Below, piece by piece: positions 1 through 64,000 of a DNA stretch of 64,000 bases. This DNA is from Thermoplasma acidophilum DSM 1728 (lineage in GTDB: Archaea > Thermoplasmatota > Thermoplasmata > Thermoplasmatales > Thermoplasmataceae). The first letter of the stretch is position 1. Each line of letters begins with the position of its first letter. The notes below the pieces were generated by a model. The model saw only the letters and a list, made by a program, of their open reading frames with translations. It did no database searches and was not told the DNA's origin. Location of the stretch: positions 1,049,644 to 1,113,643 of the forward strand of contig NC_002578.1 of the NCBI RefSeq assembly GCF_000195915.1, read 5' to 3'. The translations under genes and the position numbers were made by a program.

Positions 1-494
1 CCTGTGTTCTTCCCTGACAGTGCGGTGAGAGCTATCTTCCTCAAGGTTGCGTCGTCTGTTGATTTCTCAGCTATTTCGTCTATGATCTTTCTTGCCTCAT
101 TTACCGCGAGCCTGTATCCGTTGGATATGACGGTTGGATGCACACCCTGATCGAGCAGTGTCTCAGCCTGCTTGAGCAACTCGCCAGAGAGCACAACAGC
201 AGTCGTTGTACCATCACCCACGGCGGTATCCTGCGCCTTGGAGACCTCTACGATCATCTTCGCCGTTGGATGCTCCACATCCATCTCCTTGAGGATCGTT
301 GCACCATCATTTGAAATTATTATATCGCCAATGGAATCGACCAGCATCTTGTCCATTCCCTTTGGGCCAAGTGTGGTCCTGACGGCATCGGCAATCGCCT
401 TTGCTGCCTCTATATTATTCCTCTGTGCGTTTTTACCCTGCTCTCTCTGTGTGCCTTCTTTCAGAACTAGAATTGGAACCTGTCCCGTCATCAT
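1..494 (-). CDS. thsA: Thermosome (group II chaperonin) alpha-type subunit, N-terminal part only
   Basis: ATP-driven protein-folding chaperonin subunit of the cytosolic double-ring thermosome. Only the first ~164 codons are present; the rest lies beyond the left edge. The equatorial ATP-domain signatures are visible: [10 protein letters not shown] at residues 41-50, NDGATIL at 62-68 and GDGTTT at 93-98. The start is the first of two tandem ATGs; an AGGTGAT Shine-Dalgarno lies about nine bases upstream and an AT-rich TATA-like box (about 531-542) further up. It is divergent from the AsnC-type regulator. The N-terminus agrees with the T. acidophilum alpha subunit as I remember it, rather than beta; that choice is from memory. 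Confidence 0.95.
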
Positions 495-750
495 ATTGCT
501 TATCACCTAGCAGACGGATAAATATGTTCTTCAATATAAACTTTGCTGAAGTCACTGGCATGACAAAATGCCGGAATATGGGATATCCAACTGGAGTCAT
601 GACATTTCTATCAATTGTGGAACGAAGATCCAGCACCAATGAATACCGTCGAAATTTACTGCGTATTCATTACCGGCATGCAAATAATCTCGCGGCGAAT
701 ATACCGTGCATCCTGTTAAAATGGCTAAGGTTCAATCGGTAAACATACAG

Positions 751-759
751 TTAAATTTT
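751..759 (+). promoter_or_regulatory. TATA box of the AsnC/Lrp regulator gene
   Basis: TTAAATTTT lies about 23 bases before the ATG at 778, the spacing expected for a leaderless archaeal transcript. Confidence 0.5.
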
Positions 760-777
760 TAACATGAAAGGAATTGT

Positions 778-1176
778 ATGGTCGTGGATCAAAAAGACAG
801 GGACATCCTTAATCTGCTTGTAGATAACGCAAGGATCAGCAACACCGAAATAGCGAAGGTTCTCAATGTATCGGAAGGTACGGTAAGAAAACGTATAAAA
901 AAAATGATGGATGACGGAATAATAAAGAGGTTCACCGTTGAGACCAGTGATGACACAATCGACGCCCTAGTTCTAGTAAAGATAGATAATAAGAGATACA
1001 GGGACGCTCTGCAGAGGATAAAGAGTCGGTTCAGAGAGGTTTATGAATTCACTGGGAAGATAGATGTTGCAATTAGAATTAGGACAGACTCGACGGACAA
1101 TCTGAACAGGATAGTTGACCAGATCCGGGAAATAGACGGTGTTCTTGATACAGATACGCTGATCAGATTACAATAG
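778..1176 (+). CDS. Lrp/AsnC-family transcriptional regulator
   Basis: A 132-residue DNA-binding regulator. Residues about 5-50 form the winged helix-turn-helix (DRDILNLLVDNARISNTEIA, then VSEGTVRKRIKKM). Residues about 60-130 form the ligand-sensing RAM domain typical of feast/famine regulators, which assemble as dimers or octamers. Length is close to the usual 140-150. The effector cannot be read from sequence. It is divergent from the thermosome gene and its 3' end overlaps the convergent next gene by 14 bases. The start follows a TATA box by ~23 bases, so translation is probably leaderless. Confidence 0.9.
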   Translation: MVVDQKDRDILNLLVDNARISNTEIAKVLNVSEGTVRKRIKKMMDDGIIKRFTVETSDDTIDALVLVKIDNKRYRDALQRIKSRFREVYEFTGKIDVAIRIRTDSTDNLNRIVDQIREIDGVLDTDTLIRLQ

Positions 1177-1570
1177 CCTTTTTGACTCCAATATACGGAG
1201 AATCCGGCCCTCTCAGATAATCTTCAACCTTAATGTTTCTCTTCGAAGCTTCCTGGATTATTCTTTCTGCCTCTTGACCGGATATCTTGATCCTATCCCT
1301 TATCCCAAGACACGCGTATGAATTGAAAAATATTTCAATCGATCTCTGTGTTCTCTCCGTGGGGACGCTCCTAGGTATTCCCCTGCGTATGATCTCCACA
1401 TATTCAGCTTTTTTGTATCTAGTGTACTTTCTGACGTACTCAATAAGCGGAATTCCTGTCTTCTCGCTTCCGTCGATGATGTTTTCTGCGATCTGGCCAA
1501 CTAAGGTGAACTGCGATCCACCTTGAAGCCTTATCTTCAGCACGCTGGCATTGCTTAGATTATCTGGCAT
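1163..1570 (-). CDS. Conserved-looking hypothetical protein, 135 aa
   Basis: I do not recognise this protein. It is soluble, basic and rich in charged residues, with no cysteine cluster and no membrane segment. The N-terminal ~50 residues alternate hydrophobic and polar positions (SVLKIRLQGGSQFTLVGQIA), suggesting beta structure; the remainder looks helical. Codon use and the absence of rare stretches support a real gene, as does tail-to-tail packing against the AsnC-type regulator with a 14-base overlap. The start ATG at 1570 is followed by a good reading frame with no alternative upstream. Confidence 0.6.
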   Translation of the reverse strand: MPDNLSNASVLKIRLQGGSQFTLVGQIAENIIDGSEKTGIPLIEYVRKYTRYKKAEYVEIIRRGIPRSVPTERTQRSIEIFFNSYACLGIRDRIKISGQEAERIIQEASKRNIKVEDYLRGPDSPYIGVKKAIVI

Positions 1571-1775
1571 ATTATCACCGTAAATCGTTACCGGAGTTCT
1601 CCTTAGATCATTTTTTGAAATTAGCCTTCATCCATCGCTCAATTGCGATTTCTGTTGAACTCTCTAATACCAACTTTAAAACTATTATGTCAAATATACT
1701 TAATACTTGTGCGATAGCAACCCCTGAGCCTTTGAACTGTAAATTCATGTTTTTATCGATATCATATGCTTGGAA

Positions 1776-1963
1776 GAAGCTGTAGATTTCAGATCTTTTG
1801 AGGCAGATGCGCGGACTTCCCCAAATAGAAAAGACTATAATCGTATATAGTAACCAGAGGATTAGGGTTAGGGAGAAACTGAATCCACCTCTGTGTAGAT
1901 ATCGATGTCAGAATACTTCGATTATGAGGGGATTGATCCTATGCAGCTGAACTAAGAAACTCC
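1776..1963 (+). mobile_element. Decayed non-autonomous IS605/TnpB-derived element (copy E)
   Basis: Positions 1776-1833 align with one gap to 8830-8888 (minus strand) and to 40499-40557 (minus strand): shared blocks are GAAGC, CAGATCTT, AGATGC, CGGACTTC and TAGAA. Downstream, 1935-1962 has a degenerate right-end-like motif (GATCC, then GCAGCTGA, then AACTC). No intact gene is present. It sits in the 560-base gap between the 135-aa gene and the flavoprotein gene; the rest of that gap shows nothing I can name. The boundaries are approximate. Confidence 0.55.
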
Positions 1964-2136
1964 AATGTTTTTAGCGAAGGTGTAGCTCATTATATCGGAC
2001 TGCTCTGCTAAGAACAATCAATGGCTATTTGTTTTGTTATTGAGATATTACCTTCTGGTTTTTCTGAACAGTCTTCTGATACGAATAATAAAAATATGCG
2101 TATTGCGTATGAAGATGCAAACATTCAGTGATACTG

Positions 2137-3096
2137 ATGAGGATTTCTATTAAGGGCCTCGGCATATCTGGACTCTACCTGTACGAAAGACTGAAACAGA
2201 GTGGATTCGATGTCACCGCGTTTGACGTAAGGAGACGTGATTTTTACATCCCATGCGCGTATGCCACTAACTTTAACCTGATGAAGCCTTTTATGTCAAG
2301 AATAGGCATTGACTTTGATAATTACGTTCTATTTAGATCGGAAACCATAACGATGTCTGGAGAAAATGGCAGCGAAATTGAATTTCCGTCCGCTGGTCTT
2401 GTAACCTTTGACCGAAACGGTTTGCAGCGAGACATGATGAATAGAATTGAGATGGAAACCGAAACCAAAGCAGATCTGGTCGTGGATGCAACAGGGATTT
2501 CGCGGTCGTATCTGGGTAGGATCAACGGAGACCTCACCTATTACACAAAAGAATATCTGACAGATCACGTGATACATAGAGATTTTTACTTCTTATTTTT
2601 AAATAGAGGAGTTGGCTACTTGTGGGAATTCCCGCTAGATCGCGGGCATTTTCACGTTGGCATCGGATCGATAAGGCGTGATGATTTGAACAGGATAGAC
2701 CGATATAACCGCATCAGAATAACTGGCCGCAGAATAAGGATGAAACCGCTTTTTGAAGTAGCTTCTATAGGAAACATAGTCGGAATAGGAGAATCAGTAG
2801 GTACCGTATCGCCGCTTACGGGTGAAGGAATACTGCCGTCGATAGAATCTGCAGAACTTTTATATCAAGCGATTTCGGATAAATCTGATCCGAATGAAGC
2901 TATTAGATTATACTTAAAGAAGTTGAATACAAGTTTTTCCCATTACTACAAGCTTTCAGACTTTGTGAGGAAAGTACAGACAGGAAAATTGCTTCGTCCA
3001 TCGAATATTCGCTATGCGAGCCTCATAACAAAAGATATGAAACATTTTGGCATAGATTTCAGCCTGGGAAAGGCCGTCAGAGCTCTCATCCAATAG
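2137..3096 (+). CDS. Geranylgeranyl reductase-family FAD flavoprotein
   Basis: FAD-dependent oxidoreductase of the geranylgeranyl-reductase/PHBH superfamily, which in archaea saturates isoprenoid chains of membrane lipids or quinones. The N-terminus carries the dinucleotide fold GLGISG (residues 7-12), followed by a VVDATG motif near residue 117 and a GES-GTVSPLTGEGI segment resembling the second FAD-contact motif. At 319 residues it is shorter than the ~390-400 of digeranylgeranylglycerophospholipid reductase, so its substrate is uncertain. I chose ATG 2137 over a GTG at 2128 because the fold begins immediately after it. Monocistronic, upstream of trxB. Confidence 0.75.
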   Translation: MRISIKGLGISGLYLYERLKQSGFDVTAFDVRRRDFYIPCAYATNFNLMKPFMSRIGIDFDNYVLFRSETITMSGENGSEIEFPSAGLVTFDRNGLQRDMMNRIEMETETKADLVVDATGISRSYLGRINGDLTYYTKEYLTDHVIHRDFYFLFLNRGVGYLWEFPLDRGHFHVGIGSIRRDDLNRIDRYNRIRITGRRIRMKPLFEVASIGNIVGIGESVGTVSPLTGEGILPSIESAELLYQAISDKSDPNEAIRLYLKKLNTSFSHYYKLSDFVRKVQTGKLLRPSNIRYASLITKDMKHFGIDFSLGKAVRALIQ

Positions 3097-3152
3097 CTTC
3101 TTTAACGCCTCGGCGTATAAAATGAAGATCATGTTATTGGGCAGTAGTTAAT

Positions 3153-3165
3153 CTTTTTAATAAAG
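3153..3165 (+). promoter_or_regulatory. TATA box of the thioredoxin reductase gene
   Basis: CTTTTTAATAAAG is centred about 23-26 bases before the ATG at 3182, fitting a leaderless transcript. Confidence 0.5.
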
Positions 3166-3181
3166 TAATAATAGAGGGCGC

Positions 3182-4141
3182 ATGGAATTTAACCTGCATG
3201 CAGTATCATCAGAGGAAAAAGAAAGAGATTTTGATGTTGTCATCGTCGGCGCCGGTGCTGCCGGTTTTTCAGCGGCAGTCTATGCTGCAAGGTCAGGATT
3301 CAGCGTTGCAATTCTCGACAAGGCCGTAGCTGGAGGCCTTACTGCAGAGGCACCACTGGTAGAGAATTATCTTGGTTTCAAGAGCATTGTCGGATCAGAG
3401 CTTGCGAAACTTTTCGCCGACCATGCAGCGAACTATGCCAAGATAAGGGAGGGCGTAGAGGTAAGATCCATAAAGAAAACGCAAGGCGGCTTTGACATTG
3501 AGACAAATGACGATACGTACCATGCCAAATATGTGATAATAACGACTGGAACAACGCATAAGCATTTAGGTGTCAAAGGCGAATCCGAATACTTTGGGAA
3601 GGGTACCTCTTACTGCTCTACCTGCGATGGATACCTCTTCAAGGGAAAACGTGTGGTCACGATAGGTGGCGGAAACTCAGGGGCCATAGCTGCCATATCA
3701 ATGAGTGAATACGTCAAAAACGTCACCATAATTGAATACATGCCTAAGTACATGTGCGAAAACGCCTACGTACAGGAGATCAAGAAAAGAAACATACCCT
3801 ACATAATGAACGCTCAGGTAACCGAGATCGTTGGGGATGGAAAGAAGGTCACCGGAGTTAAATACAAAGACAGGACAACGGGTGAAGAAAAACTCATAGA
3901 AACTGACGGCGTCTTCATATACGTCGGCCTCATACCGCAGACTTCATTTCTCAAGGATAGTGGCGTAAAACTGGATGAGAGAGGGTACATAGTGGTGGAT
4001 TCAAGGCAGAGAACTAGCGTTCCAGGGGTATATGCAGCAGGAGACGTTACATCCGGCAACTTCGCACAGATTGCCTCTGCCGTTGGAGATGGCTGCAAGG
4101 CAGCGCTTTCCTTGTATTCTGATTCTATATCCAAAAAATGA
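3182..4141 (+). CDS. trxB: Thioredoxin reductase
   Basis: Cytosolic FAD disulfide reductase that keeps thioredoxin-like proteins reduced. The FAD fold GAGAAG is at residues 23-28, the redox-active CSTC pair at C145/C148, and the second nucleotide fold GGGNSG at 162-167. After that fold, low-molecular-weight TrxRs normally carry an HRR...R motif that binds the NADPH 2'-phosphate; here the segment is IEYMPKYMCE (184-193) with no arginine, so NADPH use looks impaired. This agrees with my memory of the T. acidophilum enzyme, reported not to use NADPH. The 319-residue length is normal. It stands alone behind its own TATA box. Confidence 0.95.
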   Translation: MEFNLHAVSSEEKERDFDVVIVGAGAAGFSAAVYAARSGFSVAILDKAVAGGLTAEAPLVENYLGFKSIVGSELAKLFADHAANYAKIREGVEVRSIKKTQGGFDIETNDDTYHAKYVIITTGTTHKHLGVKGESEYFGKGTSYCSTCDGYLFKGKRVVTIGGGNSGAIAAISMSEYVKNVTIIEYMPKYMCENAYVQEIKKRNIPYIMNAQVTEIVGDGKKVTGVKYKDRTTGEEKLIETDGVFIYVGLIPQTSFLKDSGVKLDERGYIVVDSRQRTSVPGVYAAGDVTSGNFAQIASAVGDGCKAALSLYSDSISKK

Positions 4142-4149
4142 CACCATCA

Positions 4150-4188
4150 TTATAAATATTATTTTTTATAATAAACTCAGATTTTTAA
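4150..4188 (+). terminator. T-rich termination region after trxB
   Basis: Two oligo-T tracts (ATTATTTTTTATAA and AGATTTTTAATG) directly follow the trxB stop, the usual form of an archaeal intrinsic terminator. Confidence 0.4.
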
Positions 4189-4267
4189 TGCAGTGAAGCT
4201 TCGCTTTGTATTCGCTTGGTTTTATCCGGTTCAGCGTATGTTGAGAATAGATTAGAACATCATCATG

Positions 4268-5035
4268 CTATATGAAGCCCATTATCTTCATCCCTTCTAC
4301 TATAACAACTATTACGAATATTGAACCTATGGCCTCATAAACGATTCTCTCCTTGATCCTGTTTGCTGTGGTAGAAAAAAGGTAGCCAGATATCAAGGAA
4401 ATAATGCCTATTACAACAGCATCTAATATCGATATTCTGCCTACTATGAGGTATCCTGCCGAACCGCTAAGCGCTGAGAACAACATCGCAAAGGTTGCAG
4501 TCCCGACCATCTTTTGAGCGCTGAGCGAGAAAAATAACATCAATATTCCTATAAACATTATGCCTCCACTCGTTCCCAATGTGCCAGTTAATATGCCCAC
4601 AGGTATACTGAGGAGAAATGCGAAGACCCATGCTGCCCTCCTATACTCCTTTTTCCCATTGATGCTTGTTTTGTGGCCGCGGGATCTTCTAAACATTTGA
4701 ATTGCAAGTATTATGGTTAGAATGGCAAATGCTATTTCAAGCGGTCTCTCTGATACACTTATAGCAATTCTTATCCCTATCTGCGTGCCTACGAGGGCGC
4801 CAATACCCATTATAACTGCAGGAATTATATCTATATTTTTATTTTTGAGATATACATATATGACGGTTGACGTAGTTATGACATCGACCAGCAGACTTGT
4901 GCCCACAGAATCCTGAAAGCTGAGACCCATAATACTCAGCGCTGGAACAACGATGAGAACACCGCTGCTTCCAGTTATTCCTGTGAGCGCACCTACTGCT
5001 ATGCCGATCAGCAGGAGGATGAGTATCAAAGGCAT
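4268..5035 (-). CDS. TauE/SafE-family membrane permease
   Basis: A 255-residue integral membrane protein of the TauE/SafE (formerly DUF81) family, putative exporters of sulfite, sulfoacetate or other organosulfur anions. Seven or eight hydrophobic segments are seen, arranged as two halves each starting with a glycine-rich motif: GALTGITGSSGVLIVVPALS near the N-terminus and GILTGTLGTSGGIMFIG in the middle. Length is typical. No neighbouring gene indicates the substrate. The ORF runs convergently towards trxB and divergently from tRNA-His. Confidence 0.85.
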   Translation of the reverse strand: MPLILILLLIGIAVGALTGITGSSGVLIVVPALSIMGLSFQDSVGTSLLVDVITTSTVIYVYLKNKNIDIIPAVIMGIGALVGTQIGIRIAISVSERPLEIAFAILTIILAIQMFRRSRGHKTSINGKKEYRRAAWVFAFLLSIPVGILTGTLGTSGGIMFIGILMLFFSLSAQKMVGTATFAMLFSALSGSAGYLIVGRISILDAVVIGIISLISGYLFSTTANRIKERIVYEAIGSIFVIVVIVEGMKIMGFI

Positions 5036-5181
5036 AAGCCGGAAATGGATTCATACTAATTAACCATGAGCATGATAGACCAGCACTTTCTTGAATGATG
5101 ACGTTCACAGGTGTGGAAAACGAGGAAAAGCTTATCAATTGCTAGAATATTACGTTTCCCAGTTTGTTGATCTTTCGCAAT

Positions 5182-5254
5182 GGCCGGGGTGGGGTAGTGG
5201 ATATCCTTGGGGACTGTGGATCCCCGGACCCGGGTTCGATTCCCGGTCCCGGCC
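5182..5254 (+). tRNA. tRNA-His (anticodon GTG)
   Basis: A full cloverleaf can be drawn. The acceptor stem GCCGGGG/TCCCGGC is 5183-5189 with 5247-5253, the anticodon stem GGGGA/TCCCC encloses CTGTGGA, and the T stem CCGGG/CCCGG encloses TTCGATT. The anticodon GTG identifies histidine. G5182 can pair with C5254, giving the G-1:C73 identity pair specific to tRNA-His encoded in the genome. CCA is not encoded. Confidence 0.95.
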
Positions 5255-5312
5255 CTTCTTTGTGCCTTTATTTATGGAATACCTTATCTATTTGTATTGA
5301 TATATATTTTTG

Positions 5313-5957
5313 ATGATTAAGAATTATAATAAAACCCCGAAGTTCCTCATAATTATCGCGTCAATTGCCATTGCATCTGCTTGGATAACCATATTAATAT
5401 CAGCGCTTCTCAACCCATGGTTCTCTGTGACGCATAATGCGCTAAGCGATCTGGGTGGAGGTAACCTGCTTCAGAATGGCCATCCTGCACCAACAGACCC
5501 ATTTGTGTACAATGGAGGTATGATATTAACAGGTGTTTTCATTGCGCTGTTTTCCGTGGACGGTATCATAAACGCACAAGACAAAGTCGAAAATGCAGGA
5601 TTCTCGTTCTTCATTATATCAGGTTTATTTTTATGTCTCATCGGGATCTATCACGAAGGTACCTATCCACACGATTTTGTATCCATCTGGTTCTTCATAC
5701 TCTCAACGATCTCATTTGCAACCTTAGGTATCTCAAGGCTCATTCGTAAACGGTATGGAACTGGAATGATCATTCTGTCCATGCTCATTACCTCTTGGAT
5801 TGTTGAATACCTGGTGAGATGGGGATCTGTGGCAGAAAGCGAGATATTCGGGATATGTATAATAGATGCTGCTGTGATAATTTACGTACTGAGTTGGAGT
5901 CCTAAAAGTGTGAAACATCCTCATGGACAGAACGTTTCGCACACTTCCAAGAAATAG
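5313..5957 (+). CDS. DUF998-family membrane protein
   Basis: A ~214-residue integral membrane protein with about six hydrophobic helices. The loop after the first helix carries the DUF998 hallmark: PWFSVTHNALSDLGG followed by PFVYNGGMILTG. The function of the family is unknown. The ATG at 5313 is preferred over a TTG one codon upstream; a TATATATTTTT tract abuts the start, too near to be its own TATA box, so the promoter probably lies around 5268-5285. It follows tRNA-His on the same strand. Confidence 0.8.
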   Translation: MIKNYNKTPKFLIIIASIAIASAWITILISALLNPWFSVTHNALSDLGGGNLLQNGHPAPTDPFVYNGGMILTGVFIALFSVDGIINAQDKVENAGFSFFIISGLFLCLIGIYHEGTYPHDFVSIWFFILSTISFATLGISRLIRKRYGTGMIILSMLITSWIVEYLVRWGSVAESEIFGICIIDAAVIIYVLSWSPKSVKHPHGQNVSHTSKK

Positions 5958-5994
5958 GGAAATATTATGTTGGCTATTGATGCCAATTCGGGTC

Positions 5995-7251
5995 CTATTC
6001 CCGGTTCAGTGTGGCCGTCATGCAGTGTGCACCGCCATAGCCTCCTGTTAACTCTATGAGTTCAGCGTTAACGTATTCTATTCCAGCTTCTGAGACATCA
6101 TTCCTCTCTGGAAAGATGTTTTCCCCTATCTTGGGAAGCTCCCTCTTAACTATATCTTCAGTAACAGGATCGAAGGCCCCGTCAGAGATCAGCCTGCTTA
6201 TGACACTCTTCACATCCACCGCTAAGATGCGCCGATCCCGTATTGTCAGGAAATTCGATGAATATGCCAGCTGCTCCGGTATGGTGAGATCGATAATATT
6301 GAACCCTTTCGATCTCATATATTCTAACAGTGTTGTCTCGCCAACACGCTCATAATTGCCGTTGGAAGATCTGCCGTAGATCGTAGTCTTGGCGCGCGAT
6401 GCGAGGTATTCCGAAGTCACCGCGATGCCATCGCCTGCGATGTTGAAATAGGTGTCTAGATGCATGTTGACCATGTTGTCTTCCTTCGAAAAATCGTAAG
6501 ATGGGTTTTCAACCAGCACAACCTCATCGGTCGTGATCATGCCAGAATGCATTGCTGAGAAGGCACCGTTCAAATCCGTTCTTAATCCTACGCCTATCAA
6601 ACTGAAATCACGGGCTGGCATGAAATCACCACCTTCAAAATGCGAGTTCGATGGAATCTTGAAGATGTTAGAAACACCCAGTGTGTTCCTAAACAGAAAT
6701 TCGGTAATCTCGGTCTCTTTCTTCCTTTGATCCCTCTTCATATTCCCAATGATTACGCCACTGTCAGCAACGGCCTGCTGATCCCTCATGAAGTAGAGGT
6801 TGGCGAGGGGAATATTCGAGTATACCGTTGGATAAACCGCCCTGTTCTCATAATCCGTCTTGAGATCGATCGACGGCTCCAGTACCATGTAATCGAAGAT
6901 GGTGGCGCTGTCAAGTCTTTCCAGATTTTTCTTGAGATCCTGCATCGCGGCTTTGACCTCGTCAACCTTTCCATAGAAATGAACGTTCTGCGTTATATAC
7001 TCTATTAGTTTTCGCCGGAAATCCTCCGATCTTTCGGCGTTTTCAATGATTTCGCTCTCCAGCCGCCTTACCCTTACCCCTTCACCTTTCAGTATCTCCT
7101 CCAGCCGCTGGTGTTCCTTGATAGCTTTTCCAACATTGTATGCACGCTCAAAAAGAAAGGGCTTTGGAGCAAGCATTGCATATTCGATCTCAATGGAGGG
7201 TCTGTGTATCATAACCTCTTTCAGAGGATACCATTCAGCCCGAGAACGCAT
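5995..7251 (-). CDS. arcA: Arginine deiminase
   Basis: Hydrolyses arginine to citrulline and ammonia, the first step of the arginine deiminase pathway. The guanidino-group-modifying fold is supported by FEGGDF about halfway along, an HLD motif in NMHLDTYFN, and the catalytic cysteine C410 in GGAHCMT close to the C-terminus. At 418 residues it has the normal length. No ornithine carbamoyltransferase, carbamate kinase or antiporter gene adjoins it, so the pathway is not organised as an operon here. The start ATG is at 7251; an AT-rich leader of ~340 bases lies upstream. Confidence 0.92.
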   Translation of the reverse strand: MRSRAEWYPLKEVMIHRPSIEIEYAMLAPKPFLFERAYNVGKAIKEHQRLEEILKGEGVRVRRLESEIIENAERSEDFRRKLIEYITQNVHFYGKVDEVKAAMQDLKKNLERLDSATIFDYMVLEPSIDLKTDYENRAVYPTVYSNIPLANLYFMRDQQAVADSGVIIGNMKRDQRKKETEITEFLFRNTLGVSNIFKIPSNSHFEGGDFMPARDFSLIGVGLRTDLNGAFSAMHSGMITTDEVVLVENPSYDFSKEDNMVNMHLDTYFNIAGDGIAVTSEYLASRAKTTIYGRSSNGNYERVGETTLLEYMRSKGFNIIDLTIPEQLAYSSNFLTIRDRRILAVDVKSVISRLISDGAFDPVTEDIVKRELPKIGENIFPERNDVSEAGIEYVNAELIELTGGYGGAHCMTATLNRE

Positions 7252-7590
7252 GTTACAGTATACTCACTGGGTATTAGTAATCTAGTATTCTTTTCAGGAT
7301 ATGTGATCATTGACTATATCAATTTAAAGCTAAGATAATCAATGGCCAACCATCTTTTCTATTCATAATGCGTTCAACCTATGGCTGCCTCCGATCTTCA
7401 GTTATGAGTGGATAGCTTCGATTTTATATTGCATAGTCAGCGCGATGGTACACAATTTCGAAATAATTCGGATCTCTGAAACTTGCACTGCCCGATATAT
7501 ACGAATCTGCCTTATCGAAGAAAACCATCCGCATCAAACAATATCAAATTGGATGATTTGCATATTTGATACGAAATAAGGCATGTCTAT
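7252..7590. other. Gene-free interval with a possible left-end hairpin relic
   Basis: No convincing gene. Positions 7389-7409 read CTCCGATCTTCAGTTATGAG, matching the left-end hairpin of the IS605-derived family (see 8679-8912) at about 17 of 20 positions. The flanks do not match, so this is only a candidate relic. The remainder presumably holds the arcA promoter. Confidence 0.3.
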
Positions 7591-8598
7591 TCAGATGAAA
7601 TACTTGCCCCTGTAAGTAAACACTCTTATTTCATTTCCCTCTGCTCTGCCCTTTATCGTTATTATCTTGAAGGTCTGCGAGTCCATGATCTGACTCTCAT
7701 CCTCGGTTCTCGATATGACTATGAAGTTTTTCACCTGCGGTTCCTTTGTCACTATTTTTCCATCGTTCGAAAAGAATACATTTCTGTTTATGCGTCCCCG
7801 TTCCTCAGTCTCGACATCTATAACATCTATGTGCCTGTTTCTGATGGCTGTAAGTATATATTTTCTTTTATCCACCGATACTATTGCACCTTCAGGTGCG
7901 TCCAGTATTCTCAAGGAATAGGTGAACCTGAAAAACTTCCTGCCTTCCTTCACACCGGCAAGCGATTTTGAAACGATCAGAGTTGCGAAGTAATGATCGA
8001 GTATGAATGAAGAAACGAGGTCTCCATCGCCTTTTTTGCCAAGGTAGATGTCCACTCCTTCTGGTTTGCGTTCTATCTTCGATATGAACGATGAGGCATC
8101 CATTTTTCTGCGTTTTTCCATGATCTTCTCTATAGAATCCAGAACTTCGGAGAGTATCTCATCGTATTTTGTGCTCACCGTCCTCAGCTGTATGGTTGCC
8201 TCGAAGTATGATCCTGTTAACTTGTTGCAGGTCGGGCAACTGATGTAGTTTACGGAGTATGGAACAGATACTGTCTGCACCTTTGGATCCATGTGATCTC
8301 TGGTAATATTCACCTTCAAAACGAGGTTTCTATTCGATTCATCAAAATATACGCTCTTTGGATCTCCAGATATCTTTGCCTCCGGATCGCTGCATTTCAC
8401 CTCATCCATTATCAGCGGAAGGAGATGGTCTGCATAGTCCTCACGGTACCACTTCTTTCCGATCCTTACTGAACCGCATTTTGGGCATATGGCTATATTT
8501 ACGTTCCCTATATTTTCTATATTTGCACGGTCAAACAGACACTGGCTGCATACCCCATGTTCAACCGCTTCATTCTTGCCGCAGACTACACATTTCAT
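7591..8598 (-). CDS. NMD3-family ribosome biogenesis protein
   Basis: Archaeal homologue of eukaryotic Nmd3, which binds the large ribosomal subunit; the archaeal role is inferred to be late 60S-type subunit assembly. The N-terminus shows paired zinc-binding motifs: CVVCGK, CSQC, then CPKCG near residue 40, and CPTC near residue 140. The remainder forms mixed alpha/beta domains. I chose ATG 8598 over one eight codons upstream because the zinc ribbon starts at its third residue and the upstream bases are AT-rich, promoter-like. About 335 residues, typical for archaea. It lies downstream of the phosphoesterase, same strand, separated by a relic mobile element. Confidence 0.85.
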   Translation of the reverse strand: MKCVVCGKNEAVEHGVCSQCLFDRANIENIGNVNIAICPKCGSVRIGKKWYREDYADHLLPLIMDEVKCSDPEAKISGDPKSVYFDESNRNLVLKVNITRDHMDPKVQTVSVPYSVNYISCPTCNKLTGSYFEATIQLRTVSTKYDEILSEVLDSIEKIMEKRRKMDASSFISKIERKPEGVDIYLGKKGDGDLVSSFILDHYFATLIVSKSLAGVKEGRKFFRFTYSLRILDAPEGAIVSVDKRKYILTAIRNRHIDVIDVETEERGRINRNVFFSNDGKIVTKEPQVKNFIVISRTEDESQIMDSQTFKIITIKGRAEGNEIRVFTYRGKYFI

Positions 8599-8678
8599 TA
8601 TATTATCATATGCATATTGCAAATTGGTACTTCTTTTTTATGGGTTTGAGTTACGATCATCAACCTGAAATAATCTCT

Positions 8679-8912
8679 GTGAGCTACTCCTCAGCTGAAG
8701 CTTTGGATCTTCTTCCTGATTCAACGACACGTGACCAATACCCTCATGATGGTATCCCGTCGGAGTATCTCCACAGGCGTCAATTCTGACCGCACCGACC
8801 CTGCTGTTCGATGCCTGAATAGGCATTATAAACTCTTCTACTGGGCGAAGTCCGTGCATCTCATCGCTGAAGATCTGAGTTTTACTGCTTCACTTAAACT
8901 TTTAACTTTCTT
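8679..8912 (-). mobile_element. Non-autonomous IS605/TnpB-derived element with both ends (copy A)
   Basis: Read on the minus strand, a left-end hairpin (about 8890-8866: CTC-ATC, loop, GAT-GAG) is followed by a translated tail typical of IS605-type TnpB C-termini (GLRPVEEFIMPIQASNS, then GAVRIDACGD at 8796-8767), and ends in a right-end hairpin, AGCTTCAGCT, then GAGGAGTAGCTCAC ending at 8679. The nuclease domain is missing. The region between the hairpins corresponds to the TnpB 3' end and its overlapping omega-RNA scaffold. It fills the gap between the phosphoesterase stop and NMD3. The family attribution of the tail is from memory. Confidence 0.65.
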
Positions 8913-8931
8913 AAAAATATTTGTGAACATA

Positions 8932-9633
8932 TTAGAGACTGAACAACCTGTATAATCCTGATAGGATTTCTTGATCACTTATAATCGATCTTATATCCTC
9001 CTTAAGTTTGGATCTGTCATAATCAAATCTCGGGAACTCCACTGAATTCCTGCTGGAATCGTATACGGCATATGATGGCATTGGGTTATCTCTAGGCTGC
9101 CCTATTGATCCCGGGTTTATTACAAGGTTGCCAGCATATCGAATCAAAAACTGGTAATGCGTATGCCCAACCACATAATTTGCCGGATCAAGGGGCGATC
9201 CAAGCATGCTTCTTAAATGATCCTGAACAGACCAAGGATACATGTAGCCATATAGTTCATCTCTGGGGGATCCATGCATCACCTGGAATTTCATGCCGTC
9301 AATTTCCATGTCCATCCTGTTCGGCAGAGATCGCAGGAATGAGATGTCATTTTTTCCGAGTTTTTTCAACGTTATGTTCTCTCTTGTGAATACGGATAGC
9401 TCATGATTTTCCTCTCCACACCTGCAGTCAACCGAATAAGCTGCAGCATAATCATGATTGCCCGATACCATCACGTCTGCATTCTCCTTCAACAAATCTA
9501 GCGTTTCACCTGGATTAGGGCCATAATCTACAGCGTCCCCGCAGAATACAATTTTATCAAATTTTTCACGCTGAATGACGTATTTCAAGGGATGTATATT
9601 TGCATGGGCGTCGCTGATGATGAGCACTCGCAT
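8932..9633 (-). CDS. Calcineurin-like metallophosphoesterase
   Basis: A 233-residue binuclear-metal phosphoesterase. All core motifs are visible: DAH at residues 8-10, GDAVDYGP near 32-39, GNHD near 58-61, a later HG in MHGSPRD, and GHTH near 155. The compact size with no extra domains resembles the YfcE/MJ0936 phosphodiesterase group, so the likely activity is phosphodiesterase on nucleotides or similar small substrates; the physiological substrate is unknown. It precedes NMD3 on the same strand and its promoter is in the 64-base gap shared with the divergent DUF72 gene. Confidence 0.9.
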   Translation of the reverse strand: MRVLIISDAHANIHPLKYVIQREKFDKIVFCGDAVDYGPNPGETLDLLKENADVMVSGNHDYAAAYSVDCRCGEENHELSVFTRENITLKKLGKNDISFLRSLPNRMDMEIDGMKFQVMHGSPRDELYGYMYPWSVQDHLRSMLGSPLDPANYVVGHTHYQFLIRYAGNLVINPGSIGQPRDNPMPSYAVYDSSRNSVEFPRFDYDRSKLKEDIRSIISDQEILSGLYRLFSL

Positions 9634-9697
9634 GGAAAAAACAAAGGTTCATATTATTAAAATATTTTCCACATAAAGTATATAGAGTATAGATCAG

Positions 9698-10420
9698 ATG
9701 AACATCAGAATAGGCTGTTCAGGATGGTATTATCCGCACTGGGCCGGCAAGTTCTACCCTTCTGACCTGAATAAAAGCGAGTGGTTCAGGTATTATGCAC
9801 AGAAATTCGACACGGTGGAGATAAATTCCACGTTTTATTCTTTTCCAAATGCAGCCCGCGTAAGATCCTGGGTCAAGGGATCTCCAGAGAATTTTGTGTT
9901 CAGCGTGAAGGTGAACCGCACCATAACGCATGTGAAAAGATTGAAGGATTGTGACGAAGAAATTGGTCTGTTCTATGAGATCATTGGGTCACTTGGGAAA
10001 ATGCTGGGCTGTGTACTCTTCCAGTTCCCCCCATCGTTCAAATATTCGCATGATAATCTAATCATGATAGAAAAAGCATTGGACCAAAGATTCTGCAACG
10101 TTGTGGAATTCAGGAACATTTCATGGTTCTCTGAAGATGCCAGGTGTGATCTGGAGAAGAGTGATCTGCATGTAGTCGCTGTAAGCTCTGAAAGGATTCC
10201 ATTGTGGATCAAAGAAGATTCCGTTGTATATGTAAGGTTGCACGGCAATGTGAATGGCTATGCTACCGATTACAATGAGGAGTATCTGACGGATCTGGCA
10301 CAGAGGATAATTGATGTAAAACCTCAGTCATTGTACGTATATTTCAATAATGATTATAGCGGCTACGCTCCCAAAAATGCAATCATGCTGAAATCGATAA
10401 TCAATAATCTCATTTTATAA
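9698..10420 (+). CDS. DUF72 (YecE-like) family protein
   Basis: A 240-residue soluble protein of the DUF72 family, a TIM-barrel fold of unknown function. The opening IRIGCSGWYYPHWAGKFYP and the block FDTVEINSTFYSFP are diagnostic, as is the later VYVRLHGN and the terminal YFNNDYSGYAPKNA. The family is widespread in thermophiles and is speculated to act in nucleic-acid repair or sugar metabolism, but nothing is established. The start ATG is preceded by an AT-rich stretch shared with the divergent phosphoesterase gene. Confidence 0.88.
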   Translation: MNIRIGCSGWYYPHWAGKFYPSDLNKSEWFRYYAQKFDTVEINSTFYSFPNAARVRSWVKGSPENFVFSVKVNRTITHVKRLKDCDEEIGLFYEIIGSLGKMLGCVLFQFPPSFKYSHDNLIMIEKALDQRFCNVVEFRNISWFSEDARCDLEKSDLHVVAVSSERIPLWIKEDSVVYVRLHGNVNGYATDYNEEYLTDLAQRIIDVKPQSLYVYFNNDYSGYAPKNAIMLKSIINNLIL

Positions 10421-10511
10421 TAAAAGCCATATACGATGATCTAAAATAGCATCCATGTTTGTTGCTGAGAATGGTAGGGAAGATTATTAATTGAAAAACA
10501 AATGGAACCTC

Positions 10512-12437
10512 ATGCCTAATGAACTTTCCAGAAGTCTGAGCCCGTATCTTCTGATGCACGCAAACGATCCTGTTGAATGGCGAATGTGGTCTAAGGAGAC
10601 ACTGCGGATCGCCACGGAGGAGAATAGACTCATATTTCTCAGCATAGGGTATTCGTCATGCCACTGGTGCCATGTGATGCACGAGGAGAGCTTTGTGGAT
10701 CCGGATGTCGCTGAAATCCTGAACAATAACTATATACCAGTCAAGGTAGACCGTGAAGAGAGGCCAGATCTGGATTCATATTTCATGAAGGTATCGCAGG
10801 TCATAAATGGGAATGGCGGCTGGCCACTTAACATAATTTTGCTCCCAGATGCCAGGCCCGTCTTCGCTATGACGTACGTCCCAAAGGAAGATCGTAATGG
10901 GATGACCGGACTGAAGACTATACTAATCCAGCTTTCCCAGATGTATTTGAAGGATCCAGACCAGTTCAAGGATCAGGCCAAGGCTGTCTCCGATGCAATG
11001 GAGGAGAGGGAAAGTGTCCCATCGAAGGTTACGCCAGGCATTGATGATCGCCTCTACGATTCCATATCAAGGTATCTGGATAGGACTGATGGAGGATTTT
11101 TTGGCCAGACAAAATTCTACAACGTTCCGGTTCTAGAGTTCCTCATGGACCGCTATGAGAAAACCCATGACGAAAACGTGTCAGATTTCCTGAAAACTAC
11201 TCTGATGACCATCGCGGTGAGAGGCGTTCATGATCCATTGTTCGGAGGTTTCTTCAGGTACTCCACCGATTCAATGTGGATTATACCGCATTTCGAGAAG
11301 ATGACGTACACCCAGGCCCAGCTCATGCGCGCATATGCAAAGATGTACCTTCTTTTCCATGACGATTTTTACCTTAGGATCGTGGAGGATATTTTCAGTT
11401 TTATGGACAGGTACATGTACAGCGGCGCTTCGTATTATACCTCCATGGATGCAGATTACGATGGAATTGAGGGCGGCCACTATCTATTTAGCTATGAAGA
11501 GATCAGAAAATATCTGGAGGACGATTTTCCTCAGTTCACGAAGGTCTTCGAAGTGCATGAAAATGGGAATTTTTCCGACCCATATGGCGAGAACAGGGGT
11601 AAAAATTTTCTCTACTTCGCTGGTACTCCTGAGGAATTCATAAAATTGATGAGCATCCCGGAGATTCAGAGATCAGTTCAGCATGGCTTGGAAAAACTAA
11701 GAAATATCCGGGAGAAGGATGCCGTTTTTATAGATAAAAAGGAACTGGTAGATCTCAATGCAATGATGGTTTCAGGGCTGGCTTGGGCCTACCGAGCTAC
11801 GGATGATAAGAGGTATCTTGAACGTGCGACGATAGTTTCAGGCTGGCTCAAGGATTTGAACAAAGACCGCATATGCCACGGCGTCTTCAATGGAAATATA
11901 ATAGAAACGCCAACCCTTCAGGATTATGCATTTCTTTCCGAAGCGATGATCGATATGTTCCAGATCACCTTTGACGGGAAGTATCTGGAAGATGCGTACA
12001 GATATGCAGAACAGGCAATGATGCTAATTAAAGAAGGAAAGATCTCCTACTCGTCAGAGGTCTTCGATGCGGATCCCACAGATGGTGAGGTTGAATCTCC
12101 TTACGCTGTGATGATAAGGGTCTTCGATCAATTATCCTTGCTCATGGACAATATGGATCTGCATGAAAGATCGGATTCTCTTCTCACATCAATCTTCGGT
12201 AATGCCCAGTCATTTCCTGCAGCTTACCCGTCCATCGTTAGAACTGCAGAATTTCATCTGAAGGGAAAGCATGTATCTTCCAACAAGAACATGATAGATG
12301 CGATTATGAAGAAATCCATCTATCATAACGCTCTATTCAGTCTGGAGGAAGTAGATCAATACGTCATATGCGGCTATGGGATGTGCTTTCCGCCAGCGCA
12401 TACAATAGAAGAGGCGGTTGATAAAATTAAATCATGA
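10512..12437 (+). CDS. DUF255 thioredoxin-fold protein (YyaL/SPATA20-like)
   Basis: A ~641-residue protein. The N-terminal ~160 residues are a thioredoxin-like domain with the diagnostic SPYLLMHANDPVEW and a CHWC redox motif followed by HVM; the remainder is an (alpha/alpha)6-barrel-like helical domain as found in cellobiose-epimerase-type folds. Members occur in all three domains, with unproven redox or sugar-related roles. I chose ATG 10512 (MPNELSRSLSPYLL), which matches the family's usual beginning; an ATTATTAATTG box 25-30 bases upstream supports a leaderless start. A TTG seven codons earlier is the alternative. Confidence 0.88.
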   Translation: MPNELSRSLSPYLLMHANDPVEWRMWSKETLRIATEENRLIFLSIGYSSCHWCHVMHEESFVDPDVAEILNNNYIPVKVDREERPDLDSYFMKVSQVINGNGGWPLNIILLPDARPVFAMTYVPKEDRNGMTGLKTILIQLSQMYLKDPDQFKDQAKAVSDAMEERESVPSKVTPGIDDRLYDSISRYLDRTDGGFFGQTKFYNVPVLEFLMDRYEKTHDENVSDFLKTTLMTIAVRGVHDPLFGGFFRYSTDSMWIIPHFEKMTYTQAQLMRAYAKMYLLFHDDFYLRIVEDIFSFMDRYMYSGASYYTSMDADYDGIEGGHYLFSYEEIRKYLEDDFPQFTKVFEVHENGNFSDPYGENRGKNFLYFAGTPEEFIKLMSIPEIQRSVQHGLEKLRNIREKDAVFIDKKELVDLNAMMVSGLAWAYRATDDKRYLERATIVSGWLKDLNKDRICHGVFNGNIIETPTLQDYAFLSEAMIDMFQITFDGKYLEDAYRYAEQAMMLIKEGKISYSSEVFDADPTDGEVESPYAVMIRVFDQLSLLMDNMDLHERSDSLLTSIFGNAQSFPAAYPSIVRTAEFHLKGKHVSSNKNMIDAIMKKSIYHNALFSLEEVDQYVICGYGMCFPPAHTIEEAVDKIKS

Positions 12438-12508
12438 TCATGACTTAAACATGTTATTCATGAGTATTTATTTTGCTCCATTTCTATTTTATAATCATTT
12501 AATTTTAG

Positions 12509-12517
12509 TTTTAAATA
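12509..12517 (+). promoter_or_regulatory. TATA box of the cydAB operon
   Basis: TTTTAAATA is centred about 27 bases before the cydA ATG at 12540, consistent with a leaderless message. Confidence 0.5.
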
Positions 12518-12539
12518 CTTCTTATGTATTCTTATTGAT

Positions 12540-13913
12540 ATGAACATAGGTACGTTTGACAGGTTACTCTTCGCGTACTCGATCGGTTCGCATATCCTTA
12601 TCGTTCTGATGAGTATTGGATTATCAGTGATACTCCCAGTTTTGGAGTACATAGCAATAAAGTACAAGGATGCTTACTACGATATACTGACACGTCGTGT
12701 TGCGAAGGCACTGGTCATGTTCTTTGCCGTGGGTACGGCATCCGGAGCAGTGATGGCCGTTGAATTGATAGACCTGTTTCCAAAGTTCATGACTGTGATT
12801 GCAGTTGTCGGTGTGCTTCCTTTCTACTATGAGATATTTGCCTTCTTCCTCGAGACCATAATGCTGGTCTCTTACTACTATTACTGGGACGTCTTCAAGA
12901 ACCGGATGCACCATTGGCTCCTCACCTTTGGTGTGGCTGGTGGAACCCTTGGATCAGCCGTATTCATAACAATGATTAACGCATGGATGAACACACCAAA
13001 CGGATTCAACATAAGCTACTACGAACAGACGGGGAAGATCATAGATGTGAATCCATTCATAACAGCCATGACACCATCAACCGGCAGGGAGATCTTCCAT
13101 GTTGCCATAGTGACGGCTTTCTCCGGACTTATGGTCCTTGGAGCTTTCTTTGCCTACCAGTACATCAGATCCAAGACCTTTGAGGAGAAGAATCTGTGGC
13201 GCAAGGGACTCAAGGTTACGTTCCCAATGAACATGTTCCTCATAATAATGGCAGGCATTTCCGGTACGCTTGAAATGAGTGGCCTGCTTACATACCAGCC
13301 TGAGAAGTATGCTGCACTGGATCTCGATCCATACCCTGTGGCAAAAGATGCACCTGAACATATATTTGGAACCATCGTTGAACAGAACGGGCACTATGTC
13401 ATAGTGGGCGGTTTCAAGATACCGCTTTTGCAGAGCCTGCTTGCTGGAAATGGAAATCTGAATACGCCAGTACCAGGGCTCTCACAGTTCAATCCTAGCA
13501 CATGGCCACCTCTTGCAGTACACGATACTTTCGATCTTATGGTGCTGGGTGGATCGCTCCTGGGCCTATACCTCTTCGTTACGCTGATTGCATGGATACT
13601 AAAGAAGAAGCCGTACGAGAACAAGGGCTTCCTGGTGGCTCAGATACTTTTCGCCATATTGACTATACCCATATACATAGGAGGATGGGTGACGGATGAG
13701 GTTGGAAGACAGCCATGGATAATTTACAACGTGATGACTGTTTATCAGGCAGCCAACTATTCACCGTCGATCGTTGTGCCAGGCTATCTTATCATGGCGT
13801 TTTACACGGTTATAATGCCATTCTCCTACTGGTATGCTTTCAGGCTCATGAAGAAGGGCGACGTGAAATCCGAGGTTTCATCCTCTGGTTTTTCAGCCGT
13901 TGCAGGAAGGTGA
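12540..13913 (+). CDS. cydA: Cytochrome bd quinol oxidase subunit I
   Basis: Heme-bearing subunit of a bd-type terminal oxidase that oxidises quinol and reduces oxygen in the membrane. Multiple transmembrane helices are evident. Diagnostic features: an axial-ligand histidine at residue 18 (SIGSH), GTASGAVM in helix 2, the glutamate pair in FYYEIFAFFLE, a second histidine in EIFHVAI, and the C-terminal VTDEVGRQPW. The quinol loop is present (YQPEKYAALDL) but is of the short type. At 457 residues the length is normal. It overlaps the cydB ribosome-binding site. Confidence 0.95.
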   Translation: MNIGTFDRLLFAYSIGSHILIVLMSIGLSVILPVLEYIAIKYKDAYYDILTRRVAKALVMFFAVGTASGAVMAVELIDLFPKFMTVIAVVGVLPFYYEIFAFFLETIMLVSYYYYWDVFKNRMHHWLLTFGVAGGTLGSAVFITMINAWMNTPNGFNISYYEQTGKIIDVNPFITAMTPSTGREIFHVAIVTAFSGLMVLGAFFAYQYIRSKTFEEKNLWRKGLKVTFPMNMFLIIMAGISGTLEMSGLLTYQPEKYAALDLDPYPVAKDAPEHIFGTIVEQNGHYVIVGGFKIPLLQSLLAGNGNLNTPVPGLSQFNPSTWPPLAVHDTFDLMVLGGSLLGLYLFVTLIAWILKKKPYENKGFLVAQILFAILTIPIYIGGWVTDEVGRQPWIIYNVMTVYQAANYSPSIVVPGYLIMAFYTVIMPFSYWYAFRLMKKGDVKSEVSSSGFSAVAGR

Positions 13914-13917
13914 ATAT

Positions 13918-14904
13918 ATGCTCACATTATTTGCAATAGAATTTTTTACCGCTGCTGCAGCAGTAGCATTTCTGTTGACCGAACTCATGGGAGGCATGAT
14001 GCTTCTGTTTGACTGGAGGAACAGCGGACAGCGCGTGATGTCCTACGTTGCGCCGGTGTGGGAGGTCACAGGCACATTTCTGGCCATGTTCGTGGTTGAA
14101 ACCGACGCCACATTTGCCGGTATTCTCCTGCCAGTCGCATTTGCCTTTGCTGCATTGCTCCTTGTGTTTCTGATACTGTTCATAATAAGGAACCTCTCCA
14201 TAATACTGGGCGAATTTGCAGAAAAGAGGCAGATTCTGACCGACAGGCAGCTTTATTACATATACGTGATCGCTACGCTCCTGCTCTCCGTGATATTTCT
14301 TGCATTTGTATCGGCCGTAATCAGTGGGAATGGCGTGACACTATTGATATCAGGGAATCCTGTGAACTCACTTTTGTCCGTGAGCAATGCACAAGTTAGC
14401 TTCAACGTTGCAAAGTGGCTAGTAGGCCCAGGCGATATATTATTCATAATCGCAGCGGTTTTTATCACCTTTGGCCTCGCTCCAGTGCTATATGATATCA
14501 AACGCTTCTCTGGAATCGCAATAATATCATCGGTCATAGGCTTCATACTTGGAGTTATCTCACTAGTTCAGATGGGCGTCAGCATCAATCCTGTGATAGT
14601 GATACCTGCCATTATAATTATCGGAGCCCCGGTGCTTTACAGGTTCAACATTGCCAGAAGTATGCTTACCAACAAAGCTGCTTTCATTGTGTTGCTTGTT
14701 ATAGCCGTATATTCGCTGTATTTCACCGTGTATCCCACGGCTATGCATGGAAGGCTCGTCCTTTCAGAGGTAGTTACGAGGGGCCCAATGGTGCTGGGAA
14801 CCATACTGACAACCGCTGTTGGATTCACGTTACTGGCCTTTATGCTGTCGCTGTACGTCTACGTAAACTACAGAAGTTCTAGATCCTTGGCATCAGCCAA
14901 GTGA
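13918..14904 (+). CDS. cydB: Cytochrome bd quinol oxidase subunit II
   Basis: Membrane partner of CydA, about 328 residues with eight or nine hydrophobic helices. The N-terminal FLLTELMGGMMLLFDW region matches the conserved first helices of CydB. I chose ATG 13918 because AGGTGA lies exactly five bases upstream; a TTG at 13900 would overlap cydA and lacks a site. CydA's stop codon is inside that Shine-Dalgarno, so the two are translationally coupled. No small CydX-type or assembly genes (cydCD) follow. Confidence 0.9.
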   Translation: MLTLFAIEFFTAAAAVAFLLTELMGGMMLLFDWRNSGQRVMSYVAPVWEVTGTFLAMFVVETDATFAGILLPVAFAFAALLLVFLILFIIRNLSIILGEFAEKRQILTDRQLYYIYVIATLLLSVIFLAFVSAVISGNGVTLLISGNPVNSLLSVSNAQVSFNVAKWLVGPGDILFIIAAVFITFGLAPVLYDIKRFSGIAIISSVIGFILGVISLVQMGVSINPVIVIPAIIIIGAPVLYRFNIARSMLTNKAAFIVLLVIAVYSLYFTVYPTAMHGRLVLSEVVTRGPMVLGTILTTAVGFTLLAFMLSLYVYVNYRSSRSLASAK

Positions 14905-14954
14905 TCCCTTCATATTTTTAAAAACTCTAAATAACATTTATTCCATGGGCATGT

Positions 14955-16505
14955 ATGTTTAGGAGTAGACCTAATGCACTTTCACAGAGATCTGTAATTG
15001 CTTCGTCAAGTGAGCTCGCGTCCCTTGCTGGACGTGATATTCTTAAACGCGGAGGAAACATTTTCGATGCGGCGTTAGCGGTCAGCGCCATGCTGTGCGT
15101 GACGCAGAATAATCTTTGCGGCCTAGGTGGAGATCTATTCGCATTGATCAGGGATGAAAATGGCCAGATAATGGATCTGAATGGGAGCGGTCAAGCTTCA
15201 CGGGCTGTGAGCATAGACTACTACGAATCGATGGGGTTAACTAAGATACCGGAGAGGGGGCCATACGCTGCCATAACCGTCCCCGGGATCGCCGGATCCT
15301 GGGACGAAATATTCAGGAAATTCGCGACCATGGACATCGCTGATATACTGGAACCTGCTATCAGAACGGCAAGCGCTGGTTTTCCAATTACGCAAAACTA
15401 TTCGGATTCCATTGCTAGAAGTGCGCCTGTGATTGGGCAGTATCGAGGATGGTCATCGATCTTCATGCCCAATGGAAGTGTACCAGTCGCAGGCGAGATA
15501 TTGAAGCAACCCGATCTTGCGGAATCATTTCGGCTGATGTCAGAGGAGGGCTTCAGATCATTCTATGATGGTAGCCTTGCAGACATTATAATCGCAGGAC
15601 TTGAAGGAACCGGATCTCCACTCAGCGATCGTGATCTTCGCGTATACAGGCCTCTGATTGGGAAACCTGTATTCACAGATCTTGATGAATTCCGCATCTA
15701 TGAAACATCGCCTAACAGCCAAGGCATCACAGTCATCGAATGGATCCGTGGAATGGAAAGCCACGGTTATGACTCTAGGACCATGTGGGAAGCGAAGATC
15801 GAGGATATCTTCGAAACAATGGAAGAAGCTTATGACAAAAGGAGAAAAATTACAGATCCATCGTACATGAACATAGCGCAACATGATTCGGCTAACGGCA
15901 AAAAAGATGGGCTGCCAAAGAGGGATCATAACGATATCGGTGACACAACTTACTTCTCTATAAGTGATTCAGAGGGACGTTCCGTGAGCATAATCCAGAG
16001 CAATTATATGGGATTCGGATCCGGCATAGTGCCAAAGGGAACGGGCTTTGTCCTCCAGAACCGAGGCTCCTATTTCACACTGCAGAGGGATCATCCAAAC
16101 GCTCTGATGCCCGGAAAGCGGACGTTCCACACGCTTGCTGCGTGCATGGTTGAGAAAGAACATGATCTCTACGCTTCGCTTGGATCGATGGGCGGCGATA
16201 TACAACCGCAGGTTCAGATGCAGATCTTGATGGAAATACTGAAGGACAATACCGATCCACAGGCCATACTAGACAAGCCCAGATGGACTGAACCATACAC
16301 CATATACGAAGCACCGGGCGCGGTGTACGTGGAATCTGAGGAACTGTACCGTAACGTATCGAAGCAAATTTCTGGAAGAAAGGTAGTCCTGCGCGATGTG
16401 TCTCAGGAATTTGGAACCGCACAGATCACAACTCTGATCCGTGGCGATGTGGTTGTTGGCGCTGCTGATCCACGGGGAGACGGCATAGCTATACCTTACT
16501 CCTGA
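14955..16505 (+). CDS. ggt: Gamma-glutamyltranspeptidase-like N-terminal nucleophile hydrolase
   Basis: A 516-residue Ntn-hydrolase that removes gamma-glutamyl groups from glutathione-like or other gamma-glutamyl compounds. It is made as one chain and cleaved before the nucleophile threonine T331 in GDTTYFSI; the N-terminal half carries GGNIFDAALA and GLGGDLF. The C-terminal GSMGGDIQPQ fits the conserved glycine loop. No signal peptide is seen, so it should act in the cytoplasm, unlike most bacterial homologues. Archaeal substrate is uncertain because glutathione is generally absent. Monocistronic. Confidence 0.88.
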   Translation: MFRSRPNALSQRSVIASSSELASLAGRDILKRGGNIFDAALAVSAMLCVTQNNLCGLGGDLFALIRDENGQIMDLNGSGQASRAVSIDYYESMGLTKIPERGPYAAITVPGIAGSWDEIFRKFATMDIADILEPAIRTASAGFPITQNYSDSIARSAPVIGQYRGWSSIFMPNGSVPVAGEILKQPDLAESFRLMSEEGFRSFYDGSLADIIIAGLEGTGSPLSDRDLRVYRPLIGKPVFTDLDEFRIYETSPNSQGITVIEWIRGMESHGYDSRTMWEAKIEDIFETMEEAYDKRRKITDPSYMNIAQHDSANGKKDGLPKRDHNDIGDTTYFSISDSEGRSVSIIQSNYMGFGSGIVPKGTGFVLQNRGSYFTLQRDHPNALMPGKRTFHTLAACMVEKEHDLYASLGSMGGDIQPQVQMQILMEILKDNTDPQAILDKPRWTEPYTIYEAPGAVYVESEELYRNVSKQISGRKVVLRDVSQEFGTAQITTLIRGDVVVGAADPRGDGIAIPYS

Positions 16506-16569
16506 AACCGTTATCGATGGATGCGCCAACAATATTCAAGACCAACATTGCGTGCACATGTTTGCGGCT

Positions 16570-17331
16570 TCATTGTATTTTTGATATTCCTACCTCCTTT
16601 ATACTCTCCACTATCGGATGCAGCGCCTCATAAACATTTACTGATCTTTCTGCTATAGTACCGGTAACTATCATATCTGCGCCCGCCTGTGCGAGAGCCT
16701 TGGCCGCCTCTGGCGTCCTTATTCCGCCACCGACTATAACTGGGATATCCAGTTCCTGTTTCACCCTTCTAACAACGTTCTCTCCAACGTGGTACGGTGA
16801 ACCGCTTCCTGCCTCGAAGTACACAAGCCTGAAGCCAAAGTACTGGGCGGCAAGGGCATAGGACAACGCGGTTTTTTCGTCATCACGCGGTATGAGGTGC
16901 GCCTTACCAACCCGGCCAACCGTCATTCCCGGATCAAAGACAAGGTATGCCATCGGTATCTTCTCTATCTTCATCGCAGAGAGTGGAATTGCAGCCTTGA
17001 CCTGATGTCCAACGACGTATTCGAGACTCCCTGAATTCAGAAGGCTCATGAAGAATATGGCATCTGCCTTTGGAGATATCATCAACGACGATCCTGGAAA
17101 TATTATGACCTTTAGATCAGTTTTTGCCTTTATGGCCGATATGGCTTCGTCCATGGCCCTGCTATCTATGTCCGTGGATCCACCGACCATAATGAAATCT
17201 GTACCGGCCATCTCGGCTTCTTCAGCTATGCGCGCGCATTCCTGAGGCGGCTTTGCCCCTGGATCTATGAGAGTCATGTGAACCTTGCCGTTTCGCGTCT
17301 TTCTCAGCATGTCTTCGAGGACGGTCATCAT
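16570..17331 (-). CDS. Geranylgeranylglyceryl phosphate synthase
   Basis: Makes the first ether bond of archaeal lipids by joining geranylgeranyl diphosphate to sn-glycerol-1-phosphate. The PcrB/GGGPS TIM-barrel is evident from TLIDPGAKPP near the N-terminus, GTDFIMVGGSTD, YFEAGSGSP, and the phosphate-binding VGGGIRTPEAA and GADMIVTGT. At 253 residues it is typical. Its ATG overlaps the stop of the upstream DGGGP synthase gene by four bases (ATGA), so the two consecutive lipid enzymes are made from one message. Confidence 0.93.
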   Translation of the reverse strand: MMTVLEDMLRKTRNGKVHMTLIDPGAKPPQECARIAEEAEMAGTDFIMVGGSTDIDSRAMDEAISAIKAKTDLKVIIFPGSSLMISPKADAIFFMSLLNSGSLEYVVGHQVKAAIPLSAMKIEKIPMAYLVFDPGMTVGRVGKAHLIPRDDEKTALSYALAAQYFGFRLVYFEAGSGSPYHVGENVVRRVKQELDIPVIVGGGIRTPEAAKALAQAGADMIVTGTIAERSVNVYEALHPIVESIKEVGISKIQ

Positions 17332-18137
17332 AACGCACCTGCGAGGAATGATGCCATGCCAACTATCATGGCATACTTCGACACCTTTTGGCCTGAGGTT
17401 GGATTGCGGGACGATATAGCTCCAGACACTATAAAGAGCGCGTCTGCAACTACAACGACATAGAGGTAGAATCTCGAGAGTATGTGCATCGCGAATGGGA
17501 TGTATGATATTACGACAAGAAGACCTATTATTGCATCGGATAATATAATGGCATTCCGCACTCCGTATTTCTTTGGAAATGTTATTCTATCGGAATCACC
17601 GTTCACATCCTCCACATCCTTTATGATCTCGCGTGACATGTTCGAGGTGAACGCCAAAAGAAAGAGAAATACCATCTTTCCATATGAGAAGACGGATACG
17701 CCTCCAAATATGAATATAAGGCCTATCAGAAGGCTTATAACTGCATTGCCTGGTAGGCCGGTCTTCTTAAGTGCATACTCATATGACACCAGCAGAACCT
17801 CGGCCAGTATCACTATCAGCATCGCGATTATGGATATGAAAACCGATATGACTATTGCAACAGCAAAAAAAGTTATGAACATTGCCTGAGCTGTCTTCTT
17901 AGAGAGCTCTCCGGTAACAAGGGGACGCCTGGGATGGTTGATCCTGTCCACCTCCACATCAACGATGTCGTTTATTATGTTTCCGCCCGATGTTACAAGA
18001 AAAACCGCAATTGCCGCTATCGTCACGGCAACGATGTGATCCGCTATCCTGCTTCCCACGGCTATGAACGCTGAAATGTAAGTTGATATGAAACCCATCA
18101 ATCCATTGACCGGCCTTATTATGGAGAACCTGCTCAT
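17328..18137 (-). CDS. Digeranylgeranylglyceryl phosphate synthase (UbiA family)
   Basis: Membrane prenyltransferase adding the second geranylgeranyl chain to GGGP. About eight hydrophobic helices surround the two aspartate-rich motifs: NDIVDVEVD at residues 56-64 and DVEDVNGDS in the second half. RINHPRRPL after motif one is typical of the UbiA family. At 269 residues it is normal. Fourth gene of a five-gene leftward operon, with the GGGP synthase gene starting inside its stop codon; the context settles the substrate over menaquinone or heme prenylation. Confidence 0.92.
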   Translation of the reverse strand: MSRFSIIRPVNGLMGFISTYISAFIAVGSRIADHIVAVTIAAIAVFLVTSGGNIINDIVDVEVDRINHPRRPLVTGELSKKTAQAMFITFFAVAIVISVFISIIAMLIVILAEVLLVSYEYALKKTGLPGNAVISLLIGLIFIFGGVSVFSYGKMVFLFLLAFTSNMSREIIKDVEDVNGDSDRITFPKKYGVRNAIILSDAIIGLLVVISYIPFAMHILSRFYLYVVVVADALFIVSGAISSRNPTSGQKVSKYAMIVGMASFLAGAL

Positions 18138-18175
18138 TTACGGAAACTGAACATTACGCAATATATTATTTTTGC

Positions 18176-19210
18176 CTATGCCGGCGATCGTCTGTGCAGT
18201 GTATCCATCATGAGGCTTTCCACCAGGTCGCAGCTGGCATCCGTTTTAATTCCAGTGGGTGAGAACATCGTCCTTGACGCGGCATGGCCTGAAGATGACA
18301 GTGCATCTATAACCGATTCTATGTCAGGTAGGCTTGTGTGCCTCGCCCTTGCGATGTCCGTCAGGTCGCAGAAGAGCAACCGGTTTTCCTCCGGATTGAA
18401 GGCCTTGTGGCCTGCGGATGCAAGAACGGCCTCGGCGACTGCATTGTCCTGTAAATTTCCCTTCCATACTGGTCCCTCGTCCATATCTTGGTATATGCCA
18501 GATAGTAAGTTATGCTTGTTCACGTAGCCAAGATTCTGCATCATCCTTCCTGCCCCCTCAAAACCCTTCCTGACTCTTACAAAAACACGGTAATAGTGGC
18601 CATGCCATATCGAGATCAATGGATCTATGAACCGGCCGAGCGATGCAGCTCTCTTGGCCATATATCCTATCAGGAGCCTGATGCCCATCTCATGCCTGAA
18701 TGTATCATTTTTTATTAGTGCATCGTACCTTATGCGTGTCTTGTGGGGGACCGATCCTGTTAGTGCCGACTGGTCAGTTGCGGTAACTCCAAGAAAACCG
18801 TTGCGCTTTACACCCATAAGTGCAGCGTCAAGATATGGTACTGGAGAACCATACGGATCAACATCCACATATTCATAAGCGCCGTGCTGGAGCACGCATT
18901 CAAATGAATCGTTGATGACTGAAGCCTGTGATCCATTTCTTTCTACGTTATCCCTGATCAGGCGGTATGAATCTGGAGAAACCTCCGATATCGTCACCGC
19001 TGAATCCGTTTCCTTGGATATCCGGATGCCCCTTATGCCAGTACCGCCGAATCCATCCAGAACGTTCCTTATTCCCATCTTTTTTATGAATTCAATGGTT
19101 ATATCCCTATTTATCTTCTGGTCGGCATTGTAAAAACCCGTACCTCTCTTTCCAGGGCCATGGTAAACTTCTGGGACGAGTATTTCAGCTGAACCCTCCC
19201 TCACTATCAT
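18176..19210 (-). CDS. trm1: tRNA (guanine-26-N2) dimethyltransferase
   Basis: SAM-dependent enzyme methylating G26 at the hinge between D and anticodon arms of tRNA. The Rossmann fold is seen in RNVLDGFGGTGIRG, followed by EVSPDSYRLIRDN and the catalytic-type DVDPYGSPVPYLDAAL; GVTATDQSALTG is diagnostic of Trm1. The 344 residues are a little short of the archaeal norm (~380). Its start overlaps the NTPase gene by four bases, so it is translationally coupled in the leftward operon. Confidence 0.93.
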   Translation of the reverse strand: MIVREGSAEILVPEVYHGPGKRGTGFYNADQKINRDITIEFIKKMGIRNVLDGFGGTGIRGIRISKETDSAVTISEVSPDSYRLIRDNVERNGSQASVINDSFECVLQHGAYEYVDVDPYGSPVPYLDAALMGVKRNGFLGVTATDQSALTGSVPHKTRIRYDALIKNDTFRHEMGIRLLIGYMAKRAASLGRFIDPLISIWHGHYYRVFVRVRKGFEGAGRMMQNLGYVNKHNLLSGIYQDMDEGPVWKGNLQDNAVAEAVLASAGHKAFNPEENRLLFCDLTDIARARHTSLPDIESVIDALSSSGHAASRTMFSPTGIKTDASCDLVESLMMDTLHRRSPA

Positions 19211-19752
19211 TCCTCACCCTTGAGGACGTGCATGACCTTGAACGGGAGTATGTTCTTGTTTATCGGAGTTATGTCGAAAACCCTGACGCCTTCCAGGCTC
19301 TTTATCTCCTGTAATACTGGATTCCTGGATCTCTTGTGCAGCGTAACGATGAGGGGCTTGCCACATTTAAGCGTCTCTTCTATCTCTGCATGCACCTTTT
19401 TCGTTGTATTCTCTAGCTTACCTATCTCATCTATCACTATGACGTCTGCAGTCTCTCTGGCCTTCTGAAGGCTGGGGATGAGTATTTCCTCCAGTATCTT
19501 TGTGTCAACACCTAGCTTGTCTATCTTAACCCTGGAAACGAAGTTATCAAAACAGAATTGGGCCTTCCTCTTAGATTCTATATCCTCTATGGTGTAACCA
19601 GTCAGCTTACCATTGTTTGTTACCTTTGAAACCAGAACGCCCTGCACATTGAGATTATCATTTTTCAGCATGTCTATGATCTTCTGGAGAGCCTCTGATT
19701 TTATCGATCCAACGGGACCGGTGATCCCAATTTTTATTGCCAAAGGTATCAC
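19207..19752 (-). CDS. THEP1-type nucleoside triphosphatase with altered P-loop
   Basis: A 181-residue P-loop NTPase of the THEP1 family, which hydrolyses ATP, GTP and other NTPs; cellular role unknown. The Walker B block VIVIDEIGKLE is well preserved, as is the family's LHKRSRNPV and C-terminal region. The Walker A is unusual: GPVGSIKS replaces the normal GPPGVGKT, so the glycine before the invariant lysine is isoleucine. Activity may be reduced. It overlaps the upstream mptD and the downstream trm1 by four bases each. Confidence 0.85.
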   Translation of the reverse strand: MIPLAIKIGITGPVGSIKSEALQKIIDMLKNDNLNVQGVLVSKVTNNGKLTGYTIEDIESKRKAQFCFDNFVSRVKIDKLGVDTKILEEILIPSLQKARETADVIVIDEIGKLENTTKKVHAEIEETLKCGKPLIVTLHKRSRNPVLQEIKSLEGVRVFDITPINKNILPFKVMHVLKGEE

Positions 19753-20115
19753 TCCTCTATGTACATCAATGGGTAGTCCATCTCTGGAATATACTTCAAT
19801 CGGGCAACAATTACATTTCCATCATAATTTATCTTTATCCTTACATCCAGCATTTCCCCGCTGAGCGTGAGGTACTTGTAAACGCCGGGCTTCTTGTTGT
19901 TGACCGTTGGATCAATATGAACTTCTGCATCCTCCACAAAGGGCTGCACCATTATGCTTTCCCTTATGGCCTTCTCTATGTAATTTATATTTCCCTGGTT
20001 TATCGGTATGCCGACGTATATGATGATACACCGTTCCGAGTTTGATGCCAGCTTCGAAAACAGCTCTCTCCCTCGGAGTACATTTAAAATAGTGCGATGC
20101 TGGATCTTTCATCAT
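19749..20115 (-). pseudogene. mptD: Archaeal dihydroneopterin aldolase (MptD family), interrupted by a one-base frameshift
   Basis: The 5' frame gives an N-terminal half with RERAVFEAGIKLG, and the next frame gives VGIPINQGNINYIEKAI, QPFVED, then YLTLSGEMLDV and a C-terminal YPLMYIEE. Joined, they reproduce a complete ~121-residue MptD-family protein, the archaeal aldolase that cleaves dihydroneopterin for pterin cofactor synthesis. The total of 367 bases equals 122 codons plus one, so a single extra base is enough. The switch lies within about 20018-20028, in TATCATCATATACG on the coding strand. It may be a true lesion, a sequencing error or programmed slippage. First gene of the leftward lipid/tRNA operon. 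Confidence 0.75.
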
Positions 20116-20133
20116 GGGGTAATAACATAATTA

Positions 20134-20143
20134 TAGATAAATA
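20134..20143 (-). promoter_or_regulatory. TATA box of the mptD-to-GGGPS operon
   Basis: On the coding strand ATTTATCTAT lies about 24 bases upstream of the mptD ATG (20115), suggesting a leaderless start for the whole five-gene transcript. Confidence 0.4.
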
Positions 20144-20214
20144 ATAGGTATGACATGAAGTATTAATGTCATATTTCCGCGTGATGAGGCTTTCTTCAAA
20201 TCGAAGTTTAGTTC

Positions 20215-22875
20215 TTACAGCTTGCTTCCAGCGGTGAGTATCGCAACTATGCGATCGTATAGCGTGTCCTCTGTTCTGTCCGGACCCATACTTATCAGAT
20301 CGTCTATGAATGCCTCCGGATCTGTGCAGTACTGAACGTATTTGCGTATGAGATCCCTTATCTTCGAATCGTTCTTTTCCATGGGGTAAAGGTCCCAGTC
20401 TATCCTGCCGGTATTCACCCCTGGACGTAGACCTATATAAGCTATGGCAGTCTTAACTCTGCTGGGATCTATATGGTTGGCCTTGGAATACAGCATTCTG
20501 TAGAAAGCGAGCTGATCACCATAATGATTCCCAGAGTTCTTCCTCTTGTCTGTTTTATAATCTACTATGAGATATTTCTCACCATCGCTGAAGACCGCAT
20601 CTATCCTCCCATAGAGTATGAATGCATCTGCCTCCCTCATGTAGGCAGAACCCGGTATCTTGACCTCCAGTTCGCTGCCGATCTGGCTCATGCCGTAAAC
20701 ATCTTGTATCTTCTTCATTATGTTTAGGATATTCCAGTAGTAAGGCCTCAGCCTCTCAGGTATCTGTTCTGCCTGTACATTGCCTTCAAAAACATCCTGT
20801 GCTATGGAATGTATGGAGGTACCGAATCCCATGGCAGGACTCGTATACTTGAGCCCGAGTATGTGGTCCTTGAGGAACCTGAATGGATCCTCAAGTGACG
20901 CAAGCAGTGAAAATGAGATCACGTTGTTCTTCCTGATGCCAGAATATATCAATTTTCGTATTCTGCCCTCTTCGTGTATCATGTCCGAGGCATGCTTCAG
21001 GTCTCCCCGTACAAAGGCAAGGTATGGTTCCCTCTTGATATCATAGTAATCCTTGCTCATTGTGGATGTAGATGCCGTGATTGAGCCCCCCTTCATTGAA
21101 AACCGGTTAAGATACCGTTCGTCGTCCGAAACGATCACAAGATTCTGGGCTGCGCGTGTTATGGCAACAAAATCTACCCGTGTGTCCTCATCCTCAAGGT
21201 CCACAGAGATATCCCGACCTGTTTTTAACCTGATCATCTGCTCGGCCACAAGATCCACGGCGCTCATCTTTTCATCCTTCTTGGCTTTCGGAAGATATAT
21301 AACATGATCAAATTCGAGCCCCTTGGCCTTGTGAACAGTCAGAACAGAGATCCTTTCATCCGCATCTATTTCCTGAACCTCATCGTCGCAGATCTCCAGA
21401 TAGTTTATCAGGTCGGATCTATCTTCGTTGCCATAGAAATCTAAGTATTCTCTGAGGTTCTTATATATCCTTTCCACCGTCAGGAAATAGCGCTGATCGA
21501 AAGCCAACGCGATGGGAATTATCAGTTTCTCGAACATGTCGATGAGCCCATTTATTCCTGGGGCTGAATAAGTCCTTCTCAGGTTGTTCAGTAGATCATA
21601 GTTCTGTAAGCTAGTGTTCCCGCTTATGAGGCTTTCCTTAATGTCATACGCCTCGCTTATCTGTAACCCGCTGAATGGTGTGAATAGCGCATCTATAACG
21701 CTCTGCATATCTCCATAGATTATCATTTTTAGGAATGCGATGACATCCTTCTTCGCCCGATCACTTGCCGCAGAAAGTGCACTGGACGCATATCTCATCC
21801 CATTGCTGTCCAGTATTTCGGATATCTTTATAACCTGGTCATTGCGCCTTGCGAGTATGCCCACTTTGCCTTCTGGAAATCTCTTCAAGAGATCTAAGAC
21901 TGCTTCTTCCTCTCCGCTGACGACTTCAACTGAACCGCCCCTGGCTTTAGAGGCTTTTAGCTGATCTAGTTCGGTCCTATACTGGTCTGGATATTTTGTG
22001 TTTTTAAGGAAGAATTCACGCGCATAATTGAGAACGGCCTCTGAATTTCTGTGATCCGTCAGCAGGTAGTTTACATGGGCGTCTGGAAAATGGTTGCTGA
22101 AATTTCCAAACCCTCCTCCCTGGAAACCGAAGATGGCCTGCTTTCTATCTCCAACCGCGTATATATCATCTGCAACTGATTTTATGAGCCTTGCCTGCAG
22201 ATCACTTGCGTCCTGCAGCTCATCCACCAGAACATATTTGAAATGCGGTTTTTTCTCAAGTTCCAGAAATTTTATTATCATGTCGTTGTAGTCGATCACC
22301 CCTCTCGCTTCCTTGGCATTGCGATATTCATCCATGATCTTGCTCAAATGGATGAAGATGGCGGTTATTTCTTCGAGATCCTCCTTTATCTTCTTTTCCT
22401 CTCTGCGCTTTTTGAAGATCTCTCTGAGCGATGCCGCAGTTTCTTCAGGATTCTCAATACGATCTATTCCGAAGCTTCCCAGGTACCTGATTATGTTTTC
22501 TAGCTGTGGTACTATTCTTGAGATCAGGTATTCTCTCTCATAGTTGAAAACGCTGTTCCTTATCAGGTAATCGAATATGATCTTTCTGAGGAAATTCTGA
22601 TTCACGATTCCCCTGTATCCGTACCTCCTTATTGCAGAATTGGCAAAGGAATGAAAGGTGTAAACGTTTATGACGCTTAGATCGATCTGCGTCCCGGAAC
22701 GTTCAAGCGCCTTTATTATCCTGCTCCTCATATTTTCAGCTGCCTTGTTGGTAAAGGTGATACACAGAATATCGTTTGGATCCACTCCGCTCTGAACCAG
22801 TTCAAGATATTTTTGCGATATGCTCGTTGTCTTTCCAGTACCTGGTCCAGCTATTACAACGTTTGCGTTCACCAT
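20215..22875 (-). CDS. UvrD/RecB-like superfamily 1 helicase fused to a PD-(D/E)XK nuclease
   Basis: An 886-residue helicase-nuclease for DNA repair or end processing. Helicase motifs appear in order: I AGPGTGKT (residues 9-16), Ia TFTNKAA, II VLVDELQD, III GDRKQAIFGFQG, V VHKAKGLEFDHV and VI VAITRA. The C-terminal ~200 residues carry a RecB-type nuclease (GRIDAVF, then LIVDYKTDKRK, then DQLAFYRMLY). The usual N-terminal Q motif (L-N-x-x-Q) is absent: only eight residues precede the P-loop and an in-frame stop lies just upstream of the ATG. Domain order resembles AddA/RecB. Divergent from sdhA. Confidence 0.9.
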   Translation of the reverse strand: MVNANVVIAGPGTGKTTSISQKYLELVQSGVDPNDILCITFTNKAAENMRSRIIKALERSGTQIDLSVINVYTFHSFANSAIRRYGYRGIVNQNFLRKIIFDYLIRNSVFNYEREYLISRIVPQLENIIRYLGSFGIDRIENPEETAASLREIFKKRREEKKIKEDLEEITAIFIHLSKIMDEYRNAKEARGVIDYNDMIIKFLELEKKPHFKYVLVDELQDASDLQARLIKSVADDIYAVGDRKQAIFGFQGGGFGNFSNHFPDAHVNYLLTDHRNSEAVLNYAREFFLKNTKYPDQYRTELDQLKASKARGGSVEVVSGEEEAVLDLLKRFPEGKVGILARRNDQVIKISEILDSNGMRYASSALSAASDRAKKDVIAFLKMIIYGDMQSVIDALFTPFSGLQISEAYDIKESLISGNTSLQNYDLLNNLRRTYSAPGINGLIDMFEKLIIPIALAFDQRYFLTVERIYKNLREYLDFYGNEDRSDLINYLEICDDEVQEIDADERISVLTVHKAKGLEFDHVIYLPKAKKDEKMSAVDLVAEQMIRLKTGRDISVDLEDEDTRVDFVAITRAAQNLVIVSDDERYLNRFSMKGGSITASTSTMSKDYYDIKREPYLAFVRGDLKHASDMIHEEGRIRKLIYSGIRKNNVISFSLLASLEDPFRFLKDHILGLKYTSPAMGFGTSIHSIAQDVFEGNVQAEQIPERLRPYYWNILNIMKKIQDVYGMSQIGSELEVKIPGSAYMREADAFILYGRIDAVFSDGEKYLIVDYKTDKRKNSGNHYGDQLAFYRMLYSKANHIDPSRVKTAIAYIGLRPGVNTGRIDWDLYPMEKNDSKIRDLIRKYVQYCTDPEAFIDDLISMGPDRTEDTLYDRIVAILTAGSKL

Positions 22876-23195
22876 TGATCAAGCCAATTTGCAAAATAAA
22901 ACTATTGGTATTGTCCATCATTAGTTAGAGGGCATAGTATTTGAATGAAGGAATTCAGGTATAGCTGTGGCAATTCCTGATCAGACGCTGCAATAACAAG
23001 CGAATAAGTTTAAATTGCACTATCGTCATTCAATATCGAGGAAAAAATGCACAATTATGATTTTCAACTTTACATGTGCTTATAACATCTATATTTGTAT
23101 TTGCGAGGAAAGATACAGACGGTTTTCTTCGTCCTATGTGTATGGAAAGGCAAAAAAATATATTTGTTTCAGGGATAATACCACGGTGTATTTAC

Positions 23196-24899
23196 TTGGA
23201 GAAGATTAAGGAGGATGTGATCATCCTTGGTGGCGGGATGGCTGGCCTAAGAGCAGCCGTCGCAGCCGCAGAGTACAACAAAAACATCTCAGTTGGGGTG
23301 GTCTCCAAACTGTACCCCCTCCGATCCCATTCTGTTTCTGCGGAGGGCGGAACAAGTGCGGTTCTAAATCCGAAGGACAGTTTCGACCTACATGCCTACG
23401 ATACCATCAAGGGATCAGACTACCTTGCGGACCAGGATGCCGTAGAGGAGTTCGTCAGGCTGGTTCCAGAGCAGATTTACACTACCGATCACTGGGGATG
23501 CCCATGGAGCAGGAATCCAGATGGCACCATCTCTCAAAGGGACTTCGGAGCGCTGAGCTTTCCAAGAGCTACATTTGCAGCCGATAAGACTGGTTTCCAC
23601 GTTATGCAGACCCTCTTCAGCAGGGCGCTGAAGTACGATAATATCCACTTCTACAATGAGTATTTCGCAACATCCATGTTCCTGGATGGAGGAAGATTCA
23701 ACTCTTTGACGACTATAAACCTGAGAACGGGGGAATTCGTCGTATTTCAAGGAAAGTCAATAATATTTGCGGCTGGCGGTGCGGGAAGGCTGTACCAGTT
23801 CAGCACCTATGCCCATTCTGTTTCCGGAGATGGGGATGCCATAGCCTACAGGGCCGGTATACCGCTGAAGGATATGGAGTTCATACAGTTCCATCCAACC
23901 GGTCTTGTACCTTCAGGCATTCTAATAACGGAGGGTGCCAGAGCCGATGGCGGATACCTTCTCAACGGCGAAAAGAAGAGGTTCATGCAAGCCTATGCAC
24001 CTAACAAGCTTGAGAAGGCATCGAGAGATGTCGTCTCAAGGGCCATAATGTGGGAGATAGAGGCCGGCAGGGGAGCAAAGGGAGAATACGGCGACATGGA
24101 ATATGTTTATCTCGATCTAAGGCACATGGCCGATATCCTAGATGAAAGGCTACCGATGATAACGGAGATAGCCAAAAAATTCAACGGCATAGACGCCCAT
24201 ACTGAGCTCATACCTGTGCATCCTGCAACTCACTATACAATGGGTGGCATCGATTCTAACGTGAAGACAACCACTGATTTCTCCGGCATCTTTGCAGCAG
24301 GCGAAAATGCATGCGTCAGCATACATGGGGCGAACAGGCTCGGATCGAATTCGACCAATGAATGTCTTGCCCTTGGAAACGTGGCTGGTGTGTCCGCCGC
24401 CAAGTACGCTATGGAGCATGATATCCCGGATCTTGTAGTTGAAAACGTGAACAACGAAGAGAAGAGGATATGGGACGACCTGCTAAAGAGAGATGGCGGC
24501 GAGAATGTTGCCAAGATAAGGGAGGATCTCAGGATCAACATGGACAAAAACGTGGGCATATTCAGGGACGCAGATGGCCTGAACACATCTCTGAAGAATA
24601 TAAAGCAATACAAGGAGAGGTATCAGAAGATCTCCATACAGGACAAGTCAAGCACGTTCAATATGGAGCTAGAATGGGCGCTTGAGGTTGGTTTCATGCT
24701 GGATCTGGCCGAGATAATAACCGTTGGCGCGATAATGAGGACAGAGAGCAGAGGCGCCCATTACAGGAAGGATTATCCAAACAGAGATGACGAAAACTTT
24801 TTGAAACATACAATTGCTACATACACTAAGGATGGACCGAAGATAACGTACAAACCAGTCGTGATAACCAAATGGCAGCCAACAGTCAGGACATACTGA
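23196..24899 (+). CDS. sdhA: Succinate dehydrogenase flavoprotein subunit
   Basis: Oxidises succinate to fumarate with covalently bound FAD. The dinucleotide fold GGGMAGLRAA and the flavin-linking histidine H45 in RSHSVSAEGG are clear, as are the HPTGL and substrate-site HYTMGGI motifs and the C-terminal RTESRGAHYR. I chose TTG 23196 because it gives the usual short lead before the FAD fold and 567 residues; the frame is open upstream to an ATG at 23076, with in-frame ATGs at 23136 and 23142 as alternatives. An AAAATATATTTG box lies about 35 bases upstream. First gene of sdhABCD. Confidence 0.93.
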   Translation: MEKIKEDVIILGGGMAGLRAAVAAAEYNKNISVGVVSKLYPLRSHSVSAEGGTSAVLNPKDSFDLHAYDTIKGSDYLADQDAVEEFVRLVPEQIYTTDHWGCPWSRNPDGTISQRDFGALSFPRATFAADKTGFHVMQTLFSRALKYDNIHFYNEYFATSMFLDGGRFNSLTTINLRTGEFVVFQGKSIIFAAGGAGRLYQFSTYAHSVSGDGDAIAYRAGIPLKDMEFIQFHPTGLVPSGILITEGARADGGYLLNGEKKRFMQAYAPNKLEKASRDVVSRAIMWEIEAGRGAKGEYGDMEYVYLDLRHMADILDERLPMITEIAKKFNGIDAHTELIPVHPATHYTMGGIDSNVKTTTDFSGIFAAGENACVSIHGANRLGSNSTNECLALGNVAGVSAAKYAMEHDIPDLVVENVNNEEKRIWDDLLKRDGGENVAKIREDLRINMDKNVGIFRDADGLNTSLKNIKQYKERYQKISIQDKSSTFNMELEWALEVGFMLDLAEIITVGAIMRTESRGAHYRKDYPNRDDENFLKHTIATYTKDGPKITYKPVVITKWQPTVRTY

Positions 24900-24908
24900 G
24901 GTGGTACC

Positions 24909-25631
24909 ATGGCCGATGAATATGAATTTGAGATAAAGAGGAAGGATCAGAGCGGAAAGGTCTATTACAGCACCTACAAGGTACCCAAAGACAAGATATC
25001 CACGGTGCTTGAGGGCCTTCTGTATATTAAGGAGAATCTCGATCAGTCGCTATCGTTCAGGTATTCCTGCAGGATGGAGATCTGCGGAAGTTGCGGCATG
25101 GAGATCGATGGGAAACCAAGGATGGCATGCTCAACCATAGTTGAGGATCTCAAGAAGGATAAGATAAGGATCGAACCTCTCAGACATTATAAGGTGATAA
25201 GGGATCTTGTAGTGGATATCGATCCGTTCTTCGAGAAATACAGAGAGGTCAAACCATACATAATCAGGGACGATGATGGCAAATACGACAAGGAACTTCC
25301 GCAGACCCCAGAGCAGTTCCATGAATACGCGAATTTCGCCATGTGCATAAAATGTGGTCTGTGCATGGCCGCATGCCCGATAGAAGGATCCGACCCGCAG
25401 TATCTGGGTCCTGCTCCACTGGCTGCCGCCTGGAGATACATAGCTGATAACCGTGATAAGGGGGCAAAATATAGGGTCGAGATCGTAGACGGCGAGGAGG
25501 GTACATCGAGATGCCACTTCGCAGGCGAATGCACAGAGGTATGCCCGAAAGGAGTAGATCCATCCTTTGCGATACAGAAGCTCAGGAGGACCGCTCTGAA
25601 GATCGAACTTGCGAGCATATTTGGGAGGTAG
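24909..25631 (+). CDS. sdhB: Succinate dehydrogenase iron-sulfur subunit
   Basis: Carries electrons from SdhA's FAD to the membrane subunits through three Fe-S centres. The [2Fe-2S] ligands are C54, C59, C62 and C74; [4Fe-4S] ligands C146, C149 and C152 with C156; and [3Fe-4S] type ligands C202, C208 and C213. This is the classic three-cluster arrangement, unlike the cysteine-rich archaeal type E variant. Length 240 is normal. It begins nine bases after sdhA, with GAGGTG ahead of the ATG. Confidence 0.95.
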   Translation: MADEYEFEIKRKDQSGKVYYSTYKVPKDKISTVLEGLLYIKENLDQSLSFRYSCRMEICGSCGMEIDGKPRMACSTIVEDLKKDKIRIEPLRHYKVIRDLVVDIDPFFEKYREVKPYIIRDDDGKYDKELPQTPEQFHEYANFAMCIKCGLCMAACPIEGSDPQYLGPAPLAAAWRYIADNRDKGAKYRVEIVDGEEGTSRCHFAGECTEVCPKGVDPSFAIQKLRRTALKIELASIFGR

Positions 25632-25638
25632 ATGAGTA

Positions 25639-26052
25639 ATGGTTGAAGCTAATAAAGAAATGAAAGAAGGCATAAGTGCGTGGGCAAAGTTCTACAGGAA
25701 GGGTACTGGTTATTTTGCATTTGCCTTTCATCGGCTATCCGGCCTAGTCATTCTATTCTATCTGTACCTGCACTACGCTGTTCTATCGAATCTGCTCAGA
25801 GGACAGGCAACCTATAACGCAATAGTAAAATCGATAACTTACGGGCCATATGACAGTTTTCTCGCTCTTGATTTCCTGCTAGCTCTTGTCATATTCTACC
25901 ATGGAGCAAATGGTGTTCGCCTTGCACTGAACGAGTTTGGCATAGGCATGCAACATCACAAGGCTCTGTTCTTCACCTTCGAGATAATAGCCATGATATT
26001 GCTGGGGCTCTTCGATTATTATGCGCTTCAGTTTGTGGGGGTTGGTTTCTGA
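25639..26052 (+). CDS. sdhC: Succinate dehydrogenase membrane anchor, cytochrome b subunit
   Basis: A 137-residue membrane protein with three predicted helices. FHRLSGLVILFYLYLHY holds the conserved HR..G motif and a histidine suited to axial heme b ligation; a second candidate histidine follows in FYHGANGVRL. With SdhD it forms the quinone site. It follows sdhB with GGAGGT about ten bases ahead of the ATG, and overlaps sdhD by one base. Confidence 0.85.
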   Translation: MVEANKEMKEGISAWAKFYRKGTGYFAFAFHRLSGLVILFYLYLHYAVLSNLLRGQATYNAIVKSITYGPYDSFLALDFLLALVIFYHGANGVRLALNEFGIGMQHHKALFFTFEIIAMILLGLFDYYALQFVGVGF

Positions 26053-26423
26053 TGGCCGAGACGGAAAAGATGAAGTATGGATCTTTGAACAGATTTGCTC
26101 AGGCCGTGACCGGTCTATTTCTGCTATTCTTCCTTGGAGTGCACCTGTATGTCGCGCACATAGACTTTGGCCATCCAGTGGCATTCTTCAGTTCCGTAAT
26201 TAATCAACTGCATAATCCATGGTGGCTGGCGTTCTTCCTGATCTTCGTTTACATCATCACTTACCATGGAATAAATGGGTTGAACCACATAGTTGCGGAC
26301 ACAAGTATAAGCGAGAAGGCAAAGAGAAACATAGGCATAGCTCTGATGGTCATATACGTTATAACCATAATATACGGGACGATACTGGCTCTGCTGGTTG
26401 CAAGGATGACCGTTCCCACATAA
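26052..26423 (+). CDS. sdhD: Succinate dehydrogenase membrane anchor subunit
   Basis: A 123-residue membrane protein with three hydrophobic helices. Histidines in LGVHLYVAHIDFGH and in TYHGINGLNHI are placed like heme or quinone ligands. The GINGL segment parallels GANGVRL in SdhC, so the two anchors look like paralogous halves. Its ATG overlaps the sdhC stop (TGATG). It ends the operon, followed by an oligo-T terminator. Confidence 0.82.
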   Translation: MAETEKMKYGSLNRFAQAVTGLFLLFFLGVHLYVAHIDFGHPVAFFSSVINQLHNPWWLAFFLIFVYIITYHGINGLNHIVADTSISEKAKRNIGIALMVIYVITIIYGTILALLVARMTVPT

Positions 26424-26450
26424 AATTTTTTATAAAAGATAAAAATTTTT
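26424..26450. terminator. Bidirectional T-rich terminator between sdhD and the convergent small gene
   Basis: AAATTTTTTATAAAAGATAAAAATTTTTATCC gives oligo-T tracts on both strands between two convergent stop codons. Confidence 0.45.
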
Positions 26451-26739
26451 ATCCAAAAACAAATCCCATGCCCTGTTCGGCATTGTCATTTTCTTCCTTT
26501 ATTTTTGAATATATCTTTTCCGACTCTTTGGGATCAAGCTCCTTCATGATTTCCGGCTTCTTTGACTTCACATACTTCACTGCTTCATCATTTCCCTCAA
26601 AGAGAAATATAGTTCCGTCAACACCATAGATAGATCCATCTCTCTTGAGTACGGTCATACGTGATACTCTGTCATCCTGAAGGAATTCATTAACTGCGGT
26701 TTCATCGTTGCCGTTTATCTTCAATATGACAAACGCCAT
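26449..26739 (-). CDS. Hypothetical protein, 96 aa
   Basis: I do not recognise a family. From ATG 26739 the protein is small, acidic and mixed alpha/beta: a strand-rich start (MAFVILKINGNDE), a likely DNA- or ligand-free helical segment, and a charged C-terminus ending in GMGFVFG. I prefer this start to an ORF beginning at 26808 because TTTATATTCC (on the coding strand) lies about 30 bases upstream. Convergent with sdhD. Confidence 0.55.
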   Translation of the reverse strand: MAFVILKINGNDETAVNEFLQDDRVSRMTVLKRDGSIYGVDGTIFLFEGNDEAVKYVKSKKPEIMKELDPKESEKIYSKIKEENDNAEQGMGFVFG

Positions 26740-27066
26740 CTTCCATCGTAGGTGCATTCCAGCATGGAATATAAATCCACTTGAATTGCCACTCAGCTGA
26801 GACCTCAATTCTTACATGGCCGAAGGCCAGCAGCTGCGCGTAATAGTACATATGCGGATATTTAAACTACATGAAATTGGCATGCGCTAGCGTAGGCCTC
26901 ATTAAGCCTTTCAACCACTTTCTGCTAGATTTACTGACGGCTATGTTTTGAACCAGATTTTTTGATCATTCATTTAAAGAAGGTCGCACATCATCCTTTG
27001 ATTGGCTAATTCAACTGCTCAATAAATGCCTCTGTGTCTCATTTAACAATGGAAGCTTGAATATCC

Positions 27067-27468
27067 TCATTTTCTGTGCAGTTTCCTGTGTTCCTTCATC
27101 ATGCAGCGATTTGACACCACCCTGAGTCCATTTGCCATTGCCCTCTTCTCAGAATCTGGGTGCTCTATTCCTTCCTGAAGCCAGATCGCCTTAACTCGCT
27201 TGGATATTGCCTGATTAACTATTTCTGGCACTGCATCAGGTTTCCGGAAGACGTCAACCACATCTATGGATTCTGGTATTGATAGGATATCTGGATAGGC
27301 TTTCTTTCCGTTCCACTCCTGAATCATAGGATTGACAGGTATTATTTCATAGCCATTGTCTGAGAGGTACTTTGCAACTCTATAGCTATCCCTATCAGGC
27401 TTATCTGATATACCAACGACTGCTATCTTCCTGCTGTTATTCAGTATCCATTCAATATCGTCCGCCAT
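27067..27468 (-). CDS. CoA-binding domain protein (YccU-like)
   Basis: A 133-residue single-domain Rossmann protein of the CoA_binding family, like the N-terminal domain of succinyl-CoA synthetase alpha. The nucleotide-binding start IAVVGISDKPDRDSYRVAKYL, the IIPVNP loop, VVDVFRKPDAV and KAIWLQEGIEHP are all characteristic. Members may bind CoA or acyl-CoA and sense its state; no enzymatic activity is established. A monocistronic gene flanked by AT-rich spacers; the 258 bases downstream to 26809 show nothing. Confidence 0.88.
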   Translation of the reverse strand: MADDIEWILNNSRKIAVVGISDKPDRDSYRVAKYLSDNGYEIIPVNPMIQEWNGKKAYPDILSIPESIDVVDVFRKPDAVPEIVNQAISKRVKAIWLQEGIEHPDSEKRAMANGLRVVSNRCMMKEHRKLHRK

Positions 27469-27632
27469 CGAGTAAATGATACAGCCAGGATTATTTAAGA
27501 TATCGTAAAATCTGAGAGCTACATTCTACCTGGAAATATGCATGTGATAGTTTTGGTCAATTTCAGCTCATATATTTAAATTGTGGCATATTAAAGTATA
27601 CTTTAAATATAAAATTGTAATTCTTTACATCT

Positions 27633-27935
27633 ATGTTTTGCCCAAAGTGTGGTTCCTTGATGACTCCTGTAAATGGTAAATATGTGTGCCCATCATGTGG
27701 ATATGAAATATCGAAGAACAAGGAAACCATAAAAATAGTTTCGAAGAGTGCTGATAAGGAGACAATAATGATAAAAGAAGAAGTCTCAGCCGAACCTCTT
27801 GATTCAGATGCAGTCTGCCCTCGCTGCCATCATAAGGGGGCCAGATACGTGTTGAAGCAGACAAGATCTGCAGATGAACCTGAAACAAAATTCTACACGT
27901 GCGAAGAGTGCGGCTATAGATGGAGAGAATATTGA
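27633..27935 (+). CDS. tfs: Transcription factor S (TFS)
   Basis: Transcript cleavage factor for the archaeal RNA polymerase, equivalent to the eukaryotic TFIIS C-terminal domain plus an RPB9-like start. The N-terminal zinc ribbon is CPKCG...CPSCG (residues 3-23) and the C-terminal ribbon CPRC...CEECG. Between the last pairs lies RSADEPETKFYTC, carrying the acidic DE pair that enters the polymerase secondary channel. Length 100 is near the usual 105-110. It may share regulation with the next gene 50 bases downstream. Confidence 0.92.
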   Translation: MFCPKCGSLMTPVNGKYVCPSCGYEISKNKETIKIVSKSADKETIMIKEEVSAEPLDSDAVCPRCHHKGARYVLKQTRSADEPETKFYTCEECGYRWREY

Positions 27936-27987
27936 AGCCGCACTGAATATAAGAAACTTTTATATCTAATCTTTACTAACTTACACG

Positions 27988-28635
27988 ATGCCTGTTTACG
28001 AACCAGATGAGCATGAGATCCTCCAGGAAAAATCCAGCATGACGCGTGGAGGGGAACAGTATTTCAAGGGTACGCTTTATCTTACGGACAAGAGGTTGAT
28101 ATATGAAGAAAAGGGACACAGGGGCTTCATACATGCACATCCGGCAAAGATCCTCCTTGATCTTCCACTCTACCTTATTTTGAATATTTCCACAGCAGTT
28201 CCAAGGATAAAATTCGGAACGAAAAAAACATTATCTGTCGAATTCACCACGGATAAAGGCGATGATAGAGCCACTTTCGTTCTCAAGGATCCGGAAAAAT
28301 GGAAGAAGGAGATGGAGAGGTGGACGACCGACGCCAAACGCAGGCATGAACAGGAGGAGAAACTGAAAATTGAGGAGGAGAGGAGAAGAGAGATAGAGCT
28401 CGCGAGGGCCAAAGCTCCTACGGCTAACATCGGAATGTATATAAATGCAGGTAAAAAAGATGAAGGCAAAAATATTCCGAAGTTCGTTGAATCTGCAGTC
28501 TCAGAAGAAAAAGAAAATATATTTGAAGCCCACGAAGCTCCATCTCTTCCAAAGACCAAGAAATGCCCAAACTGTGGAAAAGATATACCGGCAGATTCAG
28601 TTTATTGCCCATATTGCGGATTTAAACAGCCTTAG
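27988..28635 (+). CDS. PH/GRAM-like domain protein with C-terminal zinc ribbon
   Basis: A 215-residue protein of unknown role. Residues about 1-110 resemble a bacterial PH/GRAM-type domain: an opening EPDEHEILQEKSSM, then FKGTLYLTDKRLIYE and a terminal helix with WKKEMERW. A highly charged, probably coiled-coil segment (residues ~105-140) follows. The C-terminus is a zinc ribbon, CPNCGKDI then CPYCGF. Such proteins often sit at membranes or on nucleic acids. It follows the TFS gene, same strand. Confidence 0.65.
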   Translation: MPVYEPDEHEILQEKSSMTRGGEQYFKGTLYLTDKRLIYEEKGHRGFIHAHPAKILLDLPLYLILNISTAVPRIKFGTKKTLSVEFTTDKGDDRATFVLKDPEKWKKEMERWTTDAKRRHEQEEKLKIEEERRREIELARAKAPTANIGMYINAGKKDEGKNIPKFVESAVSEEKENIFEAHEAPSLPKTKKCPNCGKDIPADSVYCPYCGFKQP

Positions 28636-28776
28636 GCATTTTAATCCGTTTCTCCGTATTTTTACTGTAAATCATCTGATCCTAATGATTTGTTTTAATC
28701 TGGACGCCGAAATATCAGCATATCAGGAAAACTGAATCGCATTAATTTATTATCTTCTCTGATATCTCCCCTTTCA

Positions 28777-29619
28777 ATGAAGGAGATAAAGTATCTCATC
28801 CCATATGTTCTCATAAGTTCATTTTCCTATTACTTCGCAAAAAATGGAGTCGATCAGGTTTCTCCAGCAATATTCATGTCGATGAGATACTTTATCGCTG
28901 GCCTCACGCTTCTTCCATTCGCAAAGCATTTGAAGTTCTCATGGAGCATACTGATACTTTCCATAATGACGTCAACCAGCACAGCACTCTGGGCGTATGG
29001 CTTGATATACGTATCACCAGCCGAATCGGCTATTCTCAGCTATTCAATGCCAGTTTTTTCCTTGCCAATAGCATTCCTCATGGTGAAGGAGAAACCGTCT
29101 GCGATAGAAATTGCGGGTATTTCAATAGGTTTCGCAGGTGTTATCCTTTATGGAATGCCCCTTATGCACGGATTCACACTCTTCGGTGCCATACTAACAA
29201 TAGCCAATGCGGTCTTCTGGGCGCTATTCACAGTATATTACAGAAAGCTCAAGGAAGAAGACCCGGTTTCCATAAACACGATGCAGTTCTTCATCGGTGG
29301 TGCGATTCTACTTGCATACATTCCGTTTGATACTCGGTTCGATCCAGGCCTTTCGTTCGTAGCCGATGTACTTTGGATGGCGCTATTAGGCGGATCTGTT
29401 CAATTTATCCTCTGGAACGTGATGATAAAGATGAGCTCCGTTAACAAGATAACGGTGTTAGCTTTCTCCGTACCTATATTCACCATGATACTGTCAATAT
29501 TCATAGATCATGAGATTCCAAACATAATGGAAATAGCCGGTGTAATCGTAATGTTCACAGGCATATTCCTGTCAAGATTGAAGGGAGGCATTTCCGTAGT
29601 AAAGGAGACAAGCACATAA
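28777..29619 (+). CDS. EamA/DMT-superfamily transporter
   Basis: A 280-residue membrane protein with about ten hydrophobic helices in two homologous five-helix EamA repeats, the pattern of drug/metabolite transporters. Helix 4 region SPAESAILSYSMPVF and the repeat equivalent VQFILWNVMIKMSS match the family's signature positions. Substrates range over amino acids, nucleosides and small metabolites and cannot be told here. Probably monocistronic. Confidence 0.88.
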   Translation: MKEIKYLIPYVLISSFSYYFAKNGVDQVSPAIFMSMRYFIAGLTLLPFAKHLKFSWSILILSIMTSTSTALWAYGLIYVSPAESAILSYSMPVFSLPIAFLMVKEKPSAIEIAGISIGFAGVILYGMPLMHGFTLFGAILTIANAVFWALFTVYYRKLKEEDPVSINTMQFFIGGAILLAYIPFDTRFDPGLSFVADVLWMALLGGSVQFILWNVMIKMSSVNKITVLAFSVPIFTMILSIFIDHEIPNIMEIAGVIVMFTGIFLSRLKGGISVVKETST

Positions 29620-29680
29620 TATATGAAAAGGTGAAATGTATTCGCACAAGAATCAGGCAAGTTGTAGACGGATGAAATAA

Positions 29681-29753
29681 AGCCGCCGACGGGGTTTGGA
29701 CCCGCGACTCGTGCTTACCAAGCACGCGCTCTACCAGGCTGAGCTACGACGGC
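29681..29753 (-). tRNA. tRNA-Thr (anticodon GGT)
   Basis: A full cloverleaf on the minus strand. Acceptor GCCGTCG/CGGCGGC, anticodon stem CGTGC/GCACG with loop TTGGTAA, and T arm CGGGT TCAAACC CCG-type. The anticodon GGT means threonine; the discriminator is U, as expected for archaeal tRNA-Thr. No encoded CCA, no intron. Confidence 0.95.
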
Positions 29754-29814
29754 AAAGATAGGATGTGATGCAACAGATATACATGAATTTTTCAATACAC
29801 TTAGGTAGAAAGGA

Positions 29815-30138
29815 TCAAAGCTTTATGTAGAGCCATCCTTCGGATTCCTTCTTTAGAACCTCATATATCCCGGCGTTCACAATGCGCACGCCATCCATCA
29901 GAGATCTTTCATCGATCCTCTTGGATACGAGAGAATTTCTGCAAGCTACAACGTCCATGCCAGATTCTAACATTTCAAGTATCGCATTTCTATTTCCTGG
30001 ATCACTGAGAAAACCTATGGCATCTGCATGAAAAACTATTTCAATGACAGCTGAAGGATCATCTTTCAGCAGATTGAATGCACTTTTAATCGTGCCGTTT
30101 GCCTTCTCCATCTCAGTTACGTTGATGATCACTTTCAT
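29815..30138 (-). CDS. DsrE/DsrF-like family protein
   Basis: A 107-residue single-domain protein of the DsrE-like superfamily (COG1416 type). The sequence EIVFHADAIGFL, then VVACRNSLVSKR, then GVRIVNAGIYEVL and a terminal EGWLYIKL follow the family order. The cysteine in ACRNSL is the position linked to sulfur handling in relatives. The function here is unknown. It starts inside the end of the SPOUT methyltransferase gene (26-base overlap), so it is the last member of a leftward operon with FKBP. Confidence 0.8.
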   Translation of the reverse strand: MKVIINVTEMEKANGTIKSAFNLLKDDPSAVIEIVFHADAIGFLSDPGNRNAILEMLESGMDVVACRNSLVSKRIDERSLMDGVRIVNAGIYEVLKKESEGWLYIKL

Positions 30139-30868
30139 TTTCCAGAGGCCTCTGAAGGCTTTCCTTCACTCTACGGATCACACCCATCATTCTGAAATAC
30201 TCCCTATCGCTCATGCGGGATCTGGCTATAAGCCTCCTAAGCAGGAGTTCCGTGTTTCTTATCTTGTGCTCCGGATACGAGGTCAGGCGCATAACTTCGA
30301 TTATATTCCTGAGCATCAGATCCTCATGATCCGGTTCTATAGCTCTTATCTCTATATTCTCCGGCGGATTGAATCTTGTGAACATAACATAAAGTATTAT
30401 TGCGACCGCATGAGACAGGTTATAAACAGGATACTCTGGGTTTCCCGGTATATTTATGAAATAGTTGCACTTCTCTATTTCCTCGTTGCGCAACCCGTCA
30501 TCCTCTCTTCCGAATACGAGCGCTATCTTGCCACCCTGATCCGACATTTCTTCCCAGAATTTTTCAGGTGTCAGCGGTAACCTCCTGAAATGTTTTTCGT
30601 TACTGGAGGCCGTGCTTGAAGTGGCTGCAATGACATTGAACCTTGATATTACGGAGGCGAAATCATCATAGATCTCCGCGTTTTCTAAAATGAACCTTCC
30701 GCCCATGGATCGGGCAAACGCCTCATCGTCAGGCCTGTTGCCTATTATTATGAGGTGCCGAAGGCCAGAATTCCACATGGATCTGGCCACAGCCCCTATA
30801 TTACCCTGGTATTTAGGGTACACGAGAACTATGTAGACGTTCTCTGATATATAATCAGTTCTTGACAT
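30113..30868 (-). CDS. SPOUT-class RNA methyltransferase (TrmJ/TrmH-like)
   Basis: SAM-dependent 2'-O-ribose methyltransferase of the SpoU family; TrmJ-type homologues modify position 32 of tRNA. The knot motifs are GNIGAVARSMWNSGL near the N-terminus, ALVFGREDDGLRNEE in the middle and INIPGNPEYPVYNLSHAVAI for the SAM-binding knot. I chose ATG 30868 (MSRTDYISEN); the longer frame from 30988 only mirrors the neighbouring gene. The start overlaps the FKBP gene by 14 bases. Confidence 0.87.
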   Translation of the reverse strand: MSRTDYISENVYIVLVYPKYQGNIGAVARSMWNSGLRHLIIIGNRPDDEAFARSMGGRFILENAEIYDDFASVISRFNVIAATSSTASSNEKHFRRLPLTPEKFWEEMSDQGGKIALVFGREDDGLRNEEIEKCNYFINIPGNPEYPVYNLSHAVAIILYVMFTRFNPPENIEIRAIEPDHEDLMLRNIIEVMRLTSYPEHKIRNTELLLRRLIARSRMSDREYFRMMGVIRRVKESLQRPLENESDHQRN

Positions 30869-31640
30869 TCTCCTGCTTCTGCTCTGGCTGGCTTTCGCTG
30901 GTTTCTGTCTTAGCTTCGGCTGGTGCACTCTCTTCTTTCTTCTGTTCGCCCTCAGCCTTCTGCTCTTCCTGCTTCTTATAGACTTCAAGAATAACTATAT
31001 CGTATCCTGGCACATATTTCCTGACCGTGTTTACTATATTGTATTTAGCATCCAGCCAGGGAAGGCTGAACTTCGCGCCCTCAGGAATCTCTATTTTTAT
31101 ATCACTGTCTAGCGTTACATTGAAGCCCTCTGGATTGTAATTATTCGCTATTATGGCCCTGACCTTTTCGACCGGTTCCGTTATAACGCCATTGATCTTG
31201 AATTTGTAATATACGGTTTTTCCTGCCCACCTGTGGTTGTAATCAACGAGTACCCTTCCTGGAGTAACGGAAATTATTCTCCCAACCCTCCTGTTTATCT
31301 CGACTTCCTTTCCTACCTGCGGGTCTATGTTCAGGCGCTGAAACTCCCTCATCGTATGTATCTTTATATTTGATGGCAACCGCTGACCGAAGGCATCCTC
31401 TGGTGGGACTTCAACTTCGACTTCCTGGCCTGGTTCCGCTTTCCTGAAAGCCTCATTAACCTCCTTGAAAATACCTTCCTGGCCAACTATTACAACTATG
31501 TCCCCATATCTTGCATTTTCATCAAAAATATCATTCTCCTTTGCGAGATCGGCCTTGCTGGTAGATACCAGTTTTTTCTCTTCACCAACACGCATCTCGA
31601 ATTCGATCTTTATGAAATCTCCATCATTCAACTGTTTCAC
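30855..31640 (-). CDS. FKBP-type peptidyl-prolyl cis-trans isomerase (long, SlyD-like)
   Basis: Folding helper that isomerises peptidyl-proline bonds; archaeal long-type FKBPs combine the FKBP barrel with an IF (insert-in-flap) chaperone domain. Residues about 1-165 hold this pair (GDFIKIEFEMRV, then VPPEDAFGQR, then GRVLVDYNHRWAGKTVYY). A further ~65-residue domain follows. The last ~30 residues are a low-complexity Glu/Gln/Lys tail. A TATATATAA box sits 20-25 bases upstream. Leads a leftward operon with the RNA methyltransferase and DsrE-like genes. Confidence 0.9.
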   Translation of the reverse strand: MKQLNDGDFIKIEFEMRVGEEKKLVSTSKADLAKENDIFDENARYGDIVVIVGQEGIFKEVNEAFRKAEPGQEVEVEVPPEDAFGQRLPSNIKIHTMREFQRLNIDPQVGKEVEINRRVGRIISVTPGRVLVDYNHRWAGKTVYYKFKINGVITEPVEKVRAIIANNYNPEGFNVTLDSDIKIEIPEGAKFSLPWLDAKYNIVNTVRKYVPGYDIVILEVYKKQEEQKAEGEQKKEESAPAEAKTETSESQPEQKQENVKN

Positions 31641-31649
31641 CTTTAAACT

Positions 31650-31664
31650 GGAAGGTTATATATA
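31650..31664 (-). promoter_or_regulatory. TATA box of the FKBP gene
   Basis: TTATATATAA on both strands ~20-25 bases before the FKBP ATG (31640). Confidence 0.45.
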
Positions 31665-31833
31665 ATCACTATTTTAGGTTTGTCATTCTTTTTTATATAT
31701 AAAATATAGATAATAATCCTATTTTGCATCTTATATATAAAAGTTTCTCGAAATACAAAGCAGCCGCCAGCCCCGATCTTAAAATGTGAATTTATCACAA
31801 GCTTTCCAATCAAATTCTTTCATCAAGATACGT

Positions 31834-31843
31834 CATATTTACA
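31834..31843 (+). promoter_or_regulatory. Likely TATA box of iorA
   Basis: CATATTTACA about 27 bases before the iorA ATG (31866), in an AT-rich divergent promoter region. Confidence 0.4.
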
Positions 31844-31865
31844 TACCACAAGTGCGATACTATAA

Positions 31866-33683
31866 ATGATGCCGAAAGCAAAATTCATGATCGGCAACGA
31901 AGCAATCGCTGCTGCCGCTGTTCATGCGGGCGTGAGCGTTGCAGCAGGCTATCCAGGCACACCGTCCACCGAAATAATAGAGAACGTCAGAAAGTTTGGA
32001 CCTGATGTGTATGTGGAATGGAGCGTCAACGAAAAGATAGCGTTCGAGACCGCCTATGGTGCGGCCATGAGCGGCGGAACCGGGCTTGTAGCAGTAAAAC
32101 ATGTAGGTCTGAACGTGGCTTCTGATCCGATGTTCAGCTCCTCCTACACCGGGATCACAGGTTCTCTTGTAATTGTCTCTGCTGATGACTCGTCGATGTG
32201 GTCGTCGCAGAATGAACAGGACAACAGGTTTTATGGATTGCATGCACTAATACCTGTTCTTGAGCCATACGATGTCCAGAGCGCATACGATCTCACTCTG
32301 AAGGCATTCGAGGTAAGCCGGCTATTCCATCACCCCGTGATCCTGAGGACCACCACGAGGATAGGCCATGTCAGATCAAACGTGATATATGAAGACCATC
32401 ATGAGCCGTTGAGAGGAAAGGTTATAAAAGATCCGAATACATACGTTTTAGCTCCTGAGAACGCAAGAAGCGACCGCAAGAAACAGCTGGAGAGATGGCG
32501 TGAAATATCTGATTACCTATCTTCACTGTGTTCCTATGAACCTGATGGTGGAGATTCCATCATAATAACAGGTGGTATTTCATATTCCTATCTTAAAGAG
32601 GCGCTTGAGGACGCAGGCATTCACACGAATGTACTGCGCCTGGATGCTACAGTTCCTATACCTGAAAGTGCAATACTCAATCACATCAATGGCATACGGA
32701 GAGTGCTGGTGGTAGAGGAAAATGATCCAGTGATGGAGATGCAAGTTGCTGACATACTTCTGCGGAATGGAAAGGCAGTTGAATTCCACGGGAAAGATCT
32801 GATCCCAATAGAGGGTGAGATGACGTTCGAAAAATTGAAGGCTGGGCTCTTCGCCTTCTTCGGCATGAAATATAGTGGTTCATACTTCCAGGATGAACCA
32901 CTAACACCGAGACCGCCTGCACTGTGCCCTGGGTGCCCGCACAGATCCTCGTTCTTCGATATAAAAAAGGGCCTAAGCAGGGTTTCAATGCAGAATTCCT
33001 TCTTCTCCGGAGATATTGGATGCTATACTCTGGGCGCACTGCCCCCGTTCAGGGAGCAGGATTCCGCCACAAACATGGGATCAAGCCTCGGTATAAGCAA
33101 TGGAGTATTCCGATCAACGGATCAGGTTCCGGTTGCGGTAATAGGGGATTCAACGTTCTTCCACAGCGGCATAGAAGGTGTTGCCAATGCAGTCTACAAT
33201 AATACTGCGGAGATCATCGTTGTTCTTGACAACAGATCCACTGCAATGACCGGGCAGCAGCCGAGCCCGTCAACGGCAATCGATATAGGGAATGTTTGCA
33301 GGGCAATGGGCATTGAATATGTGGAGACGTTCGATCCGTTCGACGTTGATGCCGGTGAGAAGGCTGTACAACAAGCTGCAGAATACGTGAAGAAAACCCT
33401 TAAACCGGCCGTGATAATAGCGAAGAGGGCTTGTGCTCTAGAGGTACTCGAAAAGGTTGATTCCGAAACACCGAAGGCTTACGTCGATTCCAACAGATGC
33501 ACGGGCTGTACAATATGCTATGATTTCTTCACATGCCCATCTATCCTTCCGCTATCAAACAAAAAGGCTACGATCGATGACAGCTGCATTGGCTGCGGCG
33601 CATGCGTAGAGGTGTGCCCCTTCAACGCAATATCAGTAAAGGGAGAAAAACCAGCGGGGTGGGAGGAGGCATGGAACGCATAA
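31866..33683 (+). CDS. iorA: Indolepyruvate:ferredoxin oxidoreductase, alpha subunit
   Basis: Oxidatively decarboxylates aryl-pyruvates from aromatic amino acid transamination to acyl-CoA, reducing ferredoxin. The N-terminal pyrimidine domain (AGYPGTPSTEI), the thiamine-diphosphate domain (SGDIGCYTLG, then GDSTFFHSG, and LDNRSTAMTGQQPSP) and a C-terminal 2[4Fe-4S] ferredoxin domain (CTGCTICYDFFTCP, then CIGCGACVEVCP) are all present. At 605 residues it is complete. iorB overlaps its end; no dedicated regulator is adjacent. Confidence 0.95.
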   Translation: MMPKAKFMIGNEAIAAAAVHAGVSVAAGYPGTPSTEIIENVRKFGPDVYVEWSVNEKIAFETAYGAAMSGGTGLVAVKHVGLNVASDPMFSSSYTGITGSLVIVSADDSSMWSSQNEQDNRFYGLHALIPVLEPYDVQSAYDLTLKAFEVSRLFHHPVILRTTTRIGHVRSNVIYEDHHEPLRGKVIKDPNTYVLAPENARSDRKKQLERWREISDYLSSLCSYEPDGGDSIIITGGISYSYLKEALEDAGIHTNVLRLDATVPIPESAILNHINGIRRVLVVEENDPVMEMQVADILLRNGKAVEFHGKDLIPIEGEMTFEKLKAGLFAFFGMKYSGSYFQDEPLTPRPPALCPGCPHRSSFFDIKKGLSRVSMQNSFFSGDIGCYTLGALPPFREQDSATNMGSSLGISNGVFRSTDQVPVAVIGDSTFFHSGIEGVANAVYNNTAEIIVVLDNRSTAMTGQQPSPSTAIDIGNVCRAMGIEYVETFDPFDVDAGEKAVQQAAEYVKKTLKPAVIIAKRACALEVLEKVDSETPKAYVDSNRCTGCTICYDFFTCPSILPLSNKKATIDDSCIGCGACVEVCPFNAISVKGEKPAGWEEAWNA

Positions 33684-34267
33684 ACATTCTCCTAGCTGGA
33701 GTGGGCGGCCAGGGAATAATAACTATGGGCAAGATGATAGGCAACGCAGCGGTTAATTCAGGGATAAAAGTATTCGTTGCGGAAACTCACGGCCTGTCCC
33801 AGAGAGGTGGATCGGTACAGGTGCACATAAGGATAGGCAACGTAATGGCCCCGCTCATCGAGAAGGGGAAGGCTGATTACATCGTAGGGCTGGAGGCTAG
33901 CGAGGCTCTTAGAAATCTATCATATGCAGGGAAGGGCACGGTATTCATACTCAACAAGCAAACGATAAAACCTGTGGTACCAAAGGTAAACACACCCGAT
34001 CTGGAAATAGTTTTACAGAGGCTTCATGGATTTCGATATTACCTTGTGGACGGCGAGAGGATAGCAAGGGATGCGGGAAATCCAAAAGGATCCAATGCTG
34101 TCCTCATAGGATTCATGGTGGGTATGGGATTTTTCGGGGAGATGCAGAAAAAAGCATTCGAGATGGCCATGATAACCGATCCGAATGTAAGGTGCTTCAA
34201 TGCCGGTTATGCGGAAGCCATGACAGCGAAGAAAACAGATGCCCCAGAGAAAATCGTTACAGGATGA
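33671..34267 (+). CDS. iorB: Indolepyruvate:ferredoxin oxidoreductase, beta subunit
   Basis: The gamma-domain partner of IorA, about 198 residues. It opens with the conserved LLAGVGGQGIITMGK and continues with ETHGLSQRGGSV. I chose ATG 33671: GGGAGGAGG is immediately upstream and the conserved N-terminus begins there; the longer frame from 33602 only mirrors iorA. It overlaps the iorA stop by 13 bases, so the subunits are translationally coupled. Confidence 0.93.
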   Translation: MERINILLAGVGGQGIITMGKMIGNAAVNSGIKVFVAETHGLSQRGGSVQVHIRIGNVMAPLIEKGKADYIVGLEASEALRNLSYAGKGTVFILNKQTIKPVVPKVNTPDLEIVLQRLHGFRYYLVDGERIARDAGNPKGSNAVLIGFMVGMGFFGEMQKKAFEMAMITDPNVRCFNAGYAEAMTAKKTDAPEKIVTG

Positions 34268-34392
34268 TGCCTGCCTAAACGAACCATTTCGCCTAAAAAA
34301 GAATGATCAAACGTATATTCTGCTTTCCGCGATATTGCGGATAGATCGAAGCCAGCGCATGCTAAATTCAAGATTTTTTAAAATCATTGATT

Positions 34393-34980
34393 TCATATGT
34401 TCTCTATCTCGTGCCCAAGCTTTATCTTCTTGGTTTCAAGATAGAATTTGTCGTATGGCGTTGGATCGCTGAAAATCGGTATTCTACCCTTGACGTTAAT
34501 GCCGCTTTCGATAAGCGCCTTCATCTTTTCCGGGTTGTTTGTCATTATGTATATGGACTTTATTTCGAAGAACTTTATCACCTCTGAAGCAAATGAATAA
34601 TCCCTGCTGTCTACCGGCAGGCCGAGTTTCAGATTCGCTTCGACAGTGTCAGCACCGCTGTCCTGGAGGCTGTATGCCTTGATCTTGTTGAGGAGTCCGA
34701 TGCCTCTGCCCTCCTGCCTCAGATAAATCAGCATACCGTAATCCTGCCTGCCGAGGTATCTCAGGGACTGTATCAGCTGATCCCTGCAGTCGCATCTCAG
34801 CGATCCGAGAACGTCACCGGTGAGGCATTCGGAATGTATTCTTACAGGTACATCCTCCTTTCCCCTCGGATCTCCCCGTACGATAACGGCATGGTCCTTG
34901 TTTTCATCATTTACAAATGTATATATCCTGAAAAGCCCAAATTCAGTTGGCAACCTTGCGTTTGAGTAAAGTTCGATCAT
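34393..34980 (-). CDS. ribA: GTP cyclohydrolase II
   Basis: Opens and hydrolyses GTP to the pyrimidine that starts riboflavin synthesis. The zinc ligands C52, C63 and C65 lie in [16 protein letters not shown], the substrate region is [10 protein letters not shown], and GPR-type arginines follow. At 195 residues it matches bacterial RibA in length and sequence style. Most archaea instead use ArfA (GTP cyclohydrolase III), so this enzyme is notable and may be of bacterial origin. No other rib gene adjoins it. Confidence 0.92.
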
Positions 34981-35031
34981 CCTTGCGTCAAAAGTAATTC
35001 CTTACCTTTATAAAAACATTGTTTTGTATCA

Positions 35032-36177
35032 TTATAAATTGGAATTCTTATTATAATTAATATCGAAAATTTTGTTTGCTATAATGTATTTCTCCGAAAA
35101 TCTGAATATATAGGCATCCCCTTCACCGTCGTCATGCTCCAGTTTTTCCGTAATTGTATAGTATTCCTCACTGGAAACGCCATACCTCAGATACACCTTC
35201 TTTGGTCTCATCCTGGCCATCTCCGCCTGCAGGCCCGGCCAGTCATACGTACCGTGTACAGAGAAAACCATGCCCGGAAAATTCTTCCTCAAAGACGCAC
35301 AGGAGAGCACCGTACGCCTCTCATCCCTCGAGATCATTGACATGTCTGAAAAATCTTCAAGGAGGCCTGCTTTGGATACAGCCGGATCCACGACGTAAAT
35401 GTAATCATATATGTGCGGTTCTGCAAAACCGCCCGTATATCTAGATCCCTTCAGGTGCACACCGGCAGGTATTATATGGGCAGAAAAATCTGATTCTGCA
35501 TATCTGCCAGTATACACGGTGAACCTTGATAGTTCGCCTCCAACAGATATATATTCCTTTTCGCCGCTGAATTCGATGGTATCGAGGTCGGCATGAGGCG
35601 GTAGATCGAAGATGTATGCCTCAGCCTGAATTTTCTCCATTATATGGTATGGGGATGGCACTATATCACGCACGTTCCGCGTGTTCATTCGCAGCGGATC
35701 GGAAAAAACGGCACGCGCAGATGCTATACCGGTTAAATAGAAATCCTCGTTCTTGAAACTCGCACCTGAACCGTATGCTTCCGCGTTGAGCAGGGATGAG
35801 AGATACCTTATCCGATCCTTTTCTATGCCGATGCACCCTGATCGCAGGCCGAACATTATGCACTGCATGCCTGCGCCGGATCCTATGTCCAGAACATCAT
35901 CATCAATCCTGGCGGATCTGTAGCTGCCTATGATCTCAGGGGTTGAATACTGCGCCGAATACCGATCCATGAAGAGCCTGTTCCACATACTGTACTTTTT
36001 TCTTATTCGCACCCTCGACCTTGCCAGTTCACCTATTGGCGAATCTTCAACGAGGTGCCCGGCATCTATCAGTTTGACAAGTTCATCTATCCTATCATTT
36101 ACCCTTTTCCTGTAAGCCCGGTCACTGAGGCACCTTGCCAGTATGTCCTCCATCTTCAGCTCAGGCATGTATTTCAT
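35032..36177 (-). CDS. Class I SAM-dependent methyltransferase with THUMP-like C-terminal domain
   Basis: A 381-residue protein. After a helical N-terminus (~100 residues), a Rossmann methyltransferase core is seen: DDVLDIGSGAGMQCIMFGL near residues 92-110, GIEKDR, and FSDPLRM in place of motif IV. The C-terminus (VYLRYGVSSEEYYTITEKL onwards) resembles the small THUMP-like domain found in RNA methyltransferases of this group. RNA is the most likely substrate but is not proven. Divergent from the XPB helicase gene by ~175 bases. Confidence 0.65.
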   Translation of the reverse strand: MKYMPELKMEDILARCLSDRAYRKRVNDRIDELVKLIDAGHLVEDSPIGELARSRVRIRKKYSMWNRLFMDRYSAQYSTPEIIGSYRSARIDDDVLDIGSGAGMQCIMFGLRSGCIGIEKDRIRYLSSLLNAEAYGSGASFKNEDFYLTGIASARAVFSDPLRMNTRNVRDIVPSPYHIMEKIQAEAYIFDLPPHADLDTIEFSGEKEYISVGGELSRFTVYTGRYAESDFSAHIIPAGVHLKGSRYTGGFAEPHIYDYIYVVDPAVSKAGLLEDFSDMSMISRDERRTVLSCASLRKNFPGMVFSVHGTYDWPGLQAEMARMRPKKVYLRYGVSSEEYYTITEKLEHDDGEGDAYIFRFSEKYIIANKIFDINYNKNSNL

Positions 36178-36323
36178 TCTCTATCTGCACCAGCTGGATG
36201 CGAAACGATCCTGAGACCCCATTTCGTCCACATTGAAAATCGTTGTGATTCGCCGTACAGATTATTGCAATGTGATTTTTATCGGCGAATGCTGCGTTAA
36301 CAGATGCGATATCCCCGGGAAAT

Positions 36324-36332
36324 GTTTATTAT
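36324..36332 (+). promoter_or_regulatory. TATA box fixing the XPB start
   Basis: GTTTATTAT is centred ~25 bases before the GTG at 36353, supporting a leaderless GTG start there. Confidence 0.45.
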
Positions 36333-36352
36333 CTGCAGGCGTATGGTCTCCT

Positions 36353-37714
36353 GTGCCCGATATCGTCTATTCTGGAGGATCCATACTCATAAAGGGATAC
36401 GATGGGAATATACCGGAAGATCTTGCTGTTTTCGACCACAGGATAGCTTGTTACAGATCCCTGGGTGTCAATTATCCTAGGATACTGTCATTCTTCAGGG
36501 ATGCCGGAATAGATGCAGTTGACAGGGTTATGGATCGCAAGCATCTCAACCTGAACGGCAGGATATCACTCAGGCCTTACCAGTTGCAGGCGCTGGAAGA
36601 ATGGAAAAAATACGGAATGAGGGGAACCGTTGTTCTTCCCACAGCAGCAGGCAAAACCCATATAGGAATGGCTGCAATTCAGGCAGTTTCTGAGAGGGCG
36701 CTTATACTCGTCCCAACCATAGACCTCCTGTCTCAGTGGAAGAAGAGGATACAGGAAACCTTCGGGGTAGAGCCGGGACAGATCGGTGGCGGAGAACACG
36801 ATGAGCGCGACATCACGGTATCCACCTACGATTCAGCCTATCTCATGGCGGAGAAATACGGCAACAGATTTTCGCTCATAATAGCCGATGAGGTCCATCA
36901 CCTTGCATCTGAAAAACTCAGGATGATACCGCTCATGTACACTGCACCTTTCAGAATGGGCCTGACGGCAACCTACGAGAGGACGGATGGACTCCAGAAG
37001 GTTCTCGAACAGATCATGGGCGGAAAGATATTCGAGCTGGGATATGAGGAGATCGATGAGTACCTGGCCGACTATACCATAGCAAGGATACCCATAGAGC
37101 TCAGTGACGAAGAATATGCGGATTACCAGCGTTACCACGAGATCTTCGTATCATACCTGAGGAGGCACAGGATGGTCATGCGCGGCCCATGGGATTTCGA
37201 GAAGTTCATAAGGAGTTCGTGGACACCTGAAGGCAGGGAGGCCCTCATAGCCTGGCGGAAATCAAGGGAGATCGCCTTTAACTCCAGGGGCAAGATGGAG
37301 ATGATCCGCACAATACTCTCAAAGCACCGCGGAGAGAAGACGCTGATATTTGCTGAGGATACTGAGACGGCGTACACAATATCGAAGGAATTTCTTATAC
37401 CGGCCATAACATACCTTACGGACAAGGAAGAACGTGAGAAGATACCGGCAATGTTCAGGGAGGGCAGGATAACGGCAATAGCAACCTCGAGGGTCCTGGA
37501 TGAGGGTGTAGATTTTCCGGATGCATCGGTTGCCATAGTTGTCAGCGGATCCGGGAGCATGAGGCAGTTCAGGCAGCGATTGGGGCGTATTCTCAGGCCA
37601 TCCGCTGGAAAGAAGGCTGTAATGTACGAGCTGGTCACGGCAGAGACTTCGGAATTTGGCGTTTCAAGGAGGAGGAGAAAGGGTGTTCCCGGCAGAACTG
37701 ATGGTGGTACGTAA
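36353..37714 (+). CDS. xpb: XPB-family DNA helicase
   Basis: Superfamily 2 helicase, archaeal counterpart of the TFIIH XPB translocase in nucleotide excision repair. Motifs: I LPTAAGKTH, II DEVHH, III GLTATYERTDG, and VI QFRQRLGRILRP, with the archaeal-XPB ThM/RED-type region after motif III. The frame is open from 36233, but I chose GTG 36353 (VPDIVYSGG) on the TATA box ~25 bases before it; this gives 453 residues. The downstream Bax1 gene starts inside its final codons. Confidence 0.9.
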   Translation: MPDIVYSGGSILIKGYDGNIPEDLAVFDHRIACYRSLGVNYPRILSFFRDAGIDAVDRVMDRKHLNLNGRISLRPYQLQALEEWKKYGMRGTVVLPTAAGKTHIGMAAIQAVSERALILVPTIDLLSQWKKRIQETFGVEPGQIGGGEHDERDITVSTYDSAYLMAEKYGNRFSLIIADEVHHLASEKLRMIPLMYTAPFRMGLTATYERTDGLQKVLEQIMGGKIFELGYEEIDEYLADYTIARIPIELSDEEYADYQRYHEIFVSYLRRHRMVMRGPWDFEKFIRSSWTPEGREALIAWRKSREIAFNSRGKMEMIRTILSKHRGEKTLIFAEDTETAYTISKEFLIPAITYLTDKEEREKIPAMFREGRITAIATSRVLDEGVDFPDASVAIVVSGSGSMRQFRQRLGRILRPSAGKKAVMYELVTAETSEFGVSRRRRKGVPGRTDGGT

Positions 37715-38906
37715 GGCGCAGGACGGTACCATCAGACCGCTGATGATAGCTCCGGATCACGTAGATATAGCCGAAAAGGTCATAGAGATATACCGATCTT
37801 CTGCGGGAAGGACGAGGAAGGAGATTTCAAAGGATATTGTCACCATAGAATACGGAATAAAGAATCCAAAGATAGTGAGGGGCCTTGCCCTCATCATGGA
37901 TCGCATGTCCACATTCAGGAACAGGTCCCGTGTAGACAGTAAGCAGCTGAGAGGTTTTCTATTCCAGATGGGACCGGCAGTATCACCGGAAGAGAGGCAG
38001 GAAAAGATCGCCCTGGCTGCCGAGCATTTCTCGGTGTCGCCGCAGGATATTGAAGAAGCAATTTATGGCGATATGGATTCTGAGAATGTTCTGGATCAGT
38101 GCCCATCGATAACGCCCGAGCATCTGAACAGGCGATACAATCTGGAACAGCTCACCACTCTGATGTACAGATCCAAATTTATTGAGGTCTCAGGCATTAA
38201 CAACTGGTACCGCTTCATATCCCTCATCAAACGTCAGGGCCTGGTTTTCGAGGCACAGGGCAACCCCCTCATGAGTGTGCGCATAGACGGCCCAAATTCA
38301 GTGTTCAACAACATGGAGAGATACGGGTCTTCAATGGCCAGGGTGGTTGAAAGATTGACCGCATTCCCCGGGTGGAAGCTTCACGCAGAGGTGGAGATAA
38401 AGGACAGGGTCTACAGCGTGGATCTTGACAGCTCCATATCATACTATCTACCGGAGACCGATATTGAGGAGGAAGAGGCCATACCGGATCCCGTTGTGAT
38501 CGGAACCAGGGTCTTTTTCCCGACACGGATCATAAATGTGCATGGACAGGATGTCTATGTTGATATCGTATACCACATGAGCCCTGAAGCAATAAAAAGG
38601 CGTGATGAAATGATAAGGTCCTCCGGTATAAAATGGATAACCGCGGTTGTGGGCGAATGTAAGAAGTTTCAGGGCGTACTCTGCTTCAGGAACAGGGTAG
38701 ACTGGGATGCCATAATCGCCAAAGCTTCAGAGGAATACCCTGCTACCACGGATGCACTCAGGGAAGAGATCGACCGCCTCTATCCGAATACCGAGGCAAT
38801 ATTGGATCTGCTTGATAGCCGCAGCATCCCCCTGTCTCACCTCGAAAAGATCGGATACAGAATCAAATGGAATGGCATTCTGCCGGAGATAGTCCGTTCC
38901 ACCTGA
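37683..38906 (+). CDS. bax1: Bax1-like nuclease, partner of XPB
   Basis: DUF790 protein; in other archaea Bax1 binds XPB and supplies the incision activity in nucleotide excision repair. About 407 residues from GTG 37683, where the family N-terminus FPAEL begins; AGGAGGAGG lies just upstream at optimal spacing. The C-terminal half holds the PD-(D/E)XK-like core with GECKKFQGV near residue 325. The first 32 bases overlap the xpb 3' end, so the two are translationally coupled. Confidence 0.85.
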   Translation: MFPAELMVVRKAQDGTIRPLMIAPDHVDIAEKVIEIYRSSAGRTRKEISKDIVTIEYGIKNPKIVRGLALIMDRMSTFRNRSRVDSKQLRGFLFQMGPAVSPEERQEKIALAAEHFSVSPQDIEEAIYGDMDSENVLDQCPSITPEHLNRRYNLEQLTTLMYRSKFIEVSGINNWYRFISLIKRQGLVFEAQGNPLMSVRIDGPNSVFNNMERYGSSMARVVERLTAFPGWKLHAEVEIKDRVYSVDLDSSISYYLPETDIEEEEAIPDPVVIGTRVFFPTRIINVHGQDVYVDIVYHMSPEAIKRRDEMIRSSGIKWITAVVGECKKFQGVLCFRNRVDWDAIIAKASEEYPATTDALREEIDRLYPNTEAILDLLDSRSIPLSHLEKIGYRIKWNGILPEIVRST

Positions 38907-39052
38907 TGCGTTTCCATTTTCAGAATAAGACGCATAACGGGAGTTGGCCATGTAACCTTAAACGTTTCATATTATACTCACATACAATTTTCAATCTTCC
39001 CTGCAGCCCATAGATATCGATAAGGTTATTACTCAGACATAAATGCAAAGAT

Positions 39053-40201
39053 ATGCAGAAGAAGCTCATGCATGTTGGCCCGTCCTTCACCAGCTACAGA
39101 ATACAGATGGCCGGTGTATCTGAGAACACTGGTTTTGCGTCTCCTGATTTTTTAGATGCAATGAAATACTCGCTTGAAGGGCTTCTCTATGTGGCAGGTG
39201 CGGACGATTCATATATGCCATTTATACTGCCTGGCAGCGGAACGGTTGCCATGGAAACCGTTACCTCTTTAATTCCAAGGGGATCAAAGACGTTGCTCCT
39301 TACAAACGGAGTCTTCGGAGACCGCTGGATACCCATATTGACCGCACATGGCCTGCAGATGGATGTATTATCGGCTGATCCTGGACACGCGGTTTCCATG
39401 GCGGATATAGAGGAAAAGCTTGAAGGCGGAGACTATCAGAACCTCATAATGACCCATGTGGAGACAAGCACCGGAGTCCGCATGGACATAGAAGGCGTTT
39501 CCAAGATCGCCAGGAAGCATGTGGAACGCATAATAGTCGACGGAGTCGCGAGTCTTGGAGCCGAGAGGGAGGATATAGCCAGGCTTGGAATAACAGCTAT
39601 CATCAGCGCAAGCCAGAAGGCACTTGGCGCACCTCCGGGTGCTGCCCTGATAGTGGCTTCCAGATCGGCTCTAGAAGATATAAACGAGTTCAGCTACTTT
39701 TTCAACCTGAAGAACTGGATCACACCCATGGAACGCTACCTGGAAGGAAAAAATGGCTATCTCTCCACAGAACCAGTGGGAGTCATCCTTTCCCTGAACA
39801 GGGTCTTCTCGGACATAAGGACAACCGGTCTAGAAGCCAGGATAGATGATCACCGCAGGCTCAGCCTTGCACTCAATGAAGGCATAGAGGCGGCTGGGTT
39901 GAAGGTTTTAGCCGAAAGGGATCTATGGAGCAATACGGTAACAGCTGTTCTTTCCGATCACGCCGATGAGATTGTCAGGAGATCCATGGATCTTGGCATA
40001 GAATTCGCCACGGGAGTCCACCCCAAGCTGTTGGGAAAATATTTCAGAATAGGGCACATGGGCTACGTTAACGACTTTGATGCCCTGTCTGCTCTGTCTG
40101 TCATAGAGAGGGCTGCAGCACAGAGCGGCGAGAAGGTCAGAATAGGGGAAGGTGTGAGGAGAGCGCAGCAGGTCCTCTACGATCTGAGCCATGGCAGATG
40201 A
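39053..40201 (+). CDS. Class V aminotransferase (alanine-glyoxylate/serine-pyruvate type)
   Basis: PLP enzyme of the class V fold, 382 residues. The Schiff-base lysine is K189 in SASQKALGAPPG; the preceding VDGVASLGAE holds the cofactor aspartate, and GSGTVAMET forms the phosphate loop. Alanine:glyoxylate and serine:pyruvate transaminase activities are the usual options; the sequence does not decide. It overlaps the frame of moaD (ATGA at 40198), so the pair is co-transcribed, perhaps only coincidentally in function. Confidence 0.85.
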   Translation: MQKKLMHVGPSFTSYRIQMAGVSENTGFASPDFLDAMKYSLEGLLYVAGADDSYMPFILPGSGTVAMETVTSLIPRGSKTLLLTNGVFGDRWIPILTAHGLQMDVLSADPGHAVSMADIEEKLEGGDYQNLIMTHVETSTGVRMDIEGVSKIARKHVERIIVDGVASLGAEREDIARLGITAIISASQKALGAPPGAALIVASRSALEDINEFSYFFNLKNWITPMERYLEGKNGYLSTEPVGVILSLNRVFSDIRTTGLEARIDDHRRLSLALNEGIEAAGLKVLAERDLWSNTVTAVLSDHADEIVRRSMDLGIEFATGVHPKLLGKYFRIGHMGYVNDFDALSALSVIERAAAQSGEKVRIGEGVRRAQQVLYDLSHGR

Positions 40202-40212
40202 GGTGCGTTCAG

Positions 40213-40455
40213 ATGGATGTGACCGTGAAGTACTTTGCCTACTATCGCGAGAGGGTGGGCAAGGATAGCGAGAAGATCCAGCTGGATCAGGGCAAGCGCA
40301 TATCCGATCTCATAGATATGCTCATGGCCCGCTATCCGGGGATATTCAATGAGAAAAATCTATTTGTGGCCAGAAACTACAGATACGCAGATCGTGGCGA
40401 GGCCCTTTCAGATGGGGACGTCGTGGCAATAATGCCTCACGTTTCTGGCGGATGA
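40213..40455 (+). CDS. moaD: MoaD/ThiS-type sulfur carrier protein
   Basis: Ubiquitin-like small sulfur carrier of about 80 residues, ending in the obligatory di-glycine (PHVSGG) that is thiocarboxylated for molybdopterin or other sulfur transfer. DVTVKYFAYYRERVG and the penultimate GDVVAIMP are typical MoaD features. I chose ATG 40213 because GAGGTG lies 7 bases upstream; an ATG at 40198 overlaps the aminotransferase stop. Two MoeA genes lie 2 kb away. The stop codon abuts or is supplied by an IS605-derived relic. Confidence 0.88.
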   Translation: MDVTVKYFAYYRERVGKDSEKIQLDQGKRISDLIDMLMARYPGIFNEKNLFVARNYRYADRGEALSDGDVVAIMPHVSGG

Positions 40456-40581
40456 GCTGCACCTGTGCCTCAGCGTTGGATCTTGATCAATCGGATACGG
40501 ACTTTTCTATTGGGGGAAGTTTGCGTATCTCATCTCTGAAGATAGGAGTTTTACATCTTCCAACAAACTCCTAACTTTTTC
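40452..40581 (-). mobile_element. Minimal non-autonomous IS605-derived element (copy B)
   Basis: On the minus strand, 40581-40499 aligns without gaps to copy A at 8912-8830 at roughly 70% identity, including the hairpin CTC-CT-ATCT/TCAG/AGAT-GAG (about 40550-40531) and the junction CTTC.CCCAATAGAA. The right end follows after only ~40 further bases: AAGATCCAACGCT, hairpin GCAC-AG-GTGC, ending GCAGCTCAT at 40452. The hairpin's two arms differ from copy A at compensating positions. It is about 130 bases in all and lies between moaD and the TFB-like gene; upstream to 40788 no other gene is seen. Confidence 0.6.
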
Positions 40582-40759
40582 AGAAGGGATCGCTTGCCCT
40601 GGATATTGAATTTTTCCATTGCTCGAGGCGTTTTCATTGTTCCTGACGGCCGGATCCCTATGGCGTTCTCGCGGGTCCTTGAATTTTCCCATAGTGAACC
40701 GTTATTTGCCTGTTCCGACGCCCCTAAAATGATGTGATATGTCAAATAATTACATTATG

Positions 40760-40768
40760 TTTATATAT
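40760..40768 (+). promoter_or_regulatory. TATA box of the TFB-like gene
   Basis: TTTATATAT is centred 25 bases before GTG 40789, supporting a leaderless GTG start. Confidence 0.5.
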
Positions 40769-40788
40769 CATTGTTTCTATATGCATAT

Positions 40789-41475
40789 GTGGAGAGACCA
40801 GAAACAGATTTAGATAGAGATGAACTTGTATCCAGTTTTCTGGGCAGACTGAAGAGATACAAGGGATTGAGGATTCCAGAGAATATATCAAAGGATGAAA
40901 ACCTGAACAGAATAGCTCCATACCTGAAGAGATCCGGACTGATGGCAGACCTTCCGGAGAATGTTATTGTGGACGCCTTGAAGCTCTACCTTGAGAGCTC
41001 TTCAAGAGGTGTTTCCCGTGGCAGGGGCTGTGTCGCTGTTCTCGCAGCATGCCTTTTGATAGCATCAAGGAGGCAGGCAAACCCAATGACGCTCAAGTAC
41101 ATAGCCAGAAGCATGCACACGGATCCATCACGCGTATGGAGAACAGAGAATGCCATAGTCAAGAATATGAAGACCCCGTCTATATCGGCCAGGCCGATGG
41201 ATTTTGTCGAACGGTACTCCGAGCTTCTCAACGTGGACAATGATGTGAGGAGCGAGGCCATAGCGCTTGTTCAGCAGTTCTCGCGTGAAATGAGGATAAT
41301 GAGAAAGGCTCCATCAACCATCGCAATATCTGCAATATACCTTGCATCGGAAAGGCTGTCGAAACATCTCGTTCAGAGATACGTCGTAAAGAAGACTGGC
41401 ATAACCGAGGTGACATTAATAAAGACGTACAAGGAGATGGCAGAGTATCTCTCCATGGGAACCGCAGACACGTGA
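40789..41475 (+). CDS. TFB-like general transcription factor lacking the zinc ribbon
   Basis: Core of an archaeal TFIIB homologue made of two cyclin repeats: the first around LPENVIVDALKLYLESSS to KNMK, the second ARPMDFVERYSELL to MAEYL. RGRGCVAVLAACLLIASRRQ matches the conserved first-repeat helix that contacts TBP and DNA. The usual N-terminal zinc ribbon and B-reader (~100 residues) are missing: the protein opens at GTG 40789 with ERPETDLDRDE, and no ribbon is encoded in other upstream frames. At 228 residues it is a shortened paralogue. The SDR-like gene follows closely. Confidence 0.8.
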   Translation: MERPETDLDRDELVSSFLGRLKRYKGLRIPENISKDENLNRIAPYLKRSGLMADLPENVIVDALKLYLESSSRGVSRGRGCVAVLAACLLIASRRQANPMTLKYIARSMHTDPSRVWRTENAIVKNMKTPSISARPMDFVERYSELLNVDNDVRSEAIALVQQFSREMRIMRKAPSTIAISAIYLASERLSKHLVQRYVVKKTGITEVTLIKTYKEMAEYLSMGTADT

Positions 41476-41632
41476 AGGCATAACCGGTAAAGCTAACATA
41501 GGAGATAGGGATAACGGGTATACGGCAAGGATACTGATAACTGACGGAAATTCCGTTTCAGGATTCAATCTGGTAAAATTCGCGCTTGAAAATGGTAACC
41601 AGGTTGATGCACTTTTTGGCAGCGATCCAGCG

Positions 41633-42283
41633 GTGATTTCAAGATCCGTAGAAGCGCACAGGAAATTCCATTACGATGCGGTTATTGTGACCAATGCAAA
41701 GCCTGAGAATGCACTGGCGGCGATCGGTATAGCCAGAAAGGAGTTGGATGCGGACAGATACATATTGATCTCATCCGATCTTGTTTACACCCCTTCCAAC
41801 GATCCCAAGGCCGAGGATTCACGCACAGAACCGATCACGGATGAAGGCAGGATCTTCCTGACCGCGGAGAGTCTGATGAATCAAGAAAGGGATGCCATTT
41901 TCCGGACAGGTTTCATCATAGGCCTCTGCTCGGTGAATCTCTACACGAATGTCCTGAACATGGTCAGATCGGGAATGCGCCTGTCATTGTCTAAAAGTAC
42001 GATCAGAAATTTCATCAGAAATGCGGATCTTTCATCATTCATAATGAGATCCATCGAACGAAATATATCCGGTGTATACAATGTGGCTTCAGATGCCAGT
42101 ACAGCATACGATTTTGCAAAGCGTCTCTGCGATATGGCCGGGCTCAAATGTACCCTTGAGGACAGCGGAGAGGATCTTGGCAATTACACTATGGATACAT
42201 CCAGGTCTCTGAAGACGTTCGGCATGAGGCCTATGAGCGTGTTCGAAGGATACACGATCTCAGGAAGTTTCGATCTGCGGTGA
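41633..42283 (+). CDS. Degenerate NAD(P)-dependent epimerase/SDR-like protein
   Basis: Extended short-chain dehydrogenase fold. Coding clearly continues upstream of 41633 in frame: ARILITDG, then NLVKFALENG with the weak Rossmann pattern, back to about 41530. No ATG, GTG or TTG is found in that frame between the TFB stop and 41633; 41633 (GTG) is only the first canonical start and would delete the first beta strand. The glycine motif (TDGNSVSG) and the catalytic Y..K pair (FLTAESLM) are both degraded, so catalysis is doubtful. See the matching finding. Confidence 0.55.
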   Translation: MISRSVEAHRKFHYDAVIVTNAKPENALAAIGIARKELDADRYILISSDLVYTPSNDPKAEDSRTEPITDEGRIFLTAESLMNQERDAIFRTGFIIGLCSVNLYTNVLNMVRSGMRLSLSKSTIRNFIRNADLSSFIMRSIERNISGVYNVASDASTAYDFAKRLCDMAGLKCTLEDSGEDLGNYTMDTSRSLKTFGMRPMSVFEGYTISGSFDLR

Positions 42284-42312
42284 TTCTGCAGAATTGATCG
42301 CATGATCCCGTC

Positions 42313-44193
42313 TCAAGCAATTACCTCCCCTATGTTTTCAGGTATTTCGTATCCCGGATACTTCGATTCCATTCCCCTGAGTGATTTGAGCGCTTTTATG
42401 AATAATTTACCGGCATCGGAAGCGTAGAATTCTCTGGATATGAGGATATCGTAGTTTTCCTTCTTTATGTGGTGGTACTTGAGGCCCAGTTTTACCGCGT
42501 AGAACTCCAGGCCCACTCCAGCATCAGCACGGTCCTGCGCCACCGCCTGCGCAACTCCGGCCTCCGATGGTGATTCCCACAGGTAGCCGTGCATCGAGGT
42601 CCTTATCTTCTCGTTGTTCCCTATCATCTCTTCGATCAGATCCCTTGTACCGGAACCCTTGTTTCTGTTCACGAACGTGAGACCCCTGTCAAGTATCTCT
42701 TCGAATGACGATATGCCTGACTTCGAGAGGAACCCCCTGTTTCTGCTGAATCCTCTGATGAGCATAGCACGTTCCTTCAGGCTTTCGTCAAGCACAGGTA
42801 TGTTGTAGGTTCCATTCTTCAATATGTGTATGCCGGATACATCCGCGATGCCTATTCTCATCGCGTTGACCCCGCCCCATGATCCCATGTTTACTATCTT
42901 CGCATTTCTGTCCGTTTCCAGCACCGCCATTTCCATGAGGGGGTCGCTGCTTCCGATACATATTACGGAGGCCTCTCTTTCATTGAGCGGATAATAAAGT
43001 ACGTTATCGCCTGGATCCACATATTTGAGATCACCAGGTATCGCTATGAAGCCATCGGCAAATCTGATCCTGCTTATTGAACCTGAGTTGCCCATTATCG
43101 GGAAAGCATAGCCATTTCTTGTTATTATGGCAGGGTAAACCGTTTCCTGCATGTGATCAGGCGCTATCTTAACAGGCACCTTCACCACCCTTGGCCTTTC
43201 AAAATCCCCGGAAATAGCCTTTCGGATCGACGGTATCACGATGTAGTTCAGTATAACAGCCGAGGAAAGGGGAAAACCAGGCATGCCTATGAAAAGTTTC
43301 TCGCCTATCCTTCCGAAGAAGGTTGGCTTTCCCGGCCTCATGTTTATTCCGTGGAACAGTATGCTGCCACCGACCTTCTCGATCACCCTGTAGAGCATAT
43401 CCAAGAAACCTGCTGAAGTAGATCCTGAAGCCATCAGAATATCGAATGAATCTAAGTTATCCCTTATGATCTTCACCATATCGTCTTCCCGATCAGGAAC
43501 AGAGCCGAGGAATACCGCATGCACTCCACCGCTGGAGCTGAGCTTTGTCTGGAAATAATATCCATTCACATCGAATATCTGGCCGAGCTTCAGATTCGTT
43601 CCTGGCCTGACGATCTCGTTGCCCGTTGAGAATATCCCGATGCGTATCCTGTCGAACACGCGTACCCTGGCCACACCTGATGCAGCAAGCGTGGCAAGCT
43701 TTTCTGGAGTAAGGACTGTTCCTGCTTTGGCTATTATGTCACCTAGCGAGATATCTGTGCCGGCGAATGCAACGTTCTCTCCAGGGTATACGGATCTGTA
43801 GATATCAACATAATCCCCATGCTGCCTTGTATCCTCTACCATCACGACCGCATCTGATCCCTTTGGCATGACCGACCCTGTTGCTATGTAGACGGCCTTT
43901 CCCCTCTCCACGGTTACGTTTCCCGTTTCCCCGGGAGATATGCTGCCGGCTATCCTGAGAGTAACAGGGGCGTCTTCCTGAGCTCCGTCCACATCGGCAT
44001 GATCCACAGCGAAGCCGTCAACCTCTGACCTGTCAAACGGAGGTACATCATACTGGGAGAATATATCCTCAGCTGCGGTCAGCCCCACCGCCTCCTCTAT
44101 CGGCACCTCCACTACCCTCATCAGCTTTCTCATCTCACCAGCCATTATGGATCTGGCGTCCTCAGCAGAAACGAGTCTGTGAAAAACCTTCAA
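42313..44193 (-). CDS. moeA: Molybdopterin molybdotransferase MoeA fused to a PBP-like domain
   Basis: Inserts molybdate or tungstate into molybdopterin-AMP. The MoeA part (residues ~1-400) shows FDRSEVDGFAV, ATGSVMPKGSDAVVMVEDT, and MASGSTSAG-type loops, plus the GMPGFPLSSAVI region. The C-terminal ~210 residues form a periplasmic-binding-protein-like domain (RGLTFVNRNKGSGTRDLIEEM), an arrangement common in archaea and thought to bind the oxyanion. Its start overlaps the second moeA stop by four bases. The fused paralogue may serve one metal, the short one the other; which is not readable. Confidence 0.9.
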   Translation of the reverse strand: MKVFHRLVSAEDARSIMAGEMRKLMRVVEVPIEEAVGLTAAEDIFSQYDVPPFDRSEVDGFAVDHADVDGAQEDAPVTLRIAGSISPGETGNVTVERGKAVYIATGSVMPKGSDAVVMVEDTRQHGDYVDIYRSVYPGENVAFAGTDISLGDIIAKAGTVLTPEKLATLAASGVARVRVFDRIRIGIFSTGNEIVRPGTNLKLGQIFDVNGYYFQTKLSSSGGVHAVFLGSVPDREDDMVKIIRDNLDSFDILMASGSTSAGFLDMLYRVIEKVGGSILFHGINMRPGKPTFFGRIGEKLFIGMPGFPLSSAVILNYIVIPSIRKAISGDFERPRVVKVPVKIAPDHMQETVYPAIITRNGYAFPIMGNSGSISRIRFADGFIAIPGDLKYVDPGDNVLYYPLNEREASVICIGSSDPLMEMAVLETDRNAKIVNMGSWGGVNAMRIGIADVSGIHILKNGTYNIPVLDESLKERAMLIRGFSRNRGFLSKSGISSFEEILDRGLTFVNRNKGSGTRDLIEEMIGNNEKIRTSMHGYLWESPSEAGVAQAVAQDRADAGVGLEFYAVKLGLKYHHIKKENYDILISREFYASDAGKLFIKALKSLRGMESKYPGYEIPENIGEVIA

Positions 44194-45389
44194 AGCCCAT
44201 CACCTATTTCAAGAACATCCACCTCCGCGCCCTCCGGATACCCTTCGCTGTTCTCCTCTATCACCAGATAGCCATCTGCGGATATGACGGAATTTATCAC
44301 ACCCGACCCGGTGGTTCGCATCGGTTCCACCATCGTCTTACCATCCTCTTCAAACATTCTGACCCTCACAAACATCCTCATGTTCTCATTGTTGAAAATG
44401 GATCTGGTCAGGTATCCACGCCTAGTCCTTCTTTCCAAGGATTTCATGCCGAACCATGACCTTATGGCCGGATCTATTATGTTTTCAAATGCAATAAGTG
44501 CGGCGACAGGAAGGCCGGAGATCATGAATACTGGCTTTCCGTCCATCATGCCGAGACCGGTTGTCCGGCCAGGTTTCATTCGCACGCCATGAAATATAAG
44601 CTGTCCATTGCTCGCGATGATATCGTGTACGAGATCCTGTGAACTTGGCCCTGAACCTCCAGTCACTATTATGATGTCTGACTTCATCCCCTCGATCACG
44701 GATCTGATCCTGGATTCATCATCCTCAACATTTCCGTAGAATGCTGATTTCAGTCCCATCCTAGAGATCATTGCTTCCAGCATAGGGGCACTTGAATTCT
44801 TGACGAGACCTCTGACTATCTCGGTGCCCGTGGATACTATGCCAATCTCTGCGTCCATGACCGGAACCTTATCTATTCCGGATTCGATGAATGCCGGCAG
44901 GTGCCACGGCATGATCCTGGATCCTCTCTTTATTATCGTATCTCCCCTCTTCAAATCCTCTCCTGCCCTCGATATGTTCTGGAATTTCTTCATCTGCCTG
45001 TATACGGATACCATGGATTTGCCGATGGATGCATCCTCCTTCATCAGGACTGCGTTGGCGCCTTCAGGAATCGGTGACCCCGTATAGACTATGGCACACT
45101 CTCCCCTATTAATCCTGAAAGCTGGAGAATCTCCGATCCTGACCTCTCCGACAAGCGATAGCTGAATGGGATTGGATCTGGAGGCGCTAAGGCTATCTTC
45201 ATATCTCAGGGCTATTCCATCCACTGCACTCCTGTCGGCCTCAGGAAAGTCCACAGGACTCACAACGTCCCGTGAACAGTATCGCCCAACAGATTCCGCC
45301 ACTGATACGTATGACTCCCTGACATTGATCCTCAACCCTGATGCCATACGGATAGCCTCGCCATAGGGTGTAAGGCTCTTGAATTCCAT
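44190..45389 (-). CDS. moeA: Molybdopterin molybdotransferase MoeA, single-domain paralogue
   Basis: A 399-residue MoeA without extra domain: DFPEADRSAVDGIAL near residue 50, YTGSPIPEGANAVLMKEDA near 110, the VTGGSGPSSQDL loop near 240 that takes the place of MASGSTS, and the C-terminal domain IV. It is upstream of the fused MoeA with an ATGA overlap, so both paralogues are made together. Tungsten enzymes (aldehyde oxidoreductases) are likely clients in a thermoacidophile, which is inference. Confidence 0.9.
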   Translation of the reverse strand: MEFKSLTPYGEAIRMASGLRINVRESYVSVAESVGRYCSRDVVSPVDFPEADRSAVDGIALRYEDSLSASRSNPIQLSLVGEVRIGDSPAFRINRGECAIVYTGSPIPEGANAVLMKEDASIGKSMVSVYRQMKKFQNISRAGEDLKRGDTIIKRGSRIMPWHLPAFIESGIDKVPVMDAEIGIVSTGTEIVRGLVKNSSAPMLEAMISRMGLKSAFYGNVEDDESRIRSVIEGMKSDIIIVTGGSGPSSQDLVHDIIASNGQLIFHGVRMKPGRTTGLGMMDGKPVFMISGLPVAALIAFENIIDPAIRSWFGMKSLERRTRRGYLTRSIFNNENMRMFVRVRMFEEDGKTMVEPMRTTGSGVINSVISADGYLVIEENSEGYPEGAEVDVLEIGDGL

Positions 45390-45432
45390 GCATATGCAAT
45401 GCTTTATTGAATATCACGTTATCGCCCGCCCA

Positions 45433-45526
45433 GAGTGAAAAATTCAGGGAGTGGCTGGCCCTACGATCATAACAAATAAAAGCGAGAAAATTCCGATCTA
45501 TGAAGATGAGTGAAATTCAGGGAATG
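45433..45526 (+). repeat. Short imperfect direct repeat
   Basis: GAGTGAAAAATTCAGGGAGTG at 45433 and GAGTGAAATTCAGGGAATG at 45508 lie 75 bases apart in the gap between moeA and the MFS gene. Function unknown; possibly a duplicated regulatory site. The gap otherwise shows nothing. Confidence 0.3.
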
Positions 45527-45638
45527 CATTATGGTCTCATATCATCCGCGAATGCTAAATGTGATGGCGTTTCCGGCAACCATGCCTAACCTGAAAGCGT
45601 CTTGAAAGGATCTTCTGTGTTTGGATTGAAGTATGTGT

Positions 45639-47390
45639 TCATGCCCTTTTTCCAGGACTCACAGGTATCTTTGTCTTCGCGTCTTCGGATTTGACAGTCG
45701 TGTTCTCATCGGCGAATTCTGCATGCTTCATGGCCTCCGGATTGATGAAACGCTTGCCACGCAGAGCCGACAGTACGGCAGCAAACGCAGAGAGTATGGC
45801 ACCGATGTAAAATGAAACCGAGAGCGAGCCCATGAGTGCTGGAGCGAGCGCGTATGGGAACCAGGTGTGGCTCTCCATGGCGGCGATTGTGGAGGAGCTC
45901 AGGCTTGATATGAGTGTTGGTGGAAGATAGCTCAGCATCGTGTGAACCGGATCATACCCCAGGAATGCCGCAAAGAGAGCAGACGTTGGCGGAAGCTTCG
46001 TCAGGTACGGTATCAGGACGCCCGCACCAACGCTGCCGAGTGCTGATGAGAGCGTTGACGGCATCCTGATCGAAAGCGAGACTATAACGATCGTGAAGAA
46101 TATGCCCATGGAAACAGTCATACCGGTATTCTGCAGCGTTGATCGCATGCCGCTGGACACTCCTCTAACCTCAGGCGGAACAGAGTTCATTATGGAGCTG
46201 GTATTGGGCGCAGCGAACATACCGTTTCCTATACCCATAAGGAAGATTAAAACTGCAAATTCTGCATAGTTAAAGTCAAAGGGGAGCAGCGCCAGCAGGA
46301 CGAATGTGACGGCCACTATGGCCATACCAGCAGTGGCCAGGCCTCTAGCACCAAATCTGTCTGATAGCGTACCGCTGATCGGACCCATAACGAGGAAACC
46401 TGCAGTCATCGGTATCATATAAACGCCAGCCCAGAACGGCACAGACGAATATGAATACCCGTGTATCGGGAGCCAGATACCCTGCAGGAATATTATCAGC
46501 ATGAACATTACGCCGCCACGGGCAATTGCACTGGCAAGGGCGGATAAGTTACCGAGGGCAAATGCCCTTATTTTGAAAAGGGCAAGGTTGAACATCGGGC
46601 TGGAAACATGGAGTTCCACAAAGATGAATCCTATCATCATCGCGAAACCAATTGCAAGTGCGGAGATGACATACGGATCTGACCATCCTGTCGGAGCACC
46701 ATGGTATGGCATCAGACCGTATGTTATGGCTATGAGTATTAGCGTGAGCGAGGCCGCAAAGAGGGAGTTGCCTGCAATGTCTATCCTGTCGTGCTTCAGG
46801 CTTCCAGTCTCCCTGAGCTTCAGGAAACTCCACACCGTTCCGAATGCACCTATGGGTACACTCACGAGGAAGACATAACGCCAGTTTATTGTGGCCAGGA
46901 TGCCTCCCAGAATCAGACCTAGAAATGAACCGGAGAGCCCTATGACCTGATTTACGCCAAGAGCTTTTCCTCTTTCATTATATGGGAATGAATCCGTAAG
47001 AATGGCTGTGCTGTTCGAAAACAGGAACGCAGCACCGATACCCTGTATCAATCTGAAGGATATTAGCTCCAATGCTGCGGTATTGCCCTTTCCGGGAGTC
47101 AGGAAGAGCATGATCGACCCTGCAGTGAACACCGCAAAGCCGTAATTGAAGAGACGCATCCTCCCGTATATATCCGACAGCCTTCCGAATGTTACGAGGA
47201 GCGTAGCCGTAACGATGTTGTATCCCATAAGTATCCACAGCAGATAGGCAAACGACTGTGGGGCCAGAGGATTTATGTCTATTCCCTTGAATATGGCCGG
47301 CAGTGATATCATTATTATGGTACTGTTGATGGAGGCCATCATCACACCGATACTGGTATTGGAGAGTGCTATCCACTTGTACTGTACCAC
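45639..47390 (-). CDS. MFS transporter, DHA2 (EmrB/QacA) 14-helix family
   Basis: A 583-residue proton-coupled exporter of the 14-helix drug:H+ antiporter group. Motif [12 protein letters not shown] lies between helices 2 and 3; motif C-like [13 protein letters not shown] and [11 protein letters not shown] follow; a second A-like motif [11 protein letters not shown] marks the second half. Fourteen hydrophobic segments are countable. The C-terminus is a short charged tail. The substrate (organic ions, drugs, acids) is unknown. Divergent leader of ~470 bases precedes the accessory island. Confidence 0.9.
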
Positions 47391-47864
47391 ATGAAGATAT
47401 TAATTATTGTTATAAAAGGTTTAGTTATAAATGCATAGCGCATAAACCTACATAATATGGCTGGCTTATGCTGAATTCTATTCACTATGTCGCAGATCTG
47501 CAATATGCCAGAAAGGCAAGCCGAAATCACGATATTGCAGAAATTCAAAGCCTGTTTAGCACCCAGATGGAAATTATGTGCATCGCCTCAATACTTCCGA
47601 TCCTCATGAAAAATTTTAAGGAATTTTACCGAAAAGAATTATGCGGATATTATTAAGAGTTGGGCTTGGATAAGTCAAAAGGGCAGTCTATGAAGTACCG
47701 TGAAAATATTGGTTTATTGCAACCCCTGAAACAACGAGAAATGGCCAGGAGGCAACGGCAGGATACCTGGGGTTTGAAGGTTTATTCTACCTCTACCTAA
47801 CACACTCAAGGAGAATATATGGTATGAGTTTCGAAATATTGCTGCATGCGTTATGCAATAGTCT
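47391..47864. other. Gene-poor interval at the left edge of the accessory island
   Basis: No gene with support. A short open frame from ~47690 (ATGAAGTACCGTGAAAATATT) continues on the plus strand into the antisense of the next gene, and other short frames (62 aa from 47468) have no recognisable family. The region is AT-rich and looks like decayed DNA, with the MFS gene promoter at its left end. Confidence 0.35.
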
Positions 47865-48476
47865 TCATCTCCGCTTAAAATTTCTGTTGAATCTTCGAAT
47901 CTCTAAAATTGACAACCCCATAAGGATGGCCGCAGCAAAAAAAGAAGCAGCTAGTGGATAGATATATATTGTTGAATCAGGCTTGATAAGAATTGTTATG
48001 AAATTGCCAGAAATATTTCGCCATATTTCATATTGAATGCCAGAAGGGTTTTTGCCATTCTCTAGAGGTATGTTAATCCTGAACATCGCAGTTATGTTGT
48101 AAAAACCTGGCCTGAGTGATAGCCTCAAATTCCCGTAGCTGCCATAACTTAGGTTGTTCAATACCAGCATGGTGCTTGAGGATGATGAGTTAACATAGAT
48201 GACATATTCATCCCATGCATTCGTGATTGTGCCGTTGATCTTGATCCCGTCATAATAGGAGATGGCACCTCCACTACCGTAGGAAACTATCTGTTCTGTA
48301 ACGGGTAGCGACAAGGGTATGTTCTTCGAGAAGGTACTGTTATAAAAATCGAGATAGGTTGTGGTTTCTACCCTGGCAGGAGAGTTTTGTGAGCTAGAGT
48401 AATACCATAGACTTGAAAACAGCACGACGAATGCGAGTGAAATAACCGTCAGTCTCAGAAATTGCTTCCATCTCAC
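47865..48476 (-). CDS. Membrane-anchored extracytoplasmic protein, 203 aa (cassette gene 5)
   Basis: Not recognised. An N-terminal hydrophobic helix (residues ~8-28) is followed by a ~150-residue polar domain rich in Asn, Ser and Tyr, with many N-glycosylation-type NXS/T sites, and a second membrane helix (~175-195) just before a basic tail. This in-out-in topology mirrors cassette gene 2 at 50073-50918. It follows the ABC permease by four bases. Probably part of, or a partner of, that transporter. Confidence 0.55.
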   Translation of the reverse strand: MRWKQFLRLTVISLAFVVLFSSLWYYSSSQNSPARVETTTYLDFYNSTFSKNIPLSLPVTEQIVSYGSGGAISYYDGIKINGTITNAWDEYVIYVNSSSSSTMLVLNNLSYGSYGNLRLSLRPGFYNITAMFRINIPLENGKNPSGIQYEIWRNISGNFITILIKPDSTIYIYPLAASFFAAAILMGLSILEIRRFNRNFKRR

Positions 48477-48480
48477 GTTC

Positions 48481-49209
48481 TCACCTCCTCATTGGTTTAA
48501 GGCTCCTTCTTTCAATAATCATCAGCGCCAGTGCAAACAGGACAGCACCGATAACAAATTCCAGTATGCCCCCGTCCACAAACACATTCGAAAACGGTGT
48601 GTAAAGGCCTATGTGTGAGAATCCGGTAAGGGCGAAAGAAAGAGAGTTGGTATCGGCATTTTTCCCGAAGAAGGTGGGTGAAATAAAGATGAAAAAAGCT
48701 ATGAGTGATCCTGCAGAAACGATTGGGCTTCGTATGGAAGTGGCGATAAGAAATCCCGCACCTGTGAACAGGACTGAAAACGAAGCAAGATAGAACACCA
48801 TCTCTGCAAAGACCACTGGAGATTCTGTGAATTCAAAGAAATAGACATTTACTGTGAAAATAAGGGAAGTTATAACCGTTGAATATAGTACCGCCCAGAG
48901 GAACATGCAAGTTAGTACCCTTCTTACACTCCTCCCAAATGCCACAAATGTGAGAATCTTTCCGTTCTCGAGAAAAATGGTTACCATGAAAATATTCAAA
49001 GATAGCACCAATACATAAGGAAAGTAGATGGAATTCAAGAGCGAACCAGTAAAATTATATACCTGTAAAGAGGAACCTCCGGCCTGCGTGCCATACAAGA
49101 ATATTAGCGAATAATCAGCTATAAAGACAGAGAAGATAATAATAAGTTCAACAAGAAAGTACGGATCCATTTCAACGCTGATCAATCTAAGAAATGCAAG
49201 TCTACCCAT
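48481..49209 (-). CDS. ABC-2-type transporter permease (cassette gene 4)
   Basis: A 242-residue membrane protein with about six hydrophobic helices, placed directly after and overlapping its ATPase gene by eight bases. The layout (charged ends, long first loop, clustered helices in the second half, e.g. FTGAGFLIATSIRSPIVSAG) fits ABC-2 permeases rather than any other transporter class. Export or membrane extrusion is the usual direction of this class. Substrate unknown. Confidence 0.65.
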   Translation of the reverse strand: MGRLAFLRLISVEMDPYFLVELIIIFSVFIADYSLIFLYGTQAGGSSLQVYNFTGSLLNSIYFPYVLVLSLNIFMVTIFLENGKILTFVAFGRSVRRVLTCMFLWAVLYSTVITSLIFTVNVYFFEFTESPVVFAEMVFYLASFSVLFTGAGFLIATSIRSPIVSAGSLIAFFIFISPTFFGKNADTNSLSFALTGFSHIGLYTPFSNVFVDGGILEFVIGAVLFALALMIIERRSLKPMRR

Positions 49210-50071
49210 AGATCCTCACCATTTCAGCAGGTATAAGAAAATAAGACATGATGACAACCCCATTTTCGGATGCTATTTCTGCGCATCTCTTTATTTCCAG
49301 TGACGTGAAAATAGCGCCGTTGATCAGCACTGCACTGCCATCCCATTCCCTGATGGAATCAAGCATTCGATTGTTGTTATTGGTACGGAGTACGCTCACA
49401 AAGGATGCCTTTCCAAATTCCGCTGAAAATCTTACGGTACCTTTATCCAGCACCAGCATCCTATCATAGATCGTCAGCATTTCGTCAAGCACATGTGTTG
49501 AAATCAGGAACAGGCTGTTGGATCTATCCGCCTTTTGTCTAATCGCTTCAGATACCAGTGATCGCTTATGAACGTCCACATTGGAATTTGGCTCATCAAG
49601 AATGAAAATTGAAGATTCAGTGCTGAGATAGCATGCAATCATAACAAGCTGCATTTCACCCAAGCTCAGGGACTGAAAAGTGGCCTGTAGTACGTAATCG
49701 ACCCGAAAGAAATGCAGGTAATCGATTATGCGTTCCATACCGGTACCGTTCAAAGCCGAGAACCAGTAGATGTGTTCTCTCACTGATGTCCCCCCAAGTA
49801 CAGAAGGTTTTTCAGGCATGAAAGAAACTCCTCTCATTGCCTGCCTATGGCTTTTCCAGGAGTCTATCCCGTTGAGCATGGCTATGCCGCCGTCCGGTTT
49901 CATTATGCCACTTATCAGGTAGAAAAGGGTGCTTTTTCCTGCACCATTCTCCCCAACAAGAATGTTGACGCCGCCGCTGAGGCTGAAATTCACATTGTCC
50001 AGAATCCTGCGCTTTTTGAACGCCTTTGTTAGATTTCTGCAAACAATCGTTTCCGCGGATCCCGACCCCAT
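49202..50071 (-). CDS. ABC transporter ATP-binding protein (cassette gene 3)
   Basis: A 289-residue ATPase. Walker A is GENGAGKST (residues 40-48), the signature is SLGEMQ (replacing LSGGQ), Walker B is IFILDEPNSNVD, and the H-loop histidine is in LISTHVLDE. The signature and the E-P-N-S-N-V-D-V stretch are typical of CcmA/drug-export type ATPases. It has an unusual extended C-terminus (residues 220-289) of unknown role. Overlaps the permease gene by eight bases. Confidence 0.9.
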   Translation of the reverse strand: MGSGSAETIVCRNLTKAFKKRRILDNVNFSLSGGVNILVGENGAGKSTLFYLISGIMKPDGGIAMLNGIDSWKSHRQAMRGVSFMPEKPSVLGGTSVREHIYWFSALNGTGMERIIDYLHFFRVDYVLQATFQSLSLGEMQLVMIACYLSTESSIFILDEPNSNVDVHKRSLVSEAIRQKADRSNSLFLISTHVLDEMLTIYDRMLVLDKGTVRFSAEFGKASFVSVLRTNNNNRMLDSIREWDGSAVLINGAIFTSLEIKRCAEIASENGVVIMSYFLIPAEMVRIYG

Positions 50072-50072
50072 C

Positions 50073-50918
50073 CTATCTCCTCTGTTTCAGCGAGACTCTT
50101 CTGTACAGAGAGATCATGTAGACAACACCCAGAATCCACAGTATCACCACCACAGCGATGTAATGCATCACATAATGCATTACGTTAAGTGTTTCGACGG
50201 CAACATCTGTCTTTTCCAGTGAGATATAAAGCAGAGTCACGTTGGAGACGGACGATGAGCCGAGCAGAGCGGAGATGACGGTGGAATTACCTGTGAAAAC
50301 AATGTGGCTAAGAAAGGAATGCGACGGGGATTCGATGTAATAGACAGAGTTCGCATTTAATTCCCGGGACACATTTTCGAAGTAGCCGGAAGGCTGTTCC
50401 GGAACGTTGATCAGTTTCACCATTTGTGATGTGGAAAAGAGAGTGCCTTTGCCGACATTTACAGATGAGAATGCGCTCGCAGCGCCGTAATACTGACCGG
50501 TGTTGTTGAACACGTTAACAAATTCTCCTGCTTCCACGAGTCCTGACGGAAAGAATGACTCGAAGAGACTGGAGTGATCGCTGGCTTTCAGTACAAACGA
50601 ATCTGCAAGGGTTACATTTTCTCCTGCCGGCTGGCCGTACAGTTTCACAGAAAACGTTGCATAGCCATTTTCCATTGTAATATTTATGTAGCCAGTGGTA
50701 AAACTAAAGTTGCCTAGGAGATGGCTGATCGAATTATTATGGTAAAAATTTATCAACACTGCGTTCATCTTGTAGCTGTATGTGGCTCCCGGACTTACCG
50801 CCCCGCCAACGAGCGAACTGTTCAGGCTGTACGCCTCAAGAAGCGGTAAGGTCAGCAGAATTACTGAAACAATTGCAAGCACGGACGTGAGCAATATCAA
50901 GAATCTTTTTAATTTCAT
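50073..50918 (-). CDS. Membrane-anchored extracytoplasmic protein, 281 aa (cassette gene 2)
   Basis: Not recognised. A signal-anchor helix (residues ~7-29), then ~215 residues of Ser/Asn/Tyr-rich, beta-like sequence with many NXS/T sites (for example NNSISHLLGNFS), and a C-terminal helix (~250-270) followed by a basic tail. The domain faces outside if the N-terminal helix is an anchor. Its last base nearly abuts the ABC ATPase start (gap of one). Together with gene 5 it suggests a surface complex around the exporter. Confidence 0.55.
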   Translation of the reverse strand: MKLKRFLILLTSVLAIVSVILLTLPLLEAYSLNSSLVGGAVSPGATYSYKMNAVLINFYHNNSISHLLGNFSFTTGYINITMENGYATFSVKLYGQPAGENVTLADSFVLKASDHSSLFESFFPSGLVEAGEFVNVFNNTGQYYGAASAFSSVNVGKGTLFSTSQMVKLINVPEQPSGYFENVSRELNANSVYYIESPSHSFLSHIVFTGNSTVISALLGSSSVSNVTLLYISLEKTDVAVETLNVMHYVMHYIAVVVILWILGVVYMISLYRRVSLKQRR

Positions 50919-51071
50919 TTTTCAGCCCCTCACATTTTGATATTTCAGACTAGGTACCAGTGATAAATAATTTTAGCAGATATAAAATTTTGTATCTTTT
51001 ATTGATGCTCCTCAACTGCTATCTGCCGATGCCATGAATTGGCTCTATCCATTTGCATTATTCTCCTCCAA

Positions 51072-51749
51072 TTATCCTCCGCCGGATTGTGCGAACTCTT
51101 TCGCTAGATTAGTAATTGCCATCCAAGCGGCAACTTCCGAGTTTACTACATTGTTATAGGACACCCAGTATTTGATGTAGATATTTCCATTACCCATCAC
51201 TTCGTAATTAACGAGTATATTCGTATACATATTATTCACTGGCCCGTTTTCACCGTATATTATTGCATAATTTACCATCTCAACATCAGCAGAGAAAATC
51301 TCATACTGGATACCATTACTATTTGTTCCATTAACGAATGAATACGGACCATTCTTGTTCAAAACTGTTCCTCCAGGAAACCATAAAACGTAAGCCGTTA
51401 GCGATACTGAAGGGGGACTAGCAATTGTAGCACCCCAATAATAATTCGTCACGTTAAAGTAAGATATTTCGTCAGAGTCCACTATGTACCAAAAGCTATA
51501 CCAAGGTGTTTTGTTAATTATGTTAAATTCCATTGAAGCCCACGATACGGAGGGCCCGCCTCCTCCGCCACCTGGACCCTTGATCATGCTCGGCAAAAAG
51601 GTCACACTCTGGGCGCTGTTGCTTACATTCTGGATTCCATTAGCTGAAGTTAGGATCGCAAACACCCCTAGAAATGCAAAAACCCCAACTACTGCTCCAA
51701 GAATATCTTTAATGGAGATGTTCTTGTTTAACACATCTTCATGACCCAT
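51072..51749 (-). CDS. Exported or membrane-anchored protein with poly-Gly stretch, 225 aa (cassette gene 1)
   Basis: Not recognised. Residues ~20-40 are a hydrophobic segment (signal anchor or cleavable signal), followed by a GPGGGGGGP stretch near residue 57. The body is aromatic- and Asn-rich (WYSFWYIVDSDE, FNVTNYYWGATIASP) with beta character and ends QSGGG. Such a protein in front of an ABC exporter could be the exported product. It leads the cassette from a strong TATA box; 153 bases separate it from gene 2. Confidence 0.55.
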   Translation of the reverse strand: MGHEDVLNKNISIKDILGAVVGVFAFLGVFAILTSANGIQNVSNSAQSVTFLPSMIKGPGGGGGGPSVSWASMEFNIINKTPWYSFWYIVDSDEISYFNVTNYYWGATIASPPSVSLTAYVLWFPGGTVLNKNGPYSFVNGTNSNGIQYEIFSADVEMVNYAIIYGENGPVNNMYTNILVNYEVMGNGNIYIKYWVSYNNVVNSEVAAWMAITNLAKEFAQSGGG

Positions 51750-51768
51750 AAAAAAACAATTGTAAAAA

Positions 51769-51779
51769 ATATTTAAATT
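51769..51779 (-). promoter_or_regulatory. TATA box of the ABC/exported-protein cassette
   Basis: ATATTTAAATT is centred ~25 bases upstream of the gene 1 ATG (51749); no other promoter-like box is evident within the cassette. Confidence 0.5.
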
Positions 51780-52700
51780 TTTTTATCGGTCTCAGTGTCT
51801 CCCGTAGTGCTACGAATTTTATGTCAACTTCTATAACAAGAGAAGTGAATTTCTCCCACAAGGAGTTATAACTTTTGTGAACGTAGAGGATGAATAAACA
51901 TGAATGGCATGGATAAGATATAATAATGGTTAGTGAGAAGAACTGTGAGGTAATATTTGGAGAGATTAATGAGCATGTGCATAGATTTTTCCATGGACGA
52001 GAGCAGTGGATCTCTGGCCGGAAAAAAGATTGGATTCGAGGAGATCGAAGATCCCACAACACCCAGATATATGGATCTTTAATTGTTAAGAGGTTTAAAG
52101 AAGCTTTACTTCATCTATAGGGCTATAGCAAATCAGGATACCGCAAGAGGATCGAATCGCTCTGAAAGTGCCAAATACTGGATTCTGTTGCATTGTAAGC
52201 AATTCTGTTTACGTTTATGATCGAAATTAGATCGCCTTCCGAACGATACTATGATAACAACCGAGGGAAGAAGGTCGTTAACAATAGAGCGCTCTAATAA
52301 TTGAAGCAGATAAATACGGTCAAAGTTGAACATTTTCTCTAGTTGTTCATTTTTTCAAAGAGACCATAGCTTCTGTTCGACGTAGCTTATCAGCCAGCTT
52401 GCATTGTCTAGGATTATAATCATGTTCTTCCTTTCCAGCATTACCATTTACCTCTCTTTTCGTTAATTTTTAACCTTTATTTTTCAAAACAAGACTGAAA
52501 ATTAGATATGGCTCGGAATCAATGAAGCAGAATATTAGCCAGTATTTCAGAGGGTCAGCAAGCAAGGTAAGGGAACAGGACGAACAAAATAAAAACCTCT
52601 TCTCAGATTTTGAACCGAAAATAGCAGAAGCCCCAACAAAAGACTTGTTACACGATTAAAATGAGCCGCCTTCCAGTGATACCTTACAATAGAAGTAGCA
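51780..52700. other. Gene-poor, decayed DNA
   Basis: Only short, interrupted frames. One of 45 codons (52522-52659, MKQNISQYFRG start) has no recognised family. A minus-strand fragment near 52430-52365 reads MIIILDNASW, faintly like a DDE transposase core, but is too short to call. No tRNA, CRISPR or intact gene is seen. Confidence 0.4.
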
Positions 52701-53090
52701 AGAAAGCTCCGATCTTTAGAGAGGAGATGAATTGTAAAATCATGTATTCATGGCTGTAATATATCAGGTTGAGTAAATATAAAGCAAAGATAGATGGCAT
52801 CCCCCTAACCTGTGTTGATCCTAAAAACACATTGAAAGAGTGTTCTAGGTGTGGAAGCATAGGTATTAGGGAAGATAAATCATTTAAGTGCCCGAAATGC
52901 GGACACGTTGACCACGCTGACGCCAACGCTTCGTTCAATATAGCGTTGCGTCCTCTTTAAAGGAAAGCGCAGGTCGATTGCATACAGACAGAGATGTATG
53001 CAAAGGGAGCACTGATACCCCTAAAGAGGCAACTCCAAGAACGATGGAGACCTTAGAACCTCCGAAGCCTTAGCGAGGGGAGTATGTCAG
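52695..53090 (+). mobile_element. Internally deleted IS605/TnpB element (copy F) with left end, zinc-ribbon remnant and right end
   Basis: A left-end hairpin CTCC-GA-TCT/TTAG/AGA-GGAG (52709-52727) resembles copies A and B. It is followed by the C-terminal zinc-ribbon part of a TnpB (52769-52960): CSRCGSIG, then [20 protein letters not shown], which is diagnostic, ending in a stop after LRPL. About 100 bases later comes a right-end hairpin, GAAGCCTTAGC, then GAGGGGAGTATGTCA (53059-53089). The RuvC nuclease part is missing, so it cannot act alone. The stretch after the stop would correspond to the omega-RNA. Confidence 0.75.
52769..52960 (+). pseudogene. tnpB: TnpB zinc-ribbon fragment
   Basis: Sixty-three residues with CSRCG and CPKCG cysteine pairs and the [12 protein letters not shown] block that closes IS605-family TnpB. 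The N-terminal two thirds, including the first RuvC acidic residues, are gone; only the last catalytic-type aspartate in DANASFN remains. Confidence 0.85.
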
Positions 53091-53649
53091 AAAGCGAAGA
53101 TGACGCTGTGACTATCTAAGATAATCCTGAAAACTCGGAACCGAAGAACGAGAGCAGCAAAAATAACAACAGCAACGGTGAAGGCAAGGTCAAGAATTAA
53201 AAGGAAATAGAAAAACAGGAACTGAGCTTAATTTTAATCCTCCAATTCATCCGAGCTTGTCAGCGGACCCATCAAATTTGATGTCCAGAATGGAAAATTC
53301 TCATATTGAACAGCCCTCCGATTCTGCCCTCCTAGGTTCACAACTATTGAGACTTACCCGAAGGCGAACCGAAAGGTTTCGATCCTGAGGATCCGGGATG
53401 AAAGAAAAATGGACAAATTGAAGATTCGATTTTCCACTTGTGTTTTTTAATTAATATTCTACATTAAAAGCGAGAGTGGGCATGGGGACTTCATTTCACT
53501 ATCTTCTATTTTCTTTATTCTACATCTTCCCGATGGGTGGTTATTTTATGTAAACTGGCATTGCTCATATCGAGTTTCGCTGCGATTCTCTGTATGATTC
53601 TTTAATATCATAAATCTCATAGTTTGAAAGGCTTACGATGATATATAAT

Positions 53650-53755
53650 GTGAGTTGCTCCTCAGCTAAAGCGTCGGAGATTCCCGTTTCAGTTCTTTTT
53701 TGTAATGATTATGTTGATCCTACAACCATAAGACCACCCACAGGAGATGAATGAG
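53650..53755 (-). mobile_element. Solo right end of an IS605-type element (copy C)
   Basis: On the minus strand, GACGCTTTAGC followed by TGAGGAGCAACTCAC (ends at 53650) matches copy A's right end at about 24 of 31 positions and shows the hairpin with a CTTTAG loop found in IS605 right ends. About 100 bases upstream resemble the omega-RNA scaffold region of copy A (for example CCTGTGG near 53740). No coding remains. It lies 140 bases from tRNA-Gly. Confidence 0.55.
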
Positions 53756-53788
53756 AAATAGATTATACGCATTTAACATCGATAGCTA

Positions 53789-53861
53789 TGCGGATGTCGG
53801 GATTTGAACCCGAGGCACGAGCTTGGCAAGCTCGCGTGTTACCAGGCTACACCACACCCGC
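53789..53861 (-). tRNA. tRNA-Gly (anticodon GCC)
   Basis: A full cloverleaf on the minus strand. Acceptor GCGGGTG/CATCCGC (one G-T pair), anticodon stem GAGCT-type with loop TTGCCAA, anticodon GCC, T arm CGGGTTCAAATCCCG. Discriminator A. No encoded CCA, no intron. It borders the accessory island on its right. Confidence 0.95.
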
Positions 53862-53951
53862 TTTTCATATCAATGCCCTGAGGGCATTACGGAATTAATA
53901 TCAAAAATATAAATTCTTTTGTGCCGGTGTTTGCAATGTCTCGATATTTGC

Positions 53952-54767
53952 TCACTCTGAAAGGCTCTCAACAAGTATGTCCCATCTGTCCTTGAGGCGG
54001 TTGAGTGCGTACAGAAGCGTTTCTTTTGCGGTAAGCGATCCGTCCGTTTCGAACTGGAAGATGAACCTGCTGTCATCTTCTATCATATTGACTCCATCGG
54101 ATTCGAACAGCACGTTCAGGTCGTTGCAGCCGAAATCGTCCGTGAAAACTATCTCAGTGTCCGTTTCTGACATGACGGACTTCGGACAGGCGCCCTTCAG
54201 CTTCTGCCAGTCCTCAAAGTCTTTCTTGGAAACGTGAAATTCCCTGTGATACTTATATGAAACGCCGGATGTGACCTGCCATTTTGCATGTTCCTTTGCT
54301 GTTCCAAGGATGGCTTCCGCGGTGATAAGTATGGCCTGCTTTGGACCGAGCTTCACTATGGGGATCTCACCATCCACCGGGATAAGGTCGGGATGGCTTA
54401 CAGCCTGAAGATCGGAAGAGAACACCGTGGAGGGTCCGAGTTTGTTTATTGAGTAAGTAACGGTACAGAGAGAGCAACCTTTGCCCCCGCAGGAACATTG
54501 ATCCCTGAAGTTCATGGTCAGATCCGTTTTGAGAGGGATCAAACCGAGCCTGTGCGCCACCATCTCATCGAAAAGCGGTAGGGATGAGTCATATACATTT
54601 CCCTCAGAATCCCTGATCTCGCCGTGGTGAAATGTGACGTTCTCTATGGCAAGCTTTGGGATATCATTTATCAGAGTTCTTCTGAGTGCGTTTGCCTGAG
54701 ACGGCGTTATGCCATCGATCTCGAATCTTATGTATTTATCTGAGAGCTTGAAAATCTTAACGTCCAT
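53952..54767 (-). CDS. rpoD: DNA-directed RNA polymerase subunit D
   Basis: Archaeal equivalent of eukaryotic RPB3, assembling with subunits L, N and P in the polymerase foot. The opening [19 protein letters not shown] and the [10 protein letters not shown] dimerisation block are conserved. Cysteines C91, C93, C98 and C101 ([11 protein letters not shown]) match the RPB3-type zinc loop. The separate ferredoxin-like Fe-S domain of Sulfolobus RpoD is not seen: only one cysteine of it (GACP) remains. Length 271. Last gene of the rps13-rps4-rps11-rpoD cluster, starting directly after rps11. Confidence 0.94.
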
Positions 54768-55151
54768 TCAGACCCTTCTCCCTCTCTTTCCCCCCTTCTT
54801 CTTGGTACCATCGTGGGGGATAGGAGTCACTTCCTCTATCCGGACGATCTTCAAACCTGCCCTGGAAAGGGCCCTTATGGCTGCCTGAGCACCCGGACCG
54901 GGTATCTTTGACTTGTTTCCGCCCGGAGCACGTACCTTTATTATGAGATCGGTTATCTCCTTCTCTTTCAGGGCTTCGGAAACCATATCGGCGGCTTTCA
55001 TTGCCGCGTACGGGCTTGCCTGGTCCCTGTCATTCTTTACGACCATTCCGCCGGAAACCATGGCGATGGTCTCCGCGCCGGTCGGATCAGTTACATGTAT
55101 TATAGTGTTGTTCTGCGATGCATAGATATGGGCTATTCCAGTCTTATTCAT
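54768..55151 (-). CDS. rps11: 30S ribosomal protein S11 (uS11)
   Basis: Platform protein of the small subunit, binding 16S rRNA near the E site. The sequence [40 protein letters not shown] and the conserved basic C-terminus ([15 protein letters not shown]) are characteristic. I chose ATG 55151 (127 residues): GGAGGGTGA lies five bases ahead. A GTG at 55160 is the alternative. It overlaps rps4's end. Confidence 0.95.
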
Positions 55152-55743
55152 CTGTCTCACCCTCCTCCGAAGCCTCGCCCTGGCCCTCCTTCATCTCGGC
55201 AGATCTCTGTGCGGGGGCCAGCAGTGCCTGCCTGATTGGATGAAGCTCGTTTGCCACAGGTGAATTCTCTTCATATGCTATGGTATCCTCGTCCTTGGCC
55301 TCCACCAGCATGCCAGGTACTGTGACACGCCTGCCAGCCACCGAGATGTGGCCGTGGGTTATGAGCTGCCTGGCCTGCCTCACACTTATGGCCAGATTCT
55401 TCCTGAAAACTATGGTCTGCAGACGCCTGTCAAGTATGTTCTCAACCGTGAGTGATAGAACATCATCAAGGGTTGCATTCTCACTGAGGAGCTTGTATCT
55501 GTTGAGTCTCTTGATCATTCTTTCAAGCTGCTTCTGCGCATTTACATCGTTTGTTCTAAGCCTTGCCCTCAGATCTCTTGCCTGAGACCTTATCGAAGAA
55601 AGCAGTGCCTCGCTCCTCCATATCTCCTTTTTGTTCTTTAGACCGTACTTGACAACGATCTTGTTCTCTTCATCGATCCTCTCCTTCTCCCATGGATGGC
55701 GAGGCGTTGAATACTTCTTGTGATGAAATTTAGGATCTCCCAT
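55144..55743 (-). CDS. rps4: 30S ribosomal protein S4 (uS4)
   Basis: Primary 16S-binding protein that nucleates 30S assembly. The archaeal N-terminus ([20 protein letters not shown]) and the S4 RNA-binding domain ([20 protein letters not shown]) are clear. After residue ~183 comes an acidic low-complexity tail ([16 protein letters not shown]). 199 residues. Part of the archaeal S13-S4-S11-RpoD order. Confidence 0.95.
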
Positions 55744-55753
55744 ACTATCAACC

Positions 55754-56269
55754 TCATTCCTTCTTTCTGACTACACCGATACTGAGCCCTTTCCTTCCGT
55801 TTGACCTTGTCCTCTGGCCTCTTACCTTCTTGCCCTTCTCATGCCTTATTCCTTTGTACGATCTTATCTTCTTCATCAGGTTGATATCCTCCTGAACCTG
55901 AATCTCAAGATCGGTCGAAACTAGATTTAGATTCTTGCCTGTCACCGGCTCCCTGCGGTGGTTCAGAAGCCATTCTGGAAGATCATATTCCTTGGCCTCT
56001 ACGTACTCTCTGAGCTTTTCCAGCTGTTCTTCCTTGAGTTCTCCGATCTTCTTATCTATTGGAAGATCCAGCCGCTCTGCTATAACATAGCCCAGCCTTT
56101 CACCTATACCCTTCAGATCTGACAGTGCCAGTGGCAGAAGGCGCTCTCCGTTCAGATCTTTGTTGGCGATACGTACTATATACTGGAAGTCCTTATTTTC
56201 CTTTTTCTCCGGCTGACTCTTGCCGGCATCCTGATTGACCTTAACATTATTTGCAGATCCCTTAGCCAT
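55754..56269 (-). CDS. rps13: 30S ribosomal protein S13 (uS13)
   Basis: Head protein contacting the 50S subunit and tRNA. The helix-two-turn-helix core and GIGERLGYVIAERLDL, followed by the basic end KKVRGQRTRSNGRKGLSIGV, are diagnostic. A lysine/glutamine-rich N-terminal extension of ~22 residues precedes the usual start, making it 171 residues versus ~150. First gene of the four-gene cluster. Confidence 0.95.
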   Translation of the reverse strand: MAKGSANNVKVNQDAGKSQPEKKENKDFQYIVRIANKDLNGERLLPLALSDLKGIGERLGYVIAERLDLPIDKKIGELKEEQLEKLREYVEAKEYDLPEWLLNHRREPVTGKNLNLVSTDLEIQVQEDINLMKKIRSYKGIRHEKGKKVRGQRTRSNGRKGLSIGVVRKKE

Positions 56270-56382
56270 TAGATCATCCTGTCCGTTCGATATATTTTTT
56301 CGTCATATAAACATTATCAGTTTGAAATGAAATGTTCAGGTGCGATGCCCTCATCCACCCGGCGGCGATCCTTAACGGATCG

Positions 56383-57627
56383 TCACGTGGATGATGCCTT
56401 CAATCTAGCAGCAGCATCTTTGCTGGGAATGAACGGGAATAGGACCAGAGAGACCGCGCCGAATATGGTCATTATCCACATGGTTTCGGCCAGCGTTATG
56501 TGGAAATACAGCAGCACGGATATCACTGCTATGCCTATGCCACCGCCAACAGTGTTTCCTAGGCCCCACACCATACCTCCGGCTGTTGTCGATATGTCCC
56601 GTGGAACGATCTGGTTAACATAACCCATGAGAACTGGGAAACCGGAAAAGGCCGTGAATACATACAGGGCATACGTTACCGTATTTATGATGGGATTTGT
56701 ACCGGCAAGCATGAAGAAGATGAAGAAGAGGGTTGAAAGACCAGTTGTCAGTCCTATAGTGACCTTACCCCCATGCCGCTGCGTTAGCCTTCCGAAGTAT
56801 GGCTGCCCTCCGACGGCCGTGAGGAAGCTGACTGTAAGCACTATGCTCATTATGGTCTCCGACTTAACCCTGTCCAGTACAAACTGCGATATGTATGTGG
56901 TCGTACCGGTCAAGAACATGGCCCTTATGAACACCATGGCCACGATGATGGCCAGAACACCCGAATATCTTGACAGCATGTCGCGGTTCTTTGATGAACT
57001 TGCGGATCTTGATTTTTCAGGTATCTCATGTTCCCTTATGAATCCAAGGCCTGCGTATATTATGATCCCGGCCAGGATCATGTACGTGCCAAGTATAACC
57101 AGCGCGTATTTTTCTCCGACCAGTATTATCAGAGGCACAAGTATTACAGGTAGAGCGGATCTCCCTATGCTTCCGAATGCCCCGTTTATCCCCAATGCAG
57201 ATGCCGATCCATTTCCATACGTGAGGTTCAGTATGGAGCTGCCAAGTGGATGGTAGAATGCCTGCCCAAAACCAAACAGTATCGATGCAACTATCATCAC
57301 GGGAAGCGCTATCCTTGCTGAGACAAACGAAAGGGCAAACAGGTATATAGAAACACCAAGTATTATAAAACCGACCATCATGAGAAACCTGTACCTGCGT
57401 GTTTTATCTGCATATCGCCCCACGGGTGTGCTGAGCAACCCGCTGATTATGCTGTAAATTATGGCCACCGCACCAAGCAGCGCAAGGCTTATACCAAAAT
57501 CTGAATGATAATAAGTTATCAGTACAGAAAACAGGAGTATGTTGAAATCGTTCGTGAAGTGCCCCAGCGACGTATATACCAGGGATCTGATCTTCGCCTC
57601 TCCGCTGAAAGCTATGTTCGTATCCAA
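56383..57627 (-). CDS. MFS transporter
   Basis: A 414-residue 12-helix Major Facilitator. GRYADKTRRYRF between helices 2 and 3 is the motif A-like loop, and GRLTQRHGGKV repeats it in the second half. GLGNTVGGGIGIAV and the short cytosolic C-terminus resemble Fsr/sugar-phosphate-like exporters, but the substrate is unknown. It is monocistronic, with TATA-like AT-rich DNA upstream of 57627. Confidence 0.85.
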   Translation of the reverse strand: MDTNIAFSGEAKIRSLVYTSLGHFTNDFNILLFSVLITYYHSDFGISLALLGAVAIIYSIISGLLSTPVGRYADKTRRYRFLMMVGFIILGVSIYLFALSFVSARIALPVMIVASILFGFGQAFYHPLGSSILNLTYGNGSASALGINGAFGSIGRSALPVILVPLIILVGEKYALVILGTYMILAGIIIYAGLGFIREHEIPEKSRSASSSKNRDMLSRYSGVLAIIVAMVFIRAMFLTGTTTYISQFVLDRVKSETIMSIVLTVSFLTAVGGQPYFGRLTQRHGGKVTIGLTTGLSTLFFIFFMLAGTNPIINTVTYALYVFTAFSGFPVLMGYVNQIVPRDISTTAGGMVWGLGNTVGGGIGIAVISVLLYFHITLAETMWIMTIFGAVSLVLFPFIPSKDAAARLKASST

Positions 57628-57700
57628 ATGTACACCCCTTTATCGGTAATTCATTTATCTATATAAATATTTAGTAAATACAAATTTTATTAGGATTATG

Positions 57701-58711
57701 TTAATCAAAACTATCGAGCCTGAACTGCGTCGACGCCTGATCATTCTTTCTCAGCGATTCCAGGTGATCCCTTATCCTCTCCCTTGAGAAATCATGCTCA
57801 TCGCACAAAAAATGCTCTATTGCATCCGTATCTGGCTTTCTGAACTTGAAATCATAGTCCACTACCGGAGGATTCTTGAAGAAGTCTATTATCTCGTCCA
57901 GGTTCTCAATGTTCTTGCCTATGTGCTTCAAAACAGACTTAATGTCGCCTTCCTTCTTTATCAGGGCAAGGGCCTTCTTTGCCCCTATTCCCTTTATCCC
58001 CTCGTTGAAATCGGTGCCGACCAGTATACCTATGCCTATCAGCTGATCCTGGTTTATCTGATTTGCAGAGAGCACTTCATCCAGTATTATGTACTCCGGG
58101 TATACGGTCTTGTATATATTCTTCCTTGGAACCTTCCTGCGGCCGTATATCGCGAAGTTTCGCAGAATCTTTCTTGCTCCGAAGAGCAGGCAGTCGTAGT
58201 CCTGGGATATGACCCCATCGACATTCTTCTTCGTCATGTAGGAGGCCTGGGCCTCACCCTCAGATGGTGCATCGACGTAAGGTATCCCCATGTAATCAAG
58301 GAGTTTCTTCGTGTCATCGACTATCTGCGGGGTTATGTAATTTATGCGAGAGTAGTACTGCCTTAGATCTTCTTCGCCTCTCTCTATTGCCTCCTCCAGT
58401 TCTGCCTTTGCCTTCTCCTTCATCATCTGCCGTTCGCTTATAGTCCTGTTCTTCAGTGGGCTTGGCTTTCCGTCGAACACGTATACCGGCCTTATCCTGT
58501 TTTCCAGAAGGTTGATCGTCCGGTAGAATATGCCGTAGAGGTGCGAAGTCACATTGCCGTGGGAATCCATCAGTGGCATCCCATCATACTGCCTTACGTT
58601 GCTCAGCAACTGATACAGTATGTTGTATGTATCTATCGAGAATGTCTGATTGCCCTGATCCTTGAGAGAAGTCTCGTGGCTCACAACTATATCCGATATA
58701 TCTGTTCCCAT
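57701..58711 (-). CDS. fen1: Flap endonuclease 1
   Basis: Structure-specific 5' nuclease that removes flaps in Okazaki-fragment maturation and base-excision repair. The N-terminal metal site is retained ([10 protein letters not shown], then [11 protein letters not shown]), with internal [16 protein letters not shown] and [20 protein letters not shown] (H2TH). The C-terminal end QFRLDSFD fits a PCNA-binding PIP box (Q..L..F). Length 336. It shares an operon with radB three bases upstream. Confidence 0.94.
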
Positions 58712-58714
58712 GCA

Positions 58715-59452
58715 TCATCCCTCACAGCTAACTCCGTCATCCGTTATGCGAAACATTGCCGATACACCTTCCCTTACGGATCTGTGCTTTGTCACCGTTA
58801 TCCTTCGCCTGCCATCCGGCATCTTCTCTATCCTCAGTATTGCCTTCATGGCATGATCGACAAGGAAGCCACCGAACGGGAGTAGCGTTCCATTGTCTAT
58901 GTCCTGATATATCTGGTTAGTGATCAGAACCGGAATATTCTTCTTAGCCGCCACGGAGGAGAGCAGTGACAGCTGCCTCTGAAATTCGGCTATCCTCGCC
59001 TGCCTGTCATCGCTCTTTTCAAGCCTGAAGAACTCCGAGAAGGAGTCCAGTACGATCATGCCTATCTTCTGATCCCTGTCAGCCATCTTGGAGGCTTTCA
59101 TTATGGCCACCTCCTGATCATCCAGAGAATAGACCCTGAAGAGCTTGAACATGGAGATATCCGAACGGCAAACCGCGAGGAATCTTTCAGGGGATAGCCC
59201 TTCTGAATCAATGTATATAACCTTCAGCCCCTGGCTCATCGCTGAGCATGATGCTATCATGCATATGTTCGTTTTTCCGGATCCACCCTCTCCGAAGATC
59301 TCGGTTATTATCCCGCCCTCCAGTCCTCCATTGAGTAAGGCATCGATGCAACCTACGCCGGTTTGAATCCTCCTTACACCCTGCTGTAGCGAGATCTCAT
59401 CCATTATGGAATTCATATATCCATAAGGTATATTTTCATTTCCATGATGCAT
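58715..59452 (-). CDS. radB: DNA repair and recombination protein RadB
   Basis: Archaeal RecA/Rad51 paralogue without the N-terminal domain, modulating recombination. Walker A is GEGGSGKTN, Walker B is IGMIVLDSFSEFF. There is no helix-hairpin-helix domain, which separates it from RadA. About 245 residues from ATG 59452, which has GGAGGTG immediately ahead; in-frame ATGs at 59416 and 59404 are alternatives. Co-transcribed with fen1. Confidence 0.88.
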   Translation of the reverse strand: MHHGNENIPYGYMNSIMDEISLQQGVRRIQTGVGCIDALLNGGLEGGIITEIFGEGGSGKTNICMIASCSAMSQGLKVIYIDSEGLSPERFLAVCRSDISMFKLFRVYSLDDQEVAIMKASKMADRDQKIGMIVLDSFSEFFRLEKSDDRQARIAEFQRQLSLLSSVAAKKNIPVLITNQIYQDIDNGTLLPFGGFLVDHAMKAILRIEKMPDGRRRITVTKHRSVREGVSAMFRITDDGVSCEG

Positions 59453-59495
59453 ACACCTCCATACATTTCAGCCCATTCGCACCGGATTGCAAAGG

Positions 59496-59504
59496 ATTAT
59501 ATTC
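59496..59504 (+). promoter_or_regulatory. TATA box of pepQ
   Basis: ATTATATTC centred ~24 bases before the pepQ ATG at 59524, consistent with a leaderless transcript. Confidence 0.45.
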
Positions 59505-59523
59505 ACAGGTAAAATCTTGCATC

Positions 59524-60606
59524 ATGGATGTAGAGAGAGTTTTCGAATACGCAAGAGAGGTCGACACACTTCTTATATACAATGCCTCGGAGAGCGCAAG
59601 GGATCCGACGTTTACCTATGTGACGCAAACGACAAACGGCATATTTGAAGGTTCTGCACTTATCGTTGGAAAAAATGGCACGACCATAGTGACATCACAA
59701 CTTGAGGAACAGGCTGCTAGGGCCACAGGCCTGGATGTAAGAATATTCAAGAATTCCACAGACTTTCAGAATATCCTCAGGGAATTGCTCAGAGACGTGA
59801 ATACGGTTGGATTGAACTATCAATCACTCTCACTGTCATCGTATAAGATGCTTCTGAGGATAGTACCTGATAAGGAATTCCTTGATGTATCGGCAAGCAT
59901 ACTTGAGGCGAGGAAGATAAAACAGGCCGAGGAACTGAAGAAAATAAGAGAGGCAGCAAAAATAGGCAGTGAGGTGCTGCCAGATGTTTTGGATAGCCTG
60001 AAAGAGGGCATGACCGAATACGAGGTTGCATCGAAGATCGTTTACCTGATGATGAAGAATGGAGCCTCAGGCCCGTCATTCGATACGATAGTTGCATTCG
60101 GACAGAATGCGGCCATGCCTCACTATTCACCCGGACAGGCAAAGCTGAAGAGGGGCGATTTCGTCCTAATGGACTACGGAGCCAGGTACATGGGATACTG
60201 CTCGGATATAACCAGGACGGTGGTATTCGGAAAGGCTACGGAAGAACAGAAGGAGATGTACAATACTGTCAAGGAGGCACAGGCTGCCGGAATGAAGGCC
60301 ATAAGGGAAGGAGCGAACGGCAAGGATGTGGATGCTGCAGCCAGAAATATAATAGATTCCACAAAATACAAGGGGCGCTTCATTCATTCCCTGGGCCATG
60401 GAGTCGGCCTCGAGGTTCATGATCATCCAGCACTTTCCCCGACGATGGACTTCCCGCTTAAGGCAAACATGGTTGTTACCGTTGAGCCCGGTATATATGT
60501 TCCAGGATACGGCGGAGTGAGGATCGAAGACGACGTTGTTGTGACGAAGGAAGGGTACGAAAAGATAACCAGTGCGCCAACATACGAACTGATAGAAGTA
60601 TCATGA
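59524..60606 (+). CDS. pepQ: Xaa-Pro dipeptidase (M24 family)
   Basis: Cytosolic metallopeptidase that releases proline from dipeptides and small peptides. The pita-bread metal ligands are visible: D in MDYGARYMGYCSDITRT (two aspartates), H in HSLGHGVGLEVHDHP, and the two glutamates in VEPGIYVPGYGG and VRIEDDV. The N-terminal ~120 residues form the creatinase-like domain. 360 residues. Its stop overlaps the priL start (ATGA). Fits the peptide-scavenging lifestyle. Confidence 0.93.
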   Translation: MDVERVFEYAREVDTLLIYNASESARDPTFTYVTQTTNGIFEGSALIVGKNGTTIVTSQLEEQAARATGLDVRIFKNSTDFQNILRELLRDVNTVGLNYQSLSLSSYKMLLRIVPDKEFLDVSASILEARKIKQAEELKKIREAAKIGSEVLPDVLDSLKEGMTEYEVASKIVYLMMKNGASGPSFDTIVAFGQNAAMPHYSPGQAKLKRGDFVLMDYGARYMGYCSDITRTVVFGKATEEQKEMYNTVKEAQAAGMKAIREGANGKDVDAAARNIIDSTKYKGRFIHSLGHGVGLEVHDHPALSPTMDFPLKANMVVTVEPGIYVPGYGGVRIEDDVVVTKEGYEKITSAPTYELIEVS

Positions 60607-61625
60607 TACTTCCGGACAGGAAACAGATACTTGACAGAGAACTGATCCGTAGGATCGCAGATACCACAATATCAGGATCCGGCCATTCCGACGGACTGTC
60701 AGAATACGCATCCATTCGGAAGGCAGCGTTTGCCTTTGTGGAGAGTGCCGTTCTGGGCGATCAGGCCTATTCCCCCATTGAGAACGCGGAACTAGCCTTC
60801 ATCGTCTGGATCCTGGCTGCACTTGACGAGAACATCATAACGGCCAGAACCATCATTAAGGCGAGAGACACTGTAGAAAAGCAGTTGCGTTTGGTAGAGC
60901 ATTATGAAGATCTTGAGGAGTTTGGAAGTAGGCTTGGCATAGAAATATCGGTTTTTGGCGAGCAGATCGGAAAGGACCATCTGTATAGGATCGGTGTTGC
61001 GGATTTTGCCACCTATGCAAGCAGGGTTACCGGATCGAAGTACAGGCTATCGAACCAGATCGTCAGAGAAGGTTACGTCTATGTCGATGAAGATGTGATG
61101 GCCAAGGTGTTGAGAGAGGCCTTTGTTTCCTTCATGTTCGACACACTTGATCAGATAAGGAAGGAAGACGCCATAGAAACTATAAAAAGCGTATTGGATG
61201 ACCTCGAAAAGATCAGGGAAAGCTACAGAAAGGCCCACAACGTTCGGATGATCGCAGGCAAGGGCGACGCGAGCATGTTCCCGCCCTGCATGAAGGAGAT
61301 CATAAAAAATCTTGAGAGCGGCGTAAATGTGTCGCACATGGGAAGGCTTGCGCTGGCCAGCTTTCTGCACAAGGCTGGCTACTCAGAAGATGAGATCGTA
61401 CCCTATTTCAGGAATGCACCGGATTTTGACGAAAACATAACCAGATATCAGATAAAACACATATCTGGCGAGATATCCGGCACAGAATACACTCCGCCGA
61501 AGTGTGAGACAATGCGATCAAATCATCTGTGCTATATGGATGACGATCCTCTCTGCCACAGAGAATGGATGAAACATCCGCTTACCTATTATGAGGTCAA
61601 GAGAAGAAACCGGAAAATCAGATGA
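60603..61625 (+). CDS. priL: DNA primase large subunit
   Basis: Large subunit of the archaeal-eukaryotic primase, which binds a [4Fe-4S] cluster needed for primer initiation. The cluster cysteines lie in the C-terminal third: FPPCMKEI, then PPKCETMRSNHLC and PLCHREWM. Length 340 is normal for archaea. Overlaps pepQ by four bases, a mixed-function pair. Ends convergently five bases from SRP19. Confidence 0.92.
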   Translation: MILPDRKQILDRELIRRIADTTISGSGHSDGLSEYASIRKAAFAFVESAVLGDQAYSPIENAELAFIVWILAALDENIITARTIIKARDTVEKQLRLVEHYEDLEEFGSRLGIEISVFGEQIGKDHLYRIGVADFATYASRVTGSKYRLSNQIVREGYVYVDEDVMAKVLREAFVSFMFDTLDQIRKEDAIETIKSVLDDLEKIRESYRKAHNVRMIAGKGDASMFPPCMKEIIKNLESGVNVSHMGRLALASFLHKAGYSEDEIVPYFRNAPDFDENITRYQIKHISGEISGTEYTPPKCETMRSNHLCYMDDDPLCHREWMKHPLTYYEVKRRNRKIR

Positions 61626-61629
61626 ACGC

Positions 61630-61881
61630 CTAAAGCCTTTTTTCTATTAGCTTCATGATGGAGCTCTTCTTCAGATTTGATTCCAGGATATACATCTTTG
61701 TCTTCTGCCAGGGTATCCTGGGATAGTAGCATTCCCTAACCTCATAAGTTATGCCGGCCTCGTCAAGGATCTTGCGAAGCCTCTCCTCCGAGAAGTTAGC
61801 CAGAGAACGCTTAGAGAGACGCCTGCCCTTCGATCTGGGTATATCCCTGGAAAAATACTGAAGGTAGAGCGCACACCTCAT
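61630..61881 (-). CDS. srp19: Signal recognition particle 19 kDa protein
   Basis: Binds 7S RNA and helps SRP54 join the signal recognition particle. An 83-residue protein with YFSRDIPRSKGRRLSKR near the N-terminus and CYYPRIPWQKTKMYI later, the pattern expected for archaeal SRP19. It follows rps8e by one base. Confidence 0.9.
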   Translation of the reverse strand: MRCALYLQYFSRDIPRSKGRRLSKRSLANFSEERLRKILDEAGITYEVRECYYPRIPWQKTKMYILESNLKKSSIMKLIEKRL

Positions 61882-61882
61882 T

Positions 61883-62266
61883 TTACTTCAGCAGCTTTGC
61901 GTTTATGACGCCGTCCTGCCCGGGCCTGGACGTGACTACTGCGTCCCCTATTTCCGTGGCTATGACCGTACCCTTATTTATTATGTTCCTCTGCACATAG
62001 TGGCTGTTGGCCGGATTCGCCTTCACTGTTATGATCTTCGCCTTCTTGATCTTCTTCTCTGATGCATCGTAAACATTGGCAGTCTCTGCGGTGAAAAGTA
62101 TAACCTTTGTATTTCCGCCCATTGTGCGAATTACCTTGCGCTCTGTCTTTGTTCCCAGTTTCGTCAGCGTCGGCTCTCTTCCGAGCTCAAATCTTCTCTT
62201 CTTGCGGGACTGCTTTAGGCTTCCGCCGGTAGCTTTCTTACCAGATTTACCCTGAAATATCGTCAT
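61883..62266 (-). CDS. rps8e: 30S ribosomal protein S8e
   Basis: Archaeal/eukaryotic small-subunit protein. From ATG 62266 the sequence opens with the conserved [18 protein letters not shown] and continues [12 protein letters not shown]; 127 residues. The start is fixed by ACAGGTGA six to eight bases upstream. A longer frame to 62371 has no matching family residues. Co-transcribed with srp19. Confidence 0.95.
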
Positions 62267-62557
62267 GCATTCACCTGTTATATCATCCCCTTTCAGCAGT
62301 TGCAAACGGATGGCTGGCTCATTATGGCAGATCAGTTCTGCCAGGAACCGAAGCTCCTGCAGTATGGCCACCAGTTGGATCTGCTGATGGAATTATCGGT
62401 GATGGCTTATTGTATATAACTTTATCAACTTTTCCGATCCCGGCAAGCGCAGCGTTGTGCGGAATCGCGTCGCATTAGTGGTTCTCTCTCACACATTTCC
62501 ACGCATTCCATCGATCCCATTGTTACAATCGCGAATGATATCGGAATATCGATTACA

Positions 62558-62566
62558 TTTATATAG
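62558..62566 (+). promoter_or_regulatory. TATA box of the NifX-like gene
   Basis: TTTATATAG is centred ~24 bases before ATG 62586, supporting that start and a leaderless message. Confidence 0.5.
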
Positions 62567-62570
62567 CTAA

Positions 62571-62939
<369 letters not shown>

Positions 62940-62940
62940 A

Positions 62941-63642
62941 TCATTGATCCAGAACCAGCGCCACTTTCCGCTTCGCCAGGATGGATGCCAGATCCTGAGG
63001 TAGATAAACCAGATCGTTGCTGTGCAGCGAATAATTCCTGTCAAGCTGGGCAATGGGCGGCAGATCTTCTGTGATCATAACCAGAACGTATCTACCATCC
63101 TCTTTTTTGATTTCTATATTTTCGCTGGGGATCTCCGCCGGTGGTTGATGCTGATCCTGTACCACCTGTGGTTCTTCCTGTGGCTTCTGATCAGCAATGG
63201 CCGTTGGTGATTCGTCCGCAGGGGCTGGCTGTGCCTCAGCCCTTGCCTCATTTTTCTCTTCGCGCTTAGGTATGAAGCTTTCAAATTCTTCAGTTATTAT
63301 ATTGTGGATTTTCTCTATGAATTCCTTTTCCTCGTCGGTAAGAAGCGATAATGTTTCGCCACTTATGTCATAAATGGCCTTCGCAACAATCTTTTCAAAT
63401 CTCCGCTGAAACAGGCTTCTGAAATCCCTCTTTAAGGTCTGGAAGCGATTGTTCATCGTTAGGTAATTTTCTATGTCCTGCTTCTGGAAGTATTCGGAGG
63501 CCTCCGCCTGCAGATCCGACAGAGCAGCACGTACCTTCCGGTATATATCCGGATCTATCTCTATGATCTTGCGATGGCTCTGCTCGGCATATATTGCTGT
63601 GCGTATTTCCGAAATCAGCTTATCGATATCTGCTGGCTTCAT
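62941..63642 (-). CDS. GINS complex subunit (Gins51-type)
   Basis: Replication-fork factor linking MCM helicase, primase and polymerases. The N-terminal alpha-domain (KLISEIRTAIYAEQSHRKII to FQRRFEKIVAKAIYD) and C-terminal beta-domain (YVLVMITEDLPPIAQLDRNY, then DLVYLPQDLASIL) are in the A-B order of Sld5/Psf1-type GINS51. A ~50-residue Glu/Gln/Pro-rich linker joins them. Convergent with the NifX-like gene. Confidence 0.88.
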   Translation of the reverse strand: MKPADIDKLISEIRTAIYAEQSHRKIIEIDPDIYRKVRAALSDLQAEASEYFQKQDIENYLTMNNRFQTLKRDFRSLFQRRFEKIVAKAIYDISGETLSLLTDEEKEFIEKIHNIITEEFESFIPKREEKNEARAEAQPAPADESPTAIADQKPQEEPQVVQDQHQPPAEIPSENIEIKKEDGRYVLVMITEDLPPIAQLDRNYSLHSNDLVYLPQDLASILAKRKVALVLDQ

Positions 63643-63827
63643 CTATTCCAAATCATTCTTATATGCAGTTTATACTAATCTCATTTTCCATGCCCGTGAC
63701 ATAAGGCATATGAAATCGATCAGCAGTGGACTAAAGGAAGAAAAATGAATCTTCCCATTCAGATGATATCAAATCATGATCAGTTTATCCTGGCTGATTC
63801 TGGATCTCTATCAGGATTTTCGTGATC

Positions 63828-64000
63828 TCATATAAATCTGAAAATCAGGAACGTTGTTGCGATCGTTGTCGGTATGGTGTATATCGCTGTGAACTTGGCC
63901 GTACGAACCGCGGAAAATACCGTAGATATGAGTGTCTGGAAGTTGTTCTTTTCTCCCATTTTCACGGTGGCATAATCCGTGGCCATGCCTACCTTTACAG
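63828..64000 (-). CDS. C-terminal end of a membrane protein (partial)
   Basis: Only the last ~57 codons are present; the gene continues past the right edge. The readable part, VKVGMATDYATVKM and then NNFQTLISTVFSAVRTAKFT, ends in a single hydrophobic helix (AIYTIPTTIATTFLIFRFI) and a stop at 63828. I cannot assign a family from this fragment. Confidence 0.55.
   Translation of the reverse strand, partial: VKVGMATDYATVKMGEKNNFQTLISTVFSAVRTAKFTAIYTIPTTIATTFLIFRFI

Follow-up and report, generated by a model that had tools for sequence, protein, structure and literature searches.

Archaeal MptD converts 7,8-dihydroneopterin to 6-hydroxymethyl-7,8-dihydropterin. The family corresponds to PF04038 (DUF372) in Pfam, and its known structures include 2OGF, which is MJ0408, as well as 2I52 and 2IEC. 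NCBIfam holds no model matching MptD, and literature searches on MptD, COG2098, and MJ0408 and on known sequence errors in Thermoplasma acidophilum returned nothing usable. MJ1585, cited as a homologue in the original prediction for this locus, appears to be the wrong protein; in M. jannaschii, the DUF372/DHNA protein whose structure has been solved is MJ0408.

We analyzed a window of 64,000 nucleotides from T. acidophilum DSM 1728 (positions 1,049,644 to 1,113,643 of the single contig NC_002578.1, which is 1,564,906 bp long). The mptD gene found there resembles the archaeal family in its conserved blocks and differs from it in that the frame is interrupted by one base, here only. Comparison of the sequences suggests that the interruption is probably an error in the deposited sequence and not a biological feature.

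mptD is read in two abutting frames

The original prediction held that two short frames would join into one MptD-family protein upon removal of a single base. Profile searches bear this out, with PF04038 matched in both halves of the gene and T20020 being the best base to remove. Residues 13 to 32 of the proximal ORF correspond to profile positions 1 to 20 (26.6 bits against a cutoff of 25), and the distal ORF corresponds to positions 44 to 108 (67.9 bits; E value, 1.3e-18). In a six-frame profile search the two pieces abutted: assembly positions 1069663-1069722 matched PF04038 positions 1 to 20, and 1069398-1069661 matched positions 21 to 108 of 108. The profile is covered over its full length by two abutting frames, each above the curated cutoff, and this match to the DHNA family is far beyond chance.

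The most likely start of mptD is the second Met codon, at 20112 (MKDPASHYF), which is common to all congeners and gives a gene of 364 nt. Counted instead from 20115, the interval down to 19749 comprises 367 nt, or 122 codons plus 1, as had been calculated originally. With one base removed, the gene encodes a single 120-aa protein. Once joined, the two halves match the Pfam model over its whole extent, and the YHQ(Y/F)VG, VQPFV, and YPLMY blocks are all present. In this respect mptD is an ordinary family member, although it is read here in two frames and not in a single uninterrupted one. Annotation based on ORFs only would miss it, as anticipated. The features of the locus, together with three further genes discussed below, are listed in Table 1.

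Table 1. Positions of the mptD features in the window and of other frame-broken genes in the assembly (prefix G000:C1)
Feature	Position	Strand	Description
Extra base	20020..20020	-	T on minus strand, A on plus; in TATCATCA[T]ATACGTC; gap there versus all congeners
mptD with interrupted frame (PF04038/DUF372, archaeal dihydroneopterin aldolase)	19749..20112	-	121 codons (stop included) + 1 nt
Proximal ORF	19912..20115	-	67 aa; residues 1-32 are MptD, remainder out of frame up to the stop
Distal ORF	19749..19952	-	67 aa; begins at internal ATG (MVQPFV...)
Upstream AT-rich block	20115..20147	-	ATTATTTATCTATAATTATGTTATTAC; almost unchanged across the five Thermoplasma genomes
Downstream gene, NTPase_1 (THEP1-type)	19207..19743	-	PF03266, 173.5 bits
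aCPSF1 (beta-CASP RNase/termination factor)	G000:C1:644431-646346	+	Broken at about residue 494, one base missing
purD (TIGR00877)	G000:C1:626191-627481	-	One extra T
ABC-transporter ATPase	G000:C1:86337-87240	+	Two missing bases within 13 columns (12 apart), beside signature motif

Position of the extra base

We removed every base of mptD in turn and compared the products with the protein of the nearest relative, Thermoplasma MAG isolate FL (G005). Removal of T20020 (minus strand) gave the best identity, 114 of 120 residues, while neighboring removals gave 111 to 113. The motif YHQYVG returned only upon this removal; other removals placed Ile, Leu, or His at the position of the Gln. The relatives read TAT CAY CA-G TAY GTN GG and this sequence reads TAT CAT CAT ATA CGT CGG, such that CAG TAY stands where this genome has CAT ATA C. 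In agreement with the original claim that the conserved blocks carry no other lesion, the coding alignment with four congeners contained one gap only, of 1 base.

Each of the 28 additional family sequences whose motif was read has the Gln of YHQYVG (2 of 30 fell outside the search pattern). The same residue is present in the Thermoplasmataceae proteins that span the site and in three homologues of known structure, 2I52, MJ0408 (2OGF), and 2IEC. The larger block E-R-A-x-F-E-A-G-I-K-x-G-x-x-Y/F-H-Q-Y/F-V-G is intact only without T20020; as printed, it is broken at the Gln. With the Gln restored, its codon would be CAA, which is rare here (2.9 per 1000, versus 19.1 for CAG), and the other Thermoplasma genomes have CAG at this invariant position. 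Therefore, the true bases could differ from those left by a plain one-base deletion.

Relatives carry mptD in one frame

We compared the locus with four other Thermoplasma genomes: MAG isolate FL, MAG isolate KMA_Bin19 (G051), G039, and G024. The gene lies in one frame in all four, and also in the other members of the Thermoplasmataceae with loci spanning the site. Of 150 genomes sampled across the phylum, 76 had a match; mptD was split in two only in this genome, and the other 75 had it in one frame. None of the four congeners had the extra base. The uninterrupted genes of the other Thermoplasma genomes share with this one a promoter-like block, and the alignment continues into the same start of the downstream NTPase gene. 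Across the distal half of mptD, identity to the nearest relatives is 93%.

Other conserved genes of the assembly are broken likewise

To look for frame changes, we set about 864 kb of this assembly, roughly half of it, against a similar share (about half) of G024, which gave 11 candidates in the sampled part. Some of these were dropped as antisense or fused-ORF artifacts or as transposase-like or repeated hypothetical genes; one dropped candidate was an antisense frame fused to an apparent RNase P subunit. Four conserved genes were frame-broken in the sampled part: mptD, aCPSF1, purD, and an ABC ATPase gene. In each of the four congeners, the last three lie in a single frame. Like that of mptD, their breaks are single-base indels in genes that are otherwise clean. 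The ABC ATPase gene differs in having two missing bases, whereas mptD, aCPSF1, and purD have one lesion each.

In five-genome alignments, the missing base of aCPSF1 (about 1.9 kb aligned) and the extra T of purD (about 1.3 kb) were the only gaps. The G024 aCPSF1 protein matches TIGR03675 with 969 bits. Since aCPSF1 serves archaea as a conserved RNase and termination factor, living cells are improbable carriers of a real break in this gene. The lesions of purD, AAGA[T]ACGC, and mptD, ATCA[T]ATACG, are alike in that a T stands between two As, a likeness that with two cases is only suggestive.

The reverse comparison gave 10 raw candidates in G024, several of them antisense artifacts, and the numbers are comparable to those for this assembly. 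In G024, which is probably T. volcanium, apparent frame changes were seen at L075:4564-5239 and L083:6417-7999 relative to uninterrupted proteins of 226 aa and 526 aa here. Within the window, a TnpB-like transposase gene at 52574-53034 (plus strand) is apparently frame-broken relative to a G024 protein.

Sequence error or recent mutation

A sequence error is favored by the intact relatives, the single-base lesion, the lack of decay, and the other conserved genes broken in the same way. The T. acidophilum strain would then carry an intact and ordinary mptD gene for the archaeal 7,8-dihydroneopterin aldolase of the pterin pathway. On this reading, the T at 20020 would have arisen as a base-calling or assembly error and would be absent from the living strain, and the enzyme would be expected to work as in other archaea. 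Counting against this reading are the lack of a homopolymer at the site, homopolymers being where Sanger indels most often arise; the rarity of the restored codon CAA; and the chance that a strain on yeast extract could tolerate the loss of pterin or purine synthesis.

An artifact and a recent mutation were both among the origins offered by the original prediction. The former gains from the other genes broken alike and from the absence of decay, and the latter retains a minor share of the probability. A genuine, very recent one-base insertion would have inactivated mptD, with the cell drawing pterins or folate from its medium or relying on leaky frameshifting. We consider this unlikely, though it is the alternative that fares best. 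mptD carries no second lesion, as fits a very recent event; laboratory culture on yeast extract could relax selection; and the assembly contains real pseudogenes, few in number (e.g., of transposases).

The pattern of substitutions leaves little time for such an event. With T20020 removed, the gene's own branch shows 10 synonymous changes and 3 nonsynonymous ones, compared to 10 and 4 in the intact sister G005; pairwise values against this sister are 0.029 for dN and about 1.4 for dS. Neutral drift along the whole branch would lead to nonsynonymous changes on the order of 190. A rough Poisson bound, which supposes that the gene evolved neutrally once broken, limits the unconstrained part to no more than about 2% of the branch, and a real insertion must fall within this last part. 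Decay was seen in neither half of mptD, which has no lesion besides the 1-base one. The relaxed selection that would mark a pseudogene was not found, a result with which a very recent lesion is still compatible. Moreover, the insertion would be one among several equally fresh single-base breaks, including that of aCPSF1, which is unlikely to be dispensable, and it would affect a gene that is kept in every other Thermoplasma genome and in nearly all of the family.

A real base would mean that a pterin gene has been freshly lost or is recoded. If the breaks are errors, gene-content claims based on ORFs, such as the lack of dihydroneopterin aldolase in this archaeon, are wrong. Caution is called for with this early reference genome, in which at least four conserved genes, including aCPSF1, purD, and mptD, are read as broken.

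Recoding and a two-piece enzyme

Programmed +1 frameshifting or slippage at the 14-base TATCATCATATACG could also yield a full-length protein. The two frames overlap free of stops for about 195 nt, and 197 single-base removals leave the full-length frame open. We nevertheless regard such a mechanism as very improbable. All relatives have mptD in one frame, and hence there is no conserved shift site or slippery sequence; the sequence at the site differs in the congeners. No codon there is hungry, as ATA is among the most used (54.9 per 1000) and CAT, at 8.9 per 1000, is no rare codon either. An ordinary P-site +1 shift after CAT CAT would produce YHHYVG, with His for the invariant Gln, and the Gln comes back only if T20020 itself is skipped. 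Polymerase slippage is at odds with the lack of a homopolymer at the extra-base site. Together, these observations speak against the slippage site that had been proposed originally. We give almost no weight to a real base combined with efficient +1 recoding at a noncanonical site, which would have to skip exactly T20020 to restore the Gln, with aCPSF1 and purD recoded too.

A functional two-piece enzyme, in which both ORFs are translated separately and then assemble, could start its second piece at the ATG at 19952, but in the relatives that codon specifies an ordinary Met inside the protein, in MVQPFV, and since the distal frame, open upstream to about 20107, has no ATG, GTG, or TTG before 19952, the pieces together would be without about 20 residues (QYVGIPINQ...RESI), some of them invariant; we rejected this hardly credible arrangement because of the missing conserved residues.

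Pathway and gene neighborhood

The genome contains an MptA-type GTP cyclohydrolase gene (PF02649, 205 bits) and an MptE-like kinase gene (PF01973, 51.7 bits), both with an open frame, and no match to bacterial FolB (PF02152) was found in it. The MptD step should therefore still be needed. The AT-rich block upstream of mptD is likely the promoter (TATA element) of a leaderless transcript. Downstream, the NTPase ORF as called begins at GTG 19752 and overlaps the stop of mptD. From the alignment, however, its conserved start is probably TTG 19743 (ATG in G024). As this start follows directly after the mptD stop, mptD and the NTPase gene are probably co-transcribed.
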